In this document: positions 1 to 64,000 of the stretch, piece after piece
How positions within the stretch are numbered: the first letter of the stretch is position 1
Layout: the number at the start of each line of letters is the position of its first letter
Assembly (NCBI RefSeq): GCF_008124625.1
Contig: NZ_VNHM01000002.1
Span: 186,001 to 250,000 of the forward strand
Direction of reading: 5' to 3'
Origin: Desulfallas thermosapovorans DSM 6562
GTDB lineage: Bacteria; Bacillota; Desulfotomaculia; Desulfotomaculales; Desulfallaceae
DNA length: 64,000 nt
Position numbers and translations under genes: made by a program
Notes under the pieces: model-generated
Told to the model about the DNA's origin: nothing
Database searches by the model: none
The model's input: the letters and a program-made list of their open reading frames with translations, nothing else

Positions 1-711
1 ATTGCCCGCGGCAGGGTGGATTTATATATAAATGTGGCCAAATACGGTGCAGACAGGGTAACGGTAACGGTCGATGAGCATCTGGCCGCATCTTACCTCC
101 TGGCGGTAAAGGAACTTAAAGACAAAATGACGTTGGCCGGGGAAGTGACTGTTAAAGAATTGCTGCAGTTGCCCGGTGTCTTTTTATTGGAAGAGTCCGA
201 AGAAGATACCGAGCAGTGGTGGCCTGAGCTTGAAGCAACCCTTCAGCAGGCGCTGGCGGGTTTGATGGATATGCGTGTTAAAGAGGGACAGTTACTGGCT
301 TCTGATATCAAAGAAAGGATCGGGCGCATAGCCGGGTTGGTCAATGAAATTGAGCAGCGTTCTCCGGTGGTTGTAGATGAATATCGCGCGCGGCTTAGCC
401 AGCGACTGCATGATTTACTGGAGCCGGGGACAATGGATCCATCCCGGCTTGATGCCGAGGTTGTGCTGCTTGCCGAGCGATCCAGTATCACTGAAGAAAT
501 CGTGCGTTTGAAAAGTCATCTGAAGCAGTTGAGGGATTGTCTTGAACTTGCTACACCGGTGGGCAGGAAATTAGATTTTATATTGCAGGAGCTAAACCGG
601 GAAATTAATACCATCGCCTCTAAATCATCTGACCTGGCTATCAACAGTATTGCTGTGGAAGTTAAAAGTGAACTGGAAAAAATAAGGGAGCAAGTACAGA
701 ATATCGAATGA
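1..711 (+). CDS. yicC: YicC family protein, 5'-truncated by the window
   Basis: The reading frame is open from base 1 (I-A-R-G-R-V-D-L-Y-I), so the true start lies upstream and the GTG at 16 is internal. About 235 C-terminal residues are visible of a family that is usually about 290 aa. The RGRVD motif, the glutamate-rich middle and the closing segment with conserved ELNRE and KSSD motifs are typical of YicC. YicC proteins are stress-associated and have been linked to RNA degradation in E. coli; I have no evidence for the role here. The gene is followed 14 bp later by remA and then gmk and rpoZ, the usual Firmicute order. Family assignment is firm, function is not. Confidence 0.9.
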   Translation: MARGRVDLYINVAKYGADRVTVTVDEHLAASYLLAVKELKDKMTLAGEVTVKELLQLPGVFLLEESEEDTEQWWPELEATLQQALAGLMDMRVKEGQLLASDIKERIGRIAGLVNEIEQRSPVVVDEYRARLSQRLHDLLEPGTMDPSRLDAEVVLLAERSSITEEIVRLKSHLKQLRDCLELATPVGRKLDFILQELNREINTIASKSSDLAINSIAVEVKSELEKIREQVQNIE

Positions 712-725
712 CAGGGGGATCATAA

Positions 726-995
726 ATGGAAATAAAACTAATTAATATTGGATTTGGCAATATTGTTTCGGCGAACCGGATTATTGCTATCGTCAGCCCC
801 GAATCGGCACCGATAAAAAGAATTATTACCGAGGCCAGGGACAGGGGTATGCTGGTGGATGCCACTTACGGTCGCCGTACCAGGGCGGTTATCATCACAG
901 ATAGCGATCACATTATTCTCTCAGCGGTGCAGCCTGAAACGGTAGCTCACCGCCTGGTCAATAAGGACAGTACCGCGGGTAATGATGAGGATTGA
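726..995 (+). CDS. remA: RemA/DUF370 regulatory protein
   Basis: This 89-aa protein belongs to the RemA (DUF370) family, small DNA-binding proteins that in Bacillus subtilis activate extracellular-matrix and osmoprotection genes. The N-terminal [12 protein letters not shown] and the central segment with the TYGRRTRAV motif are the family signature. It follows yicC after 14 bp and precedes gmk by 15 bp, the order seen across Firmicutes, which suggests a shared transcript. A ribosome site (AGGGGG) sits just upstream of the ATG. The regulon in this organism cannot be read from the sequence. Confidence 0.92.
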
Positions 996-1010
996 CGGGG
1001 AACAAGATGC

Positions 1011-1616
1011 ATGAAAAGCAAAGGTAATTTAATAGTGATATCCGGCCCTTCCGGTTCCGGCAAGGGAACAGTATGCCAGGGTCTATTTAAAGAACTGGAT
1101 AATTTACATCTCTCCATTTCGGCAACGACCAGAAAGCCTCGCGGCAACGAACAGCACGGCAAAGACTATTATTTTTTAAACCGGGAGCAATTTGAGTCGC
1201 TCATTGCCGGGGATCAACTACTGGAGTGGGCCAATGTATACGGGAATTATTACGGGACACCCAGGCAACCTGTGCTGGAGGCCATTGATGGTGGTTTGGA
1301 TGTTATTTTGGAAATTGACGTCCAGGGCGCACTGCACGTTAAAAGTAAGTACCCCAATTGCGTACTTATCTTTTTAATCCCTCCGTCCCGGGCTGAACTG
1401 GCCAATCGTTTAAAAAACAGGGGTACGGACAGCAATGATGCCATTGAGCACCGGTTGCAGTGGGCGGAAAGTGAAATAAAAAAAGTGCGTGAGTATGACT
1501 ATCTGGTGATCAATGATGATCTGGCCGCCGCTACCCGCAAGGTGTCGGCTATCATAATTGCGGAAAGGTGCCGTCCCGGGCTCTTTGATATTGACTTGCT
1601 TCTGCAAAAATACTAA
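1011..1616 (+). CDS. gmk: Guanylate kinase
   Basis: Guanylate kinase phosphorylates GMP to GDP with ATP in the cytoplasm. The 201-aa protein has the P-loop GPSGSGKGT near residues 11-19, the GMP-binding region (SATTRKPRGNE, then GKDYYFL) and the YGNYYGTP segment. The lid and C-terminal helix are complete, and the length is normal. It lies between remA and rpoZ in a co-directional cluster. Nothing is unusual about the gene. Confidence 0.96.
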   Translation: MKSKGNLIVISGPSGSGKGTVCQGLFKELDNLHLSISATTRKPRGNEQHGKDYYFLNREQFESLIAGDQLLEWANVYGNYYGTPRQPVLEAIDGGLDVILEIDVQGALHVKSKYPNCVLIFLIPPSRAELANRLKNRGTDSNDAIEHRLQWAESEIKKVREYDYLVINDDLAAATRKVSAIIIAERCRPGLFDIDLLLQKY

Positions 1617-1691
1617 AATGCCTGATAAACGGTTTATAAAAGAGACAGCATAGTATTAAATAAATAATATATTTCGGAGGTTTACACGCCT

Positions 1692-1916
1692 ATGGCCATG
1701 AATAAACCTTCTCTGGATGATTTGATGGAAAAGGTGGACAGCCGGTACACTCTGGTGGTGATATCGGCTAAACGGGCTCGTCAAATAATGGAAATGGCTT
1801 TGCAACAAGAACAAAATGAGGAACCTGATGTGTTCGCTAAGCCTGTGTCGGCGGCACTGCATGAAGTTGTCCAGGGTAATATAACTTACCGGAGAACCAA
1901 GCAAGGTATTAAATAG
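1692..1916 (+). CDS. rpoZ: DNA-directed RNA polymerase omega subunit
   Basis: The 74-aa protein is the omega subunit, which helps assemble and stabilise the RNA polymerase core. It shows the conserved start PSLDDLMEKVDSRYTLV, the AKRAR motif and the ITYRR segment near the C terminus. A GGAGG ribosome site lies about 11 bp before the first ATG; a second ATG two codons later is also possible. coaBC follows after 12 bp, matching the gmk-rpoZ-coaBC order of many Firmicutes. Confidence 0.94.
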   Translation: MAMNKPSLDDLMEKVDSRYTLVVISAKRARQIMEMALQQEQNEEPDVFAKPVSAALHEVVQGNITYRRTKQGIK

Positions 1917-1928
1917 CGGGGGTGCCCC

Positions 1929-3131
1929 ATGCTTGCAGGAAAGTTTATTGTTATCGGAGTTACCGGTGGTATTGCCGCTTATCGTGCTCTGGACCTGGTG
2001 AGCAACCTGGTTAAGGTTGGTGCCGAAGTGCACGTAATTATGACCGCCGGAGCGCAGCAGTTTGTAAAACCCTTGACCTTTGAAGCCATATCGGGCCATC
2101 GCGTGCATGTTGACACCTTTGAAACACCACCGGGCTGGCGTTACCCGCATCTAGAGCTGGCCCGCCGGGCCGATATGGCAGTGATCGTGCCTGCCACCGC
2201 AAATATTTTAGCTAAACTAGCTTGTGGGATGGCTGATGATTTACTTACCACTACGGTGCTGGCCATGGATTGTCCCGTACTGGTTTGCCCGGCCATGAAT
2301 GTTAACATGTACCGTAACCGGGCGGTGCAGGATAATTTAAGTCGCCTGCGTCATATGGGCGTTGTGGTGGTGGATCCGGCTGTGGGGCGTCAGGCCTGTG
2401 GAGATGAAGGACCGGGGCGGTTGGCCGATGTAGCGGTTATTTTTGAACGGGTTAAAGTCATGCTGACCGGGAAAAAAGACCTGGCCCAAAATACGGTATT
2501 GGTTACCGCAGGGGGTACCCGGGAGCCAATAGATCCGGTGAGGTATATCAGTAACCGCAGTTCCGGAAAAATGGGCTATGCACTGGCCGAAACAGCTGCC
2601 AAGAGGGGGGCGAAAGTGTACCTGGTCTCCGCTCCCACCAGCCTGGCGGTGCCCGCCGGGGTGCATGTAATTAACGTGGAAACGGCAGAACAAATGTACC
2701 GGGCGGTGATGGAGCTTTATCCCGGGGTGGATGTGGTGGTAAAAGCGGCCGCTGTGGCCGACTACCGTCCCCGGGTCACTGCAGCGCAAAAGATTAAAAA
2801 AAATGATGCGGGTATGGTGCTGGAGCTGGAAAAGAATACGGACATTTTAATGGAACTGGGCAAGCGAAAAAAACACCAACTGCTGGTGGGATTTGCCGCC
2901 GAAACCGAGGATTTAATAAAAAACGCCAGGGAAAAGATAAGCAAAAAGAACTTGGATCTGCTGGTGGCCAACGATGTTACCCGGCCAGGGGCCGGTTTCG
3001 GTAGTGACACCAATTTGGTTCACATATTGTATCCGGACGGTAAGGTGGAGAAACTGCCGCTTATGGATAAGCTGGCCCTAAGTGAAGTTATTTGGGATAA
3101 GGTGATTCGATTAAAAGAAGGTAAAAAATAG
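1929..3131 (+). CDS. coaBC: Bifunctional phosphopantothenoylcysteine decarboxylase / phosphopantothenate-cysteine ligase
   Basis: CoaBC carries out two consecutive steps of coenzyme A synthesis: ligation of cysteine to 4'-phosphopantothenate and decarboxylation to 4'-phosphopantetheine. The N-terminal half (about 1-185) is the FMN flavoprotein decarboxylase, with the GGIAAYRALDLV start and the PAMNVNMY motif. The C-terminal half (about 190-400) is the CTP-dependent ligase, with TAGGTREPIDPVRYISN and the KIKK motif. At 400 aa the protein is full length. coaD lies in the same window at 38.6 kb. A hairpin follows the stop codon directly. Confidence 0.95.
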   Translation: MLAGKFIVIGVTGGIAAYRALDLVSNLVKVGAEVHVIMTAGAQQFVKPLTFEAISGHRVHVDTFETPPGWRYPHLELARRADMAVIVPATANILAKLACGMADDLLTTTVLAMDCPVLVCPAMNVNMYRNRAVQDNLSRLRHMGVVVVDPAVGRQACGDEGPGRLADVAVIFERVKVMLTGKKDLAQNTVLVTAGGTREPIDPVRYISNRSSGKMGYALAETAAKRGAKVYLVSAPTSLAVPAGVHVINVETAEQMYRAVMELYPGVDVVVKAAAVADYRPRVTAAQKIKKNDAGMVLELEKNTDILMELGKRKKHQLLVGFAAETEDLIKNAREKISKKNLDLLVANDVTRPGAGFGSDTNLVHILYPDGKVEKLPLMDKLALSEVIWDKVIRLKEGKK

Positions 3132-3132
3132 G

Positions 3133-3164
3133 CGCAGCAGATTAAATTGCTGCGTCGTATTATA
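3133..3164 (+). terminator. Hairpin after coaBC
   Basis: CGCAGCA (3133-3139) pairs with TGCTGCG (3148-3154), followed by a T-rich stretch that overlaps the 3' end of the convergent marR gene. It probably terminates coaBC and may also serve the minus strand. Confidence 0.6.
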
Positions 3165-3615
3165 TTTTTTCCATTTCCAGGCGTAATTTTTGTAATAATT
3201 CGATCAGCTGATTTTTTTCTGTAACGTCTAAAACAGACACCAGCCGGCGGGAAAAATCTGCATGTATGGGAAGAATGTCGTCCAACAGGTTTGATGCTTT
3301 GTTGGTAAGCTTAACCCTGTACACGCGACGGTCTTTGGGGTCGGCTTCCCGCACCACCAGGCCGTCCCTTTCCATGCGGTCGATCAGGCCGGTGATGTTG
3401 GCCCTTGTTACCAGCATGCGCTCGCCCAGCTCGGACAGGGCCAGTCCCCGGTCGCCCGCCTGGCGTACCTGCATCATGGCATTGAATTTGGGCTGTGACA
3501 GCCCGAAACGGGCAAAATGCCTGCCCATTATATCTTCCAGTGTGTCATATGTTCTGGTAAGTTCAATAATGGTTCGGATAGCCAAATAGGCGTCGTTGGG
3601 CTTTTTGTTGGACAA
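3160..3615 (-). CDS. MarR family transcriptional regulator
   Basis: This is a 151-aa winged-helix regulator of the MarR family. The DNA-binding core runs from about residue 45 to 110, with the pattern LALSELGERMLVTRANITG and the wing DPKDRRVYRV. It starts at TTG with a GGAGGT ribosome site 8 bp upstream. The gene is divergent from a cysteine-synthase-like gene across a 78-bp gap, so the simplest inference is that it represses itself and that neighbour. The ligand is unknown; MarR proteins typically respond to small phenolics, oxidants or metabolites. Confidence 0.88.
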   Translation of the reverse strand: MSNKKPNDAYLAIRTIIELTRTYDTLEDIMGRHFARFGLSQPKFNAMMQVRQAGDRGLALSELGERMLVTRANITGLIDRMERDGLVVREADPKDRRVYRVKLTNKASNLLDDILPIHADFSRRLVSVLDVTEKNQLIELLQKLRLEMEKI

Positions 3616-3693
3616 TGTAAATTACCTCCACATAAATTGTAAATAGCCATATGAGCTTCTGTCAACAAATAATATGGAAGGGAAGAATAAAAA

Positions 3694-4617
3694 GTGAGCA
3701 TGATTTATAACAATGTTCTGGAGCTGGTGGGTCATACCCCGGTGGTCAGGCTGAATAAAGTGACCGACGGCTGCGACGCCCGAATCCTGGCCAAACTGGA
3801 AATGGTCAATCCCAGCGGCAGTGCCAAGGCCAGAGCGGCATTGGGTATGATTACCGCCGCCGAAAAAGCGGGCCTAATTCGGCCGGGTACGGTTATTATA
3901 GAGCCCACCAGTGGCAACCAGGGCATTGCACTGGCCATGGTAGGCGCAGTTAAGGGATACCGGGTGATTGTGGTGATGCCCGATTCAATGAGTATAGAAA
4001 GAAGACAACTGGCCCGTGCCTACGGGGCTGAAGTGGTGCTGACACCTGCTGCCCAGGATGTGGATGGAGCCGTGCAAAAGGCCAGAGAAATGGTGGCTCA
4101 AATACCCGGAGCCTGGATGCCCGACCAGTTTGCCAATCCTGATAACCCGGCTTTTCACGAGCATACCACGGCTACGGAAATATTGGAGCAGGTGGATGGT
4201 GAAATTGATGCTTATGTGGCCGGTGTGGGTACGGGCGGTACGCTGACCGGAGTGGCCCGGGTGTTAAAGAGAAAGTATCCCCATATTAGAGTATATGCTG
4301 TGGAACCTAAAAAGTCGGCTGTGCTGTCCGGGGGCAAACCGGGGAGACACGGTATTCAAGGCATCGGGGATGGTTTTGTGCCCGCCAATCTAGATCTGGC
4401 ACTGGTGGATTCCCCCTTTACCGTATCCGATGAGGAAGCGTTTAACATGACCAAACGCTTGGCCAGGGAAGAAGGTATACTGGCGGGGTTATCCGGTGGC
4501 GCTGCTGTGCATGCCGCGGTGACCGTAGGCCGTGAACTGGGGCCCGGTAAAACCGTGCTCACCATTTTGCCGGATACCGGCGAACGGTACTTGAGTACCC
4601 CGGTATTCGAGGGTTGA
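3694..4617 (+). CDS. cysK: Cysteine synthase-like PLP enzyme
   Basis: This 307-aa fold-type II PLP enzyme belongs to the O-acetylserine sulfhydrylase / cystathionine beta-synthase family and most likely replaces the O-acetyl group of O-acetylserine with sulfide to make cysteine. The PLP lysine sits in NPSGSAKARAA, the phosphate loop is GTGGTLTG, and a C-terminal SGGAAVHAA is present. Two usually conserved spots differ from the common form: SVKDR reads SAKAR, and the substrate loop TSGNTG reads TSGNQG. I recall similar sequences in other Clostridia, so these are probably clade features, but beta-substitution with another nucleophile is possible. The GTG start has GGAAGGGA upstream; an ATG two codons later is an alternative. 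Confidence 0.82.
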   Translation: MSMIYNNVLELVGHTPVVRLNKVTDGCDARILAKLEMVNPSGSAKARAALGMITAAEKAGLIRPGTVIIEPTSGNQGIALAMVGAVKGYRVIVVMPDSMSIERRQLARAYGAEVVLTPAAQDVDGAVQKAREMVAQIPGAWMPDQFANPDNPAFHEHTTATEILEQVDGEIDAYVAGVGTGGTLTGVARVLKRKYPHIRVYAVEPKKSAVLSGGKPGRHGIQGIGDGFVPANLDLALVDSPFTVSDEEAFNMTKRLAREEGILAGLSGGAAVHAAVTVGRELGPGKTVLTILPDTGERYLSTPVFEG

Positions 4618-4647
4618 TGAAATAAAATAATCATTTATACATATATT

Positions 4648-4682
4648 AATGCGCTTAATTATAATCCGAGCGCATTTTTATG
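4648..4682 (+). terminator. Rho-independent terminator after cysK
   Basis: AATGCGCT (4648-4655) and AGCGCATT (4669-4676) form an 8-bp stem, followed by TTTATGTTTTT. Confidence 0.75.
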
Positions 4683-4734
4683 TTTTTATACACAATTTAA
4701 CTATAGTGTCATAATATGTTTATAAAGCTGCCGG

Positions 4735-5037
4735 GTGATAAATATGCCGATTAATAAAATAAAGAAAATATTAAGGCGCCCTTTTTCACAAACAGATACG
4801 GCCACCATTAAAATTGGTGATGTGGTGTTATCCATGGCCCGTCAAGTATCCAATTCAGTGCCCCATGAATTTTCCGTATATGTTCCCCGGGTGGAAATCA
4901 GGCAGCGGTATTATCAGGATAATCAACTGAAATATGAAAAGGAAATGATTTTAAACAGCCTGACCATTGTTCATGCCCCCCAGCATCCACCGGCGGAAAG
5001 CGGGCGCCTGTTTGGGCCGTGCCAAAAAATGGATTGA
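4735..5037 (+). CDS. Hypothetical protein, 100 aa
   Basis: I do not recognise this protein. It is basic at the N terminus (INKIKKILRRPFSQ), soluble, and has no signal peptide or membrane segment. A central part (about 20-75) reads as beta-rich: IKIGDVVLSMARQ, then EFSVYVPRVEIRQRYY. It stands alone between the cysK terminator and priA. The first start is a GTG at 4735; the ATG at 4744 is as good and neither has a strong ribosome site. It is real if codon use, which resembles the neighbours, is a guide. Confidence 0.55.
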   Translation: MINMPINKIKKILRRPFSQTDTATIKIGDVVLSMARQVSNSVPHEFSVYVPRVEIRQRYYQDNQLKYEKEMILNSLTIVHAPQHPPAESGRLFGPCQKMD

Positions 5038-5063
5038 GGGGCTGCATTACTATGGTCTATAAT
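5034..5063 (+). promoter_or_regulatory. Candidate sigma-A promoter for priA
   Basis: TTGAGG (5034-5039), an 18-bp spacer and TATAAT (5058-5063) precede priA by about 50 bp. The -35 box is imperfect. Confidence 0.5.
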
Positions 5064-5116
5064 TAAAGTAAGCGGTTATAACTAGCAGCGGCTAAACGAC
5101 TAGAGGGATATATGCA

Positions 5117-7357
5117 ATGAGTAATCAATTATTTGCCGATGTACTGGTTGAGGTGCCTGTTTTTAAAAATGACCGCACCTATCAATACCGGGTACCTGAA
5201 AAACTGGAGGGCTTGGTTCAATTTGGCACCCGGGTGAGGGTTCCTTTTGGTAAACAAAAGGTGACGGGTTTTGTGGTGGGATTAAGTGCACGCAAAGCCG
5301 TGGCCCGGGTAAAGGAAATTATCGACCTGGTGGATGAAAGCTTAATATTTCGGGAAGATCAACTGTCCCTGGCCCAATGGCTGGCGGGTTATTACTTTTG
5401 TGGCACTGTAAAGGCCCTGCAAACAGTGGTTGCACCGGTGCTTAAAAAAACTACCCCACGGGCCGTGGCCAGGCTTTATAGCGCCGTGGATCCGGTCCAA
5501 TTGCCTGCAGTTCGGGAGCAATTATCCCGGGCGCCTAAAAAAAAGGCGGCCATTGAAGCTGCGCTGGAGTGCCCCGGGCTGAACAAGCGGGAACTGGCGG
5601 CGGTGGCCGGTGTATCATTATCTGTGATCAACCAGTTGTGTGCAATGGGGTTGCTAAAGGTAAAAACAGATTCATCCATGCGGGACCCCTATGCACACTA
5701 TAAAATTGTAGAACAGAACCCGGTAAGCTTAACCGGTGAGCAGAGCCGGGCCGTACGAGATGTTACCAGGGCCATACAGCAGGGCGGGCACCAGGTATTT
5801 TTGCTGCACGGTGTTACGGGCAGTGGTAAAACCGAGGTTTACCTGCGTTGTATCGAGCAGGTATTACGCACCGGCCGGCAGGCCATTACCCTGGTGCCCG
5901 AGATATCCCTAACCCCGCAAATGGTTCGGCTGTATAAGGCCCGTTTCGGCCGGGATGTGGCGGTGCTACACAGTCGCATGTCCGACGGCGAGAGATACGA
6001 TGAATGGTCCCGTATAGAGAACGGTAGCGCGCCGGTGGTACTGGGGGTACGTTCGGCCATACTGGCACCGGTCCCCGATCCAGGACTAATCATTATTGAC
6101 GAGGAGCACGAACCCTCTTACAAGCAGGATGAAGCGCCGCGGTACCATGCCCGGGCGGTGGCCCTCTACCGGGCGCGAAAGAGCAGGGGAGTATTAATGC
6201 TGGGTAGCGCCACCCCCTCTCTGGAATCATATTGCCGTGCTTTACCCGGCGGCAGTTACAAGTTAATTAATATGACCACGAGAATTAACGGCAAAAACAT
6301 GCCCCGGGTACAACTGGTGGATATGCGGCGGGAAGTGCAGTCAGGTAATAGTGGTATATTTAGCCTGGCGCTATTGCAAAAAATGCGAGAGAAGCTGCAT
6401 AATAATGAACAAACCATTATTTTTTTAAACCGGCGGGGTTTTAAAACTCTGGTGGTATGCCGGGAGTGCGGGATGGTGCTCAAATGTCCCCGCTGTGATA
6501 TTTCCCTTACCTATCACGCCGACGGGCGACTGCGCTGTCACTATTGTAATTACCGTGTACAGGCACCCAAACGGTGTCCTGATTGCGGGGGTAATCAGTT
6601 GGGCTATTTTGGCACGGGCACCCAGCGGGTAGAAATGGAACTTGCGGCCGCCTTGCCAGAGGCCCGTATTTTGCGCATGGACGCCGATACCACCACCCGC
6701 AAGGGCTCCCATGAACAGATATTATCTGCTTTTGCCAGGGGTGAAGCGGATATATTGGTGGGAACACAAATGGTGGCCAAAGGGCTGGATTTACCCGGAG
6801 TGACTCTGGTGGGGGTAATTAATGCCGACAGTACACTGCACATGCCGGACTTTCGGGCCGGTGAGCGTACTTTTCAGCTGCTGGCCCAGGTGGCCGGGCG
6901 GGCGGGGCGGGGAGACAAGCCGGGCGAGGTGTTGATTCAAACATTTACGCCGGAGCATTATGCTGTACAGGCTGCCTCCAGGCATGATTACAGTGCTTTT
7001 TTTCAGCGGGAAGTTACCGTACGCAAGGACATGGGGTATCCCCCTTTTGCCAAAATGGTCAGATTGTTGGTACTGGGTAAAGATGACACTGCTGTGCAGC
7101 AAGCGGCGGATAAAATACGTCAACATTTGGATGGGTTTGTGACCAGGCTGAACGGGGAAAAAATACAGATAGTAGGACCGGCACCGGCGCCTTTGGCCCG
7201 GCTGAAGGAAGACTACAGGTGGCATATCATTCTTTGGAGTGCGGATTACCGTCAGTTACGCCTGGTTATGGAACAATTCTGGCAGGTAACCGGTGGTGTT
7301 GCGCCGGGCAAAGACTTGCGCCTGAGCATAGATGTGGATCCCATGCATATTATATAA
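5117..7357 (+). CDS. priA: Primosomal protein N' (replication restart helicase)
   Basis: PriA reloads the replisome at stalled forks as a 3'-5' superfamily 2 helicase. The 746-aa protein has an N-terminal DNA-binding domain (about 1-110), Walker A GVTGSGKT (residues 232-239), the Walker B DEEH box at about 325, and the zinc module with paired CxxC motifs in the CRECG / CPRCD / CHYC / CPDCGG series at about 450-500. The C-terminal helicase motifs GTQMVAKGLD and VAGRAGRG are intact. The ATG at 5117 is the natural start because the ATG at 5112 runs into a stop at once. def follows 39 bp later. Confidence 0.96.
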   Translation: MSNQLFADVLVEVPVFKNDRTYQYRVPEKLEGLVQFGTRVRVPFGKQKVTGFVVGLSARKAVARVKEIIDLVDESLIFREDQLSLAQWLAGYYFCGTVKALQTVVAPVLKKTTPRAVARLYSAVDPVQLPAVREQLSRAPKKKAAIEAALECPGLNKRELAAVAGVSLSVINQLCAMGLLKVKTDSSMRDPYAHYKIVEQNPVSLTGEQSRAVRDVTRAIQQGGHQVFLLHGVTGSGKTEVYLRCIEQVLRTGRQAITLVPEISLTPQMVRLYKARFGRDVAVLHSRMSDGERYDEWSRIENGSAPVVLGVRSAILAPVPDPGLIIIDEEHEPSYKQDEAPRYHARAVALYRARKSRGVLMLGSATPSLESYCRALPGGSYKLINMTTRINGKNMPRVQLVDMRREVQSGNSGIFSLALLQKMREKLHNNEQTIIFLNRRGFKTLVVCRECGMVLKCPRCDISLTYHADGRLRCHYCNYRVQAPKRCPDCGGNQLGYFGTGTQRVEMELAAALPEARILRMDADTTTRKGSHEQILSAFARGEADILVGTQMVAKGLDLPGVTLVGVINADSTLHMPDFRAGERTFQLLAQVAGRAGRGDKPGEVLIQTFTPEHYAVQAASRHDYSAFFQREVTVRKDMGYPPFAKMVRLLVLGKDDTAVQQAADKIRQHLDGFVTRLNGEKIQIVGPAPAPLARLKEDYRWHIILWSADYRQLRLVMEQFWQVTGGVAPGKDLRLSIDVDPMHII

Positions 7358-7396
7358 AGAAATTTAACAGGGTTTGTAAAAAGGAGGCAGTTAAAG

Positions 7397-7852
7397 TTGG
7401 CAGTCTACAAGATAGTGGAGGTCGGGGACGATGTGTTAAGGGAAAAATCCGTTCGAGTAACCAAGTTTGGCCCCCACCTGGAAAAATTATTGGATAACAT
7501 GCGAGATACCATGTATGCCAATCAGGGTGTGGGACTGGCCGCTCCGCAGATCGGGGTTTCCAAACGGGTAATTGTGGTTGATATTGGCGATGGTTTGGTA
7601 GAGTTTGTCAACCCGGTAATTGTGGAGTACGAGGGCACCCAAATTGACAGCGAAGGCTGCCTGAGTATTCCCGGTATGGTGGGTGAGGTTGCCCGGGCCG
7701 AACGGATCAAAGTTAAGGGTCAAAACCGGTATGGCAAAGAAATTGAGCTACCGGCCCGGGGTTACCTGGCCCGGGCCCTGCAGCATGAAATAGATCATTT
7801 GGACGGAATTTTATTTATTGACAAGGCAAAGAATTTAAAGAAGGTACAGTGA
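7397..7852 (+). CDS. def: Peptide deformylase
   Basis: Peptide deformylase removes the formyl group from the N-terminal methionine of new proteins and is a metalloenzyme. All three motifs are present in the 151-aa protein: GVGLAAPQIG, EGCLSIPG with the metal-binding cysteine, and QHEIDHLDG with the two metal histidines and the catalytic glutamate. The start is TTG with a strong AAGGAGG site 9 bp upstream. fmt lies directly downstream, pairing the enzymes that add and remove the formyl group. Confidence 0.96.
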   Translation: MAVYKIVEVGDDVLREKSVRVTKFGPHLEKLLDNMRDTMYANQGVGLAAPQIGVSKRVIVVDIGDGLVEFVNPVIVEYEGTQIDSEGCLSIPGMVGEVARAERIKVKGQNRYGKEIELPARGYLARALQHEIDHLDGILFIDKAKNLKKVQ

Positions 7853-7885
7853 TTAATGCTGTGGGGATGAAGGAGTTTTAGTAAT

Positions 7886-8857
7886 ATGCGTATTGTATTT
7901 ATGGGTACGCCCGATTTTGCCGTACCGTCGCTGCAGGCACTGGTGCAGTACAACCATGAGGTTGTCGCTGTGGTTACCCAGCCCGACAAACCAGGCGGGC
8001 GGGGGAAAAAACTGCGCCCGTCGCCGGTTAAAAACGCAGCCCTGGCGGCGGGGCTGACAGTATATCAACCTCTAAAAGTGCGCGAGCCCGCCTTTGTTAA
8101 AGTGCTGCAAGATTTAATTCCGGATATCATCGTGGTAGCCGCTTTCGGGCAAATACTGCCTGCTGAAATTTTGTACTTGCCCCCGCACGGTTGTATTAAT
8201 GTACATGCCTCGCTGCTACCTGCTTACCGGGGAGCCGCCCCCATTCACAGGGCCGTGATCAACGGTGAACAGCAAACCGGTGTAACCATTATGCAAATGG
8301 ATACGGGACTGGATACCGGTGCCATGCTGCTGCAGGACCGGGTGCCCATTGGGCCTGATGATACCGTGGGGTTGGTGCATGACCGGTTGGCCGAACTGGG
8401 CGCTAAACTGGTAATTGAGGCTTTGGAGCTAATTGAAAGCGGCCGGGCGCAGCACGTGCCCCAGGATGACAGCCGTTCCAGCTATGCATCCATGCTGACC
8501 CGGTCTGATGAAATAATTCATTGGGAAAAGGACGCGGTAGCCATAAAAAACCAGGTCAGGGGCCTCAATCCCTGGCCGGGGGCATGCACCTCCCTGGGGG
8601 ACAAGCTAATTAAAATATGGCGGGTATCCGTGGTCCGGGATTACCCGGCGGGTGATGTCGAACCGGGTCGGTTACTGGCGGCTGGCGGTAACCGGGGGAT
8701 TTTAGTGCAAACCGGTGGCGGAGTGTTGAGTATTGATGAGTTGCAGCTGCAGGGTAAAAAAAGGATGAGTGCGGCCGATTTTTTGCGAGGACACCCGCTG
8801 GATGTTTCCAGCAAGCTGGGTGAAGGGCAGGCGAACGGGGATGAGGGCCGAGCATAA
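7886..8857 (+). CDS. fmt: Methionyl-tRNA formyltransferase
   Basis: Fmt transfers a formyl group from 10-formyl-tetrahydrofolate to Met-tRNA(fMet). The 323-aa protein begins MRIVFMGTPDFAVPSL and carries the SLLPAYRGAAPIHRA folate/catalytic segment at about 109-123. The C-terminal tRNA-binding domain (about 205-310) is complete. AAGGAG precedes the ATG by 8 bp. The 3' end overlaps the likely start of the DUF116 gene. Confidence 0.96.
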   Translation: MRIVFMGTPDFAVPSLQALVQYNHEVVAVVTQPDKPGGRGKKLRPSPVKNAALAAGLTVYQPLKVREPAFVKVLQDLIPDIIVVAAFGQILPAEILYLPPHGCINVHASLLPAYRGAAPIHRAVINGEQQTGVTIMQMDTGLDTGAMLLQDRVPIGPDDTVGLVHDRLAELGAKLVIEALELIESGRAQHVPQDDSRSSYASMLTRSDEIIHWEKDAVAIKNQVRGLNPWPGACTSLGDKLIKIWRVSVVRDYPAGDVEPGRLLAAGGNRGILVQTGGGVLSIDELQLQGKKRMSAADFLRGHPLDVSSKLGEGQANGDEGRA

Positions 8858-9635
8858 AATGGTACAGATTCACGAACGCAAACGTCTTTTTATCGGGTTG
8901 CTGCTGGTCAGTTTACTGGTGGTGGGTTTTCTGGCCCTGGCCATTTGGTACCTGATTTTTAATCCGGAGCGTTCGACGATTTATAAACTGGTGTTATTGG
9001 CCGTGGCCGTGGTGCTGGTAATTGTTATTTTGCTGGCCGGCTTCGGCCTGGCCGGCATAGTTTTAACAATTATCCGCGCCAAGCCCTTTGCATTATTACG
9101 GGGTCCCACCCGGGTGGCTATTAATACTTTTTTCCCCCTGGTGTTGATACTGGGCAGGTTGTTCAGGGTGGATATGGATCGGATTAAACGGTCTTTTATT
9201 GAAGTGAATAATAATTTGGTTCGGGCACTTAATACCAGTGCCTCACCGGAGCAACTGCTGCTGTTGGCCCCGCACTGCCTGCAAAGCAGCACCTGTGTAC
9301 ATAAAGTTACGGGCAATGTGGATAATTGCCGCCGTTGCGGCCAGTGCATGGTCGGCGATTTATTGCAACTGCGGGATCGTTACGGTATCCGGGTGGGGAT
9401 GGCCACCGGGGGCACCCTGGCCCGCAAATACGTACGGGATTACCGTCCCAAGGCCATTGTGGCCATAGCCTGTGAGCGAGATTTAACCAGCGGTATTTTG
9501 GATGCCAACCCGGTGCCGGTGCTGGGCGTCACCAATTTAAGGCCCCACGGGCCGTGCCATGATACGCAGTTTTCTTTTCAACAGGTAGATGAAGCCATCC
9601 AATACTTTTTGCATAATGGAAGTGATGGTACTTGA
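8841..9635 (+). CDS. DUF116 family membrane protein
   Basis: This DUF116 protein has two N-terminal membrane segments (about residues 15-37 and 46-75) followed by a cytoplasmic, cysteine-bearing domain. The cysteines lie in LQSSTCVHKVTG, NCRRCGQCMVGD and near the end in PCHDTQ, and could hold a metal or Fe-S cluster. The biochemical role is not known. I place the start at the ATG at 8841, overlapping fmt; the ATG at 8859 would also serve. The frame stays open upstream into fmt, but that part is a shadow. The stop overlaps the TTG of rsmB by 4 bp (TTGA), implying coupled translation. Confidence 0.85.
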   Translation: MRAEHKMVQIHERKRLFIGLLLVSLLVVGFLALAIWYLIFNPERSTIYKLVLLAVAVVLVIVILLAGFGLAGIVLTIIRAKPFALLRGPTRVAINTFFPLVLILGRLFRVDMDRIKRSFIEVNNNLVRALNTSASPEQLLLLAPHCLQSSTCVHKVTGNVDNCRRCGQCMVGDLLQLRDRYGIRVGMATGGTLARKYVRDYRPKAIVAIACERDLTSGILDANPVPVLGVTNLRPHGPCHDTQFSFQQVDEAIQYFLHNGSDGT

Positions 9636-10993
9636 AGCATAAAGCGAACACCCGGGAAGCCGCCCTGAAAGTGCTGTTGGCGGTGGATGAACGGGAAGCC
9701 TACGCCAATCTGGCCCTGGGGTCGGTACTGGATAAAACAAGCCCTGGTAAACTGGACCGGGCTTTTATTACAGAGCTGGTTTACGGTACGCTGCGCACTC
9801 AAAACACCCTGGACTGGGCGCTGGGTCACTTCCTGCGCCGACCGCTGGCCGGCCTTTCCACGGTGGTGCGGAATATATTACGTTTAGGTGCCTACCAGGT
9901 GATGTTTATGGACCGGGTGCCCGATTCCGCCGCTGTTAACGAGTCGGTTATCCTGGCTCGTCGATACGGCCATGAGGGTATTGTTAAATTTATCAACGGG
10001 GTGCTGCGTAATTTAGTGCGGGGCAAGGAGCGGTTAAACTACCCCGACCCCGGTAAAGACCCGGTGCAATATATAGCTTTGCGCCATTCCCACCCGGCCT
10101 GGCTGGTGCGCAAGTGGCTGGATGATTTTGGTTTTGAAGAAACAGAGGCCCTTTGTGTGGCCAACAACCAACCCGCACCCAACACCGTGCGGGTAAATAC
10201 GTTAAAAACAAGTGCTACGGAGTTGATGGAGAGGCTTAAAACCCTGGGCGTGGAGGCCCAAAGGGGCCGGTACGCTGCTGATTGCTTGCACCTGCATGGT
10301 TTCGTATCCCTTGGTTCCCTGGCACCCTTTCAGGAAGGTCAACTCCAGGCCCAGGATGAAAGTTCCATACTGGTAGGCCAGGCCCTGCGCCCGTTGCCCG
10401 GTGCCCGGGTGTTGGATGTAGCCAGTGCTCCCGGTGGTAAAGCAACGCACCTGGCTCAATTAATGCAGAACCGGGGTGAAATAAAAGCCCTGGATGTACA
10501 CAGGCATAAAATAAAACTTATTGAAGAAAACTGCCGTCGCTTGGGGGTGCAAATAGTACAGCCGGTTTTGGCCGATGCCCGGCAAATACCGGAGGAATAC
10601 AGAGGGTGGGCCGATTATGTGCTGGTGGACGCACCCTGTTCCGGTTTGGGCGTGTTGCGCCGGCGACCGGACGCCAGATGGCGTAAGGATGAAGAGCAAA
10701 TTAATAGTTTAACGGAACTGCAGGCGCAGATTTTGGAATCCGCTGCAGCGGCCTTAAAACCCGGCGGCGTGCTGGTATACAGTACCTGCACCATAACCCG
10801 GGAGGAAAACCTGGAGCAGGTGGAACGGTTCTTACTTAAGCATCCCGGTTATCGCCCGGAGTCCCTGGTTGAGTTTTTACCCGCCAGTCTTGATCATGGA
10901 AAAACTATGAGCCGGGGTTATTTGCAGATATTGCCGCACGTACATGGCCTGGATGGTTTTTTTATGGCCAGGCTGCGTAAAAGCGGTGCATAG
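9632..10993 (+). CDS. rsmB: 16S rRNA m5C967 methyltransferase
   Basis: RsmB (Sun/Fmu) methylates cytosine 967 of 16S rRNA using SAM. The 453-aa protein has an N-terminal NusB-like RNA-binding domain (about 1-140) and a C-terminal Rossmann methyltransferase. The SAM loop VLDVASAPGGKATHLA and the two catalytic-cysteine motifs DAPCSGLGVLRR and YSTCTITREEN are present. It starts at TTG, overlapping the preceding stop by 4 bp. rlmN follows, as in many Firmicutes. Confidence 0.94.
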   Translation: MKHKANTREAALKVLLAVDEREAYANLALGSVLDKTSPGKLDRAFITELVYGTLRTQNTLDWALGHFLRRPLAGLSTVVRNILRLGAYQVMFMDRVPDSAAVNESVILARRYGHEGIVKFINGVLRNLVRGKERLNYPDPGKDPVQYIALRHSHPAWLVRKWLDDFGFEETEALCVANNQPAPNTVRVNTLKTSATELMERLKTLGVEAQRGRYAADCLHLHGFVSLGSLAPFQEGQLQAQDESSILVGQALRPLPGARVLDVASAPGGKATHLAQLMQNRGEIKALDVHRHKIKLIEENCRRLGVQIVQPVLADARQIPEEYRGWADYVLVDAPCSGLGVLRRRPDARWRKDEEQINSLTELQAQILESAAAALKPGGVLVYSTCTITREENLEQVERFLLKHPGYRPESLVEFLPASLDHGKTMSRGYLQILPHVHGLDGFFMARLRKSGA

Positions 10994-11049
10994 CAGGATT
11001 TGTTTAAGAGAGTGTAGAAATAGCAAAACATGTTGACGGGGGATATTTT

Positions 11050-12105
11050 ATGCCGGTCTTGCCCAATATTAAAGATTTGACTTTGGAGGAGTTGGAACGT
11101 GAAATAACAGCCCTTGGCATGCCCAAATTCAGGGCTGCCCAGGTAATTGACTGGATGCAACGCAAAGGGGCGAATTCCTTTGCGGATATGACCAATGTGC
11201 CCGGGGAAGTGCGGGAGAGGCTGGCTGGTAAATTTAGTCCCGGCGGGGTGACGGTGCTGGATAAAAAAAATTCCCGGAAGCAGGAAACCGTCAAATTCCT
11301 GCTGGAATTACAGGACGGTCAAGTTGTAGAGAGTGTATTAATGAAATATCACTATGGCTACACCGCCTGTCTTTCCACCCAGGTGGGCTGCCGTATGGGC
11401 TGCCGGTTGTGCGCCTCGGGCCTGGAGGGGCTCACCCGCAACCTTACACCGGGGGAACTGATCGACCAGATTTGGGCCATACAAAAGGCATCCGGCCGGC
11501 GCATCAGCCGTATTGTGTTAATGGGCTCGGGGGAGCCGCTGGATAATTATGAAGCCACGGTAAAGTTTATTGAGCTGGTTACCGCTTCTTACGGGTTGAA
11601 TATCAGCCAGCGGCACGTTACTCTATCAACCTGCGGTATCGTACCGCGTATTTATGAACTAATGCATCTGCGCCTGGCCATAACCCTGGCGGTTTCCTTG
11701 CATGCCCCCAATAATGCATTGCGCAATCAACTGGTGCCCATTAACAAAGTCTACCCGCTGGAAAAGTTACTGCCGGCCTGTGGTGACTATGCCGAATACA
11801 CGGGGCGGCGGGTGTCATTTGAATATGCTCTGCTGGGCGGTGTGAATGATACTTTGACCCATGCCAGGGAACTAGCCGGTATACTGCGCGGAATTCACTG
11901 TCATATTAATTTAATTCCGGCCAATCCGGTACCAGAACGGGGTATTAGCAGAAGCACTACCGGAGATGTGCATGCTTTCAAGGCAGTCTTGGAGAAAAAA
12001 GGATACCGGGTAACTGTACGCCGGGAAATGGGGTTGGACATTGATGCCGCGTGCGGGCAACTGCGCCGGCGGTTTGCGGCCGGTGAAAAAACCGTAACGA
12101 GGTGA
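11050..12105 (+). CDS. rlmN: 23S rRNA A2503 / tRNA A37 C2-methyltransferase (radical SAM)
   Basis: RlmN is a radical SAM enzyme that methylates C2 of A2503 in 23S rRNA and of A37 in some tRNAs. The CxxxCxxC cluster motif reads CRMGCRLC near residue 115, preceded by STQVG. The GSGEPLDNY glycine-rich motif and the C-terminal DIDAACGQLR with a catalytic cysteine are intact. At 351 aa it is normal length. It is followed within 6 bp by the FHA gene. Confidence 0.95.
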   Translation: MPVLPNIKDLTLEELEREITALGMPKFRAAQVIDWMQRKGANSFADMTNVPGEVRERLAGKFSPGGVTVLDKKNSRKQETVKFLLELQDGQVVESVLMKYHYGYTACLSTQVGCRMGCRLCASGLEGLTRNLTPGELIDQIWAIQKASGRRISRIVLMGSGEPLDNYEATVKFIELVTASYGLNISQRHVTLSTCGIVPRIYELMHLRLAITLAVSLHAPNNALRNQLVPINKVYPLEKLLPACGDYAEYTGRRVSFEYALLGGVNDTLTHARELAGILRGIHCHINLIPANPVPERGISRSTTGDVHAFKAVLEKKGYRVTVRREMGLDIDAACGQLRRRFAAGEKTVTR

Positions 12106-12111
12106 TCGACG

Positions 12112-12852
12112 GTGGGGTTTTTTTCGGAGCTGGAAGGGAACCTGGAAAAATATATTGAAGGTTTTTTTAAAGATAAATTCGGTGGTGGAGGCTTGCAGCC
12201 GGTGGATATTGCCAAAAAACTGGCCAGGGAAATGCGTGACCGGCGCCGGGTCGGCCTGAAGGATATTTATGTACCCAACCGGTTTGAAGTTATTCTGGGA
12301 CCAAAGGATTACGCTGCGGTCAGCCCGCTTATGGACCGGTTGTCGGCGGAGATGGTGGACTATGTGAAGAATAAAGCGGTGGAGAAAAAGTATACCCTGC
12401 TGGGGGCAGTGGCGGTGTCCTTCATGGAACGGGAGCAATTGCCCCGGGGGCAAGTGGAAATAAACAGTTTTTTTGATGAGTGTGTAGAGGAAAAGCCGGA
12501 AACGGTGGAAGATACCATGCGCTTTACCCCGGTGCGGGGTGTGCCCGAACCGGAACGTAATGTAACTGTGCTGCTGGAAGTGGTGGAGGGTGCCCTGGCT
12601 GGTAAAAAGTTTGTATTGGAAGGTAACCAGGTTACCATCGGTCGCGGCGAAATTTGCGATATATGCTTACCGGACAACAGTATTTCCAGGCGTCATGCCG
12701 TCATAAACCGTACAGGCCGGCATTTTGTCATAAGGGACCGGTCCAGCACCAACGGCACATATGTCAACGGGGTGAAGGTGGCCCAAATAGAGCTAAGCCA
12801 TGGCGATGTTGTAAAAATGGGTAATACGGTACTGATATTTAAGGTGGAATGA
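12112..12852 (+). CDS. fhaA: FhaA-type protein: DUF3662 plus FHA domain
   Basis: The 246-aa protein combines an N-terminal DUF3662 domain (about 1-115, starting MGFFSELEGNLEKYIEGFF) with a C-terminal FHA domain (about 150-245; core IGRGEICDICLPDNSISRRH). FHA domains bind phosphothreonine peptides, so it probably reads marks made by the PASTA kinase 4 kb downstream. The same architecture is known as FhaA in Mycobacterium, where it acts with PknB in cell-wall synthesis. It starts at GTG and its stop overlaps the next ATG (ATGA). Confidence 0.88.
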   Translation: MGFFSELEGNLEKYIEGFFKDKFGGGGLQPVDIAKKLAREMRDRRRVGLKDIYVPNRFEVILGPKDYAAVSPLMDRLSAEMVDYVKNKAVEKKYTLLGAVAVSFMEREQLPRGQVEINSFFDECVEEKPETVEDTMRFTPVRGVPEPERNVTVLLEVVEGALAGKKFVLEGNQVTIGRGEICDICLPDNSISRRHAVINRTGRHFVIRDRSSTNGTYVNGVKVAQIELSHGDVVKMGNTVLIFKVE

Positions 12853-13397
12853 TTTTTTTGGATATTGTTTTATTTGTATTACGCACTGCTTTTATCGTGC
12901 TGATCTACGTATTTATATTTATAGTTTTAATTCATTTAATTAAAGATCTACATAATACGGCAGAGCCCCGGGCTGGCAATACTGCGGCAATGAGAGAAGG
13001 CGGGGCTTACCGGGTGGCCGCTCCGGCAGGTATGGAAAGAAGCGGCCCGGGAGTGTTGGTGGTTGAATCCGCACCTGCTGAATATGACATGGAAGGTGTG
13101 GAGTTTGCCCTGTCCCGGGAGTTGAGACTGGGCCGGGGTCCGAATAATGAAGTGATTCTACCTGACCGGTTTGCTTCAAACAACCATGCCAGGTTGTTCA
13201 GCCGGGACGGGCAGTTCTGGCTTGAGGATTTGGGAAGCAAAAACGGCACTTATTTAAACGGTAAACCCCTTGCCGGACCCGCTGTGCTGGCCAATGGTGA
13301 TCAAATAAGAATAGGAGAGATAATATTCAAGTTTGTGAGGTGGGGTTATGAGGTGGAGTCAGATCACCGAGTGCGGTCCGGTACGCCGAAGAAATGA
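12849..13397 (+). CDS. fhaB: Membrane-anchored FHA protein (FhaB/FipA type)
   Basis: The 182-aa protein has one N-terminal membrane helix (about residues 2-30) and a C-terminal FHA domain (about 80-165; RLGRGPNNEVILPDRFASNNH and the following DLGSKNGTYLNG). It overlaps fhaA by 4 bp and runs 50 bp into the phosphatase gene, so the three are translationally coupled. The membrane anchor places a phosphothreonine reader next to the SEDS/PBP pair encoded downstream. Its exact partners are inferred from gene order. Confidence 0.86.
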   Translation: MIFLDIVLFVLRTAFIVLIYVFIFIVLIHLIKDLHNTAEPRAGNTAAMREGGAYRVAAPAGMERSGPGVLVVESAPAEYDMEGVEFALSRELRLGRGPNNEVILPDRFASNNHARLFSRDGQFWLEDLGSKNGTYLNGKPLAGPAVLANGDQIRIGEIIFKFVRWGYEVESDHRVRSGTPKK

Positions 13398-14064
13398 AGA
13401 TTGGCTTTGCGTGTGCCCTGATTTGGGTTTATTTGCCGTAGCGGACGGTATGGGGGGACATTTGGCCGGGGATGTTGCCAGCAGGCTGGCCCTGGGGGTA
13501 TTGGAGGATTACCTGAGGGACCACCGGCATGATAATGCACCTTACCCGGACAAATTGGCAACAGGTATACAAAAAGCGAATGAAGTGGTTTATCTGGCTG
13601 CCAGCAAAGATGTGCAGCGACGGGGTATGGGTACAACAATTACCGCCTGCCTGGTGCAAGGCTATCATGCCACAGTGGCCAACGTGGGGGATAGCAGGGC
13701 GCTGCTGCTCCGGGAGGGTAATATCAATAAATTAACCGTTGATCACTCGCTGGTACAGGAGTTGATTGACGGTGGCGGCATATCTGAAAAGGAAGCACTG
13801 CAACACCCGCGGCGCAATGTTTTAACCAGAGCGCTGGGTGTCGGTCCACGGGTAAATGTGGATATTTATGAGTATAGCCTTGCCCGGGGCGACCGGATCC
13901 TTATCTGCACAGATGGATTAACCGGTTTTGTGCCGGAACAGCGGATTGGCGACCTGTTGCTAGTGTCTCCGGACCCACAGGAAGCTTTACATTTGCTCCT
14001 CAAAGAAGCCATAGCAGCGGGTAGTAACGACAATATTACAATCATTCTGCTGGCGGTGGATTAA
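13348..14064 (+). CDS. prpC: PP2C-type Ser/Thr phosphatase
   Basis: This 238-aa PPM/PP2C phosphatase reverses phosphorylation by the neighbouring Ser/Thr kinase. The metal-binding motifs are visible: RRRNEDW near the start, VADGMGGH at about 30-38, GTTITACLV, NVGDSRALL, and the C-terminal CTDGLTG and SNDNITIILL. The start lies inside the preceding FHA gene; its conserved opening WSQITECGPVRRRNED supports this. Firmicute names are PrpC or Stp, the actinobacterial counterpart PstP. Confidence 0.94.
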   Translation: MRWSQITECGPVRRRNEDWLCVCPDLGLFAVADGMGGHLAGDVASRLALGVLEDYLRDHRHDNAPYPDKLATGIQKANEVVYLAASKDVQRRGMGTTITACLVQGYHATVANVGDSRALLLREGNINKLTVDHSLVQELIDGGGISEKEALQHPRRNVLTRALGVGPRVNVDIYEYSLARGDRILICTDGLTGFVPEQRIGDLLLVSPDPQEALHLLLKEAIAAGSNDNITIILLAVD

Positions 14065-14065
14065 A

Positions 14066-15319
14066 TTGTACGGGCGAGGTAGAGAACGAAAATTACTGGC
14101 TGTGGCTTTCCTTTACACGTTCACCGGGGGAGCGGTTCTTTATCTAAAGGAACCCGGACCGGACGGGTTATGGGCCATGGCTGCCGCACTTGTAATATTT
14201 GCCGGTTTTATGCTGCTCAGTGTGTTGTGGCAGCACCGGAAGATTACATTTGACCAGTATATCACACCCATCATCAGTTTTCTGGCCGGTACCGGGGTGG
14301 TGTTCCTTTTCCGGCTGAACCCCGGATACGGGTACAGGCAATTATCCTGGGTGATTATCGGTATGGTTGCGTTATTTCTTACCACTACTCTACTGCGCTG
14401 TTACCGGGATTTGGCCGAATACAAGTACCTGGTGGCCCTGACCGGCATTTTGGCGCTCTTGCTGCCTGTATTTTTCGGCATTGAATTGGGCGGGGCCAAA
14501 AGTTGGCTGGATTTGGGCCTGTTCCACTTTCAACCTTCTGAATTTGTTAAGCTGTTATTGGTATTTTTCCTGGGTAGTTATTTAATGGAGAGTCGCATGC
14601 TGTGGCAGGCGGGTGAACAGAAAATCTACTTTTTACCCGGTGTTCAGCAATGGGGTCCCCTTTTGGGTATGTGGCTGACAGCGCTGCTGGTGTTGGTATT
14701 TCAAAAGGATCTGGGTACTGCGCTAATTTATTTTGGTACCTTTCTGGCCATGGTATATATGGCCACGGCCCGGTGGTTGTATATTCTACTGGGCGCGTTG
14801 ATGTTTTTTTCCGGCGCGGCGGTGGCTTACACGGTGGTGAGCCATGTGCATACACGGGTGGCCATTTGGCTGGATCCCTGGGCCACAGCCCAGACTTCGG
14901 GCTACCAAATCATCCAATCCCTTTATGCCATTAACGACGGTGGCATTTTAGGCACCGGACTGGGAGCCGGATTTCCCGGGTTTATTCCGGCGGTGCACAC
15001 CGACTTCATCTTTGCCGCCATTTGTGAGGAAGCCGGTTTACTGGGCGGCATCGGTATTATGGTGTTATTTATGCTGCTGGTATACCGTGGTTTTAAAATT
15101 GCCCTGGTGGCCCGGGATGAATATGCCGGGTTGATGGCTGCGGGTTTTACTACCATTTTGGGATTGCAAATATTTATTATCGTTGCCGGTGTGACCAAAT
15201 TATTGCCCATGACAGGTATTACTTTACCATTTATCAGTTACGGAGGTAGTTCAATGGTGGCCAATTTTATTTTGGCCGGGATGCTGCTTAATATTTCCGG
15301 CGAGGCCGATTTGCCATGA
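14066..15319 (+). CDS. SEDS peptidoglycan glycosyltransferase (FtsW/RodA/SpoVE family)
   Basis: SEDS proteins polymerise lipid II into glycan strands together with a class B PBP. The 417-aa protein has about ten membrane segments. The conserved periplasmic pattern TALIYFGTFLAMVY, GLGAGFPGFIPAVHTDFIFA and the C-terminal TGITLPFISYGGSSM are present. It starts at TTG one base after the phosphatase stop and overlaps pbpA by 4 bp. Whether it works in elongation (RodA) or division (FtsW) cannot be told from sequence; the actinobacterial gene order favours RodA. Confidence 0.92.
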   Translation: MYGRGRERKLLAVAFLYTFTGGAVLYLKEPGPDGLWAMAAALVIFAGFMLLSVLWQHRKITFDQYITPIISFLAGTGVVFLFRLNPGYGYRQLSWVIIGMVALFLTTTLLRCYRDLAEYKYLVALTGILALLLPVFFGIELGGAKSWLDLGLFHFQPSEFVKLLLVFFLGSYLMESRMLWQAGEQKIYFLPGVQQWGPLLGMWLTALLVLVFQKDLGTALIYFGTFLAMVYMATARWLYILLGALMFFSGAAVAYTVVSHVHTRVAIWLDPWATAQTSGYQIIQSLYAINDGGILGTGLGAGFPGFIPAVHTDFIFAAICEEAGLLGGIGIMVLFMLLVYRGFKIALVARDEYAGLMAAGFTTILGLQIFIIVAGVTKLLPMTGITLPFISYGGSSMVANFILAGMLLNISGEADLP

Positions 15320-16704
15320 AAAACAATGTGCGCAGGCTTGCCTATTTAATACTGGCGGGCCTCGGGGTAATTTGCGTGTATCTGGCCTTGATACCGCTCT
15401 ATATTGATTATGTAGCCGGAAATAATACCGTACCGGCCGACCCGCGTATTGCCGCCCGGGAAAGTCAAATTAAAAGGGGAGATATCCTGGACAGGCGGGG
15501 CAATATATTGGCTTGCAGCGTGCCGGTGGAAAACGGCTACACCAGGGAATACCCGCTGGGCAGTGCGGCCGCGCATGTTGTCGGTTATAATTCGAGCAAA
15601 TACGGTGCTGCGGGTATTGAAAAGAACATGGCCAAAGTTTTACTGGGACTTGAGGGCGGCAATGATATTTCCGCACTGCGTAACCGTATTTTGGGACACC
15701 CCGGTATGGGCAATGATGTTACCTTGACCATCGATGCCGAATTGCAAAAAAGTGCCAGTGATCTACTGGGCGGGCAAAAAGGGGCCATAGTGGTGTTGGA
15801 CCCCACCACGGGGGAAGTACTGGCCATGGCCAGTTATCCAAATTATGACCCCGCTCAGGTGGCGGGTTACATGAACCAGCCCGATTCACCCATGTTAAAC
15901 CGGGCTGCCCAGGGGGCATATCCTCCCGGTTCCGTATTCAAGGTGGTTACCGCGGCGGCTTTGCTCTCCGAATTACCTAAAATGGCCAGAGATAACATAG
16001 ATTGTACCGGGCAATTAAAAGTAACCGGTTTTACATTAAGGGATAACGCGGTGCACGGTACAGTGGATTTTAGAAAGGCCTTTGCCCAATCCTGTAATGT
16101 AGCCTTTGGACGGTATGGCCTGGCTGTGGGTAACGAGCGGTTTGTCCGGCAGGCCGGGGCCTTTGGGATAGGTAAACAATTTGAATTCCCGCTGCCGGTA
16201 TATAATGGGCATATAACACCGGCCGGTAAAATGGATGGCCCGAACCTGGCCTCCAGCGCCATCGGTCAGGGCGAACTATTGATCAGCCCGCTGCAGGCTG
16301 TCTTACTGGCCGCAGCAGTGGCCAACGACGGTATTATTATGAAGCCGTATTTAATTTCCAGTTATAGTAATGCAAAGGGCGGCCAAATTAACATGCAGCC
16401 CCGCCAGTGGCTTAAAGCTATGGAGCCGGAGGTGGCCGCCGCTTTAACCGAGGAGATGATTGCTGTGGTGAGGGAAGGTACCGGAAAAGCAGCGGCGCTG
16501 CCAGGCATAACCGTGGCCGGTAAAACTGGCTCGGCCGAAAACCCGCATGGTAGAAGTCATGCCTGGTTTGTGGGCTTTGCCCCGGCCCACCAGCCCCGGG
16601 TGGCGGTGGCGGTGCTGCTGGAAAACGCCGGATCGGGAGGAGCCGTGGCTGCACCAATAGCCCGGGAGGTTTTCAGGCGGGCGCTGGATTTACTGGATAG
16701 CTAA
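15316..16704 (+). CDS. pbpA: Class B penicillin-binding protein (transpeptidase)
   Basis: This cell-wall transpeptidase cross-links peptidoglycan. It has one N-terminal membrane anchor (about 8-32), a short dimerisation domain with the R-x-G-x-I-x-D-R-x-G-x-I-L-A motif (about 54-66) and a transpeptidase domain with SVFK (206-209), SCN (259-261) and KTGS (403-406). At 462 aa it is short for class B, similar to mycobacterial PbpA rather than PBP2b. It is coupled to the SEDS gene by an ATGA overlap, which fits a two-protein synthase. Confidence 0.93.
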   Translation: MKNNVRRLAYLILAGLGVICVYLALIPLYIDYVAGNNTVPADPRIAARESQIKRGDILDRRGNILACSVPVENGYTREYPLGSAAAHVVGYNSSKYGAAGIEKNMAKVLLGLEGGNDISALRNRILGHPGMGNDVTLTIDAELQKSASDLLGGQKGAIVVLDPTTGEVLAMASYPNYDPAQVAGYMNQPDSPMLNRAAQGAYPPGSVFKVVTAAALLSELPKMARDNIDCTGQLKVTGFTLRDNAVHGTVDFRKAFAQSCNVAFGRYGLAVGNERFVRQAGAFGIGKQFEFPLPVYNGHITPAGKMDGPNLASSAIGQGELLISPLQAVLLAAAVANDGIIMKPYLISSYSNAKGGQINMQPRQWLKAMEPEVAAALTEEMIAVVREGTGKAAALPGITVAGKTGSAENPHGRSHAWFVGFAPAHQPRVAVAVLLENAGSGGAVAAPIAREVFRRALDLLDS

Positions 16705-16743
16705 GTGCGCAGTGAGCCAGATGATTTTTGAGGAGAATTAATT

Positions 16744-18618
16744 ATGATCGGCAAGATGCTGGGAAACAGATATGAGATACTGGAAAAACTGGGTGGCGGC
16801 GGCATGGCCATTGTTTATAAAAGCCGGGATACATTTTTAAACCGCTTTGTAACCATCAAGGTGTTGCGCCCGGAGTTTACCTCGGACGAGGATTTTATCA
16901 GGCGATTCAGGCGCGAAGCCCAGGCCGTGGCCAGTTTGTCCCATCCCAACATTGTAAACATTCATGATGTAGGTCAGGAAGATGGTATTCACTATCTGGT
17001 AATGGAGTATATCCAGGGAGATAATCTGAAGGCTATTATCCGGAAGAACGGGCAACTAAGACCAGAGCATGCGGTACGCATCGCCATACAGGTTTGCGAA
17101 GCTTTGGAGCATGCCCATGAAAATCATATCGTGCACCGGGACGTCAAACCCCATAATATATTGATTACAGATGACGGGCGGGCCAAACTTACTGATTTTG
17201 GTATTGCCATGGAAGCCACTTCGGCCACCATTACCCGCACTGATACTATTATGGGGTCGGTACATTATTTAAGCCCGGAGCAGGCCCGGGGTGAGACCGC
17301 CACCACCAAATCAGATATTTACGCTGTAGGCATTTTATTGTATGAAATGTTAACCGGTAAACAACCCTATAGCGGGGACAGCCCCATTGCCGTGGCCATA
17401 AAACATATCCAGGAAACTCCGCAGCCCGTTGATGAAGTAAACCCCGGCGTGCCCGCGGAACTGGCCGAAGTGGTTATGCGGGCCATGGAAAAACAGCCCG
17501 AAGACAGGTATAAAAGCGCGGCGGAGCTAGCTCGCTATTTGGAACTGGCCCTCGAGGACACCGGGCAGGCCACGGTGGTTATTCCCGCTGATGAACTGGT
17601 GGCCAAGGCGGCGTACGGCGCGGCAAAGAATAAAACCACCCCCGGAAAAACAACCCGGAAAGCCGGTGGTTTGACTACGCGGGTTTGGATTTTGGCAACG
17701 GTGGCGGTATTGATGGCGGGGATAGTAGCCGGCGGTATATATTATTTTTATAACATTATGAATGTTACTCCCATTAAGGTGCCCAGTGTCATCGGCATGA
17801 CTAAAGAACAGGCCTATGAGGAACTAACGGCGCTGGGGCTAACGGTCAGTTTCAATGAAGTTTACGATGATGAAGAGAAGGGCAAAGTTATAGCCCAGAG
17901 CATTGGACCGGAAGATGCCGCGGTAAAACCGCCCCGTGAAGTTGTGCTTACGATAAGTAAGGGCCCGGAAATGTGTGAAGTGCCCGACCTGTTTAATGTA
18001 ACGGATTACGAGGCGGAATATCGATTAAACGAAGCAGGTTTAAAGCTGGCCCGTCCCTACGATGAAATTTTTCACGACCAAGTGGCCAAGGGAAATGTAG
18101 TGGTGCAGTCTCCTGCAGCCGGGGAGTTGGTACCCAAGGGTTCCGAGGTTAAAATCACCATCAGCAAGGGTCCGGAACCCAAAAAACAACAGGTGCCCGA
18201 TTTAACCCGTCATACACTGGATGAGGCCAGGGCTATTTTAGCTGAAATAAATTTAGTGTTAAATGAAGATGATATTCAACAAGAGTTTAAAGCAGGTTTT
18301 TACCCGGGGCAGATCATTAGACAAAACCCTGCGCCCGGTACCGAAGTTGAAGAAGGGACACTGGTCAGTGTTGTATTGCACAACGGTCCCGGACCGGTGG
18401 AGCGTACGGCCAGGGTTAAAATATCGGACGAAATACCCGGTGACGACCAGGAGCACCTGGTTGAAATAGTGGTGGAGGATGCCAGGGGGCGACAATTGCA
18501 ATATGCTGATTCCCATAAGGCCGGCGAACGCATAAACGAGAAAATAACTTACGTGGGTAGTGGGGTGGTGCAGGTATATATCGACAAAGAGTTAATCTGG
18601 GAAGACGAATTATCATAG
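16744..18618 (+). CDS. prkC: PASTA-domain Ser/Thr protein kinase
   Basis: This membrane Ser/Thr kinase senses muropeptides or lipid II and phosphorylates cytoplasmic targets. The kinase domain (about 10-275) has the glycine loop GGGGMA, Lys39, HRD (131-133) and DFG (151-153). A juxtamembrane stretch leads to one membrane helix (about 317-340). Outside lie three PASTA repeats (about 345-415, 415-480, 485-553), then an extra beta-rich tail of about 70 aa. B. subtilis PrkC also has three PASTA repeats. Neighbours prpC and rsgA, a known PrkC substrate in B. subtilis, match the Firmicute arrangement. Confidence 0.94.
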   Translation: MIGKMLGNRYEILEKLGGGGMAIVYKSRDTFLNRFVTIKVLRPEFTSDEDFIRRFRREAQAVASLSHPNIVNIHDVGQEDGIHYLVMEYIQGDNLKAIIRKNGQLRPEHAVRIAIQVCEALEHAHENHIVHRDVKPHNILITDDGRAKLTDFGIAMEATSATITRTDTIMGSVHYLSPEQARGETATTKSDIYAVGILLYEMLTGKQPYSGDSPIAVAIKHIQETPQPVDEVNPGVPAELAEVVMRAMEKQPEDRYKSAAELARYLELALEDTGQATVVIPADELVAKAAYGAAKNKTTPGKTTRKAGGLTTRVWILATVAVLMAGIVAGGIYYFYNIMNVTPIKVPSVIGMTKEQAYEELTALGLTVSFNEVYDDEEKGKVIAQSIGPEDAAVKPPREVVLTISKGPEMCEVPDLFNVTDYEAEYRLNEAGLKLARPYDEIFHDQVAKGNVVVQSPAAGELVPKGSEVKITISKGPEPKKQQVPDLTRHTLDEARAILAEINLVLNEDDIQQEFKAGFYPGQIIRQNPAPGTEVEEGTLVSVVLHNGPGPVERTARVKISDEIPGDDQEHLVEIVVEDARGRQLQYADSHKAGERINEKITYVGSGVVQVYIDKELIWEDELS

Positions 18619-18628
18619 GGGGGCCTTT

Positions 18629-19498
18629 ATGAACGGAGTTATAATAAAGGCCTATGGTGGTTTTTATTTCGTACAGATTGAGGACCGGGTTATAAAATGC
18701 GCCATTCGGGGGAAGATCCGCCGGCAGTGCGGGCAGGCGTTGGTTGGCGATCGGGTGAATGTAAAATTGTTAACAGATGCGGAGGGTGTTGTGGAGGAGA
18801 TTTTGCCCCGCAGCACCCGGTTGACAAGACCTCCCGTGGCCAATGTGAACCAGTCGGTGATTGTATTTGCCATCAAAAACCCCGAGCCAAACCCGGCGCT
18901 TTTAGACCGGTTTCTGGTGCAATCCCTGGTGGCGGGCATTACACCGGTGATTTGCTTTAATAAAAAAGACCTGGCCGGTGGCATGGAGCCGGAAATATTA
19001 AAACAGTATCAAAAAACAGGCCACACCGTTCTTTGGGTCAGTGCCAGGACGGGTGCCCATATGGACGGTTTGCGTGATATTTTAAAAAACCGTATTACCG
19101 TTTTTGCCGGGCCATCCGGGGTGGGTAAGTCCAGTTTGCTGAATGCTCTGCAGCCCGGGTTGGAGCTGAAAACCGGTGATATCAGCACTAAATTGAAACG
19201 GGGCAAGCATACCACCAGACACGTAGAGTTAATTCCTCTGCATGATGGTGGTCTGGTTGCGGACACTCCGGGATTTTCCAGTATGCATTTGCCAGCCATG
19301 CGCCGGGAAGATTTGGCCGGGTATTTTAATGAGTTTGCTGTTTATGAAGGACGTTGCAGGTTTACGGGTTGCCTGCATCACCGGGAACCGGGCTGTGCGG
19401 TGAAAGAGGCTTTGGAGCAGGGAAAAATATCAGCGCTGCGTTACGGGCATTACCTTGAATTTTTAGCGGAAGTTATGGATGCGGAAAGGAGATATTAG
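18629..19498 (+). CDS. rsgA: Small ribosomal subunit biogenesis GTPase
   Basis: RsgA is a circularly permuted GTPase that assists late maturation of the 30S subunit. The 289-aa protein has an N-terminal OB fold (about 1-65), G4 NKKD before G1 [14 protein letters not shown] and G3 DTPGF, which is the permuted order, and a C-terminal zinc finger ([14 protein letters not shown]). It lies 10 bp after prkC and 1 bp before the rpe start, all on one transcript. Confidence 0.95.
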
Positions 19499-19499
19499 T

Positions 19500-20165
19500 T
19501 TGATTAAAATTGCCCCGTCAATTTTGTCGGCTGATTTTGCTGTTCTGGGGGAGCAGGTGCGGGCTGTGGAGCAAGCCGGCGCCGAATTTTTACATATCGA
19601 CGTGATGGACGGTCATTTTGTGCCCAACATAACCATCGGTTCCCTGGTGGTTAAGGCATTAAGGCCACTGTCCGGTCTTGTTTTTGATGTGCATTTGATG
19701 ATTGACAATCCCGATCGCTATATTAATGATTTTGCCGCTGCCGGTGCCGATATTATTACTGTACATGTCGAGGCCTGCCCCCACTTGCACCGCACCATGC
19801 AAATGATTAAACAGGCGGGCAAAATGGCGGGTGTGGCCTTTAACCCGGCCACACCCGTCAATAATCTGGATTATGTTTTGCCCCTTATAGATCTGGTACT
19901 GGTGATGACAGTGAACCCGGGGTTCGGTGGACAAAAGTTTATACCGCAAATGCTACCCAAAATACAGCAAATAAGCCACTATTTAAAGGAAAATAAACCG
20001 GGTACATGGCTAGAGGTGGATGGTGGTGTAAATACGGATACCGCCTCCGATGTGGCCAGGGCGGGCGCTGGTGTACTGGTGGCCGGGTCGGCGGTATTCG
20101 GAGCTGTTGACCCGGCAGCGGCGGTGCGGGCATTAAGGGAAGCGGCCCGTGGTGGCAAGGAGTAA
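19500..20165 (+). CDS. rpe: Ribulose-phosphate 3-epimerase
   Basis: Rpe interconverts ribulose-5-phosphate and xylulose-5-phosphate in the pentose phosphate pathway. The protein is a TIM barrel with [10 protein letters not shown] at the start, [29 protein letters not shown] and DGGVN. I place the start at the TTG at 19500, with AAAGGAGA 10 bp upstream, giving 221 aa; an ATG at 19479 overlaps rsgA and contains the ribosome site. The prkC-rsgA-rpe order is common in Firmicutes. Confidence 0.95.
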
Positions 20166-20259
20166 TAAAAATTTTTATTTTCCATCTTAACTTAAAGGAT
20201 AATTAAACAAATTGTCATATAATTAATGTTAAACAATTACCGGGAGTAGGTGTATATAA

Positions 20260-20673
20260 ATGCAAAATGAAGGACAACTGGTGATCTTTGAGCTGGCAGA
20301 ACAGCTATATGCCTTGCCGATACAGGAAACGCAGGAGATTATTCGCATGGCGGTAATAACCAGGGTTCCCAACACCAGTAGTTACGTTGAGGGGATTATC
20401 AACCTGCGAGGCAGTATTGTGCCCGTCATAAATTTGAATCGCCGGTTAGGGCTGCCAATAAAGGATTATGACGATTCCACCCGGATTATCGTAGTGGAGT
20501 ATAACGGGCAAAAAGTGGGTATGATTGTGGATAATGTGCGGGAAGTGGGTAGATATACTGCGGATGAGGTGGAACCCCCGGTGGTTGATGGTGACAATGT
20601 AGACTATATTAGCGGTGTGGTTAAGAAGGGGGAAAACCTCTGGCTGTTATTGAATTTGGCCAAGGTAATGTAG
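20260..20673 (+). CDS. cheW: CheW-like adaptor protein
   Basis: The 137-aa protein is a single CheW domain, normally the scaffold that couples chemoreceptors to the CheA kinase. Recognisable parts are VIFELAEQLYALPI at the start, VPNTSSYVEGIINLRGSIVPVI in the middle and WLLLNLAKVM at the end. No other chemotaxis gene is nearby, so it may be an orphan adaptor or serve receptors encoded elsewhere. Confidence 0.9.
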   Translation: MQNEGQLVIFELAEQLYALPIQETQEIIRMAVITRVPNTSSYVEGIINLRGSIVPVINLNRRLGLPIKDYDDSTRIIVVEYNGQKVGMIVDNVREVGRYTADEVEPPVVDGDNVDYISGVVKKGENLWLLLNLAKVM

Positions 20674-20677
20674 TCAT

Positions 20678-20712
20678 AGCCGGTGATCCGCTCATGGAAA
20701 GCCGGCTTTATT
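20678..20712 (+). terminator. Hairpin after cheW
   Basis: AGCCGG (20678-20683) pairs with CCGGCT (20702-20707), followed by TTATTAT. The T tract is weak. Confidence 0.45.
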
Positions 20713-20734
20713 ATATAAAAGGGGGGATTTTTAT

Positions 20735-21367
20735 ATGTTTGTAAGGGACTATATGAGCACCTCACCAATCACCATACCGGTAAACACACCTGTACTGGAA
20801 GCACTTAACATTATGCGCAACAAGAAAATACGGCAGTTGCCGGTGGTGGACCGCGGTAAACTAGTTGGCATTATTAGTGAACGTGAGTTGTTGACGGTAT
20901 CCCCTTCTCCCGCTTCTACGCTGAGTATTTACGAAATGAACTATCTGTTGGCCAAGATGACTGTTAAGGATGTGCTGGTAAAAGACCCAATACACGTGCC
21001 ATCATCATGTACCATTGAGGAGGCGGCGCTGCAAATGCGCCAGCATCGCATCCGCTGTCTGCTGGTGGTGGATGCTGGTGAGTTGGTGGGCATTATCACC
21101 CAGACGGACGTTTTTGATGCCCTTATCCGGACGTTTGGTTTACACCGGGCCGGAGTCAGGCTGGTTCTGGAAATGGATAACAAAGTGGGTGCCTTGGCCG
21201 ATGTGCTTATGGTAGTTAAAGAACATGGATTAAATGTTCTGGGTGTGGCTTGCCGGGAGAAGGACGATGGTAAGGTGCATGTTATGCTCAGATTAAATGC
21301 CGCAAATGCCGATGAGCTGTTAAATGACTTGAACGGGCGTGGTATCAAGGTTATTTATAATAATTAG
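20735..21367 (+). CDS. CBS-pair plus ACT domain protein (AcuB-like)
   Basis: The 210-aa protein has two CBS domains (about 1-60 and 75-130) and a C-terminal ACT-like domain (about 137-210). CBS pairs bind adenine nucleotides and ACT domains bind small metabolites, so it is a ligand-sensing protein. The CBS-CBS-ACT order is that of AcuB, encoded with acetoin-use genes in B. subtilis; no acetoin genes are present, but an acetyl-CoA-synthetase-like gene lies 1.2 kb downstream. No catalytic domain is present. Confidence 0.8.
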   Translation: MFVRDYMSTSPITIPVNTPVLEALNIMRNKKIRQLPVVDRGKLVGIISERELLTVSPSPASTLSIYEMNYLLAKMTVKDVLVKDPIHVPSSCTIEEAALQMRQHRIRCLLVVDAGELVGIITQTDVFDALIRTFGLHRAGVRLVLEMDNKVGALADVLMVVKEHGLNVLGVACREKDDGKVHVMLRLNAANADELLNDLNGRGIKVIYNN

Positions 21368-21444
21368 CATGTATATAAACTAAATTATGCCGCATTAAAT
21401 ATTTCTATATGCAGCAGTATATTAAAAAAAGGGGAAGAAAACTG

Positions 21445-22134
21445 ATGCAGGAACATCGTTCGCACGTCTACCTGGCCAGATATATTACCATAGCGGTGGA
21501 CATTGCCACCCGTATTGTACGGGGCGAATACCGTTTGGGTCAAAAGATTTTTGGCCGGTCCACACTGGCCGGTAAATACAACGTATCCCCCGAAACCATC
21601 AGGCGGGCCTTAACGTTACTACAGGAACGGGGTATCGTTGATGTCATGCCCGGGGTGGGTGTGGTGGTTAAATCAGATGCAGCCGCCCGTGAATACCTGG
21701 CGGATTATAATCAAAAAAAGGTACTGCTGGACATTCAAGAACGCTTAACAGAACTGCTTAAGGAAAGGGAAAAGTTAAACACTGAAATAGATCACCTTAC
21801 CAACCAGCTTTTGGATTATACTTTTAAAATGGCCGGGCGGCTTCAAAAGCTGGAGGAAGTCACCGTTCCCCCACAATCGCCGCTGCTGGGTAAATCCATG
21901 GCCGAGGCGGATTTTAGGGCCCGTACCGGGGCCACCATACTGTCCATTTACCGCAACGGTCATGAAATGGTTTCCCCGGAAGCAAAAACCACCCTGCAGG
22001 CTGGAGATGTCCTGTTAATAGTGGGGACCCATGACTCGGCCAGAATGGTCTATCAGATGGTCACCGGTGAAGACACACCGGCAGAGACGCAGGATTTGCA
22101 AGGAGTCAATCTGTATCAAAACAGCGATGTATAA
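21445..22134 (+). CDS. GntR-family regulator with RCK_C domain (BusR-like)
   Basis: The protein (229 aa from the ATG at 21445, with GGGGAAG about 8 bp upstream) has an N-terminal GntR winged helix (about 10-80), a coiled coil (about 95-140) and a C-terminal RCK_C/TrkA_C domain (about 145-215). This is the architecture of BusR, a cyclic-di-AMP-responsive repressor of betaine uptake in Lactococcus and Streptococcus. A betaine ABC transporter is encoded 3.5 kb downstream. Control of that transporter is inference; the domain order is what the sequence shows. Confidence 0.8.
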   Translation: MQEHRSHVYLARYITIAVDIATRIVRGEYRLGQKIFGRSTLAGKYNVSPETIRRALTLLQERGIVDVMPGVGVVVKSDAAAREYLADYNQKKVLLDIQERLTELLKEREKLNTEIDHLTNQLLDYTFKMAGRLQKLEEVTVPPQSPLLGKSMAEADFRARTGATILSIYRNGHEMVSPEAKTTLQAGDVLLIVGTHDSARMVYQMVTGEDTPAETQDLQGVNLYQNSDV

Positions 22135-22188
22135 TTTTTTTCATAATGGCAAATAATACTCCCAAATAACCAAGGGGGTATGTATATC

Positions 22189-22311
22189 ATGGGGTTTAAA
22201 GACCTCGAAAAAAAAGCCCGGGATTATGAAAAGCCGGCCAACGCCGGCCGCAAAGAGCTGGAGGAGCCGCAACTAACCGCGGTGGAAGAGCAGGAAAACA
22301 AAAACCAATAA
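22189..22311 (+). CDS. Small acidic ORF, 40 aa
   Basis: A short frame begins at ATG 22189 with AAGGGGG about 10 bp upstream and ends at TAA 22311. The peptide is very hydrophilic and rich in Glu, Lys and Asn (MGFKDLEKKARDYEKP at the start, EEQENKNQ at the end), with no membrane segment or cysteine. A strong terminator begins 6 bp after the stop, which makes a real gene plausible. I do not recognise it. The in-frame ATG at 22180 is too close to the ribosome site. Confidence 0.55.
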   Translation: MGFKDLEKKARDYEKPANAGRKELEEPQLTAVEEQENKNQ

Positions 22312-22317
22312 ATTATT

Positions 22318-22360
22318 AAAGAACTCCCTTAGCTTAATCAGGTTAAGGGAGTTCTTTTAA
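22318..22360 (+). terminator. Strong rho-independent terminator
   Basis: A perfect 14-bp stem, AAAGAACTCCCTTA (22318-22331) with TAAGGGAGTTCTTT (22344-22357), closes the transcript of the RCK_C regulator and the small ORF. Confidence 0.88.
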
Positions 22361-22576
22361 TAATGTTATCAACCATTGGGAGATGAATTATTACATTCCG
22401 GCGGCAATATATTTATGTCATCAATATTGCTATAATATAATGAAAATAAATTATATTTAGAAAATTCGGCCCAAGGGGGTGTAAATACTCTTATCTTTAA
22501 ATGTGCCCCGATTAATGTCCCTCAAATGATTGATAATAGATTAAATAAATAAATGCTTAGGGAGGAATGTTTAATA

Positions 22577-24523
22577 ATGCAACAAAAAAGAGTCGGCACC
22601 GGCCTAATTCCGCCAAAGGTTCAAAACTTCATGAACTGGGCAGCCGAAGATACTGAAGGCTTTTGGGGGCATGCTGCCGAAGAGGCCATGAGTGAAATCA
22701 AGTGGTTTAAAAAATGGGATAAAGCATTTAATTGGGAGTATCCAACTTTCCAGTGGTTTGTGGGTGGACAAACAAATATAAGCTACAACTGTCTTGATTA
22801 TAATATTGAGAAGGGCCGGGCAGGCCGTGCGGCCATCGTGGCTGAATCCGGGGAAACGGGAGAGGTAAGAACCGTTACTTACGCGCAGCTGTTTGAATTG
22901 GTTAAACAATATACCAGGGCGCTGCGTGGTATGGGGGTTAAAAAGGGTGACCGGGTGGCCATATACATGCCCACCGGAATTGAATCGGTGGCCTCAATGC
23001 TGGCCTGTGCCCGGGTAGGTGCCATTCATGTGGTTATCTTTGCGGGCTTTTCCTCCAATGCCGTGGCTGATCGCCTGCAAATATCCGGGGCTAACTTTAT
23101 TTTGGCTCAGGATGAGGGTTCCCGGCGGGGCAAACCGGTACCGTTAAAACCGATTGTCGACGAGGGTATTGCCAAATGCCCGCCTGAATTAATCAAAAAA
23201 GTGGTGGTGCTGAAAAAGAGCACCCAGCGGGATTATCCCATGGTGGCCGGACGGGATATTTTCTGGGAAGAATTTCTGGCCTTTGGGGAGGGGCAGAGTG
23301 ATGCCTGCGAAATAATGGACTCCAACGATCCGCTGTTCTTACTTCCCACTTCGGGTACAACCGCCAAACCCAAAGTAACGGTGCAAAAACATGGCGGCTA
23401 CCAGATTTATGTATACAGTATGGGCCAGTGGGTCTATGGTCTTAAAGAGAGCGATGTTTGGTTTTGTACCTCTGATATCGGCTGGATCGTTGGGCATAGT
23501 TACAATGTTTACGGTCCACTGTTGACGGGCTGTACCACAGTTCTCTATGAAGGAACCCCGGATTATCCCAATAAGGATATGTGGTGGTCCGTGGCCTCAC
23601 GAAATAAAGCCACTGCGTTGTGGCTGTCTCCCACCGGTGTGCGGGGATTAATGCGCCTGGGTATCGATGAAGCTCGCAAACATGATCTTAGCTCTGTGCA
23701 GAGGATATTCTGCGCCGGTGAAACATTGAACCCGCCGGCCTGGTCCTGGCTGCAGGAGCAAGTATTTGAGAACAGGATTCCCGTGATGGATCACATGTGG
23801 CAGACCGAGACTTCCGGTCCCATTTTCGCCAACCCGTACGGGTTGGGTATACTGCCCATCAAGCCGGGTTCAGCGCATGTACCGGTACCCGGCGTGGTGG
23901 CCGAAGTGCTTGATGAGAAAGACGGCAAGCCTCTGCCACCCGGAGAAAAGGGCGTTGTGGTCATTAAGAAGCCTTTCCCGGGATTGGTTTCCACGTTATG
24001 GAACGATCCCGAGGGATACAAGATGAATTACTGGGAGCGCTTGCCCGCTACCTCCGGAAAATATCTTTGCGGTGACGCCGCCTATATGGATGAGGACGGG
24101 TACATTTTCTTTGCCGGCCGCTCCGACGAGGTAATCAAAATAGCTGCGCACCGTATCGGCACCGTAGAGGTGGAAAGCGCGCTGATATCTCACCCGGCGG
24201 TGGTGGAAGCCGGTGTATCCGGCGTGCCTGACGAACTGCGAGGTGAGGTGGCCTGCGCCTTTGTGGTGCTCAAACAGGGTTACGAACCTACCGAGGAAAT
24301 GAGAAAAGAACTCATTGCCCACGTGCGCAATACTATGGGGGCCATCGTGGTTATGCGGGATATCCAGTTTGTGGGTTCGCTGCCCAAAACCCGCAGCGGT
24401 AAAATCATGCGCCGGGTGATGAAGACCCTCTGGATTGGTAAGGAACTTGGTGACTTGTCCACCATTGAGGAAGAAGCCTCTATTGCGGAAATTAAAGATG
24501 CCATTTCTAAGATGAAAGGTTAA
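22577..24523 (+). CDS. acs: Acetyl-CoA synthetase-like AMP-forming acyl-CoA ligase
   Basis: This 648-aa ANL-superfamily enzyme probably activates acetate or another short acid to its acyl-CoA through an acyl-AMP. The start at 22577 has GGGAGGAAT 10 bp upstream. Visible are the P-loop PTSGTTAKPKVTVQ (canonically SGTTGKPKG), the substrate-pocket tryptophan in MWQTETSGP, the hinge region GRSDEVIKIAAHRIGT and the acetylatable-lysine motif PKTRSGKIMRR near the C terminus. The P-loop and the AHRIG (usually GHRIG) deviations set it apart from textbook Acs, so substrate range is uncertain. It stands alone between two terminators. Confidence 0.85.
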   Translation: MQQKRVGTGLIPPKVQNFMNWAAEDTEGFWGHAAEEAMSEIKWFKKWDKAFNWEYPTFQWFVGGQTNISYNCLDYNIEKGRAGRAAIVAESGETGEVRTVTYAQLFELVKQYTRALRGMGVKKGDRVAIYMPTGIESVASMLACARVGAIHVVIFAGFSSNAVADRLQISGANFILAQDEGSRRGKPVPLKPIVDEGIAKCPPELIKKVVVLKKSTQRDYPMVAGRDIFWEEFLAFGEGQSDACEIMDSNDPLFLLPTSGTTAKPKVTVQKHGGYQIYVYSMGQWVYGLKESDVWFCTSDIGWIVGHSYNVYGPLLTGCTTVLYEGTPDYPNKDMWWSVASRNKATALWLSPTGVRGLMRLGIDEARKHDLSSVQRIFCAGETLNPPAWSWLQEQVFENRIPVMDHMWQTETSGPIFANPYGLGILPIKPGSAHVPVPGVVAEVLDEKDGKPLPPGEKGVVVIKKPFPGLVSTLWNDPEGYKMNYWERLPATSGKYLCGDAAYMDEDGYIFFAGRSDEVIKIAAHRIGTVEVESALISHPAVVEAGVSGVPDELRGEVACAFVVLKQGYEPTEEMRKELIAHVRNTMGAIVVMRDIQFVGSLPKTRSGKIMRRVMKTLWIGKELGDLSTIEEEASIAEIKDAISKMKG

Positions 24524-24580
24524 GAACCGTCACAACTGGTCGCCGGTTAAAGGGCGAAACATATTAATAGTTGATTAGGC

Positions 24581-24614
24581 CAAAAGCCGCTGTTGTTACG
24601 GCGGCTTTTGTGAT
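24581..24614 (+). terminator. Terminator after acs
   Basis: CAAAAGCCGC (24581-24590) and GCGGCTTTTG (24601-24610) form a perfect 10-bp stem with a 10-nt loop. The only T run is inside the stem, and it may work in both directions. Confidence 0.7.
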
Positions 24615-24639
24615 GCCAGCAAAGTACTCATTACGGAAA

Positions 24640-24800
24640 CTGAAAGTATAGCCAGCTGAGTATGTATTTCAAGCTTAGGCAGAGACCCTGGCGTATCCGT
24701 GCTTTCGAAACCGGGTTATGGCCTGACAAAAGGGATAATTTTAATAAATCTGGATAAGATAAAAAAGCCGCCGGATGACAAAAGGTGGTTTTTTTTTGCG
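24640..24800 (+). promoter_or_regulatory. Structured leader with terminator-like hairpin upstream of a membrane-protein gene
   Basis: The segment can fold into a helix TAGGC/GCCTG (24676-24680 with 24720-24724) enclosing ACCC-GG (24686 on) paired with CCGGGT (24711 on). About 40 nt later CCGCC (about 24769) pairs with GGTGG (about 24784), flanked by an A run and followed by nine T, which resembles an intrinsic terminator. The gene's ribosome site follows at 24827. The layout is that of an attenuator or riboswitch. I could not match it to a known class: 3' parts faintly resemble TPP and c-di-GMP riboswitches, but the invariant elements are missing. Confidence 0.45.
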
Positions 24801-24839
24801 AAAAGTTTAGCCAGGCATAGTTTTTTGGGGAGGTTTTAT

Positions 24840-25544
24840 ATGAACGAATGTAATCTCTCTAATGCACAACAATTTAGAAAAGTTTTAACTACCATGGCGA
24901 ATCGCATGTTGCGTAAAATGCTCAGGTTTATTAAAAAGCTTTTTATTTGCCTGCTCATGATATTCAGTCCCGTAATTATTTGGGTGATACTGTCTCTAAA
25001 CAGAGAATTGATTGTGATTATGGCTAATTGGGAGTGGCTTTCCAGTGCACTGCCTAGCCTATTTGATACCCTGGGGGAGCACGTCAATACGCCGGAATTT
25101 GCCAGGGGGTTTAATGAGGCCGCGCTGGGTGGGTTGTTAACACTGTTCGGTGTAATTGTTACGGTTTGGTATTACCAGGTGATCAGGGTACAGGAGGTCA
25201 CTGAAAAAAGGTTGTTTGTCATTGATGAACTGCTGGAGGAACTGAAAAAAAACCAGTCCATCGTCAATGACCTGGCAGCGGGTAATGGCGAAAAATATGA
25301 TCACCTGCATAATGAAACCGGGAAAACCATTTTTTTCACTGAAGCATGGCACAAGCTGGGTGGTGATGTTGCCCTGCTACCAAGGCGGCTTCATTTGCGC
25401 CTCAGTGTGCTGTATGGCTGTCTCAACCGGTGTACCGACGTACAGGGTTACTGGAAAAGCAAAGCCGCCATTGACCGGATAAACGGCATGATTTCGGACT
25501 TACATAAGTATAGAGGCAGCTTGAGCAAGCCCGAAATATCTTAG
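24840..25544 (+). CDS. Hypothetical membrane protein with two TM segments
   Basis: I do not recognise this protein. From the ATG at 24840 (GGGGAGG about 7 bp upstream) it has 234 aa. A basic N terminus leads to a first membrane helix (about residues 31-52) and, after an outside loop, a second (about 88-110). The C-terminal half, probably cytoplasmic, starts with a charged helix (VTEKRLFVIDELLEELKK) and includes one Cys-containing segment (LYGCLNRCTDV). The open frame continues upstream to 24699, but that part spans the terminator-like hairpin and is unlikely to be translated. It is monocistronic. Confidence 0.6.
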   Translation: MNECNLSNAQQFRKVLTTMANRMLRKMLRFIKKLFICLLMIFSPVIIWVILSLNRELIVIMANWEWLSSALPSLFDTLGEHVNTPEFARGFNEAALGGLLTLFGVIVTVWYYQVIRVQEVTEKRLFVIDELLEELKKNQSIVNDLAAGNGEKYDHLHNETGKTIFFTEAWHKLGGDVALLPRRLHLRLSVLYGCLNRCTDVQGYWKSKAAIDRINGMISDLHKYRGSLSKPEIS

Positions 25545-25611
25545 GAATTTGGTCAAAGGACCAGTTCAGAATTGAACACCGGATATACAGCTCAGGTGTA
25601 TCCCGGTATAA

Positions 25612-25637
25612 AAAAGGCGGCCTGTAAGCCGCCTTTT
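25612..25637. terminator. Bidirectional terminator
   Basis: AAAAGGCGGC (25612-25621) and GCCGCCTTTT (25628-25637) form a perfect 10-bp stem around a 6-nt loop between convergent genes. It can serve both the plus-strand membrane protein and the minus-strand opu operon. Confidence 0.88.
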
Positions 25638-25656
25638 AAGTGCACATTAGGACAGT

Positions 25657-26538
25657 TTATTGGAATTTGTCCTTTACATCGTTTAGTTCTTCTATGGAAT
25701 CAATGGTCACATAGGTGGGTACCACCAGGCCTATTTTGGCACCTTCCAGGTTGGGACCCAGGTTATCTACATTATCTTTAACTTTAGCGTAATAATCACC
25801 GTGGGTTAAGGGTAACCAGGCGGAAACGATAGCGTCAAAATCACCGTTGGCAATCCCTGTCCACATAACCCCTGCGTCCACGGCCACCGGTTCAACCTGG
25901 TAGCCTGCCTTCTCCAGAACATTTTTAACCAGGTGGGTGCTGGCTATTTCGGAATCCCATTCAACGTAGCCCAGGGTTACTTTACCCTTTTCGGCGGCCT
26001 CTTGTTCCGGCAACCATGCATTAACTTTGTCCTGGTTATTTTCAATCCATTTTTCGGCAGCTTCATCCGGGGTCATGCCGCCCTGGATATCCAGCATAAC
26101 CGCTTCCATGTCTGCGGGTGCCCAGTAAAATTTGTCCAAAATTTCATAGACTTCCGGCATGTCATCCTTCAAACCTGTGCGGGCAATGGTGGCAATCTCT
26201 TCTTCACCGCCGTAAACCCCCTTGGGGTCGTCCAGGTATTTTAGATCCCACTGGGCAAATTTCCAGTGTGGCGTCCATCCGGTTACTACGATCCATTCTT
26301 CATTATCAATAGCCCTTTTGAGGGATGCCGCCATGGCCGCACTGCTGCTGTCCTGTAGCTGAAAGTCCAGTCCATACTGTTCAATAGCTGCTTCAGTGGC
26401 ACTCATAATCCCGGCACCGGGCTCAATACCGACGATTTTACCTTTTGCATCGCCACCTCCGCCACCACAGCCAAACAGCACGCTTGTCAGCAGTACCAGC
26501 ACCACTGCCAGTGGCATAACTTTGAAAAACCTGCGCAT
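25657..26538 (-). CDS. opuAC: Glycine betaine ABC transporter substrate-binding lipoprotein
   Basis: This is the binding protein that captures glycine betaine or a related quaternary amine outside the membrane. The 293-aa precursor has a signal peptide and lipobox (LFGC at about 21-24) followed by a glycine run. The lobes appear in the order found in B. subtilis OpuAC, with GIEPGAGIM and TGWTPHW first and YVEWDSEIAST and AWLPLTH second; ProX-type proteins have the reverse order. Aromatic residues that cage the trimethylammonium group are in those motifs. It is the last gene of the opuAA-AB-AC operon. Confidence 0.93.
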   Translation of the reverse strand: MRRFFKVMPLAVVLVLLTSVLFGCGGGGGDAKGKIVGIEPGAGIMSATEAAIEQYGLDFQLQDSSSAAMAASLKRAIDNEEWIVVTGWTPHWKFAQWDLKYLDDPKGVYGGEEEIATIARTGLKDDMPEVYEILDKFYWAPADMEAVMLDIQGGMTPDEAAEKWIENNQDKVNAWLPEQEAAEKGKVTLGYVEWDSEIASTHLVKNVLEKAGYQVEPVAVDAGVMWTGIANGDFDAIVSAWLPLTHGDYYAKVKDNVDNLGPNLEGAKIGLVVPTYVTIDSIEELNDVKDKFQ

Positions 26539-26596
26539 TTTTTATATCTCCTCCTTTTTTATTAATCCCTTTTATTTAATAAATTGCCTGGTATAT

Positions 26597-27427
26597 TTAA
26601 CGGCTGCGCTTCTTGCCAAAGCCCTGGGTGATCCTGTCCAGTATAATGGCAATAATTACAATGGCCAGGCCGCCCTCAAAGCCCACAGGTATGTCCAAAC
26701 GCTGAATACCGCGCAGCACTTCTGAACCCAAACCACCGGCACCGATCATGGCGGCGATGACCACCATGGAAAGGGCCAGCATAATGCATTGGTTGATGCC
26801 GGCCATGATGGTGGGCATGGCCACGGGTAGCTGTACTTTGACTAATTTTTGAAACGGGGTGGCACCAAATGCTTCTGCGGCTTCCACCAGCTCCACAGGG
26901 ACTTGCCGGATACCCAAACCGGTAAGCCGGATGGCGGGCGGCATGGCAAAGACCACCGTGGCGATCAGCCCCGGCACCGCACCTGTGCCAAAAAACAGTA
27001 CAGCGGGAATCAGATAGACAAAGGGAGGCATGGTTTGCATGAAGTCCAGCACAGGCATAATAATTTTATGGACATTGTCACTGCGTGCCGACAAGATACC
27101 CAGCGGAATGCCTATTATTAGCGCCACAATGGTGGCCGAGATAACCATGGCCAGGGTATTCATGGATGGTCCCCAAATTTGTAAATCATAGATGAGCAGC
27201 AGGCCAAGGGATGTACCGGCGGCGGTTTTCCAGTTGGTCAAAAACCATACCAGGGGTATTGATAAGATGATGATCACCCAGGGAGGAGTGGCAGTTAACG
27301 CCCAGGCCAGGTTACCTACAATTAATTGTATAACCACAACAATGGCGTCAAACAGCGGCGTTAAGTTGTCGGTGGCCCACACCACCAGTGAATCAACCCA
27401 TTGCCCGATATGAAATTTAGGCAGCAT
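26597..27427 (-). CDS. opuAB: Glycine betaine ABC transporter permease
   Basis: The 276-aa integral membrane protein has about six to seven hydrophobic segments and the permease-ATPase coupling motif EAAEAFGATPFQKLVKVQLP. It belongs to the ProW/OpuAB family and imports betaine with OpuAA and OpuAC. Its start overlaps the end of opuAA by 11 bp. It ends 58 bp before the binding-protein gene. Confidence 0.93.
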   Translation of the reverse strand: MLPKFHIGQWVDSLVVWATDNLTPLFDAIVVVIQLIVGNLAWALTATPPWVIIILSIPLVWFLTNWKTAAGTSLGLLLIYDLQIWGPSMNTLAMVISATIVALIIGIPLGILSARSDNVHKIIMPVLDFMQTMPPFVYLIPAVLFFGTGAVPGLIATVVFAMPPAIRLTGLGIRQVPVELVEAAEAFGATPFQKLVKVQLPVAMPTIMAGINQCIMLALSMVVIAAMIGAGGLGSEVLRGIQRLDIPVGFEGGLAIVIIAIILDRITQGFGKKRSR

Positions 27428-28625
27428 CTGTTCCCTTTTCCCCCTTTCGGATCATGCCAGACAGTACGGACCCCCGTACAATAATACCCTGCAGGTAGTT
27501 TTGCTCGTTAACCACTGCGATGGGGTACTTGGCTTGTGCCACCAGCGGGATTAGATCCGCCAGCGGGGTGTCGGGGGATACCCGGGGGGTATCTTTCAAA
27601 ATAATATCGTCCAGGTTTTCCTTGTGCTCTTCAGCTGCCCTGAGGGCGTCATCCGCCATAACCAGTCCAATAAGTCGCCTGTCCTTGCCCACCACGAATA
27701 TGCTGGAGATACCGTTTTCCCGCATTCTGCGCATGGCGGTGCGGGGCCCATCCTTGGAGGTTATTACTGTATCGGGCTTTTTCATAACCCCTTCGGCCGT
27801 AAGTACTTTGGACATGTCCACATCTTCGACAAACCTTTCTACATAGTCATTGGCCGGGCTGGTAAGAATTTCCTCCGGGGTGCCGATTTGAATAATGGCT
27901 CCGTCTTTCATCAGCGCGATGCGGTCTCCTATTTTCAGGGCCTCGTCCAAATCATGGGTAACAAAAATGATAGTTTTATTCAATGTTGCTTGTAATGAAA
28001 GCAATTCATCCTGCATACCTTTTCTAATCAGCGGGTCCAGGGCGCTGAAGGCTTCGTCCATTAACAACACATCGGGGTCGCTGGCCAGCGCCCGGGCCAG
28101 TCCCACCCTTTGTTGCATACCTCCGCTAAGCTGATCGGGCATGCTGTTTTCCCATTCTTTCAATCCTACCACTTCTAAAACCTTGGTGGCCTTAGCCAGG
28201 CGTTCTTCTTTACTAAGCCCCTGGATCTCCAGTCCAAAGGCGACATTATCCACCACTGTACGGTGTGGAAACAGGGCGAAGCGCTGAAAAACCATGCCCA
28301 GCTTTTGGCGTCGTATTTCCCTGAGCATGTTTTCATCAACACCCGTTATTTCCTCTCCGTCAATGAGTACCTGGCCGCTGGTGGGTTCAATGAGCCGGTT
28401 GATGCAGCGCAACAGGGTGGATTTGCCGCTGCCGGACAAGCCCATTAACACGAAGGTTTCACCCTCTTCGACTTCAAAAGAAACATTATAGATGCCAACG
28501 GTGTTTTTAGTGGACTCCAGTATTTCCTCTTTACTTTTTCCCTCTTGTAACATCTTAAGGGCGCGGCCCGGATGGTCGCCGAAAATTTTAACCAGGTTCT
28601 TAACTGTTACTTTAGCCATTAGCAT
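27417..28625 (-). CDS. opuAA: Glycine betaine ABC transporter ATP-binding protein with CBS pair
   Basis: The 402-aa ATPase energises betaine import. It has Walker A GLSGSGKSTLL (about 62-72), the signature LSGGMQQR, Walker B VLLMDEAFSALD and the H-loop FVTHDLDEA. A C-terminal pair of CBS domains (about 275-395) is present; in related osmolyte transporters such domains sense ionic strength or bind cyclic-di-AMP. The ATG at 28625 and one two codons later share one GAAAGG ribosome site. First gene of the operon. Confidence 0.94.
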   Translation of the reverse strand: MLMAKVTVKNLVKIFGDHPGRALKMLQEGKSKEEILESTKNTVGIYNVSFEVEEGETFVLMGLSGSGKSTLLRCINRLIEPTSGQVLIDGEEITGVDENMLREIRRQKLGMVFQRFALFPHRTVVDNVAFGLEIQGLSKEERLAKATKVLEVVGLKEWENSMPDQLSGGMQQRVGLARALASDPDVLLMDEAFSALDPLIRKGMQDELLSLQATLNKTIIFVTHDLDEALKIGDRIALMKDGAIIQIGTPEEILTSPANDYVERFVEDVDMSKVLTAEGVMKKPDTVITSKDGPRTAMRRMRENGISSIFVVGKDRRLIGLVMADDALRAAEEHKENLDDIILKDTPRVSPDTPLADLIPLVAQAKYPIAVVNEQNYLQGIIVRGSVLSGMIRKGEKGTDAA

Positions 28626-28900
28626 TCAGCCTTTCAAATAAGTAGATGTTTTGATTTAACTTCACTAATACCGGTGCATAAAAATTAAATCTGTGCCATC
28701 CAATTGATAATAACGGGTGTGGCAGCAAACCGGTTGGTTCAACTAAGTTGTCACAGCTCTTTTAATTCTATCAAATACTTTATTAATTGTCTAGAAAATA
28801 GCAGTTATCATTTTAATTCACCAATAATAAACAAAGGTGTTATCATCGGTTGTCTCCAGAATATACAATTTAAGCGGCTGCTTATAATTTATCATGAATA
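28626..28900. other. Intergenic region between divergent opu and rib operons
   Basis: About 275 bp of AT-rich sequence separate opuAA from the rib promoter. It should contain the minus-strand opu promoter and any operator for the BusR-like regulator. I see no clear sigma-A pair, terminator or ORF on either strand. Confidence 0.5.
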
Positions 28901-28929
28901 TTGACATGCATAATGCATGTTACTATAAT
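28901..28929 (+). promoter_or_regulatory. Consensus sigma-A promoter of the rib operon, with a palindrome in the spacer
   Basis: TTGACA (28901-28906), a 17-bp spacer and TATAAT (28924-28929) match the consensus perfectly. Transcription should begin near 28936, just before the FMN riboswitch. A perfect inverted repeat, ACATGCAT-A-ATGCATGT (28904-28920), overlaps the -35 box and spacer and could be an operator. Confidence 0.85.
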
Positions 28930-28946
28930 TAAAAGTAAATAATATA

Positions 28947-29070
28947 AACCTTCAGGGACTGGTGAAATTCCGTACCGGCGGTGAGGATATACTATCCAAG
29001 CCCGCGAGCCCCACGGGGCAGATCCGGTGCAATTCCGGGGCCGACAGTAAAGTCTGGATGGGAGAAGGTT
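28947..29070 (+). promoter_or_regulatory. FMN riboswitch (RFN element)
   Basis: The conserved RFN blocks are present in order: AGGGACTGGTGAAATTCC with ACCGGCGGTGA, then AAGCCCGCGAGCC, GATCCGGTGCAATTCCGG, CCGACAGT and AGTCTGGATGGGAGAAGG. The closing P1 helix is AACCTTC (28947-28953) with GAAGGTT (29064-29070). It lies directly upstream of ribD and should lower rib expression when FMN is plentiful. Confidence 0.96.
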
Positions 29071-29141
29071 GTTTATGTCCAGCGGGTTTATATTGCCCCG
29101 GCAGTAGGGTAATATATACTTGCTTAAGTTTGTTTTTATTG

Positions 29142-29176
29142 CCCTGAAGATTTTTTTATTTCTTCAGGGTTTTTAG
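29142..29176 (+). terminator. FMN riboswitch expression-platform terminator
   Basis: CCCTGAAGA (29142-29150) pairs with TCTTCAGGG (29161-29169), followed by TTTTTAGTTTT, between the riboswitch and ribD. The 3' arm repeats the CTTCAGGG-like sequence at the 5' edge of the aptamer (28950-28957), which could pair with the 5' arm as an alternative fold. Confidence 0.85.
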
Positions 29177-29250
29177 TTTTAATGAGCCGGTATTTTGAAG
29201 TCGGCTTTTATGATCAGTTTTTTTATTCTAAAGCGGGAGAGGGTGAGTGG

Positions 29251-30363
29251 TTGAACGCTGGGGACCAACATTACATGCAATTGGCTTTGGAGCTGGCGGC
29301 CAGGGCCATGGGGCGCACCAATCCCAATCCTATGGTGGGTGCCGTGGTGGTTAAAGATGGCCGGGTAGTGGGGCGGGGTTATCATGCCAGAGCCGGCACG
29401 CCCCATGCTGAAATACATGCTTTAAGAGAGGCCGGGGAATTGGCCGCCGGGTCTGTATTATATGTTACGCTGGAGCCGTGTTGCCACCATGGCCGCACCG
29501 GGCCATGCACTGACGCGATAATTAAGGCCCGGGTTGGCCGGGTGGTGCTGGCTATGACCGACCCCAATCCGCTGGTGGCAGGCCGTGGTGCTCAAAGATT
29601 GCAGGAAGCCGGCATACAGGTGACCTGTGGTGTGCTGGAGGAGGATGCCCGCCGCTTAAACGAGGTATTTATAAAGTACATCACTACCCGTTTGCCCTTT
29701 GTGGCTTTAAAGACCGCCATGAGCCTGGACGGTAAAATAGCCACCACCAGTGGGGAGTCCCAGTGGATTACCGGCCAACCGGCCAGGGAATATGTTCACC
29801 GGCTGAGAAATATTTATGACGCCATACTGGTGGGTGTGGGCACCGTAATGGCCGATGACCCCTCCCTTACCACTAGGTTGCCGGAAGGGGGCGGCAAAGA
29901 CCCGGTCAGGATAGTACTGGATTCCAAAGCCCGTACGCCGGTGACGGCCCGGGTAATTACCCAGGCTTCCCCGGCCCCCACCATTATAGTTACCGCACCC
30001 AATGCGCCGGTGGAAAACCTGTTCCGGTTAAAGGAAGCCGGTGCCCGGGTGATTGAGATACCCGGTGGTGAAGGCGGTATTGATTTGGCGGCATTGTTAA
30101 AAGAACTGGGGCGTCGTGAAATCACCAGCCTGCTGGTGGAGGGGGGCGCCGGAGTTAACGGGTCCTTTATTGCGGGCAACCTGGTGGACAAAGTTTACTG
30201 GTTTGTGGCTCCTAAATTAATTGGCGGTGCCGGCGCACCGGGCCCGGTGGGTGGTCCCGGTATAGCCGCCTTGCGGGATGCAATATCCTTAAAAGACATC
30301 AAGTTAAATCGTTATGGAGAAGATATTTGTATAGAAGGTTACGTGTTAAAACGGAGTGATTAA
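29251..30363 (+). CDS. ribD: Bifunctional riboflavin deaminase / reductase
   Basis: RibD deaminates the pyrimidine and then reduces the ribosyl side chain in riboflavin synthesis. The N-terminal zinc deaminase (about 1-145) has GRTNPNPMVGAV, HAE and the PCCHHGRTGPC zinc motif; the C-terminal reductase (about 146-370) has LKTAMSLDGKIAT and LLVEGGAGVNGSF. I choose the TTG at 29251 (370 aa), with GGGAGAGGG 7 bp upstream. The ATG at 29182 lies against the terminator T tract without a ribosome site and gives an atypical N-terminal extension. Confidence 0.93.
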   Translation: MNAGDQHYMQLALELAARAMGRTNPNPMVGAVVVKDGRVVGRGYHARAGTPHAEIHALREAGELAAGSVLYVTLEPCCHHGRTGPCTDAIIKARVGRVVLAMTDPNPLVAGRGAQRLQEAGIQVTCGVLEEDARRLNEVFIKYITTRLPFVALKTAMSLDGKIATTSGESQWITGQPAREYVHRLRNIYDAILVGVGTVMADDPSLTTRLPEGGGKDPVRIVLDSKARTPVTARVITQASPAPTIIVTAPNAPVENLFRLKEAGARVIEIPGGEGGIDLAALLKELGRREITSLLVEGGAGVNGSFIAGNLVDKVYWFVAPKLIGGAGAPGPVGGPGIAALRDAISLKDIKLNRYGEDICIEGYVLKRSD

Positions 30364-30364
30364 A

Positions 30365-31033
30365 ATGTTCACCGGATTGGTAGAAGAAAAAGGACGAATC
30401 ATTTCCCTGCGCCGGGGTGCGGATTCAGCCCGGCTTAAAATCAAGGCCGGCCTGGTCATGGATGGTATACAGTTGGGCGACAGTATTGCCGTGAATGGTG
30501 TATGCCTTACGGTGACTTCATATGATATGGGGGCATTTACCGCCGATGTAATGGCCGAAACACTGGCCAAAACCAACCTGGGGGCATTGCAATCGGGTGA
30601 CCCGGTTAACCTGGAACGGGCACTGCGGCTCGGAGACAGGTTGGGTGGGCATTTGGTCAGTGGTCATATTGATGGTGTGGGGACAATTACCCGCATGGAA
30701 AAACATGATATTGCCACTTTGATAACTATTGCCGCGCCACCGGCAGTAATGCATTACATTGTTAAAAAGGGTTCTGTGGCTGTAGATGGAACAAGCCTTA
30801 CGGTGGTGGACCATGATGAAGAATCGTTTATAGTTTCCTTAATACCCCATACCGCCCGGGCTACTGTTTTGGGTCAAAAGAAACCGGGGGACCGGGTTAA
30901 CCTGGAAGGGGATCTCATTGGTAAATACGTGGAACGCTGGATGGGTATTGCCGGGCGAAAGGAAAATGACGGCGTGGAAAAAACACAGCGCGGTATAACT
31001 GCAGAGTTTCTGGCGGAATACGGGTATTTTTAA
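30365..31033 (+). CDS. ribE: Riboflavin synthase alpha chain
   Basis: Riboflavin synthase dismutates two molecules of 6,7-dimethyl-8-ribityllumazine to riboflavin. The protein has the duplicated lumazine-binding fold, starting MFTGLVEEKG with GVCLTV in the first repeat and GTSLTVV in the second. The ATG at 30365 gives 222 aa with GGAG 8 bp upstream; the GTG three codons earlier overlaps ribD. The C terminus is slightly extended. Confidence 0.95.
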   Translation: MFTGLVEEKGRIISLRRGADSARLKIKAGLVMDGIQLGDSIAVNGVCLTVTSYDMGAFTADVMAETLAKTNLGALQSGDPVNLERALRLGDRLGGHLVSGHIDGVGTITRMEKHDIATLITIAAPPAVMHYIVKKGSVAVDGTSLTVVDHDEESFIVSLIPHTARATVLGQKKPGDRVNLEGDLIGKYVERWMGIAGRKENDGVEKTQRGITAEFLAEYGYF

Positions 31034-31078
31034 ATAATTTGTGGCTGCCTGTAATTAATCAACGGAAGGATGAAAAAA

Positions 31079-32299
31079 ATGATATTCAGCACCATTGAAG
31101 AGGCCATCGAGGACATCAGACAAGGTAAAATGATCGTGGTGGTTGATGATGAAGACCGGGAAAATGAAGGGGATATTATTATAGCCGCCGAAAAGGCTAC
31201 CCCCGAGGTCATCAATTTCATGGCTACCTATGGCAGGGGCTTAATCTGCGTACCCATGTCCGGGGCCAGGTTGGATGAACTTGATTTACCGGCTATGGTT
31301 ACCCATAATACCGATGCCCATGGTACTGCCTTTACCGTATCCGTGGATCACAAAGACACCACAACAGGAATATCTGCCCATGAGCGGGCGGCCACCGTGC
31401 AGGCGTTAATTGACCCCAATACCAAGCCCGAAGATCTCAGGCGTCCGGGACACATATTCCCGTTACGGGCCAAGGAGGGCGGTGTACTGCGGCGGGCCGG
31501 TCATACCGAGGCAGCTGTGGATTTAATGCGCCTGGCCGGTTTTTACCCGGCCGGGGTTATCTGCGAAGTTATGAAAGAAGACGGTACCATGGCCAGGGTT
31601 CCGGAATTGATTGAGTTTTGTAAAACCCACGGCTTGCGACTGGTGACCATTGCCGATTTAATTGAATACCGGCGCCGGCATGAAAAGCTGGTTCGCCGGG
31701 TGGATTCAGCCAAACTGCCCACCAAATACGGTAAATTCATGGCGGTGGCTTATGAAAGCCTGCTGGATAAAAAAGAGCATATTGCCCTGGTCAAGGGAGA
31801 CCTGGCCGGTGTGACGGCACCGCTGGTCAGGGTACACTCCGAATGTTTGACTGGTGATGTCTTTGGATCTTCCCGCTGTGATTGCGGTGACCAGCTGGCC
31901 CGGGCGCTGGAGATGATTGAAGATGAAGGTGTCGGTGTGCTGCTGTATATGCGCCAGGAAGGCCGGGGTATCGGTCTGGTTAATAAAATCAGGGCATATA
32001 AACTACAAGATCAGGGTAAGGATACAGTGGAAGCCAACGAGGCACTGGGGTTCCCGGCCGATTTGCGGGACTATGGCATTGGCGCACAGATACTGGCGGA
32101 CCTGGGCTTGAAAAAAATCAGACTGATGACCAATAACCCCAGGAAAATTGCCGGCCTGGAAGGGCACGGCCTGCAGGTGGTGGGCCGGGTACCGATAGAG
32201 ATTTGCCCCGGACGGGAAAACAAATTCTATCTCAGTACCAAAAAGCGCAAGCTGGGGCACCTGCTATCCATTGAAGATGTGAATAAAAAATCTTCCTAA
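31079..32299 (+). CDS. ribBA: Bifunctional DHBP synthase / GTP cyclohydrolase II
   Basis: The N-terminal domain (about 1-200) makes 3,4-dihydroxy-2-butanone-4-phosphate from ribulose-5-phosphate, with the [10 protein letters not shown] metal loop and RRAGHTEA. The C-terminal domain (about 205-406) opens GTP, with zinc cysteines in [19 protein letters not shown] and the [10 protein letters not shown] motif. The ATG at 31079 has GGAAG 10 bp upstream; the ATG at 31070 is almost on top of the ribosome site. Length of 406 aa is normal. Confidence 0.95.
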
Positions 32300-32338
32300 A
32301 CATACACAACTTTTAAAAACGTGAGGAGAGGATTCTAG

Positions 32339-32809
32339 TTGCCTAAGTTTTACGAAGGCCACCTGGTGGGACAAGGCCTGAAGTTCGGTATTGTAGTGGG
32401 ACGTTTCAATGAATTCATTACCAATAAGCTGTTGACCGGGGCACTGGATGCTTTATACCGCCACGGCGTGGCCGAGCAGGATGTGGAAGTGGCCTGGGTA
32501 CCCGGTGCCTTTGAAATACCTATGGTAGCCCGGCGTATGGTAGATATGGCCAAATATGACGCGGTAATTTGCCTGGGTGCAGTTATCCGCGGAGCTACCC
32601 CGCATTTTGATTATGTGGCTGCCGAAGTGTCCAAAGGGGTAGCCAAGGTAGGCCTTGATACCGGTGTTCCCACCATATTCGGTGTTGTTACCACGGATAC
32701 CATTGAGCAGGCCGTTGAGCGAGCCGGGACCAAAGCAGGCAATAAAGGTTGGGATGCTGCAGTAACGGCCATTGAAATGGCCAATCTAAACAAAGCGCTT
32801 GGGGTGTGA
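32339..32809 (+). CDS. ribH: 6,7-dimethyl-8-ribityllumazine synthase
   Basis: Lumazine synthase condenses the RibD and RibB products and usually forms icosahedral shells. The 156-aa protein contains [11 protein letters not shown], the WVPGAFEIP motif, [17 protein letters not shown] with the catalytic histidine region and [12 protein letters not shown]. It starts at TTG with GAGGAGAG upstream. Last riboflavin gene of the operon; its stop overlaps the start of the next gene by 4 bp (GTGA). Confidence 0.95.
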
Positions 32810-33858
32810 CCAAAACGATGAATGAACGAACACTACAAAACATGGACGAGGTGGCGGCGTATAAGGTGCCACCGGCCCGGCGACTGTTTTCTGCCAACCA
32901 CGATGAAATCATCCGGGGCCTGACCACTGATATTTACTTTATCCGTACCAGGCAACTACTAAGACACCTGGGCCTGGACCGGACTATGGTAACAGCAGAA
33001 GTTTTTGCCAGCCGGCCAGGTATCCTGGCCGGTGTGGAGGAAGTTAAAAACCTGTTAACCGGACTGCCTGTGGAAGTATGGGCCGTACCCGAAGGGTCCG
33101 ACATTAAAGAAAAGGAAGTGGTCATGCGCATTGTTGGCGCGTATGATGACTTTGGCATCTACGAAACAGCTTTGCTGGGAATGCTGGCCAGTTCCAGCGG
33201 TTGGGCCACTGCAGCCCGCAAATGCCGGGAGGCGGCAGGCGACTATCCTATGATTAGCTTTGGTGCCCGCCATGTGCACCCGGCGGTGGCGCCCGTAATG
33301 GAACGGGCGGCCATCATTGGTGGTGCCGATGGAGCGAGCTGTATACTGGGGGCCAAGCTGGCCGGGCAAGAACCCCGGGGTACGGTGCCCCACGCCGTGA
33401 TGTTGATCGTGGGTGATACCGTGGAAGTGGCCCGGGCTTACCGTGAGGCAATGCCCCCGGATGCACCGGTGATTATGCTGGTGGATACATTTAAGGATGA
33501 GGCGGAGGAAGCGCTCCGGCTGGCGGAGGCGCTGGGAAATGATTTGCAGGGTATTAGACTGGATACCCCCAGCGAACGCGGTGGTGTTACTCCGGCGCTG
33601 GTGCAGGAAGTAAAAGCCCGCTTGCGGCAGGCGGGATATCCCCAGGTGAAAATATTTGTGTCCGGCGGTATCACCCCCGAGCGGATAATCCAATTAATCG
33701 CAGCCGGTGCCGATTCTTTTGGCGTGGGCAGCTATATATCCCGCGCCCCGGCCATTGATATGACCATGGACATCAAGGAAATAAACGGTCGACCGGTGGC
33801 CAAGCGGGGTCGTATTCCGGGACTGACAGGTACGACCCGTATGCACAGGGTGTTGTAA
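32806..33858 (+). CDS. Nicotinate phosphoribosyltransferase
   Basis: The 350-aa protein belongs to the short, archaeal/clostridial type of nicotinate phosphoribosyltransferase, which joins nicotinate and PRPP into nicotinate mononucleotide for NAD synthesis. Recognisable are [12 protein letters not shown] near the start, [21 protein letters not shown] and the phosphate-binding [11 protein letters not shown]. It is coupled to ribH by a GTGA overlap, so flavin and nicotinamide cofactors share one transcript. An ATG four codons later is an alternative start. Confidence 0.88.
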
Positions 33859-33908
33859 TTTTATTAAAGCAACGATCCGGGGAGATAAATAAAACCGTTT
33901 AAAAATAA

Positions 33909-33938
33909 TGCGGTGCCTGCTTTATAGCAGGCACCGCA
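33909..33938. repeat. Perfect 12-bp hairpin without a T tract
   Basis: TGCGGTGCCTGC (33909-33920) and GCAGGCACCGCA (33927-33938) with a 6-nt loop follow the rib/NAD operon. Without a U run it is at best a weak terminator and may protect the mRNA 3' end. Confidence 0.6.
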
Positions 33939-33981
33939 CAAGTATCGGGTCAATATACTTTTAACCAGTCACTATAAAAAG

Positions 33982-34008
33982 TAAAAAACGGCTTGCGCCG
34001 TTTTATTG
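33982..34008. terminator. Terminator for rpmB, probably bidirectional
   Basis: AAAACGGC (33985-33992) and GCCGTTTT (33997-34004) form a stem with a 4-nt loop. On the minus strand it is followed by a T run, so it fits as the rpmB terminator; on the plus strand it backs up the preceding hairpin. Confidence 0.78.
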
Positions 34009-34034
34009 TTTAAACTATATTGAGTTGCTTAAAG

Positions 34035-34226
34035 TTATATGGCCCGTTGAACCTTTCCGCTGCGGAGGCACCTGGTACATACCATTATTCTACGTGGTGA
34101 GCCATTAACAATGGCTTTAACCCTTTGTAGATTGGGTGCCCAGGTTTTTTTGGTGCGGATGTGGGAGTGGCTTATTTTCATGCCTACAACAACACCTTTA
34201 CCACAAATTGCGCATTTCCTGGCCAT
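34035..34226 (-). CDS. rpmB: 50S ribosomal protein L28
   Basis: This small protein of the large ribosomal subunit has 63 aa from the ATG at 34226, with GGAGGAGGTG 8 bp upstream. It retains two CxxC pairs (KCAICGKG and VCTRCLRSG), so it is the zinc-binding form of L28. The core SHIRTKKTWAPNLQ is typical. It is monocistronic and divergent from recG. Confidence 0.95.
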   Translation of the reverse strand: MARKCAICGKGVVVGMKISHSHIRTKKTWAPNLQRVKAIVNGSPRRIMVCTRCLRSGKVQRAI

Positions 34227-34337
34227 AGTCAACACCTCCTCCTTTACAACACCTTTTCATTTTATCAGATATCGGCTAGCTGTGCAAGAAAAGCTTACAC
34301 GGCAGCTCATCATGCTGAAAAGAATGTGGTGAATGAT

Positions 34338-36416
34338 ATGATTAACGGAGATCCCTATGTAACTCAGGTAAAACATGTGAAAATGATTGGCCCCCGCCGG
34401 GCCGAGCAACTGGCCCGGCTCAACGTGTATACCGTGCATGACTTGCTATACCATTTTCCCAGAGAATATATTGATCGCAGCCGGTTGATTTCCCTTTACG
34501 AAAGAAAACCCGGTGATATGGTAACGGTGGTAGGCCGGGTGATAAGCTGCCAGGAAAACCGTCCCCGTCCCAAATTAACGGTCACCAAAGCGGCCATGGA
34601 AGGTGACCGGGGATTATTTTATGCAGTATGGTTTAATCGAGTACATATTAAAAAGATGTTAAAACCCGGTACCCGTATGTATATAAGTGGAAAACTGGTC
34701 AAGGGTTTTGGTAATCTTGAGGTGCAGGTGCATGATTTTGAAATAATCACCACCGGCGGTGATTCTTTACATGCCGGGCGGATCGTGCCGGTGTATCCGG
34801 CCACCGGCGGTGTTACCCAGCGTATGCTGCGAACCTTTATCCACGGGGCATTGGAAGAATGGCTTCAAAACTACCGGGAGTTTTTACCCCGCCGGGTGTT
34901 GGATGGAGAAGACTTGATGATACTGTCCGAGGCGCTGAAACAAGTGCATTTTCCGGACAGCCACGCCCTGGCCGAGCGGGCCAGGCGACGCTTTGTTTTT
35001 GAGGAGCTCTTTTTATTTCAATTGCAATTAGCCCTCCTGCGGCGTAATATAGTGCGGGTAGAAAAGCCTTATCGTTACAGGCCGTCAAATGAATTAATCA
35101 AAAAATATATTGCCGGTCTTGGTTTTAACCTAACTAGCGCCCAGCGTCGTGTGGTACGAGAGATTATGGAGGATATGGAAAGTCCCCACCCGATGCACAG
35201 GCTGCTTCAGGGTGATGTAGGTTCGGGCAAAACGGTGGTGGCGATATTGACGTTGCTGAAGGCGGTGGAAAGCGGGTTGCAGGGGGCACTTATGGCACCC
35301 ACCGAGGTGTTGGCTGAGCAGCATTACCTGTCCCTTAACCGTTCATTGGCCCCTCTGGGCGTGCGGGTGGCCCTGTTAAGCGGTGGCATGCCGGTGAAAG
35401 ACCGCCGGTCAATGTTGGAGAAAATAGCCATGGGTGAGCTGTCTATTGTTGTAGGCACCCAGGCCTTGCTTCAGGATGACGTGGTATTTAATAAGTTGGC
35501 GGTGGTGGTAATTGACGAGCAGCATCGTTTTGGGGTAAGACAGCGGGGTAGTTTGCAAAAAAAAGGTGTTTGCCCCGATTTACTGATCATGACTGCCACC
35601 CCCATACCGCGCACCTTGTCCATGACAGCTTACGGTGATCTGGATATGTCCGTAATTGATGCCCTGCCCCCAGGTCGACAACCCGTGCGTACCTATTATG
35701 TTGCTCCCGGGGAATTGCCCCGGGTGTTTTCATTCGTAGCCCGGCAGGTTGCTGAAGGCCGCCAGGCATATGTAGTTTGCCCGCTGGTGGAGGAGTCGGA
35801 ACATTTGGACCTGCAGGCGGCGGAGAATTTGTATCAAAAATTAATTGAAAATGAATTGCGCGGCTACCGGGTAGCTTTGCTGCACGGGCGTATGAAAAGG
35901 GCGGATAAGGAGCAGGTGATGCAGCAATTCCGGTCCGGGCAGGTGGATGTGCTGGTCAGTACCACAGTTATTGAAGTGGGAGTGGATGTACCCAATGCCA
36001 GTGTGATGGTGATTGTCGATGCCGACCGTTTCGGTTTAGCCCAATTGCATCAATTAAGGGGACGGGTAGGCCGGGGCGGTGACCAGGCCCACTGTATTTT
36101 ATCGGCCCGGTTGCGTTCCCGTGAAGCGGCGGAACGTATCAAAGCCATGAAGTTTAGCCAGGACGGTTTTTACCTGGCGGAAAAGGACTTGCAAATTCGC
36201 GGACCGGGGGATATTGCAGGTGTCAGGCAATCCGGTATGCCCGAGTTCAGACTGGCCAATTTAATTAGAGACCGGGATCTGCTTCAGGCCGCCCGCCGCC
36301 AGGCCATGGCCTTGGTCAATGCCGACCCGGAACTGCGAGCAGGGGAGTACCATTATCTGAGGCTTGCCCTGGAACGCTATAGCCAAAGGGGAGGCGGCTA
36401 TTACCATATAGGTTGA
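34338..36416 (+). CDS. recG: ATP-dependent DNA helicase RecG
   Basis: RecG remodels stalled forks and Holliday junctions. The protein has an N-terminal wedge/OB domain (about 60-160), Walker A LLQGDVGSGKTVVA, the DEQH box (VIDEQHRFG), TATPIPRTLSM and the C-terminal GRVGRGGDQAHC. I place the start at ATG 34338 (692 aa, normal for RecG); GTG 34329 is close behind. The frame is open back to 34161, but that stretch overlaps rpmB and is not RecG-like. Confidence 0.95.
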   Translation: MINGDPYVTQVKHVKMIGPRRAEQLARLNVYTVHDLLYHFPREYIDRSRLISLYERKPGDMVTVVGRVISCQENRPRPKLTVTKAAMEGDRGLFYAVWFNRVHIKKMLKPGTRMYISGKLVKGFGNLEVQVHDFEIITTGGDSLHAGRIVPVYPATGGVTQRMLRTFIHGALEEWLQNYREFLPRRVLDGEDLMILSEALKQVHFPDSHALAERARRRFVFEELFLFQLQLALLRRNIVRVEKPYRYRPSNELIKKYIAGLGFNLTSAQRRVVREIMEDMESPHPMHRLLQGDVGSGKTVVAILTLLKAVESGLQGALMAPTEVLAEQHYLSLNRSLAPLGVRVALLSGGMPVKDRRSMLEKIAMGELSIVVGTQALLQDDVVFNKLAVVVIDEQHRFGVRQRGSLQKKGVCPDLLIMTATPIPRTLSMTAYGDLDMSVIDALPPGRQPVRTYYVAPGELPRVFSFVARQVAEGRQAYVVCPLVEESEHLDLQAAENLYQKLIENELRGYRVALLHGRMKRADKEQVMQQFRSGQVDVLVSTTVIEVGVDVPNASVMVIVDADRFGLAQLHQLRGRVGRGGDQAHCILSARLRSREAAERIKAMKFSQDGFYLAEKDLQIRGPGDIAGVRQSGMPEFRLANLIRDRDLLQAARRQAMALVNADPELRAGEYHYLRLALERYSQRGGGYYHIG

Positions 36417-36459
36417 AATTATTAAATATATCCAAACCAAAGCGGGCAAAATGTACCGC

Positions 36460-36488
36460 TTATAAATGATTTAAAAAGTCACATACTA
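36460..36488 (+). promoter_or_regulatory. Candidate sporulation (sigma-G/F-like) promoter of the SASP gene
   Basis: CATACTA (36482-36488) matches the sigma-G -10 pattern CATWHTA, with a weak TTATA -35 element 17 bp upstream. It precedes a spore-protein gene that is forespore-expressed in other species. The -35 match is poor. Confidence 0.4.
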
Positions 36489-36520
36489 GATTTAACAACA
36501 GCGAAGGAGGTGACAGTAAA

Positions 36521-36778
36521 ATGGCACAAGGCCAAAAAACAAACCGCAAGTTAATACCGCAAGCTGCCCAGGCCATGGAACAATTTAAGTGGGAAACTGC
36601 CGGTGAACTGGGTGTCCAGATTCCCCAGGGCGGGTATATGGGGGATCTTCCTTCACGGGTAAACGGGGCCATTGGTGGTAACATGGTCAAGAAGATGATC
36701 GCTGCTTACGAACAAAGTTTGGCCCAGGGTCAGCAGCCTGCTACTCCGCAGGTTACCAACCAGAATCCTACTCCCTAA
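36521..36778 (+). CDS. Small acid-soluble spore protein, alpha/beta type
   Basis: Alpha/beta SASPs coat and protect DNA in dormant spores. The 85-aa protein has the first conserved helix with the protease site region (KWETAGELGV, about 25-34) and the second helix GDLPSRVNGAIGGNMVKKMI. A Gln/Pro-rich tail follows. A very strong ribosome site (AAGGAGGTGA) precedes the ATG. The protease that degrades this class, gpr, is convergent 126 bp away. Confidence 0.93.
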   Translation: MAQGQKTNRKLIPQAAQAMEQFKWETAGELGVQIPQGGYMGDLPSRVNGAIGGNMVKKMIAAYEQSLAQGQQPATPQVTNQNPTP

Positions 36779-36803
36779 TGGTTAATGGATTATAGATCTT
36801 AAT

Positions 36804-36867
36804 AAAGCCTCTGTCAGGTGGTTGGTCAAAGCTTAATCATGGTAAGGCCACTTGACAGAGGGCTTTG
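36804..36867. terminator. Long hairpin between the SASP gene and gpr
   Basis: AAAGCCTCTGTCAGGTGG (from 36804) pairs, with small bulges, with CCACTTGACAGAGGGCTTT (36847-36866). It sits between convergent genes and could terminate both. Confidence 0.75.
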
Positions 36868-36904
36868 CAACAAGCGGTAACCTGCTTGTTTTGTATTTAT
36901 TGGT

Positions 36905-37855
36905 CTAGTGCAGGTAATAAGCATAATCTTCCGGACTGATGCCGGGATGCATGACCATGTTGATGGCACCGGCAATAATCTGAGCCGTGTCATCAATTAA
37001 AGTGTCAATCTCTTTGGGTGTGACGGTAAGGTTACCGCCCAACGGTTCCAGCAGGTTTTTGATGATGGTGCTGGTATCCTTGGGCTCGCCGCCGGTGCTT
37101 TGAATATATTTTTCAATGGCATCCTGGGCTATGATGGCGGCATGGGTGACGGTGGGTACTCCAATGGCAATGACCCTTACCCCCATGGTTTCCTGGTTAA
37201 TGCCGGCCCTTTTGTTACCGATACCTGACCCCGGGTTGATGCCGGTATCAGCTAGTTGTATGGTGGTGGCAATACGATCGGCGCTGCGTGCAGCTAAAGA
37301 GTCAATGGCGATGATTAACGAAGGACGTGTTTTCTCCACTACACCCCGGATTATTTCGGCTGTTTCTATACCGGTGATCCCCAATACACCCGGAGCCAAG
37401 GCACTTACCGGTCGCATGCCTCCTTGTAATTCCTGGGGGGCATAGTTATATAAGTGCCTTGTCACCAAACATTGTTCCACTACCCTGGGTCCCAAAGCAT
37501 CCGGTGTGGCGTTCCAGTTCCCCAGCCCAACCACCAGAACATTTAACTCCATGGGTAAGTTAAACAGCTTTTTAAGTTGCTCAGCCAGAATTTGAGCTAT
37601 TTCCCGGTGGGCCTGCTGGTTGTTTTCCTTGATCACCGGTGCTTCAATGGTTATGTATTTACCCACTGGTTTACCCATGATTACCTGGGCGTTGTTGTCT
37701 TCTATATGAACTGTGGTCACCGTGGCGTAATCATAGGTTTCTTTATCAACCCGTACTCCGGGTACCTCCTGGCCGGTTTCCCCCCGGATGATTTCCCTGG
37801 CTTCCAGGGCCAGATCCAGTGATATATTCATTGATTGTAAAAATTTACTGTCCAT
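36905..37855 (-). CDS. gpr: Germination protease (SASP-specific endoprotease)
   Basis: GPR is an aspartic-type protease made as a zymogen in the forespore that degrades alpha/beta SASPs at germination. The 316-aa protein has the family start with DLALEAREIIRG, the conserved LVVGLGNWNATPDALGPRVV and IIAIDSLAARSADRI segments containing the proposed catalytic aspartates, and the PHG-like C terminus. Its substrate gene lies immediately beyond the shared terminator. Confidence 0.94.
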   Translation of the reverse strand: MDSKFLQSMNISLDLALEAREIIRGETGQEVPGVRVDKETYDYATVTTVHIEDNNAQVIMGKPVGKYITIEAPVIKENNQQAHREIAQILAEQLKKLFNLPMELNVLVVGLGNWNATPDALGPRVVEQCLVTRHLYNYAPQELQGGMRPVSALAPGVLGITGIETAEIIRGVVEKTRPSLIIAIDSLAARSADRIATTIQLADTGINPGSGIGNKRAGINQETMGVRVIAIGVPTVTHAAIIAQDAIEKYIQSTGGEPKDTSTIIKNLLEPLGGNLTVTPKEIDTLIDDTAQIIAGAINMVMHPGISPEDYAYYLH

Positions 37856-38001
37856 ATAATTTCACTCACCTTTACCAGCTTGACTATTATTGCGTATATA
37901 GTATATAACCGGGCTCTTGGAAAATATATTTACCGGTTTCATTAATTATATGCGTATTTTTTTGTATACAGCCGCAATTGTTACATGCTAAAGTCTTTTT
38001 G

Positions 38002-38010
38002 TGGTATAAT
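38002..38010 (+). promoter_or_regulatory. Extended -10 promoter for rsmD-coaD
   Basis: TGGTATAAT (38002-38010) is an extended -10 element. A weak TTACAT -35 lies 18 bp upstream. Its position means an in-frame ATG at 37985 cannot be the rsmD start. Confidence 0.65.
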
Positions 38011-38041
38011 TAAAAAGATTGCAACGAAAGGTAGGATAGTT

Positions 38042-38599
38042 TTGCGGGTAATTGCCGGAAAGGCCAAAAAAAGGCGACTGAAATCCCCCGGTAAACTTCC
38101 GGTCAGGCCTACGGCGGACCGGGTGAAAGAATCTTTGTTTAATATCATCGGCGGCCTGTTGCCGGACAGTTATTTTGCTGATCTATATGCCGGCACCGGC
38201 GGGGTTGGTATAGAGGCACTCAGTCGCGGAGCCGCCCGGGTTTTATTTGTGGAAAAGGACGCCAGGGTAATGCGTATATTACAGGATAATATAGCTATTA
38301 CCGGACTTGGTGCCGGTGCCGAAGTTTTTCTGGGTGATGCGGAAAGGGCGCTGGCGATGGCAATGCATAAACAAAAGACCTTTAATATTATATTTGCTGA
38401 TCCGCCATACAGGCAGGGACTGGCGGCGGGCGTGTTGAATATTTTAAATAAATGTCCCGTTTTGCATGTAAATGGTATTGTTGTTTTGGAAGTTGGGGCG
38501 GATGAGGAGATGCCGGACCAGGCCGGTATGTACCGGCTGTGGCGCCGGGTAAAATATGGCGATACAGCGTTGGTTTTTTATCAATTACAATCAAAATAA
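38042..38599 (+). CDS. rsmD: 16S rRNA m2G966 methyltransferase
   Basis: RsmD methylates guanine 966 of 16S rRNA with SAM. The protein opens MRVIAGKAKKRRLKSP, has RPTADRVKESLFNI, the SAM loop DLYAGTGGVGIEALSRGA and the catalytic FADPPY. The TTG at 38042 with GAAAGGTAGG upstream gives 185 aa, the usual length. coaD follows, as in most Firmicutes. Confidence 0.93.
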   Translation: MRVIAGKAKKRRLKSPGKLPVRPTADRVKESLFNIIGGLLPDSYFADLYAGTGGVGIEALSRGAARVLFVEKDARVMRILQDNIAITGLGAGAEVFLGDAERALAMAMHKQKTFNIIFADPPYRQGLAAGVLNILNKCPVLHVNGIVVLEVGADEEMPDQAGMYRLWRRVKYGDTALVFYQLQSK

Positions 38600-38627
38600 T
38601 ACAAACCTACGTGAGGAGGAAATGTTT

Positions 38628-39104
38628 TTGCGAATAGCAGTTTACCCGGGAAGTTTTGATCCAGTAACCAACGGACATCTGGATATAATAGAACGCGCGG
38701 CCATTTTGTTTGATAGATTAATTGTAGCAGTGTCATTAAATCCGGGTAAAAAGCCACTTTTTTCAATCGAAGAAAGATTGGACATGCTTAAAATAGTGAC
38801 CCAACCTTTTTATAATGTGGTGGTAGACACCTTTGACGGCCTAACCGTTAATTATGCCAAGGAAAAGGATGCTCAGGTTATTATCAGGGGCTTAAGGGCC
38901 ATATCTGATTTTGAAAATGAATTTATGATGGCGCTGACCAATAAGAAGCTGCAGACTGCGGTGGAAACTGTTTTTTTAATGACCAGGGCCGAGTTTTCAT
39001 TTATCAGTTCCAGTGCTGTTAAGGAAGTGGCATCATTTGGTGGTTGCGTAAAGGATTTGGTGCCGCCGGTGATCCAGGAGCGGCTGCGGAGCAAATTCAA
39101 ATAA
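38628..39104 (+). CDS. coaD: Phosphopantetheine adenylyltransferase
   Basis: CoaD joins ATP and 4'-phosphopantetheine to dephospho-CoA, the penultimate step of CoA synthesis. Motifs are the nucleotidyltransferase YPGSFDPVTNGHLDII with the TxGH-like site, RGLRAISDFENEFMMA and the C-terminal ISSSAVKEVASFGG. TTG 38628 with GAGGAGGA 7 bp upstream gives 158 aa; the nearby ATG at 38622 is too close to the ribosome site. Confidence 0.95.
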   Translation: MRIAVYPGSFDPVTNGHLDIIERAAILFDRLIVAVSLNPGKKPLFSIEERLDMLKIVTQPFYNVVVDTFDGLTVNYAKEKDAQVIIRGLRAISDFENEFMMALTNKKLQTAVETVFLMTRAEFSFISSSAVKEVASFGGCVKDLVPPVIQERLRSKFK

Positions 39105-39125
39105 CGGGTGGGGGAGGTGCCTGTT

Positions 39126-39578
39126 TTGGAGTTGTTTAATGTTATCAATGAAATGGAGGAACTAATAGAAAGCAGCCCCAAAGTTCCCATGACCAAACGG
39201 GTTTTGGTGGATGAAGACAAGTTGCTTGATTATTTAGATCGTATCAGAGCAACATTGCCTGAAGAACTTCGCCAGGCCAAGTGGATACTTCAGGAAAGGG
39301 ATAAAGTAATCACCGATTCAAAGCGCGAAGCTGTACGTATAATTGAAGATGCAGAAAAGCAGCTGGAGAAGAAAGCCATAGATTCGGAAATTACCCGCAA
39401 AGCCCACGAGATGAGCGAGGAAATTCGTTTGCGCAGCGAGGAAATCGCCAGGCAAATCAAACAAGGTGCCATGGATTATGCCGATGAAATGTTGGGCCAG
39501 TTGGAAGAAAAGCTAAACAGCATATTGGAACAAGTACAAGAAAACAGGGCCGAATTAAAAGGTATGAAAAAAGACTGA
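39126..39578 (+). CDS. Coiled-coil protein between coaD and ylbJ
   Basis: This 150-aa protein is almost wholly helical and charged. From about residue 60 to 145 it is a long coiled coil rich in Glu, Lys, Arg and Ala, resembling the b subunit or stalk of ATP synthases, which is why homologues are often labelled ATPase-like. There is no membrane segment. TTG 39126 with a strong GGGGGAGGTG 6 bp upstream is the likely start. Homologues occupy the same place in related Clostridia as far as I recall; the function is unknown. Confidence 0.65.
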   Translation: MELFNVINEMEELIESSPKVPMTKRVLVDEDKLLDYLDRIRATLPEELRQAKWILQERDKVITDSKREAVRIIEDAEKQLEKKAIDSEITRKAHEMSEEIRLRSEEIARQIKQGAMDYADEMLGQLEEKLNSILEQVQENRAELKGMKKD

Positions 39579-39605
39579 TCGATTAGCTACATATAATATT
39601 GATTA

Positions 39606-39648
39606 AAACGCCGAACCAACTGTATCTGGTTTCGGCGCTTTTATTTTA
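39606..39648. terminator. Bidirectional terminator between convergent genes
   Basis: AACGCCGAACCA (from 39606) pairs imperfectly with TGGTTTCGGCGCTT (ending about 39640), followed by TTATTTT; on the minus strand the A run gives a T tract for ylbJ. Confidence 0.75.
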
Positions 39649-39655
39649 TAAAGTT

Positions 39656-40897
39656 TTACCTTTTATTTATGAATATAAATAAAACAATGCGATAAAAAAC
39701 AGCCAGTAAAATTAAAAGCATCAGCATGACCACCATGGATAATATTGAATAAACCGTAACAGTCAGTGCCGGATAGGAACAACTGGAAAGATGTGCTGTT
39801 ACGGGCATGGTTAGAGGGTTTGCTGTGCTTACGGGTTTATAAAGCAACCAGGTAAAACATGCCGCCAGAAAAGCATGGGCTATGCGGACGGTTAAAAAAA
39901 GTCCCATACGAAGGTCAGTTTGGGCGATCATACTGGCTACTTGGGCATGGATGGAGAGACCGCTCCAGCCTAGAATCATGCCTACGGCCATTAACTGTTG
40001 CAGTTCTGTTGCCGCTGCCTCGGATGCCATTTTAGTGCCAATGGTCATTTCAAAAAAACCACTGGCCAGTGCGTTTAGTATGTCCGGGGCAAATCCCAGA
40101 GGAACCAGCAATACGCCCATGATCGCAGCAATCTTGTTGATTACACCGGCCTCGTTCAATATACGAATAATTACGGCAAACAATATGATGAAGCCGCCAA
40201 TATTGATGAGCTTGGTGATGGAGGAAGTCACCGCTTCTCCCAATAGCTTGCCCAGGGGCTCACGCTCATTGCGCTGGTGCTGTAGCATTGCTCTGAAAGC
40301 GCCGCGTACTGACCAGGGTTGGATACTTGTTGAGAGGGTACGAGCTTGTTCACCACGACTATAGAAACGTAACCCCAACCCCAGCATAATACTGGCCAGG
40401 TAGTGCGAACCTGCAATAACCACACCCAGCTCGGGCTTGCCAAACATGCCCACCGCCACGGCAGTCAGCATAAACAAAGGGGATGAGTTGTTGGTAAAGC
40501 ACATTAACCGCTCTGCCTCCAGCCGGGTGCACAGTCCCTGGCGTCTCAACTGGGCGGTGACCATGCTGCCAATGGGATAACCGGAAGTGAAGCCTATTAC
40601 CATCACAAACCCTCCGGCGCCGGGCACGTTGAAAAGTGGCCGCATCACCGGTTCCAGCAAAACACCGATAAATCGTACCAGCCCCAGCTTCATTAAAATT
40701 TCCGAGGCGATAAAAAAAGGCAATAAAGAGGGGAATACTATCTCCCACCAGGTCTTCAGTCCCATGGTGGCACCTTGAAAGGTTATTTTGGGCTGGGTGA
40801 CCATGGCCAGCACAAAGCAAATTGCCAGTACCGTCCAGAAAAGGCCGGGCAGTTCGCTCCTTTTGATTGGTATTTTGGGGTAATAACGGGTTGGCAA
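39656..40897 (-). CDS. ylbJ: Sporulation integral membrane protein YlbJ
   Basis: YlbJ is a polytopic membrane protein of the nucleoside-recognition (Gate) family needed for proper spore cortex formation in B. subtilis. The 413-aa protein has about nine hydrophobic segments and the characteristic VIGFTSGYPIGS and LGWSGLSIHAQVASMI motifs. It starts at TTG with AGGAGTGAT upstream. It is convergent with the coaD transcript and divergent from the DUF177-rpmF unit. Confidence 0.92.
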   Translation of the reverse strand: MPTRYYPKIPIKRSELPGLFWTVLAICFVLAMVTQPKITFQGATMGLKTWWEIVFPSLLPFFIASEILMKLGLVRFIGVLLEPVMRPLFNVPGAGGFVMVIGFTSGYPIGSMVTAQLRRQGLCTRLEAERLMCFTNNSSPLFMLTAVAVGMFGKPELGVVIAGSHYLASIMLGLGLRFYSRGEQARTLSTSIQPWSVRGAFRAMLQHQRNEREPLGKLLGEAVTSSITKLINIGGFIILFAVIIRILNEAGVINKIAAIMGVLLVPLGFAPDILNALASGFFEMTIGTKMASEAAATELQQLMAVGMILGWSGLSIHAQVASMIAQTDLRMGLFLTVRIAHAFLAACFTWLLYKPVSTANPLTMPVTAHLSSCSYPALTVTVYSILSMVVMLMLLILLAVFYRIVLFIFINKR

Positions 40898-41018
40898 AAG
40901 ATATCACTCCTATGGTACCATATTACAAATGATGTAAAAATATAACGGCAATAACGCAATATTAGTGATGGGGATTTTTTTACCGTAGCTGGACAAAACA
41001 ATGACATAGTGTTTGCCC

Positions 41019-41048
41019 TTGACAAATTACCGCCATATTTTATATAAT
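41019..41048 (+). promoter_or_regulatory. Consensus sigma-A promoter for DUF177-rpmF
   Basis: TTGACA (41019-41024), an 18-bp spacer and TATAAT (41043-41048) lie 30 bp before the DUF177 start. Confidence 0.85.
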
Positions 41049-41077
41049 TTTACCTGTTGAACTATGGAGGGGTGCCT

Positions 41078-41593
41078 ATGCCCTTTTTGGATGTAGAACA
41101 ATTAAAAAAGGTTAACGGTGAACGCCGGAGAACCGTTTTTACCGGCACGTTGCCGGCACTGCAGGTGGAAGAAAGTACCTTTGTATTCGTGGAACCCGCG
41201 CATTTTGATCTTATGCTGACCAATGTGGGTAACAGCACTATAAATATAGAGGGACAAATACAAACCGCTCTGAAAGTTCCATGCAGTCGTTGTTTGCATG
41301 ATTTTGTTCTTAAGTTAAACTCAGATTTTAATGAAACCTATTATGAAAAAAACCAGCCCCAACCGGGCGATAAAAATGAGGAATGGATCGCCTATTCAGG
41401 TGATTGCATAGATATCACACCTGAAGTTTTGGGTTCGGTTTTAATAAACCTGCCGATGCGTTTTATTTGTCATGAACAGTGCCGTGGTTTATGTCCTGTA
41501 TGCGGTATGGATTTGAATGCGCAGCAATGCGACTGCGTGCAGGATGATGTTGACCCGCGCCTGGCTAAACTGAAAGAATTCTTGAAGTCATAA
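41078..41593 (+). CDS. DUF177 (YceD family) protein
   Basis: The DUF177/YceD family is nearly always encoded next to rpmF and has been linked to 23S rRNA processing or ribosome assembly; the mechanism is not settled. The 171-aa protein has the PCSRCLHDF cysteine pair in the middle and a C-terminal cysteine cluster (CHEQCRGLCPVCG, then QQCDC), which suggests metal binding. ATG 41078 has GGAGGGG 5 bp upstream; the TTG at 41057 is upstream of that site. rpmF follows after 21 bp. Confidence 0.9.
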   Translation: MPFLDVEQLKKVNGERRRTVFTGTLPALQVEESTFVFVEPAHFDLMLTNVGNSTINIEGQIQTALKVPCSRCLHDFVLKLNSDFNETYYEKNQPQPGDKNEEWIAYSGDCIDITPEVLGSVLINLPMRFICHEQCRGLCPVCGMDLNAQQCDCVQDDVDPRLAKLKEFLKS

Positions 41594-41614
41594 ATTAAAG
41601 GGGGTGGATGAAGC

Positions 41615-41791
41615 ATGGGTGTACCTAAGAGGAAAAGTTCCAAGCAAAGAAAGCGGCAGCGCAGGGCAAACTGGAAAATTGAAGCCCCCGAGCTGATCAA
41701 ATGCCCGCAATGCCACGAGCTGGTTGTACCGCACCGGGTTTGTCCCGACTGTGGCTATTACAAGGGAAGAGAAGCGGTGGCGGTAAAATAA
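41615..41791 (+). CDS. rpmF: 50S ribosomal protein L32
   Basis: A 58-aa frame opens MGVPKRKSSKQRKRQRRA and carries two CxxC pairs (KCPQCHEL and VCPDCGYY), so this is the zinc-ribbon form of L32. AAGGGGGTGG precedes the ATG by about 8 bp. A terminator follows directly. Its coupling to DUF177 and position upstream of the fatty-acid operon are conserved in many bacteria. Confidence 0.96.
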   Translation: MGVPKRKSSKQRKRQRRANWKIEAPELIKCPQCHELVVPHRVCPDCGYYKGREAVAVK

Positions 41792-41803
41792 TGGGGCATT
41801 ACC

Positions 41804-41836
41804 AAAAATAAGCTCTAATCAGGGCTTATTTTTTTA
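41804..41836 (+). terminator. Rho-independent terminator after rpmF
   Basis: AAAAATAAGC (41804-41813) and GCTTATTTTT (41824-41833) form a perfect 10-bp stem ending in a T run. Confidence 0.88.
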
Positions 41837-41847
41837 TGTGATAATGG

Positions 41848-41876
41848 TTGCTTTTTTTTCCCAATTGGGATATACT
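41848..41876 (+). promoter_or_regulatory. Promoter of the fapR-plsX-fab operon
   Basis: TTGCTT (41848-41853), a 17-bp spacer and TATACT (41871-41876) place the transcription start near 41883, inside the FapR palindrome. Confidence 0.75.
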
Positions 41877-41880
41877 CAGA

Positions 41881-41899
41881 TTTAGTACCTGGTACTAAA
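41881..41899. promoter_or_regulatory. FapR operator
   Basis: TTTAGTACCTGGTACTAAA (41881-41899) is a near-perfect palindrome that matches the FapR box known from Bacillus (TTAGTACC...TACTAA). It covers the predicted transcription start of fapR, so FapR should repress its own operon until malonyl-CoA or malonyl-ACP releases it. Confidence 0.88.
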
Positions 41900-41931
41900 T
41901 TCGTCAGGTATTTATTAAAAAGGTGTCGATG

Positions 41932-42522
41932 ATGGGCAGAAACAATATGGTAAAGTCAGACAGGCACGAATTACTGACAAGATATATAAACGGTAACCCC
42001 TTTTTAACAGATGATGATTTAGCGCAGTTGCTGGGGGTAAGCATTCAAACCGTCAGGCTGGACAGGGCGGAACTTGCTATTCCCGAAATGAGGGAACGCG
42101 TAAAAAAAATGGCCCGGGGAGCCTACCAGAACCTGAGGGCTATTGAAGACCATGAGGTAGTTGGTGAACTGGTCAATTTGGATATAGGGCATCAGGGTTT
42201 GTCAATATTACTGGTTAATGAGGAAATGACACTGCGCAAAACCAGAGTGCTGGACGGACAATATCTATTCGCCCAGGCTAATTCACTGGCATTAGCCCTT
42301 ATTGATACCGAAGTGGCCCTTACCGGCACCTCTAAAGTCAGTTTTAAAAGGCCGGTTTTCCGGGGTGAAAAAGTGGTGGCCCGGGCGGTTATCACACGAA
42401 AAAAAGGCAATAAATATATGGTAAGGGTTAGTTCCCATGTTCAGGATGAATTGGTATTTCAGGGGAAATTTCTAGTGTTTGACCTATCCGAGGAGGTAAA
42501 CCGGCTTGAAAATAGCTATTGA
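41932..42522 (+). CDS. fapR: Fatty acid and phospholipid biosynthesis repressor FapR
   Basis: FapR senses malonyl-CoA/ACP and represses lipid-synthesis genes. The protein has an N-terminal DeoR-like helix-turn-helix (DDLAQLLGVSIQTVRLDR) and a C-terminal hot-dog ligand domain (about 90-190). Its operator lies directly upstream. Starts at 41923 (GTG), 41929 and 41932 (ATG) are possible; 41932 gives the best spacing from AAAGG. The end overlaps plsX by 17 bp. Confidence 0.93.
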   Translation: MGRNNMVKSDRHELLTRYINGNPFLTDDDLAQLLGVSIQTVRLDRAELAIPEMRERVKKMARGAYQNLRAIEDHEVVGELVNLDIGHQGLSILLVNEEMTLRKTRVLDGQYLFAQANSLALALIDTEVALTGTSKVSFKRPVFRGEKVVARAVITRKKGNKYMVRVSSHVQDELVFQGKFLVFDLSEEVNRLENSY

Positions 42523-43528
42523 TGCTATGGGTGGCGATTACGCGCCAAAGGAGATAGTGCGGGGTGCCTGGGAAGCTTGCCGGGAAACAGGGCAGCAGGT
42601 TATTCTGGTGGGCAACCGCAACATTCTGGAAAACGAACTGGATCAACTGGGTGGAAACCATGCCGGTTTGGAAATAGCGCACGCTGAAGAGGTTATTGCC
42701 ATGGATGAGGCACCGGCCGTGGCCGTGCGGCGCAAAAAAAACTCCTCGCTGGTACTGGCCGCAGAGTTGGTTCGGGATGGCCATGCAGGTGCCCTGGTTG
42801 CCGCCGGCAGTACCGGTGCCACCATGGCTGCTGCACTGCTGCGGTGGGGGCGCATACCCGGCATTGCCCGGCCGGCTGTGGCTGGAGTGTTGCCCACGGA
42901 GCGCGGTGTTACCATATTGTTGGACGTAGGGGCTAATGTGGATTGCAAACCCAGGCATTTGGTGCAATTCGCCATTATGGGATCCTTATATGCCAATAAG
43001 ATTTTAGGTATCCAGTGCCCCCGGGTGGGTTTGTTGAACGTGGGCGAGGAAAGTACCAAGGGTAATGAGTTGACCCAGGAAACTTATCCACTACTGCAAA
43101 AGGCGCCGGTGCATTTTTACGGTAATGTAGAAGGACGGGATATTTTTAAAGGTACCGTTGATGTGGTAGTATGCGATGGATTTACAGGCAATGTGGTTTT
43201 AAAAACCGGCGAGGGACTGGCTGACGTTTTAATGAACATGATTGGCCAGGCCATACAACAAAGTAGTCTGGCTAAAATTGGGGCTACCTTGACTTTACCC
43301 GCGTTAAAAAAGTTAGGTAAAAAATTAAATTACTCCGAATACGGTGGTGCGCCGTTGCTTGGTATTAACGGGGTGGCCATTGTTTGCCATGGTAGTTCCA
43401 AAGCGCTGGCTATTAAAAATGCGGTTTATCGTGCCCGGGAATCCGTGGAAAACGGGCTGATCAGCGCCATCAGCGACAGCCTTAAAAATACTTCTCTGCA
43501 CAAGGTGGGATGTGCCGATGGCAATTGA
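42506..43528 (+). CDS. plsX: Phosphate acyltransferase PlsX
   Basis: PlsX makes acyl-phosphate from acyl-ACP for phosphatidic acid synthesis. The 340-aa protein opens MKIAIDAMGGDYAPKEIV and carries the AGSTGATMAAAL and DVGANVDCKP motifs and the EYGGAPLLGINGV segment. It starts at TTG with GAGGAGGT upstream, inside the end of fapR, and overlaps fabH by about 11 bp. Confidence 0.95.
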   Translation: MKIAIDAMGGDYAPKEIVRGAWEACRETGQQVILVGNRNILENELDQLGGNHAGLEIAHAEEVIAMDEAPAVAVRRKKNSSLVLAAELVRDGHAGALVAAGSTGATMAAALLRWGRIPGIARPAVAGVLPTERGVTILLDVGANVDCKPRHLVQFAIMGSLYANKILGIQCPRVGLLNVGEESTKGNELTQETYPLLQKAPVHFYGNVEGRDIFKGTVDVVVCDGFTGNVVLKTGEGLADVLMNMIGQAIQQSSLAKIGATLTLPALKKLGKKLNYSEYGGAPLLGINGVAIVCHGSSKALAIKNAVYRARESVENGLISAISDSLKNTSLHKVGCADGN

Positions 43529-44531
43529 AAAAATCCGCGCTGGTATTGTAGGTGTAGGTACTTATGCGCCCGAGCGGGTAATAACCAATAAGGAATTGGA
43601 ACAAACACTGGACACAAGTGATGAATGGATATTTTCCCGGACAGGTATCCGCGAAAGGCGGGTGGTGGCCGAGGGTGAGGCTACTTCAGACCAGGCACTG
43701 ATTGCTTCCCGCAGGGCATTGGAGGACGCCGGTGTGCATCCGGAGGAGCTGGATCTTATCATAACGGCCACCAATACCCCGGATATGATTTTCCCTGCTA
43801 CGGGCTGCCTGCTGCAGGACCGGCTGGGTGCGTCCCGGGCCGGAGCTTTTGATTTGCTGGCGGGCTGTACCGGGTTTATATATGGTGTCATCGTGGGGGC
43901 GCAGTTTATTTCGGCCGGTACGGCCAATACCGTTTTGGTAACCGGTGCGGAAACACTATCACGGGTGCTTGACTGGGAAGATCGCAATACTTGTGTGCTT
44001 TTTGGCGATGGTGCCGGGGCTGTGGTGCTGCGCCGGGTGCCGGACGACCGGGGTATTATATCCACGGTACTGGGCTCCGACGGCAGCGGGGGTCGCTTTC
44101 TTTATCAGCCCGCGGGCGGATCCCGCAACCCGGCCAGTGCCGAGACTGTGGCACAAAATTTACATTATTTGCATATGAATGGCCGGGAAGTTTTTAAATT
44201 TGCGGTGCGGGCCATGGAGGAAGGTGCTCAAGAGGTGCTGCGCCGGGCCGGGATGACCGGTGACGAGGTGGATTTTTTAATACCTCACCAGGCCAATATT
44301 CGTATCATAGAACACGCCGCCAAAAGAATGAAGCTGCCCATGGAAAGGGTGGCCGTTAACGTGGATCGTTATGGCAATACTTCCACAGCATCGGTGCCGC
44401 TGGCCTTGGAAGAATCATTAACAAGCGGTAAGATAAAAGACGGGGATAATGTAATTATGATTGGTTTTGGTGCCGGATTGACCTGGGCCGGCCTGATGAT
44501 TAAGTGGTACGATTATAAAAAGCAGGGGTAG
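43518..44531 (+). CDS. fabH: Beta-ketoacyl-ACP synthase III
   Basis: FabH starts fatty-acid synthesis by condensing acetyl-CoA (or a branched acyl-CoA) with malonyl-ACP. The catalytic triad is visible: Cys in LLAGCTGFIYG, His in IPHQANIRI and Asn in RYGNTSTAS. ATG 43518 (337 aa) has AAGGTGGGA 7 bp upstream; the GTG at 43512 is too close. The gene ends 12 bp before the unusual fabK start. Confidence 0.95.
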   Translation: MAIEKIRAGIVGVGTYAPERVITNKELEQTLDTSDEWIFSRTGIRERRVVAEGEATSDQALIASRRALEDAGVHPEELDLIITATNTPDMIFPATGCLLQDRLGASRAGAFDLLAGCTGFIYGVIVGAQFISAGTANTVLVTGAETLSRVLDWEDRNTCVLFGDGAGAVVLRRVPDDRGIISTVLGSDGSGGRFLYQPAGGSRNPASAETVAQNLHYLHMNGREVFKFAVRAMEEGAQEVLRRAGMTGDEVDFLIPHQANIRIIEHAAKRMKLPMERVAVNVDRYGNTSTASVPLALEESLTSGKIKDGDNVIMIGFGAGLTWAGLMIKWYDYKKQG

Positions 44532-44543
44532 GAGGGAAAAGGC

Positions 44544-45488
44544 ATTAGAACACGCATATGCGATTTGCTGGGTATAGATTATCCGGTGCTGCAGGGGGGA
44601 ATGGCTTGGGTGTCCACCGCTGAGCTGGTTGCTGCTGTGAGCGAGGCCGGTGGGTTGGGTATCATTGGCTCGGGCCAGGCCCCGCCCCAGTGGGTACGGG
44701 AGCAGGTGCACAGGGTCAAGGAGTTGACCGGTAAACCATTTGGCGTTAACGTGATGTTGCTATCACCCCACGCTGAAGAAATTATTCGGTTGTTGGTGGA
44801 GGAAAGGGTGGCAGTGGTTACCACCGGAGCGGGTAACCCCGGTAAATATTTGAATTTGCTGCATGACGCCGGTATTAAAGTGATCCCCGTGGTATCGTCG
44901 GTGGCCTTGGCCAAAAGGCTTGTCCGCTCCGGCGTGGACGCGCTGATTGCCGAGGGTATGGAGTCCGGTGGACATGTAGGGGAGCTTACCACCATGGCTC
45001 TGGTGCCCCAGGTGGTTGATGCAGTGGATGTTCCGGTGATCGCCGCCGGTGGTATCTGCGACGGCCGGGGAATGGCTGCGGCCCTCATGCTGGGGGCTGA
45101 AGGTGTGCAGATGGGCACTCGCTTTATTTGTGCCCTTGAATGTACCGTCCATGAACGGGTTAAGGATATGGTTATCAAGGCCCGGGACCGGGATACTATT
45201 GTTACCGGGCGTCCCACCGGCCATCCCGTCAGGGTACTCAAGAACAAACTGGCTAAAAAGTTTTTGGAACTGGAAGATCGCTGTGCCCCTGGTGAGGAAT
45301 TTGAAAAGCTGGGCGTGGGGCGTTTAAAACAAGCCATGGTGGATGGCGATACAGATATGGGTTCGGTGATGGCCGGTCAGGTAGCCGCCATGGTGCGGCA
45401 GGTGCAACCCGCCCGGGAAATTATTAATGATGTAGTAACCGGTGCGGAAAATATTATTCGTCATATTCGCTGCAGGGTGGTGGATTAA
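44544..45488 (+). CDS. fabK: Enoyl-ACP reductase II (FMN-dependent), apparent AUU start
   Basis: FabK reduces enoyl-ACP with NAD(P)H and FMN in the last step of the elongation cycle. The TIM-barrel protein has YPVLQGGMAW, GGLGIIGSG, GVNVMLLSP, VVTTGAGNP, GMESGGHVG and VIAAGGICDGRG. Homologues start with a conserved stretch like MKTRICELLGIEYP. Here that stretch, R-T-R-I-C-D-L-L-G-I-D-Y-P, is in frame, but its first codon is ATT (44544), 7 bp after GGAGGG. No ATG, GTG or TTG exists between the upstream stop (44529) and a TTG at 44565, which would cut off the conserved strand. From ATT the protein is 314 aa. No FabI is visible in the window. Confidence 0.9.
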   Translation: MRTRICDLLGIDYPVLQGGMAWVSTAELVAAVSEAGGLGIIGSGQAPPQWVREQVHRVKELTGKPFGVNVMLLSPHAEEIIRLLVEERVAVVTTGAGNPGKYLNLLHDAGIKVIPVVSSVALAKRLVRSGVDALIAEGMESGGHVGELTTMALVPQVVDAVDVPVIAAGGICDGRGMAAALMLGAEGVQMGTRFICALECTVHERVKDMVIKARDRDTIVTGRPTGHPVRVLKNKLAKKFLELEDRCAPGEEFEKLGVGRLKQAMVDGDTDMGSVMAGQVAAMVRQVQPAREIINDVVTGAENIIRHIRCRVVD

Positions 45489-45491
45489 CAT

Positions 45492-46427
45492 ATGCTAGCC
45501 TTTATTTTCCCCGGCCAGGGCTCACAGTTTGTGGGCATGGGTAAGCACTTATACGATAAATATGATTTTATCCGTGAAATATTTGATACAGCCGACCGTG
45601 CGTTGGGTTTTGCCCTTACTGAACTGATTTTTGAAGGCCCGGCGGATGAACTGCAAAAAACAGTTAATGCCCAGCCCGCCATACTTACCGCCAGTATAGC
45701 CATGTACCAGCTTATTAAAAGGGCCGGAATTCGCCCCGGGGCAACGGCGGGGCATAGTTTGGGCGAGTATTCCGCACTGGTGGCGGCCGAAGCTCTTGAT
45801 TTCAGCGACGCGGTACGACTGGTGCGGATGCGCGGGCGGTTTATGCAGGAGGCGGTACCCCTTGGCCAGGGTGGCATGATGGCCGTGCTGGGTTTGACTT
45901 CCGAGGAAGTGGAGGAAGGCTGCCGCCGGGCCTCTGGTGCCGGCATTGTGGAAGCGGCCAATTTCAACTGCCCGGGTCAAGTGGTGGTGGCCGGTGAAAT
46001 GCCCGCCCTGAAAAAAGCCCAGGAGGTATTTAAGAGCATGGGCGCACGGCGTTCAATCTTGTTAAAGGTCAGCGCTCCCTTCCATAGCAGTATGATGACC
46101 CCCGCCGGTGAACGGCTGGTGGCCGAGCTGGCCCGGGTGGAAATCAGGGATCCGGCCATACCGGTGGTGGCCAATATTAACGCTGATTATGTAACCACCG
46201 GGGAACAGGTGCGGGATGCGTTAATCAGGCAGGTATCCGGCCCGGTGATGTGGGAACAAAGCATGCGCCGGCTCATGGCCGATGGATATAATATGTTTGT
46301 GGAAGTGGGGCCGGGGCAGGTACTCACCGGGTTACTTAAAAAGATAGACAAGCAAAGCCGGTTCATTAATTTTGACGGTGAGGGGGAACCGGAACGGGTT
46401 ATTGCCCGTTTGAAGGAGGCGGTATAA
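45492..46427 (+). CDS. fabD: Malonyl-CoA:ACP transacylase
   Basis: FabD moves the malonyl group from CoA to ACP. The 311-aa protein starts AFIFPGQGSQFVGMG, has the active-site serine in GHSLGEYSAL, the VSAPFHSSMM histidine and the QVSGPVMWEQSM motif. It lies 3 bp after fabK and its stop overlaps the fabG start by 1 bp. Confidence 0.96.
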   Translation: MLAFIFPGQGSQFVGMGKHLYDKYDFIREIFDTADRALGFALTELIFEGPADELQKTVNAQPAILTASIAMYQLIKRAGIRPGATAGHSLGEYSALVAAEALDFSDAVRLVRMRGRFMQEAVPLGQGGMMAVLGLTSEEVEEGCRRASGAGIVEAANFNCPGQVVVAGEMPALKKAQEVFKSMGARRSILLKVSAPFHSSMMTPAGERLVAELARVEIRDPAIPVVANINADYVTTGEQVRDALIRQVSGPVMWEQSMRRLMADGYNMFVEVGPGQVLTGLLKKIDKQSRFINFDGEGEPERVIARLKEAV

Positions 46428-47170
46428 TGGATCTTGGCGGTAAAGTGGCCGTGGTCACCGGGGCTTCCCGTGGTATAGGACGGGCTGTAGCCCTAGCCCT
46501 GGCTGAGCGGGGTTGTCATGTGGTGGTTAACTACGCCGGCAACACCGGCGCAGCCGAGGAAACGGCATCCCGGGTGCGCGGGCTAGGGGTCCGGGCGCTG
46601 GTAATAAAGACCGATGTGGCCGACCAGGAACAGGTAAACGCCATGATGAAGCAGGTGCTACAGGAGTTCGGGCGTATTGATATACTGGTCAACAATGCGG
46701 GCATAACCCGTGATAATCTACTGCCGCGCTTACAGGAACAAGACTGGGATGCAGTGCTAAACACCAATTTAAAGGGAGCCTACCACTGTGCCAGGGCGGT
46801 GTTGCGTCCAATGCTCAAGGCACGCTGGGGGCGCATTATCAACATCAGTTCCGTGGTGGCGTTATCCGGTAACCCGGGGCAGACCAATTATGCAGCCGCC
46901 AAGGCGGGCCTGATTGGTTTTACCAAATCGCTGGCCCGGGAAATCGGTTCCCGCAATATTACTGTAAATGCCGTAGCACCGGGGTATATTGCCACGGATA
47001 TGACCGCCGGTTTAACTGAGGAAAACAAGTCCCAGATGCTAAATAGTATACCGCTGGGCCGGTTGGGCACCCCTGAAGATGTGGCCGCTGCAGTGGCCTT
47101 TCTGGCCGGGGACGGGGCCGGTTATATAACAGGGCAGGTTCTTGTGGTAGACGGCGGCATGGCTATGTAA
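46427..47170 (+). CDS. fabG: 3-oxoacyl-ACP reductase
   Basis: FabG reduces the beta-keto group with NADPH. This 247-aa short-chain dehydrogenase has the cofactor motif TGASRGIGRAVA, NNAGITRD, the catalytic Ser in INISSVV and YAAAKAG (Tyr-x-x-x-Lys), and IATDMT. It is co-transcribed between fabD and acpP. Confidence 0.96.
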   Translation: MDLGGKVAVVTGASRGIGRAVALALAERGCHVVVNYAGNTGAAEETASRVRGLGVRALVIKTDVADQEQVNAMMKQVLQEFGRIDILVNNAGITRDNLLPRLQEQDWDAVLNTNLKGAYHCARAVLRPMLKARWGRIINISSVVALSGNPGQTNYAAAKAGLIGFTKSLAREIGSRNITVNAVAPGYIATDMTAGLTEENKSQMLNSIPLGRLGTPEDVAAAVAFLAGDGAGYITGQVLVVDGGMAM

Positions 47171-47191
47171 ACAATGGGAGGGGGTGAAACT

Positions 47192-47425
47192 GTGGCTGAT
47201 ATATTTGAAAAGGTAAAGGAAATAATAGTTGAACAACTGGGGGTAGAACCTGAGGATGTTAAACCAGAGGCTTCCTTTGTAGATGACCTGGGGGCGGACT
47301 CTCTGGATATTGTAGAACTGGTCATGGCTTTGGAGGAAACATTTGATTTGCAGATCCCCGATGAAGATGCGGAAAAAATCCGCAAGGTGGGAGAAGCCGT
47401 GCAATACATTAAGGATCATCAATAA
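47192..47425 (+). CDS. acpP: Acyl carrier protein
   Basis: ACP carries growing acyl chains on phosphopantetheine. The GTG start at 47192 with GGGAGGGGG 7 bp upstream gives the standard 77 aa. The pantetheine-bearing serine lies in GADSLDIVE. The acidic helices are typical. A hairpin follows, before fabF. Confidence 0.96.
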
Positions 47426-47431
47426 AAAGTA

Positions 47432-47465
47432 AAAAGCCCCGCCGGTAAACCGGTGGGCTTTTTTG
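47432..47465 (+). terminator. Intra-operon terminator between acpP and fabF
   Basis: AAAAGCCC-GCCGG pairs with CCGGT-GGGCTTTTTT (47432-47464). It lies between two genes of one pathway, so it may be a partial terminator that keeps acpP mRNA above fabF. Confidence 0.75.
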
Positions 47466-47504
47466 AATCACTATATTATTACAGGTTTTCCGGGAGGTTT
47501 TGTA

Positions 47505-48758
47505 TTGTTTAAAAGAGTCGTAATTACCGGAATCGGGGCGGTTACCCCGGTGGGAAACAATCTGGATGAATTCTGGAACAATCTCACCGGCGGTGTCAGT
47601 GGTGTAGGAACCATTTCCCGGTTTGATACAACAGGATACAGCAGTAAAATTGCGGCCGAAGTGAAAAATTTCAACCCCACGGACTTTATTGACCGCAAAG
47701 AGGCCCGCCGGATGGACCGTTTTACCCACTATGCCCTGGCAGCCACCGCCATGGCCGTGGAAAACGCGGGGCTTGACGTGAGTAAAATAAATGGTGACCG
47801 GGCCGGGGTTATTTTGGGTTCCGGCGTGGGAGGCATTGAAACACTGGAAGAACAGCACCGGGTGCTGGCGGAGCGTGGCCCGGGCCGGGTGAGTCCTTTT
47901 TTTATACCGATGATGATTTCCAACATGGCCTCGGGTCGTATAGCCATTAATTACGGTTTGCGTGGCTGCAATGTAACCACCACCAGCGCCTGCGCATCCA
48001 GTGCCAATGCCCTGGGAGATGCCTTTAAAGTGATCCAGCACGGCCAGGCTGATATAATGATCAGCGGGGGGACCGAGGCACCCATTACACCGCTGGCCGT
48101 GGCGGGCTTTTGTTCCATGAAAGCCCTGTCCACCCGCAATGACGATCCCGCCGGGGCCAGCCGTCCCTTTGATACTGGCCGTGACGGTTTTGTAATTGCC
48201 GAAGGTGCGGTAATACTGGTATTGGAGGAAATGGAACATGCACTGGCCCGGGGTGCCGAAATACTGGCTGAGATTACCGGGTATGGTGCCTCCTGTGACG
48301 CCTATCATATTACCGCTCCTGACCCGGTGGGCACCGGAGCTGTGCTGTCCATGCGTTTGGCTCTGGATGATGCCGGCCTGGCCCCGGAAGAGGTGGATTA
48401 TATTAATGCTCACGGCACTTCCACTTCGCTGGGCGATAAATTGGAGACCCTGGCTATTAAAGAGGTTTTCGGCATACATGCCAAAAACCTGGCGGTCAGT
48501 TCCACCAAGTCAATGACGGGGCATTTGCTGGGGGCGGCAGGCGGTTTGGAAACTGCGGTTTGTGTGCTGGCTATTAAAAAGAGCGTGATTCCTCCCACTA
48601 TTAACCTGACCCACCCTGATCCGGATTGCGATCTGGATTATGTGCCCAACGTCGCCCGCCGGGCTGATGTTGCGGTGGCATTAACCAATTCATTTGGTTT
48701 TGGCGGGCATAATGCCACGCTGGTTATAGAAAGGTTTGTGGCGGAAAGGAACAAATAA
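47505..48758 (+). CDS. fabF: Beta-ketoacyl-ACP synthase II
   Basis: FabF condenses acyl-ACP with malonyl-ACP during elongation. The protein has the catalytic Cys in [12 protein letters not shown] and the two His in [11 protein letters not shown] and [12 protein letters not shown] 47505 with GGGAGG 7 bp upstream gives [15 protein letters not shown] and 417 aa; the ATG-less extension to 47463 lies in the terminator. The stop is 1 bp before the rnc start. Confidence 0.95.
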
Positions 48759-48759
48759 C

Positions 48760-49467
48760 ATGGAGCGTTTTAGCGACATAATTGATGATTTACAAAGGAA
48801 GGTGCACTTCGTTTGGCGTAACCCTGAGCTGTTGCGCCTGGCGCTGGTGCACAGCTCTTTTACATATGAAAACAAAGGCCGGGCGGAGCAAAACAATGAG
48901 CGATTGGAGTTTCTGGGTGACGCTGTATTGGAATTAATTATCAGCGATTACTACTATCACCTGTTTCCCCATAAGACGGAGGGTGAGCTCACCAAAATGC
49001 GTGCATTAACGGTATGCGAACCATCCCTGGCTGCGGTGGCCAGCCGGCTGGAACTGGGCCGGTATTTGTTTATGGGGCGGGGTGAGGAGCGCTCCGGTGG
49101 GCGGGAAAGGCCTTCCTTACTGGCGGATGCCTTTGAAGCCCTGCTGGGTTCGGTGTACCTGGATGCCGGTTTGGATGAGGCCCGCCGGGTGGCGTTGCAG
49201 CAGCTGGCCGACATTATCGAAGAGGTCAAATCAGGTCAGTCAATGCGTGATTATAAAACCGATTTGCAGGAAATATTACAGCGGAAAAGTGCTGACCCCA
49301 TCCATTACCTTATTATTGATGAACAAGGCCCTGATCATGATAAAATATTTACGGCGGCGGTGGAATACCGGGGTAAAAGATTGGGCTGGGGGCGGGGCCG
49401 GCAAAAAAAAGAAGCGGAACAGCAAGCGGCCAAGATGGCGCTGGAAAAATATGCACGCGAAATATAG
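48760..49467 (+). CDS. rnc: Ribonuclease III
   Basis: RNase III cuts double-stranded RNA, including rRNA precursors. The 235-aa protein has the catalytic signature NERLEFLGDAVLEL (about 45-58), the second acidic cluster LLADAFEALLGSVYLD and a C-terminal dsRNA-binding domain (about 160-232). ATG 48760 is favoured by AAAGGA 9 bp upstream. In most Firmicutes smc follows; here ftsY does. Confidence 0.95.
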   Translation: MERFSDIIDDLQRKVHFVWRNPELLRLALVHSSFTYENKGRAEQNNERLEFLGDAVLELIISDYYYHLFPHKTEGELTKMRALTVCEPSLAAVASRLELGRYLFMGRGEERSGGRERPSLLADAFEALLGSVYLDAGLDEARRVALQQLADIIEEVKSGQSMRDYKTDLQEILQRKSADPIHYLIIDEQGPDHDKIFTAAVEYRGKRLGWGRGRQKKEAEQQAAKMALEKYAREI

Positions 49468-49570
49468 TGTAGCCATGTGGAATGTTCAACAGTAATTAAT
49501 ATGACATGACGACTATTTTGCACTAATGTTATATAATATGTTACATCGAGCAAGCCGGGGGGTATTTAAA

Positions 49571-50512
49571 ATGGGTTTTTTTAGTAAGTTAAAGGAGAGC
49601 CTGAGCAAAACTAGAAAGAATTTTGTAGAAAAAATAGATTCCATAGTCACCGGCCGTAAAATTATTGATGAAGAACTTTATGAAGAGCTGGAAGAGGCAC
49701 TGATCCAGGCTGACGTGGGCATTGACGCCGCACTGGAACTGGTGGAAAATCTACGTGGTGAAGTGAAAAAACGCCGGATCGGTGACCCGGAAGAATTAAA
49801 GGCTGTACTTAAGGAATTGATCCAGGAAATTTTGGGCGAAGAAACGGCTGCCATAAATATAAATAGCGAACAGCCTGCGGTAATTATGGTGGTGGGGGTC
49901 AATGGTGTGGGCAAGACTACCACCATTGGCAAACTTGCCCGCTATTACAAGGAACAAGGTAAAAGTGTGCTATTAAGCGCTGCGGACACTTTCCGGGCGG
50001 CGGCCATTGACCAGTTGGAGATATGGGGCAACCGGGTGGGAGTGGCGGTGATCAAACACTCCGAGGGTTCCGATCCCGCCGCTGTAGCCTTTGATTCACT
50101 CCAGGCCGCCCGGGCCAGAAAAATTGATGTGCTTATCGTGGATACTGCAGGCCGGCTGCACACCAAAAGCAACTTAATGGAGGAATTGAAAAAGGTGCAC
50201 CGGGTGCTGGGACGGGAAATGCCCGGCGCTCCTCACGAGGTACTGCTGGTGCTGGATGCCACCACAGGGCAAAATGCCATCAGCCAGGCTCGTCTTTTTA
50301 AAGAGGCGGTGGGGGTGACCGGGGTGGCCCTGACCAAATTGGACGGTACCGCCAAGGGCGGGGTGGTAATTGCCATTAAACAGGGTTTGGATATACCCAT
50401 CAAGATGATTGGTGTGGGCGAGGGTATAGATGATTTGCGTCCCTTTAACGCCCGGGAATTTGCCGACGCTTTGTTTGAAACGGGAAATCAGGCGGCGGAG
50501 CGGGTGAGCTGA
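49571..50512 (+). CDS. ftsY: Signal recognition particle receptor FtsY
   Basis: FtsY is the SRP receptor GTPase that delivers ribosomes to the Sec translocon. The 313-aa protein has a short N-terminal A region, the N domain, and a G domain with [31 protein letters not shown] and [13 protein letters not shown] 49571 gives the conserved [18 protein letters not shown]. It is the last gene before a terminator. Confidence 0.95.
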
Positions 50513-50590
50513 TTTAAAGATGCAAACGGGATATTCCACGTAAATTTGGGGGGAGTGGAATATCAGGTTGGGAGTATAGTGTTTTTTTAA

Positions 50591-50636
50591 GTAAAAAGGG
50601 CTCAAGACCTGGTTTTTAGATCTTGAACCCTTTTCC
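50591..50636. terminator. Terminator between ftsY and the sensor kinase
   Basis: AAAAGGGCTCAAGA (from 50592) pairs, with one mismatch, with TCTTGAACCCTTTT (ending about 50634). The genes are convergent and the hairpin can serve both. Confidence 0.75.
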
Positions 50637-50678
50637 TTTGACTAAAACTAAAGACAATATGATAAGAAAATGATTAAA

Positions 50679-51725
50679 TTAACTTGTCGGTAGGAGTACC
50701 GTCACTGTAGTGTCATTACCCGGTTTGCTTTGTATATCAAGATGACCCCCGTGATTATCGATAACTTTTTTAATTATGAACATTCCGAGTCCAGTGCCCT
50801 TTTCCTTGGTGGTGAAAAAGGGGTCGAAAATGCTAGCTATGGTTTGCTCATCCATACCTACCCCTGTATCTTTGATCACAACTTTTACATAGTCTTCATG
50901 CTTGCTTTGCGAAGTATGTAAAAAGATTTTGCCGCCATTGGGAAGGGCTTCAAGGGCGTTTTTCAGGATGTTCAGGAACACTTGCTTTAGCTGGTCACTA
51001 TCCCCGGAAATAGCCGGCAAATCATTTGTTATATCCAGGTTGATTTCCAGGTTGCGGCGGAATATTTCGCTTTCCATCAACATGACCACGTCGTTGATAA
51101 TTTTTGATATACAACACGGGATACGTTTGGAATAACCGGGCTTGGACAGTTGTAAAAACTCGGTAAGCAGGTTGTTGACCCGGTTCAACTCAGCAAGTGA
51201 TAAAGAAATATATTTTTCTTTTGAGGTTCCTTTTAAATGATTTTGCAGCAATTGCATAAAACCACTAATTATCGTAAGAGGATTGCGAATTTCGTGCACC
51301 ATTCCAGCCGCCATTTGTCCCAAGATAGCAAGCTTTTCAGCTTTGATAACTGCGTTCTCCAATTCCTGCTGTCTACCAACAGGGATAAATACAGCCATGG
51401 CTCCTGCGGTGGCACCGTTTTTTTCCTTAACCAAGTAAGTATTTACTGTGCATTCAAAGGGACCTGTTACGGGCAGTACAGTTTCGGGGTTAAGTCCTTG
51501 AAATTCAATGCCGGTATGGATTGTTTGCAATAACTTATTGATGCCGTGCCCCTGGTGCTTGGAAACAGTATGCAGTGACCTGCCCAGAACATCGTTTTTT
51601 AACCCGGTCATTCTGGACAGTACCTGGTTCATTACACAGATGCGGCCCTCCCGGTTAATCATCAGTATCCCTGCGGGTAAATGATTCACAGCTAAATCTA
51701 GCCAACCCTCCGCCAATGCTACCAT
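50679..51725 (-). CDS. PAS-domain sensor histidine kinase
   Basis: The protein (348 aa from ATG 51725, GTGGAGG about 11 bp upstream) has an N-terminal PAS domain (about 5-115), a HisKA dimerisation domain with the H-box GMVHEIRNPLT, and a HATPase domain with N-box NILKNALEAL, G1 DTGVGMD and G2 GTGLGM. It has no membrane segment, so it senses a cytoplasmic signal. Kinases of this shape often feed the Spo0A phosphorelay in spore formers. No response regulator is adjacent, so it is an orphan here. Confidence 0.88.
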   Translation of the reverse strand: MVALAEGWLDLAVNHLPAGILMINREGRICVMNQVLSRMTGLKNDVLGRSLHTVSKHQGHGINKLLQTIHTGIEFQGLNPETVLPVTGPFECTVNTYLVKEKNGATAGAMAVFIPVGRQQELENAVIKAEKLAILGQMAAGMVHEIRNPLTIISGFMQLLQNHLKGTSKEKYISLSLAELNRVNNLLTEFLQLSKPGYSKRIPCCISKIINDVVMLMESEIFRRNLEINLDITNDLPAISGDSDQLKQVFLNILKNALEALPNGGKIFLHTSQSKHEDYVKVVIKDTGVGMDEQTIASIFDPFFTTKEKGTGLGMFIIKKVIDNHGGHLDIQSKPGNDTTVTVLLPTS

Positions 51726-51806
51726 ATTAATTAAAACCTCCACTTAACAGATAGCCCCATTCCCATCAAGCCGCTGTACATAGGTGGCTTGAGGGACCCT
51801 GGGAAT

Positions 51807-52070
51807 TTAATCCTTAAAGTAATCGGAAATTAGATTACCGTTGCGTAGACGGTAAATGGACAACTCCTTTGTTCCGCTTATTTCCAAAATACCAATGGCA
51901 GTTAGGCAATTAAGGGCCGATTCCACCTGGTGACGGGGACGATGCAAACGGAGAGCCAAACCATCTACAGTGTCCCGTGTATGCGGGTTGGCTTGAAAAA
52001 AGGCTAATAACTCTATCCTGATTACGCTCTGGAGAATTGGGTCCGTTTCATTGTTTAATCCTTTGGGCAC
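51807..52070 (-). CDS. Small winged-helix protein
   Basis: The 87-aa protein has a winged-helix pattern: a helix QSVIRIELLAFF, then DTVDGLALRLHRPRHQVESAL as the helix-turn-helix and a wing SIYRLRNGNLI. It is probably a DNA-binding regulator. It overlaps the upstream V4R remnant by 23 bp, so both are likely on one transcript. No effector domain is present. It seems intact, unlike its two upstream neighbours. Confidence 0.65.
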   Translation of the reverse strand: MPKGLNNETDPILQSVIRIELLAFFQANPHTRDTVDGLALRLHRPRHQVESALNCLTAIGILEISGTKELSIYRLRNGNLISDYFKD

Positions 52071-52353
52071 GGGTCTTCCTCCTCAGTGATAATTTCTTAG
52101 GAAGAGGCAAGGTGAGGAATTCGCAGTAACCCGCCCCGGTAGACTGGCAGACCATCTCTTCGCAAATAATCTCTTTTTCAAAGATTACACTTAGATAGGC
52201 GGCAAAGAATCCCCGCAGCAGGTCACAAATTACCTGCGGGCTACGATATAATTGTCCATACTCATGCGTAACGGCCACTTGAAAGGAGTCATAGCACCGG
52301 ATCTTGGCTCTGTTGCGGGTTAAGCTGACAGAAACCATTTCCAATCTTCCCAA
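52048..52353 (-). pseudogene. V4R (4-vinyl reductase-like) domain remnant
   Basis: Only the C-terminal half of a V4R small-ligand domain remains: a DSFQVAVTHEYG strand, the helix PQVICDLLRGFFAAYLSVIF and the closing Cys pattern ICEEMVCQSTGAGYCEFL. A complete V4R protein is roughly twice as long. The frame is open for about 25 codons upstream (ending KIRP-CRPLELLQEEIKNYG) but lacks a good start and overlaps the KaiC fragment in another frame. I read it as the product of a deletion that also removed the N-terminal half. A short functional form cannot be excluded. Confidence 0.6.
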
Positions 52354-52385
52354 TCCATAGTTCTTTATTTCTTCCTGAAGTAGCT

Positions 52386-52610
52386 CTAATGGTCGGCAAG
52401 GGCGAATTTTTCCGTACTACCCTCTTCTTCATAAGCGTCAATAAAAATCAGTCTACCTGTCTCTTCATATGCAGGGGTACCGACATCGAAGCTTAACAGG
52501 TGCTCACGCATTGCACCGGGTACCCCTTCGATCAAAACTGAATTGCCAGGAACAATTCCTCCGTATAATAGCTTATCAAAACCCTTTATCCCGGTAGGTA
52601 TTTTGGTCAA
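52386..52610 (-). pseudogene. KaiC/RAD55-like ATPase remnant
   Basis: The N-terminal 40 residues match the KaiC/RadA-like ATPase family: TKIPTGIKGFDKLLYGGI followed by GNSVLIEGVPG. The Walker A should continue GVPGxGKT, but here it reads GVPGAMREHLL, so the ATP-binding lysine is gone and the rest of the roughly 230-aa domain is missing. The stop comes after 74 residues. It starts at TTG with GGAAAGGGGG upstream, and a palindrome lies in its promoter region. This looks like decay by internal deletion. Confidence 0.65.
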
Positions 52611-52635
52611 ATAGAATTGCCCCCTTTCCAATATT

Positions 52636-52658
52636 AATTTAGAACAATACTCTAAATT
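52636..52658. promoter_or_regulatory. Inverted repeat upstream of the KaiC/V4R/HTH cluster
   Basis: AATTTAGA (52636-52643) and TCTAAATT (52651-52658) form a perfect 8-bp inverted repeat with a 7-bp spacer, about 25 bp upstream of the cluster's first start codon. It could be an operator for the winged-helix protein. Confidence 0.5.
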
Positions 52659-52818
52659 CTACATTACCTAAAATATTCCTTTGCGAATGGGATAAATTTC
52701 TATGTTTATAAACACCAATAGGTTTTGGAGGAAGGAGAAAAAAACTATTTATTTTTTGTCAGATCAATAGTACAATTAAATTAAAATAAGGCATGGAGCC
52801 TTGGGGAAAAATGTACAA

Positions 52819-52896
52819 TTGACCGGTCAAAGCAATTGAAAAACTTACAAAAACGATCATGAAGATCTGGCCTGATAAAAGGGCTTGATCTTTTTT
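52819..52896 (+). promoter_or_regulatory. Leader of the Ni/Co transport cluster: palindrome and terminator-like hairpin
   Basis: A perfect 12-bp palindrome, TTGACCGGTCAA (52819-52830), is followed by AAGATC (about 52861) pairing with GATCTT plus TTTT (about 52887-52896), just before the AGGAGGG ribosome site of the lipoprotein gene. The pair resembles an operator plus attenuator. No NiCo or cobalamin riboswitch signature was found. Confidence 0.45.
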
Positions 52897-52915
52897 GTTT
52901 TTCAGGAGGGATAAA

Positions 52916-53761
52916 ATGAAAAAAACCGTTAATTTAGCTGCCGGTATTGTGTTGCTCTTATTTTTACTGGCCATTTCCGGCTGTAATTCCGGCGCCAGTG
53001 ATGAAACGGGCCAACAGGCGCAGCAGAGTGCACAGAAAACGGGAACATTGCAGTTTATAGCCAATGGGGAAGATTTTGTACGTCAAGGTTTTGTATCCAA
53101 GGACGGGTGGGCTATTACTTTTGACCATGTGTATGTAAACCTCTCCGATATCACCGCCTATCAAGCCGATCCCCCCTATGACGCCCACGCCGGCGGTGCG
53201 GTACAAGCCCAAAACAAAGCCGCACTGGCGGGTACTTATACTGTGGACCTGGCCCTGGGGGATGAAAACGCGGACCCCATTCTGGTGGGAGAGGTAACGG
53301 ATGCTGTGTCAGGTCACTATAACGCCATATCGTGGAAAATGATCCGGGCAACGGAAGGTCCCGCCGAGGGTTATAGTATGATGATCAAGGGTATGGCGGA
53401 AAAAGACGGGCAAACTGTTGATTTTACAATCAAAGATGAACAAGAGTATCTATACACGGGCGGCGACTATGTGGGAGATGAACGCAAAGGCGTGCTGCAA
53501 GAGGGCGGTACTGCGAATGTGGAGATGACCTTTCACTTTGATCACATTTTCGGTGATGCCGAAACTCCGCTGGAGGACGAGCTTAATACAGGTGCACCGG
53601 GCTTTAAACCCTTTGCCTCCATCGCGAAAAACGGCCGGGTTGATGTAGATATGGCTACCCTGGAAAGCATGATTACACAAGAGGATTATCAAAAATTGCA
53701 GGCCATGTTGCCTACGCTGGGCCATGTGGGAGAAGGGCACTGTAATGTGGAAAAGCTTTAA
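52916..53761 (+). CDS. Unrecognised lipoprotein preceding a Ni/Co transporter
   Basis: The 281-aa precursor has a signal peptide with a lipobox (AISGC, about residues 18-22), then a Ser/Gln-rich linker and a globular domain (about 45-281). Histidines and acids cluster in AITFDHVYVNLSD, DAHAGG, TFHFDHIFGD and the C-terminal GHVGEGHCNVEKL, which would suit metal binding. I cannot name the family. AGGAGGG lies 5 bp before ATG 52916. It sits upstream of a NikL/CbiM/CbiQ/CbiO set, separated by a strong hairpin, so a role in nickel or cobalt capture is a reasonable inference. Confidence 0.6.
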   Translation: MKKTVNLAAGIVLLLFLLAISGCNSGASDETGQQAQQSAQKTGTLQFIANGEDFVRQGFVSKDGWAITFDHVYVNLSDITAYQADPPYDAHAGGAVQAQNKAALAGTYTVDLALGDENADPILVGEVTDAVSGHYNAISWKMIRATEGPAEGYSMMIKGMAEKDGQTVDFTIKDEQEYLYTGGDYVGDERKGVLQEGGTANVEMTFHFDHIFGDAETPLEDELNTGAPGFKPFASIAKNGRVDVDMATLESMITQEDYQKLQAMLPTLGHVGEGHCNVEKL

Positions 53762-53769
53762 ATAAATGA

Positions 53770-53809
53770 CGGTACCTATTCCCTTTGTAATTATTGGGAA
53801 TAGGTACCG
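53770..53809. repeat. Perfect 14-bp hairpin without a T tract
   Basis: CGGTACCTATTCCC (53770-53783) and GGGAATAGGTACCG (53796-53809) form a stem with a 12-nt loop between the lipoprotein and the transporter genes. It lacks a U run and could be an mRNA processing or stability element. Confidence 0.65.
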
Positions 53810-53910
53810 GCACTACATATAAGCTGTTATGACCTGTGCCGGTCTTCAAACCGGGGGCTGTAGAATGTTGCTGCCGGTATCCTGTAATTGTATAACGAGG
53901 AGTTAAAATT

Positions 53911-54348
53911 ATGAAAAAAATATTCATTATCTTCATAACAGTATTATTAATGTTATGGCCCGTGGCGGCCTTTGCCCATGGGGTTGATATTAATTACCAA
54001 ACTAAAACCGCAGTTGAGATTGTGGCTAAATTCGATACCGGCCAACCGGTAAGTGGGGCGCAGGTTATCGTGTATGCCCCGGATAACCCTACCGAGCCCT
54101 GGGTAACTGGTAAGGCGGATGAAAACGGTCGTTATATATTCACCCCCGATCCATCAAAACCCGGCACATGGGATGTACAGGTGCGCCTGGCCGGGCATGG
54201 CGGGGTGGTACATGTTCCTGTCGGCGGTGACAACACCGCGGCTTCCGGGAGTACAGGCTACGGCACCATACAAATAGTGGTGATGAGCGCCTGTGTAATC
54301 TGGGGGTTCATTGGAACCGCGTTATACTTCGGGAGGAGGAAAAGCTAA
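53911..54348 (+). CDS. NikL-like accessory component of a Ni/Co ECF transporter
   Basis: The 145-aa precursor has a signal peptide (about 1-23), a beta-sandwich of the carboxypeptidase-regulatory/transthyretin type (about 30-105; GQPVSGAQVIVY and ENGRYIFTP) and one C-terminal membrane helix (about 118-138). Cleavage after AFA would put His at the mature N terminus (HGVDIN), a possible metal ligand. In nickel/cobalt transporters this kind of protein replaces CbiN. The stop overlaps the cbiM start by 1 bp. Confidence 0.75.
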   Translation: MKKIFIIFITVLLMLWPVAAFAHGVDINYQTKTAVEIVAKFDTGQPVSGAQVIVYAPDNPTEPWVTGKADENGRYIFTPDPSKPGTWDVQVRLAGHGGVVHVPVGGDNTAASGSTGYGTIQIVVMSACVIWGFIGTALYFGRRKS

Positions 54349-54986
54349 TGCATATACCCGATGGCATTTTGCCCGCCACTGTATGCCTGGGCGGGTATGC
54401 CACTGCCGGGGCGGCTACCTGGTATGCGCTGCGGAAAATTAACCACCAGGGTAACCCCCGTGAAGGCATTCCCAGAGCTTCTTTATTAACAGCAGCCTTT
54501 TTGGTAGCCTCATGGATTCATATACCAATACCCCCGGCCAGTGTCCACCTGGTGCTTAACGGTCTTTTGGGTGCAGTGCTGGGCTACTTTGCCATGCCGG
54601 CTATATTGATCGGGCTTTTCTTTCAAGCTGTGCTATTCCAGCACGGCGGTCTCACCACGCTGGGTGTAAACGCTACGGTGATGGGGGTGACTGCCTTGCT
54701 GGCCCACCAAATCTTTCAACTGCGCAAGGTTTTGGGTGCCAGCAGCCGGACAGCTCTGGCGGTATGCGGTTTTTTGGCCGGAGCCGGAGGTATTGCCCTG
54801 GCGGCAGCGGCTGTTTTCACGATACTTTTCAGTACTATACCTGCCCACCTGGATGTGCAGACGGAGCGGGCCGGTATTTACGCCTTAACCCTGGCGCATG
54901 TTCCGCTGGCAGTTATTGAAGGAATTTTCACGGCCATGCTGGTTTTATTCTTACAAAAAGTAAAACCCGAGGTTCTGGAGGACTGA
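54348..54986 (+). CDS. cbiM: Nickel/cobalt ECF transporter substrate-specific component (CbiM/NikM)
   Basis: This is the membrane S-component that binds Ni2+ or Co2+. The 212-aa protein begins with the invariant MHIPDG, whose N-terminal amine and His2 are metal ligands, has a second histidine site in SWIHIPIPPASVHL and LFQHGGL, and six to seven membrane segments. It acts with CbiQ and CbiO. Metal preference cannot be read from sequence; the NikL-like partner slightly favours nickel. Confidence 0.92.
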   Translation: MHIPDGILPATVCLGGYATAGAATWYALRKINHQGNPREGIPRASLLTAAFLVASWIHIPIPPASVHLVLNGLLGAVLGYFAMPAILIGLFFQAVLFQHGGLTTLGVNATVMGVTALLAHQIFQLRKVLGASSRTALAVCGFLAGAGGIALAAAAVFTILFSTIPAHLDVQTERAGIYALTLAHVPLAVIEGIFTAMLVLFLQKVKPEVLED

Positions 54987-54991
54987 TAGAT

Positions 54992-55765
54992 ATGAATTTA
55001 CAGCTTGACCGGTATGCTGATTTGAACACACCCGTACACCGCTGGGACCCGCGGTGCAAAATTATCGCCCTGATGGCCCTTATTTTTTCCTTTTCTTTTA
55101 TCCAGGATTTGCGCTTGATTCCCGTAATGTTCGCCACCAGTGCTGTTTTATATGCCATGGCCGGGCTGCCTTTATCATTTTTATTGACCAGGATGCGTGT
55201 GCCGGGCTTTTTCCTGTTCATGATGGGCTTTATACTCCCTTTTTTTTCGGGCGAAACCGTACTCTGGCACCTGGGGCCCCTGGCCATCAGACAGGAAGGA
55301 TGCCTGGATTTTGTATTAATAGCCAGCAAATTTATGTGCATATTAACGGTCAGTTTTGTTATCTTTGGTACTACACCTTTTATAACCACCGTTAAGGCCA
55401 TGCGATCACTGGGGCTACCCTATATACTGGCGGATATGACTCTTTTTGCCTACCGCTATCTGTTTGAAATCGGCGAAAACTTAAAAACCATGCAAACATC
55501 GATGAGGCTGCGGGGTTTTCGCAGCGGCCCGCGCAAAATGGCTACCCTGGCCGCGCTGGCAGGTACAATTTTAGTGCGCAGCTATGAACAGTCGGACCGG
55601 GTGTACAAAGCTATGGTATTGCGCGGTTACGGCCAGCCCGGATCCTTCATGGAAAACTTCCAGCCCAATTATTCCCGCGGTTATGCCGGCCTGGTAACTG
55701 CTATCACGGTGGCTGCAATTTTTGTAGCAGCGCAAATACTACTGCATTCTCAAACGGGGGTATAA
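54992..55765 (+). CDS. cbiQ: ECF transporter transmembrane component CbiQ
   Basis: The 257-aa transmembrane T-component couples the S-component to the ATPase. It has about five hydrophobic segments and two coupling helices with the short Ala-Arg-Gly type motifs (MRLRGFRSG and MVLRGYGQ). It starts 5 bp after cbiM and ends 6 bp before cbiO. Confidence 0.93.
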   Translation: MNLQLDRYADLNTPVHRWDPRCKIIALMALIFSFSFIQDLRLIPVMFATSAVLYAMAGLPLSFLLTRMRVPGFFLFMMGFILPFFSGETVLWHLGPLAIRQEGCLDFVLIASKFMCILTVSFVIFGTTPFITTVKAMRSLGLPYILADMTLFAYRYLFEIGENLKTMQTSMRLRGFRSGPRKMATLAALAGTILVRSYEQSDRVYKAMVLRGYGQPGSFMENFQPNYSRGYAGLVTAITVAAIFVAAQILLHSQTGV

Positions 55766-55771
55766 TCATTC

Positions 55772-56560
55772 ATGAATGGCAACACTGAACTCTCTGGTGA
55801 ACAATCCGCGGTGCCGGTACTTGATATAGCCGACTTATCTTTTTATTACCCGGGACGACCGCCGGTGCTGGAAAAGATCAACTTGCAAGTGTGGCCGGGG
55901 CAGCGGGTAGGTATCATCGGCCCCAACGGGGCCGGTAAAACCACCTTTTTTATGCTAAATTGCGGGGTGATCAAACCTTCGTCGGGCAGAATTCTTTTAT
56001 ATGATAAGCCCGTGAAAACAGGGGAGTTTCGTCCTGAACTGGGGATGATTTTTCAAAACCAGGACGACCAGTTGTTTTGCCCCTCGGTGAAGGATGATGT
56101 TGCCTTTGGCCCAACCAATATGGGGCTTAGCAAAAGGGAAGTGGAAGCCAGGGTGCAGGAGGCCCTTGCCACCATCGGCATTGAGGAACTGGCCGAGCGC
56201 CCGCCCCACCAGCTTTCGGGCGGTGAAAAGCGGTTGGTGGCCCTGGCCGGCGTGCTGGCCATGCGCCCCAGGCTGGTTATTTATGATGAACCCACTTCCA
56301 ACCTGGACCTGCGTTACCGGCGCAGGTTGATAAACATTCTCAATGCTTCCACCCAGGATGCCATGTTGATAGCATCCCACGACCTGGAGTTTATATTGGA
56401 GGTGTGCAACCGGGTTATTCTTTTGGATAACGGTTCGGTCATTGCCGACGGTAACCCCTGGGAAATTATGGGCGACGCTGAGCTGATGCACAATCACGGT
56501 TTGGAAAAACCCCACTCCCTGGTGCCGCATGTGGATAAACACCATTCCTGGCAAATTTAG
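55772..56560 (+). CDS. cbiO: ECF transporter ATP-binding protein CbiO
   Basis: The 262-aa ATPase powers metal uptake. It has Walker A GPNGAGKTTFF, the Q-loop FQNQDDQLFCPSV typical of ECF ATPases, the signature LSGGEKRLVALA, Walker B LVIYDEPTSNLD and the H-loop ASHD. A single ATPase gene implies a homodimer. It ends the operon before a terminator. Confidence 0.94.
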   Translation: MNGNTELSGEQSAVPVLDIADLSFYYPGRPPVLEKINLQVWPGQRVGIIGPNGAGKTTFFMLNCGVIKPSSGRILLYDKPVKTGEFRPELGMIFQNQDDQLFCPSVKDDVAFGPTNMGLSKREVEARVQEALATIGIEELAERPPHQLSGGEKRLVALAGVLAMRPRLVIYDEPTSNLDLRYRRRLINILNASTQDAMLIASHDLEFILEVCNRVILLDNGSVIADGNPWEIMGDAELMHNHGLEKPHSLVPHVDKHHSWQI

Positions 56561-56600
56561 CGGGTTCCGTTTTTTAAGTTCAAATTTTCAGTCCAAAATT

Positions 56601-56640
56601 AGCAGGCCAATTTACATCATGACTGGGTCTGCTTTTTTTT
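56601..56640 (+). terminator. Rho-independent terminator after cbiO
   Basis: AGCAGGCC (56601-56608) pairs with GGTCTGCT (56626-56633), followed by eight T. Confidence 0.82.
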
Positions 56641-56912
56641 GCAATATGATATAACTATTGTTTTGTAACAGTCCACAACTTGAAATACCCTCTAAATGTC
56701 TATGACATGGGCATTTATCAATGGGGGTTGCTTAAATGACTTACTTGTTTTAAAGTCGAGTTTTTATTATTTTTCCCTGGTGTGTAGAATACAGTCCATA
56801 CCAGGTCAATACATAATTTATGTTGGAAAAGGATTGCATGGAAAAATCGCGAATACTAGGTAAAGTTACACGTCATGCTAATAACATGAAGAATAGCAAC
56901 GGAGGTTTTAAA
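56641..56912. other. Leader region of mtnP
   Basis: About 270 bp without a convincing gene. It holds small inverted repeats, ATGTC-TAT-GACAT (56696-56708) and CCTGGT/ACCAGG (56776-56781 with 56800-56805). No SAM, SAH or other known riboswitch was recognised. An in-frame ATG at 56820 would extend mtnP but gives a non-conserved N terminus. Confidence 0.5.
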
Positions 56913-57698
56913 ATGAGCGTACCTATTGCCATTATCGGAGGTACCGGGGTTTACGACCCCAATATACTAACGGATATCACCGAAGAAAAGGTGGACACAC
57001 CCTATGGAAGTATCAGGGTGAAAGTGGGCAGTTACCAGGGTAAACGGGTGGCCTTTATGGCCCGGCACGGTGAAGATCATTCCGTGGCGCCGCACCGTAT
57101 CAACTACCGGGCCAACATCTACGGGCTAAGCATGCTGGGTGTTAAAAACATTTTTGCCACCGCCGCCGTGGGTTCATTGAATCCTGATATGAAACCCAAA
57201 GATTTTGTCTTTATAGACCAGTTTTTGGATTTTACCAAATCCAGGCCCCAAACCTTTGTGGAGCAAGGGGTGATACACCTGGATATGACTGATCCCTATT
57301 GCCCGCGGCTGCGCCGGGTGCTTCAGGAAGCAGCCCAAAAGCACGGGTTACCCCACCATACCAGGGGCACCTACGTGTGTATGGAAGGACCGCGGTTTGA
57401 AACACCGGCGGAAATACGCATGCTTAGCCGGTTGGGGGGCGACGTGGTGGGCATGACCAGCGTGCCCGAAGTGGTACTAGCCCGGGAAGCTGAAATGTGT
57501 TACGCCACCATTGTTATGGTGACCAATTTTGCTGCGGGTATTTCGCCGGACCGGCTGTCCCACCAGGAAGTGGTTGATGTTATGAACGAAAATGTGCTTA
57601 ACTTGAGAGCTTTAGTAATGGAAGCCATTGCCGGTGTTGACGAGGGCGCGGATTGCCCGTGCCAGCATTTGCCCCAGGATCCGTCTGCTGTAAAGTAG
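56913..57698 (+). CDS. mtnP: S-methyl-5'-thioadenosine phosphorylase
   Basis: MtnP cleaves methylthioadenosine with phosphate to adenine and methylthioribose-1-phosphate. The 261-aa protein has IIGGTGVYD, the phosphate loop ARHGEDHSVAPHRINYRANI, CMEGPRFETPAEI and the GMTSVPEVVLAREAE segment. ATG 56913 has GGAGG about 7 bp upstream. mtnA, which uses the product, is the next gene. Confidence 0.93.
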   Translation: MSVPIAIIGGTGVYDPNILTDITEEKVDTPYGSIRVKVGSYQGKRVAFMARHGEDHSVAPHRINYRANIYGLSMLGVKNIFATAAVGSLNPDMKPKDFVFIDQFLDFTKSRPQTFVEQGVIHLDMTDPYCPRLRRVLQEAAQKHGLPHHTRGTYVCMEGPRFETPAEIRMLSRLGGDVVGMTSVPEVVLAREAEMCYATIVMVTNFAAGISPDRLSHQEVVDVMNENVLNLRALVMEAIAGVDEGADCPCQHLPQDPSAVK

Positions 57699-57752
57699 CC
57701 GCAGGCAAAAGGTGTAAGGTAAACTAAACGTTTGAAAGGATCGTGTTGGCAT

Positions 57753-58796
57753 ATGGAAACATTGGAAACTATGCGCTGGGTGGATGGCTGCCTGGAAATA
57801 CTGGACCAGACGCTGTTACCGGGTAAAACCCAGTATATCAAGTGCCGGCAGTACACCACCGTATGCGAGGCCATTCGCCGGCTCAGCGTGCGCGGCGCAC
57901 CGGCCATCGGGGCCGCCGCCGCCTATGGCCTGGCCCTTGGAGCAGCGGCTTTAAAGCCTGCGGGCAGCGAGGAATTTATGGCGGGGGTGGAGCAAATCGC
58001 CCGGGATTTAACCGCCACCAGGCCCACAGCGGTGAATTTGCAGTGGGCTGTTGACCGGATGTTGGGGGTTTTGCGTGATAACATAACAGGCGGCATAGAG
58101 GCTGCCAAGGAAAAGTTGCTGGCAGAAGCCCACGCTATATACCGTGAAGATTTGGAAAGTAACCGTCGTATGGGCCAGTTTGGTGAAAAACTGATTCCCC
58201 ATGGCGCTGCTATTTTAACCCATTGCAATGCCGGTGCGCTGGCCACTGCGGGTATCGGTACCGCCCTTGGGGTAATCCGGGCTGCCCACCAGGCCGGAAA
58301 AAATATCAGCGTTTACGCCGACGAAACCAGGCCGCTGCTTCAGGGGGCTCGCCTGACCACCTGGGAAATGGTGCAGGAGCAAATCCCGGTAACCCTTTTG
58401 ACCGATAATATGGCTGGTTTCCTTATGGCCCGGGGCAAGGTGGATTTGGTTATCGTAGGGGCGGACCGTATTGCCGCCAATGGCGATGTGGCCAATAAAA
58501 TAGGTACATATGGTGTGGCGGTGCTGGCCAAGGAGCACGGCCTGCCCTTTTACGTGGCCGCGCCTATGTCTACCATTGATTTTAATATTTCCGGCGGCCA
58601 TGAAATACCCATCGAGAACCGGGATGAGCAGGAAGTGACCTGTTTTGCCGGCCGGCGTGTGGCACCCGAGGGGGTTCAGGTCTGGAACCCGGCATTTGAT
58701 GTGACACCGGCCCGCCTGGTTACCGCCATTATCACCGACCGGGGTGTAGCCCGCCCGCCTTATCAAGAAAGCCTGGCGGCGCTGGCCGGTAAATAA
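57753..58796 (+). CDS. mtnA: S-methyl-5-thioribose-1-phosphate isomerase
   Basis: MtnA isomerises methylthioribose-1-phosphate to methylthioribulose-1-phosphate. The 347-aa protein belongs to the eIF2B-like family with RGAPAIGAAAAYG, THCNAGALATAG containing the catalytic cysteine, ETRPLLQGARLT and VGADRIAANGDVANKIGT. ATG 57753 is preferred over the TTG at 57732, which precedes the AAAGGA site. The usual next enzyme MtnB is not here; a class II aldolase lies downstream instead. Confidence 0.93.
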   Translation: METLETMRWVDGCLEILDQTLLPGKTQYIKCRQYTTVCEAIRRLSVRGAPAIGAAAAYGLALGAAALKPAGSEEFMAGVEQIARDLTATRPTAVNLQWAVDRMLGVLRDNITGGIEAAKEKLLAEAHAIYREDLESNRRMGQFGEKLIPHGAAILTHCNAGALATAGIGTALGVIRAAHQAGKNISVYADETRPLLQGARLTTWEMVQEQIPVTLLTDNMAGFLMARGKVDLVIVGADRIAANGDVANKIGTYGVAVLAKEHGLPFYVAAPMSTIDFNISGGHEIPIENRDEQEVTCFAGRRVAPEGVQVWNPAFDVTPARLVTAIITDRGVARPPYQESLAALAGK

Positions 58797-58825
58797 ACTT
58801 GTACCAGTTATATATCCAATAAAGC

Positions 58826-58878
58826 AAGGCCTGTTACGGGTGCTTATATCTTTAATGGCCAGCATACTGGCCTTTTTG
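58826..58878 (+). terminator. Terminator/possible attenuator between mtnA and ahcY
   Basis: GGCCAG (58857-58862) pairs with CTGGCC (58867-58872) and five T follow. The upstream AAGGCC (58826-58831) can instead pair with GGCCTT (58869-58874), which would break the terminator. Confidence 0.6.
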
Positions 58879-58959
58879 AGTGATAAATACAGGGATTAAT
58901 TTTCTCCCGTACGGATTACTGTACCGGTTAAACTTTGTTACTTGTAAGGAGCTGATCTT

Positions 58960-60213
58960 TTGTCGGACTATGTGATAAGGGATATTAATTTGCATGAGCA
59001 GGGCCGGCTGAAAATAGATTGGGTCAAGGCCCATATGCCTGTGCTTAATGTTCTCCGGGAAGAATTTGAAAAAAACCGTCCCTTCCAGGGGGTCCGGATA
59101 GCCATGAGCATACATTTGGAGGCCAAAACAGCTTACCTGGCCGAAGTGCTCAGTGCCGGCGGGGCCGAGGTGGCCATAACAGGTTCAAACCCCCTGTCCA
59201 CCCAGGATGATGTAGCGGCCGCCCTGGCCCGGGCGGGTATCAAAGTATACGCCTGGTATGACGCCACCGCCCAAGAATACGATGAGCACCTGCGCCTGGT
59301 GCTGGGTAACCACCCCCAGGTGGTGATAGATGATGGGGGCGACCTGGTGCACCTGTTGCACACCGACTTGCGGGAACAGGCCGGGGAAGTGCTGGGCGGT
59401 GCTGAGGAAACCACCACCGGAGTACTGCGCCTCAGGGCGCTGGAACGGGCCGGGCAATTGTTGTTTCCCATGATTGCGGTCAATGATGCCCGGTGTAAGC
59501 ATTTGTTTGACAATCGCTACGGTACTGGCGAATCGGTCTGGTCCGGCATACTGCGCACCACCAACCTGGTCACTGCTGGCAAAACTGTAGTGGTCATGGG
59601 CTATGGCTGGTGCGGTAAGGGGGTGGCCATGCGGGCCAAGGGTCTGGGGGCCAGTGTAATTATTTGCGAAACTGATCCCGTAAAGGCCATTGAAGCGTAT
59701 ATGGACGGCCACCGAGTGATGCACAGCGAGCAGGCTGCCTACGAAGGGGATATTTTTATCACCGTTTCCGGGTGCCGGGATTTACTGCGCACCAGCCACT
59801 TCCAGCGCATGAAGAATGGTGCCATCCTGGCCAATGCCGGCCATTTTGATGTGGAAATCAATATCCCCGAGCTGGAACGGGTTTCGGTTTCCCGCCGTAC
59901 CGTGCGCCATAATATTGAGGAATTTAAACTGCCCGATGGACGCCGCCTGTACCTGCTAGCCGAGGGCAGGCTGGTGAACCTGGCGGCCGGGGACGGGCAC
60001 CCTGCGGAAATTATGGACACGTCCTTTGGTTTACAGGCCCTTTCGGCACTGTACATTGTGCAGCATGGTCGTGATTTGGACAAGAAGGTATACAATGTTT
60101 TACCTGAACTGGACAACCGGGTGGCGGAATTAAAGCTGCAATCCCTGGGTATACAAATAGACCGGCTCACCAGTGATCAATACAGCTATATTAACGAATG
60201 GCGGTGCGAGTGA
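58960..60213 (+). CDS. ahcY: Adenosylhomocysteinase family protein (possibly S-inosylhomocysteine hydrolase)
   Basis: This NAD-dependent hydrolase splits S-adenosylhomocysteine, or its deaminated form, into homocysteine and the nucleoside. The 417-aa protein has DDGGDL, EETTTGV, NDARCKHLFDNRYG with the catalytic Lys/Asp/Asn, the NAD loop GYGWCGKG and LAEGRLVNLAAGDGHP. At the adenine pocket, canonical HMTxxTA reads HLEAKTA (52-58), the form I recall in methanogen enzymes that act on S-inosylhomocysteine. An MtaD-type deaminase is encoded 0.7 kb downstream, which fits that route. It starts at TTG after AAGGAG. Confidence 0.85.
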   Translation: MSDYVIRDINLHEQGRLKIDWVKAHMPVLNVLREEFEKNRPFQGVRIAMSIHLEAKTAYLAEVLSAGGAEVAITGSNPLSTQDDVAAALARAGIKVYAWYDATAQEYDEHLRLVLGNHPQVVIDDGGDLVHLLHTDLREQAGEVLGGAEETTTGVLRLRALERAGQLLFPMIAVNDARCKHLFDNRYGTGESVWSGILRTTNLVTAGKTVVVMGYGWCGKGVAMRAKGLGASVIICETDPVKAIEAYMDGHRVMHSEQAAYEGDIFITVSGCRDLLRTSHFQRMKNGAILANAGHFDVEINIPELERVSVSRRTVRHNIEEFKLPDGRRLYLLAEGRLVNLAAGDGHPAEIMDTSFGLQALSALYIVQHGRDLDKKVYNVLPELDNRVAELKLQSLGIQIDRLTSDQYSYINEWRCE

Positions 60214-60225
60214 GGGGGAGGTGCA

Positions 60226-60885
60226 TTGTTTCAAGCATTGGAAAAAATTAAGGAACAAGTTTTAAAAACCGGGGCCAGTATGGCCGGAGCCGGTTTGGTA
60301 ACGGGCACCTGGGGTAATATATCGGCCCGGGTACCCGGAAAAAACCTGTTTGTGGTAACCCCCAGCGGTATGTCCTATGACCTGATGGAAAAAGCGGATT
60401 TAGTAATTGTGGATGATACCGGGCGCGTGGTGGAGGGGGCGCGCAAACCATCCACGGAACTAATGCTGCACCTGGCCCTCTACAATGCCCGGGTACAAAC
60501 GGGTGCCATAGTGCATACCCACAGTATTTACGCCAGCGCCCTCGCTGTGGCCGGTAAATCCCTACCCCCTGTTTTGGAGGACCAGGTGCAACTGGCCGGC
60601 GGTGCGGTGCCGGTGACCAGGTATGCCCGGGCAGGCACCGCCGACCTGGCTTCTGCGGCCGTGGAGGCGCTGGGGCAGAGCAATGCCGTGCTGTTGGCCA
60701 ACCACGGCCTGGTGGGACTCGGTCGCACCGTGGAGGAAGCATACCTGGTTTGCCAGGTGGTGGAAAAGGCTGCCCGGGTATATATACTGGCGGAATTAGT
60801 TGGCCGGGCTGCAGTATTGCCCCCCGGTGAAGTTGCGTTACTGAGGGAGGCTTTCCTGACCTGCTACGGGCAACCGGGTAAATAG
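60226..60885 (+). CDS. Class II aldolase (FucA/AraD family)
   Basis: The 219-aa protein is a zinc-dependent class II aldolase/epimerase. It has TGTWGNISAR, the phosphate-binding TPSGM, PSTE with the catalytic glutamate, the zinc site HTHS and a third zinc histidine in LANHG. Next to mtnP and mtnA it most likely cleaves methylthioribulose-1-phosphate, or 5-deoxyribulose-1-phosphate, into DHAP and an aldehyde, as in the DHAP shunt. The specific substrate is inference. It starts at TTG 12 bp after ahcY, with GGGGGAGG upstream. Confidence 0.85.
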   Translation: MFQALEKIKEQVLKTGASMAGAGLVTGTWGNISARVPGKNLFVVTPSGMSYDLMEKADLVIVDDTGRVVEGARKPSTELMLHLALYNARVQTGAIVHTHSIYASALAVAGKSLPPVLEDQVQLAGGAVPVTRYARAGTADLASAAVEALGQSNAVLLANHGLVGLGRTVEEAYLVCQVVEKAARVYILAELVGRAAVLPPGEVALLREAFLTCYGQPGK

Positions 60886-60946
60886 AATAGAACAAGTTTT
60901 AAGTTAGTTTAATAAAGTTTAAGCTTAACCCCAAAGGAGGTTATTT

Positions 60947-62269
60947 ATGGCGGATTTACTGGTTAAATGTATGGCTGTTTTAACCATGGACGGCGAGGAT
61001 GGTATTATCAAGGGCGGTGAAATTGCGGTCCGGGATGATATTATATACCACGTGGGACCCGCGGGTTCCACACCGGGGGATTTTACACCGGAGAGGGTGC
61101 TGGATTACCCCCGGATGGTGGCCATGCCCGGGTTTGTCAACTGCCACACCCACGCGGCCATGACGCTTTTTCGGGGTTATGCCGATGACCTGCCCTTAAT
61201 GCAGTGGCTGAATGAAAAAATTTGGCCTCTGGAGGCGCTCCTGACCCCGGAGGATATTTACCGGGGCACGCTCCTTTGCTGTGCGGAAATGATTCGGGGC
61301 GGCACCACCACCTTTGCCGATATGTATGATGCCATGGGCCGGGTGGCCCAGGCCGTAGACGAGTCAGGCATGCGGGCAAATCTCAGCCGGGGGATGATTG
61401 GCTTTGGTGCCCGGGGGGAAAAGGCACTGGCAGAAAGTGTGGAGTTTATCAAAGAATGGCACGGCGGTGCCGGCGGGCGAGTGACCACCATGTTCGGTCC
61501 CCATGCTCCATATACCTGCCCGCCGGAGTTTTTAAAAAAGGTGATAGCTGCGGCCCGGGAACTGGGTGTGGGTATCCACATTCACGTGGCCGAAACTAAG
61601 GATGAGATTAAAGAAATCAACGAAAAGTACGGCAAAACTCCGGTCGCTTTGCTGGAAGAAGTGGGGCTTTTTGAGTTACCCGTACTGGCTGCCCACTGTG
61701 TACACTTGAGCGACAGCGATATGGATATTTTAGTGCGGCGCCGGGTGGGTATAGCCCATAACCCCCAGAGCAATATGAAACTGGCCAGCGGAGTAGCTCC
61801 GGTGACCCGTTTGCTGGAAAAGGGCGCGGTGGTTGGTCTGGGTACCGACGGTGCTTCCAGTAACAATAACCTGGATATGCTGGAGGAAATAAGGACCGCG
61901 GCCTTCCTGCAAAAGCTGTATACCGGCGACGCCAGTGCCTTACCAGCCTATCAGGCTTTGTACATGGCCACCGCCGGGGGAGCTTTGGCCCTGGGTATGC
62001 AAGATCAAATCGGCCGTCTGGTGAGCGGGCTTAAAGCTGATATCATTTTAATGGATATGCACAAACCGCACCTGTACCCGCTGTTTGATATTTATGCCCA
62101 TATTGCCTACGCCGCCTCGTCAGCGGATGTGCATACCGTAATTATTGATGGACGGGTGGTTATGGAAAACCGCCGCATATTGACGCTGGATGAGGATGCA
62201 ATTATGGCGCGGGCTCACAAATGTGCCGAGGAACTGGTGCAGCGAAGTGCTAATAATGGCAATGGTTAA
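60947..62269 (+). CDS. mtaD: 5'-methylthioadenosine / S-adenosylhomocysteine deaminase
   Basis: MtaD is an amidohydrolase that deaminates MTA, SAH or 5'-deoxyadenosine to the inosine forms. The 440-aa protein has the metal site NCHTHAAMTLFRGYADDLPL, HIHVAETKDE, AAHCVHL and LGTDGASSNNNLDM. It is the last gene of the salvage cluster and is preceded by AAAGGAGG. Deaminated SAH would be the substrate of the neighbouring AhcY-like enzyme if that enzyme prefers inosyl compounds. Confidence 0.9.
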   Translation: MADLLVKCMAVLTMDGEDGIIKGGEIAVRDDIIYHVGPAGSTPGDFTPERVLDYPRMVAMPGFVNCHTHAAMTLFRGYADDLPLMQWLNEKIWPLEALLTPEDIYRGTLLCCAEMIRGGTTTFADMYDAMGRVAQAVDESGMRANLSRGMIGFGARGEKALAESVEFIKEWHGGAGGRVTTMFGPHAPYTCPPEFLKKVIAAARELGVGIHIHVAETKDEIKEINEKYGKTPVALLEEVGLFELPVLAAHCVHLSDSDMDILVRRRVGIAHNPQSNMKLASGVAPVTRLLEKGAVVGLGTDGASSNNNLDMLEEIRTAAFLQKLYTGDASALPAYQALYMATAGGALALGMQDQIGRLVSGLKADIILMDMHKPHLYPLFDIYAHIAYAASSADVHTVIIDGRVVMENRRILTLDEDAIMARAHKCAEELVQRSANNGNG

Positions 62270-62285
62270 TTTATTATTAGTTAAT

Positions 62286-62320
62286 AAAACCGGGGTGCAT
62301 TGATAAGCTCCGGTTTTTAT
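62286..62320 (+). terminator. Rho-independent terminator after mtaD
   Basis: AAAACCGG (62286-62293) and CCGGTTTT (62310-62317) form a perfect 8-bp stem, with the T run continuing. Confidence 0.82.
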
Positions 62321-62346
62321 TCTGCCGTCTCCTTGCAATTGCTTTC

Positions 62347-62374
62347 TTGACGAATTGTATTGCTATATTATAAA
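62347..62374 (+). promoter_or_regulatory. Candidate sigma-A promoter of the DUF1538/P-II operon
   Basis: TTGACG (62347-62352), a 16-bp spacer and TATAAA (62369-62374) lie about 90 bp before the first DUF1538 gene. Confidence 0.6.
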
Positions 62375-62463
62375 ATTAATATAGACATTTCGTGATAAAT
62401 AGTTTAAAATATATAGTTTATTTTCTTAAACCTGCTCTAATTAACTAATTATGGAGGTAATAA

Positions 62464-63156
62464 ATGGATGAAATTAAGGACATTGCCAGGGAAGTGATTC
62501 AGGCTGTATTGCCGATTGCGGTTCTGGTTGTTATTTTGCAATTGTTATTGTTCGAAAATCCGGTTCCCATGGTGGCACAATTTATTGTTGGTGTAGTTTT
62601 AGTATCCTTTGGTCTGGGGTTGTTTTTAATTGGAGTAAAAATAGGTGTGCTGCCATTGGGCGAGATTATCGGCTCTGAGTTACCCCAGCGGGGTTCCATA
62701 TGGTTACTTATGATTTTTGCCATGTTCCTGGGCTTTGCCGTTACTGTAGCCGAACCGGATGTGCGGGTTTTGGCCCAACAAATTGATTTTGTTTCCAACG
62801 GTGAAGTTAATAAAAGTATTATTATTACCTTTGTAGCCATGGGTGTTGGTGTTTTTATGACCATTGCCGTGGCCAGGATTGTATTGGGTATTCCAATGAG
62901 CTTTTTACTTATTGGTTGCTATGTGGCGGTTTTTATTTTATCCTCCTTTGTGCCGGAGCATTTTGTGCCCGTATCTTTCGATTCCGGCGGTGTGACCACC
63001 GGGCCAATGACCGTCCCCTTTATTATGGCTTTGGGGGTTGGTATAACCTCGGTTCTTGGTGGGAAAAGTTCCCTTAGCGACAGTTTCGGTTTGGTGGCCC
63101 TTGCTTCTGTGGGTCCCATCATCGCGGTTATGCTTTTGGGGGTGATTTATGCGTAA
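62464..63156 (+). CDS. DUF1538 membrane protein, first copy
   Basis: This 230-aa polytopic protein has about six hydrophobic segments and belongs, by its motifs, to the uncharacterised DUF1538 family. Features shared with its neighbour are the first-half pattern GVKIGVLPLG with VAEPDVRVL (AEP at 96-98) and the later FDSGGVTTGPMTVPF (from 172), a Gly-rich, polar motif within a membrane region that could line a substrate path. GGAGG lies 6 bp before the ATG. The stop overlaps the next ATG by 1 bp. Confidence 0.82.
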   Translation: MDEIKDIAREVIQAVLPIAVLVVILQLLLFENPVPMVAQFIVGVVLVSFGLGLFLIGVKIGVLPLGEIIGSELPQRGSIWLLMIFAMFLGFAVTVAEPDVRVLAQQIDFVSNGEVNKSIIITFVAMGVGVFMTIAVARIVLGIPMSFLLIGCYVAVFILSSFVPEHFVPVSFDSGGVTTGPMTVPFIMALGVGITSVLGGKSSLSDSFGLVALASVGPIIAVMLLGVIYA

Positions 63157-63890
63157 TGGAAATTCAAGTTTTTCAGGGATTCGGGCATATAATGCAGGAA
63201 GTGGCCCTGGCCATGCTGCCTTTGTTGGCCATTTTTTTAGTTTTTCATTTATTTTTATTAAGGTTACCGCTAGAAAAGATTAAACAAATCCTCACCGGTA
63301 TGGTATTATCTTTGGTGGGAATAGCTTTTTTCCTGCAGGGAGTACAGGTAGGTTTTTTCCCGGCCGGCAGTGCTATGGGTGAACAATTGGGGCGACTACC
63401 CTATAACTGGGTGGTGATTCCCATCGGCGTTATGCTGGGTTTTGTGGTTGTGGTGGCGGAACCAGCCGTTCGGGTACTCAATTACGAGGTGGAAAAGGTA
63501 TCCGGTGGTTTTATATCCCAGCGGGTAATGCTGTACACTTTATCTGTGGGAGTGGCGGTATCGGTTGGTTTGGCTATGGCCAGGATAGTGTACGGTATTC
63601 CTTTAATTTACCTTTTGCTTCCCGGTTACATCATTGCTATGATTATATTAAAATTTTCGTCCCCGACTTTTGTTGCGGTGGCTTTTGATTCCGGCGGTGT
63701 GGCCACCGGTCCCATGACGGTCACTTTCATAATGGCGCTGGCCGTAGGTATAGCAACAGGGATACCTGGAAGGGATCCGCTACTGGATGGCTTTGGACTG
63801 ATTTCTTTGGTGGCTCTGGCGCCGATACTATCTGTATTAACCCTTGGTCTGATTTATGGAGGAAGGAGCCTTGATGATGAAGGTCAGTAA
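63156..63890 (+). CDS. DUF1538 membrane protein, second copy
   Basis: This 244-aa paralogue of the preceding protein has the same topology and motifs: GVQVGFFPAG, VAEPAVRVL (AEP at 101-103) and FDSGGVATGPMTVTF (from 177). The two probably form a heterodimeric membrane complex, since they are translationally coupled and close in length. The C terminus overlaps a P-II gene by 17 bp, which suggests a transporter or channel under P-II control. The substrate is unknown. Confidence 0.82.
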   Translation: MEIQVFQGFGHIMQEVALAMLPLLAIFLVFHLFLLRLPLEKIKQILTGMVLSLVGIAFFLQGVQVGFFPAGSAMGEQLGRLPYNWVVIPIGVMLGFVVVVAEPAVRVLNYEVEKVSGGFISQRVMLYTLSVGVAVSVGLAMARIVYGIPLIYLLLPGYIIAMIILKFSSPTFVAVAFDSGGVATGPMTVTFIMALAVGIATGIPGRDPLLDGFGLISLVALAPILSVLTLGLIYGGRSLDDEGQ

Positions 63891-64000
63891 AGATCATCAA
63901 TTGATTGTAACCATTGTTAAAAAAGGTTGGGCCGAAAAGGTCATAAAGGCCGCCAAACAGGCGGGCGCCAGGGGAGGTACTGTTCTGGGCGGACGGGGCA
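63874..64000 (+). CDS. P-II family signalling protein, 3'-truncated by the window
   Basis: The frame opens at ATG 63874 (or 63877) with AAGGAG upstream and runs off the window after about 42 codons. It shows a P-II-like first strand and helix (LIVTIVKKGWAEKVIKAAKQ) and the signature GARGGTVLGGRG. P-II proteins bind ATP/ADP and 2-oxoglutarate or other effectors and control transporters and enzymes. It is distinct from typical GlnB at the start and need not be a nitrogen regulator. The T-loop is only entered, so its key tyrosine cannot be judged. Confidence 0.8.
   Translation, partial: MMKVSKDHQLIVTIVKKGWAEKVIKAAKQAGARGGTVLGGRG

Follow-up and report, generated by a model that had tools for sequence, protein, structure and literature searches.

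A family-restricted terminator element, a putative transcription attenuator, beside a probable glnQ remnant upstream of a membrane-protein gene of Desulfallas thermosapovorans

The leader of a predicted membrane-protein gene of Desulfallas thermosapovorans DSM 6562 (genome of 2.96 Mb) comprises two things that had been read as one: the segment 24641-24732 and a separate short cis-element of the membrane-protein gene, 24732-24797. All positions are those of the window, i.e. the whole stretch of 64,000 nt analyzed here. Judged from sequence, the second is a real, short, family-restricted and gene-specific terminator element, and most likely a transcription attenuator private to this gene family. 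The first is probably what remains, in decayed form, of the 3′ end of a glnQ gene that stood between acs and the membrane-protein gene before it was lost. We consider it fairly probable that both assignments hold together. The candidate riboswitch that had been proposed for this leader is not supported. The features are listed in Table 1.

Table 1. Features of the leader and its borders (window coordinates; A2, alignment of 15 family leaders; R2, leave-genus-out model, see text).
Feature	Position	Strand	Basis
acs intrinsic terminator	24581..24610	+	24575-24615: -21.4 kcal/mol, z -4.9, 0/200 shuffles as good
Probable decayed 3′ end of glnQ-type ABC transporter ATPase gene	24641..24732	+	anchored DNA alignment, gene order
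Box 1, GGGATAA	24732..24738	+	alignment A2; R2 match begins at 24732
Box 2, GGATAAGAT	24752..24760	+	19 nt after box 1; alignment A2
Intrinsic terminator, putative attenuator	24761..24797	+	A-run, CCGCC/GGTGG stem, nine T's
Shine-Dalgarno GGGGAGG	24827..24833	+	read in sequence
Membrane-protein gene, 234 aa, predicted	24840..25544	+	ORF; ORF list gives upstream GTG start

The + strand carries, in this order, rpe, other genes, a GntR/TrkA_C gene (21409-22134), acs (22553-24523) and the membrane-protein gene. Located 3′ of the latter are OpuA-type glycine-betaine genes (- strand), followed by an FMN riboswitch (28944-29073) and ribD. The core of the acs terminator was also listed by a terminator pattern scan. 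The GntR winged-helix and TrkA_C fusion protein is encoded at a distance of roughly 4 to 6 kb from the genes for glycine-betaine transport, and its domain pair presumably resembles that of the c-di-AMP-sensing repressor BusR. The FMN riboswitch preceding ribD scored 118.4 bits (Rfam) and is also found in five of the 11 homologue loci searched (L007, L018, L022, L023 and L025). Screening of 22000-27500 for sigma-70-like promoters gave 13 sites against 7.9 expected. The best of them (24672-24645, - strand, TTGAAA-16-TATACT, 10 of 12) lies within the putative glnQ remnant and is directed at acs, while on the + strand no site reached 9 of 12 between 24523 and 24840.

That the leader precedes a gene for an unknown membrane protein, as the sequence-only reading had it, was borne out: the gene is real, and its product matched nothing in Pfam and NCBIfam up to E 1. 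Two hydrophobic stretches, distinguished by eye, are followed by a helical part. The predicted structure is all-helical (pLDDT 80, pTM 0.56), and a Foldseek search of this model against PDB returned nothing better than E 1.2. Matches of 19 family members to Pfam were scattered (best E 0.0081), as were those of the family in PADLOC (best 0.0015, each in one or two of 17 members). Homologues were identified in 26 of 100 genomes, own genome counted, and in 15 of the 16 genomes of the bacterial family to which the window belongs. The exception, G014, lacks both gene and element, and its genome is just 86% complete. The closest protein relatives among the loci are those of L003 (90% identity) and L004 (87%). 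Among 18 named loci, from which records very near the source genome may be missing, the closest proteins come from metagenome assemblies labelled Desulfoscipio geothermicus (82, 82 and 79%) and Sporotomaculum syntrophicum (79%). Across the order, many genomes have acs and ribD in the neighborhood of the gene. Among the matches listed, papers on Desulfotomaculum and riboswitches, and papers touching two or more of the subjects Desulfoscipio, acetyl-CoA synthetase and membrane protein, included no title on this gene.

The family leaders could be aligned over a common pattern consisting of GGGATAAAAA, some 10 variable letters, GGATAA or a close variant, an A-rich stretch, CCGCCGG, a loop, CGGTGG and finally the T-run; the exceptions are L013, without the GG of box 1, and L014, in which the T-run is broken. 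The boxes are kept across six genera. Within box 2 one G and the TA step are invariant, and GGATAA is followed by A instead of T in 12 of the 15 rows. A GC-rich terminator hairpin with a U-run stands ahead of the start codon in all 15 leaders, again with the broken run of L014. For three of them this was judged from the alignment and other leader data instead of the terminator scan, since the best-energy pick of the scan in L007 and L014 was another hairpin and the terminator of L015 lies beyond the scanned part.

A model built from the 15 leaders (R1) found a single strong match, placed ahead of the gene, in each of 15 family genomes out of 16 (E 2.8e-10 to 8.4e-6); as the model was trained on these sequences, the result is telling only in that no second strong match appeared. 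The runner-up (E 0.039) is the G006 element read on its other strand, and away from the element the best E is 0.08. An order-wide R1 search of 113 genomes, run at E 0.001 under stricter filtering at the cost of weak matches, returned the same 15 and none in the 97 genomes outside the family. The second model, R2, was built from eight leaders of other genera only, and within the window's genus it ranked the element first genome-wide in six of seven genomes, at 4.6e-4 for the genome of the window and 0.03 for G001. In the seventh, G004, the element came second (0.37 vs 0.33 for the first). On the window itself R2 scored the element at 43 bits vs 19 for the next match. When the leader was used in a DNA search of 100 genomes (E <1e-4), only the box-and-terminator part was matched beyond the own genome (G001, G004 and G003); weaker matches were many and short, among the matches listed. 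A pattern scan for GGATAA pairs found several in each of 16 genomes, and the pair alone is therefore not specific.

The hairpin with a nine-T tail, previously placed at 24764-24798, proved real, with a stem formed by 24761-24772 and 24784-24795 and a T-run at 24789-24797. For the segment 24760-24802 the folding energy is -13.8 kcal/mol (z -2.7), a value reached by 3 of 200 shuffles. With the collected homologous leaders examined for covariation, RNAalifold predicted the terminator stem alone (9 pairs, 2 changed on both sides, covariation term 0.08). The ribosome site reported earlier is likewise present, GGAGG standing 6 nt before the ATG (24840) by script count.

The sequence-only reading had drawn a compact two-helix element at 24676-24724 and seen in the whole the layout of a transcriptional riboswitch. 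The element is indeed drawable, and 24670-24735 folds at -15.8 (z +0.5), with 145 of 200 shuffles at least as good; the corresponding counts are 87 of 200 for 24640-24759 (z 0.03) and 49 of 200 for the whole 200 nt (z -0.73). Because shuffles fold equally well, the structure of 24676-24724 is at chance level. This region is missing from the two closest relatives, where only about 26 nt separate the acs terminator (L003), and 14 nt the acs stop codon (L004), from the conserved box; in others it is glnQ coding sequence. In six of the 15 leaders (L004, L005, L006, L010, L011 and L016) box 1 follows an upstream stop codon at a distance of only 5-14 nt, which leaves no room there for a larger aptamer. 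The statement that the consensus elements of FMN, TPP, SAM, c-di-GMP, c-di-AMP, lysine, glycine and cobalamin are not matched agrees with the Rfam scan, which gave zero matches in the leader at gathering level; at permissive level 24521-24860 gave sub-threshold matches only, the best (E 0.56) to the microRNA family mir-191. Neither a match to a curated aptamer nor a conserved structured aptamer upstream of an expression platform was thus found. What stands of the proposed layout is its attenuator part, not the structured leader, and conservation in relatives fails for the supposed aptamer alone, 24732-24797 being conserved. A riboswitch in which a ligand-binding aptamer at 24676-24724 controls the terminator would fit the usual placing of a terminator before a ribosome site, but given the chance-level fold, the two relatives devoid of the region, the Rfam result and the probable descent of the region from glnQ, we regard it as highly improbable.

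The putative glnQ remnant includes the two-helix element. In seven loci (L058, L059, L061, L064, L066, L068 and L069, the first gene of the operon being cut by the contig end in L069) genes for a solute-binding protein, a permease and a GlnQ-type ATPase precede the membrane-protein gene, and in L061 and L064 acs lies upstream of this operon, which gives the order acs-glnHPQ-membrane gene. In the window glnHPQ is absent between acs and the membrane-protein gene, and this difference in gene order argues for a remnant. Intact glnQ orthologues occupy the locus in seven of the 16 family genomes (G002, G003, G007, G010, G011, G012 and G013), and the glnQ stop codon lies 5-8 nt before box 1 in L005, L006, L010, L011 and L016. 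In L009 (same contig as L062) acs is followed by an in-frame C-terminal piece of glnQ directly before the conserved box.

When 24641-24732 was aligned at the DNA level to glnQ 3′ ends, backwards from the GGATAA box as anchor, the same-genus copies of L005 and L006 scored 37 and 34. Neither score was reached by any of 1000 dinucleotide shuffles, nor that of L006 by any of 2000 random window stretches. For the remaining glnQ copies, shuffles as good numbered 20 (L009 remnant), 34 (L010) and 23 (L016) per 1000, and L011 and L012 gave zero support; for L003 and L004, which have no glnQ there, the numbers were 90 and 541 of 1000. The anchored alignment has several gaps. In the unanchored alignment, the top two among seven glnQ copies were equalled by 16-19 of 500 shuffles and the other five by 115 or more. 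Similarity to GlnQ at the protein level was absent in any frame (last 60 aa of five copies; 186-261 of 300 shuffles as good), and nothing above score 24 appeared in the anchored-alignment analysis. If the segment is glnQ, its frame must therefore have been broken by insertions and deletions. A pseudogene is thus indicated by the alignment in place and by the intact gene in relatives, not by protein-level similarity, and the assignment draws on anchored DNA similarity to two same-genus copies together with gene order. The negative protein-level test lowered our confidence in the joint explanation and raised it for a promoter belonging to the membrane-protein gene, discussed below. A separate observation concerns 24619-24650, which matches sequence 5′ of the gene in L060/L067 (4-5 of 500 shuffles, stronger than the unanchored glnQ support); in L060 the match overlaps the 3′ end of a GntR/TrkA_C-like reading frame.

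The cis-element persists after glnQ, acs or a GntR/TrkA_C-like gene alike. With its pair of purine-rich boxes, its A-rich run and an intrinsic terminator close ahead of the ribosome site, it would act as an attenuator in the following way. Polymerase would arrive from upstream, by read-through from glnHPQ or acs or from a promoter inside them; most of it would stop at the hairpin, and a fraction would read on into the membrane-protein gene. This proposal is drawn from sequence features, i.e. the conservation, position and uniqueness of the element, gene order and, in six relatives, a space too short for a promoter between hairpin and start codon. Termination in vivo, the crossing of the hairpin by most transcripts and regulation of read-through by the boxes are what we infer from them.

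A different explanation is that the hairpin serves only as the end terminator of the upstream operon, the membrane-protein gene being transcribed from a promoter that overlaps the hairpin or the boxes. Where intact glnQ sits at the locus, the hairpin may simply end the glnHPQ operon, and the short distances from the stop codons of glnQ (five leaders) and of acs (L004) to box 1 would suit this. The A-rich and T-rich letters could conceal promoter hexamers, and TATAAT occurs at box 2 in L014 and L016. However, the element stays with the gene even where no glnQ lies directly upstream (the window, L003, L004, L007-L009, L013 and L014), which favors the attenuator, and acs of the window already has a terminator of its own. 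By eye no consistent -35/-10 pair was seen, and the A that mostly follows GGATAA does not suit a promoter. The T-run is separated from the likely start codon by 17, 24, 25, 27, 27 and 28 nt in L013, L011, L012, L010, L014 and L016, respectively, and in these six of the 15 leaders a promoter therefore cannot fit between hairpin and start, a further argument for attenuation. In the other nine the distance is longer, e.g. 130, 131 and 191 nt in L008, L007 and L015. The approximately 190 nt between element and start in L015, compared with about 25 nt in L012 of the same genus, look like an insertion.

The divergent layout of five Desulfofundulus-type homologues (L022-L025 and L027) also speaks for attenuation and against an end terminator. 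In all five, acs and the membrane-protein gene have a terminator between them, some 25-33 nt ahead of the likely start of the latter, though the upstream acs points away (for L025 the position of acs was taken from its locus L075). R1 finds these elements weakly (best E 0.065), and we claim for these genomes a shared layout, the homology of the boxes being not proven. In six more distant homologues (L017-L021 and L026) a clear terminator was not seen before the gene. On balance, a promoter of its own seems possible for the membrane-protein gene, though rather unlikely, and we retain the attenuator as the favored assignment. The same Desulfofundulus-type intergenic regions contain a strongly conserved block of about 60 nt, located some 140-230 nt 5′ of the aligned gene start and preceded by a small hairpin with seven T's. 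Rfam gave no matches to this block at gathering level in the searched loci L022, L023 and L025.

The attenuator may be refined by assuming protein-dependent antitermination, in which polymerase is allowed to pass once a trans-acting factor has bound both purine-rich boxes, presented as hairpin loops or single-stranded. The persistence of the boxes in six genera agrees with this, as does the pairing of the arms flanking box 1, which is better within than between leaders (173 vs a permuted mean of 155.6; 665 of 20000 permutations, p 0.03, weak). The RNAalifold consensus, limited to the terminator, does not, and a private site at one gene would be unusual for a trans factor. Hexaloop hairpins of the ANTAR type were rarer in the leaders than in shuffles (4 vs 7.7), none of the 15 leaders having two, and an ANTAR target with A at 1 and G at 4 of both loops was therefore rejected; no known antitermination target was recognised in the leader (Rfam, ANTAR hairpin test). 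This refinement is put forward tentatively, and it is similarly doubtful that boxes and terminator form a new gene-private antitermination element, in which a factor reading the GGAUAA boxes would decide the passage of polymerase into the gene.

Other candidates for the boxes were considered and rejected. Promoter consensus sequences for sigma-70, sigma-28 and sigma-H offer no spacing or consensus that fits all A2 rows by eye. A DnaA box within box 2 (TGTGGATAA) fits L003, not the boxes across genera, and the CsrA consensus fits only some rows. A leader peptide was dropped, since from box 1 to the hairpin the window offers none of the start codons ATG, GTG and TTG.

Attenuation by an intrinsic terminator is a known kind of element. 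Premature termination sites within 5′-UTRs are reported from 3′-end mapping (e.g. eLife 2021, PMC7815308), and they share with the element a terminator between upstream transcription and the start codon. The element differs in being known from sequence alone, in its conserved purine boxes and in its restriction to one gene family and one bacterial family. Targets of ANTAR proteins, described in PMC3369931 as two mini-hairpins with hexanucleotide loops bearing A at position 1 and G at position 4, are also short and placed ahead of a terminator; the tandem hexaloop hairpins are not found in the leaders here. With riboswitches such as the FMN riboswitch of the same window, the likeness is the terminator that the window's element has before a gene; the element has no aptamer, no Rfam match and no conserved multi-helix structure. 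As to glnQ and other amino-acid ABC transporter ATPase genes of glnHPQ operons, the supposed aptamer region aligns to their 3′ end when anchored, but unlike intact glnQ it would be decayed, with several alignment gaps and no protein-level similarity left.

These results remove a false riboswitch candidate and illustrate how the remains of a gene that has been lost may be mistaken for a structured leader. They also bring to light a short conserved element, missed by the sequence-only reading, before an unnamed membrane-protein family of Desulfotomaculum-type bacteria, where its use is probably to limit the amount of the membrane protein.
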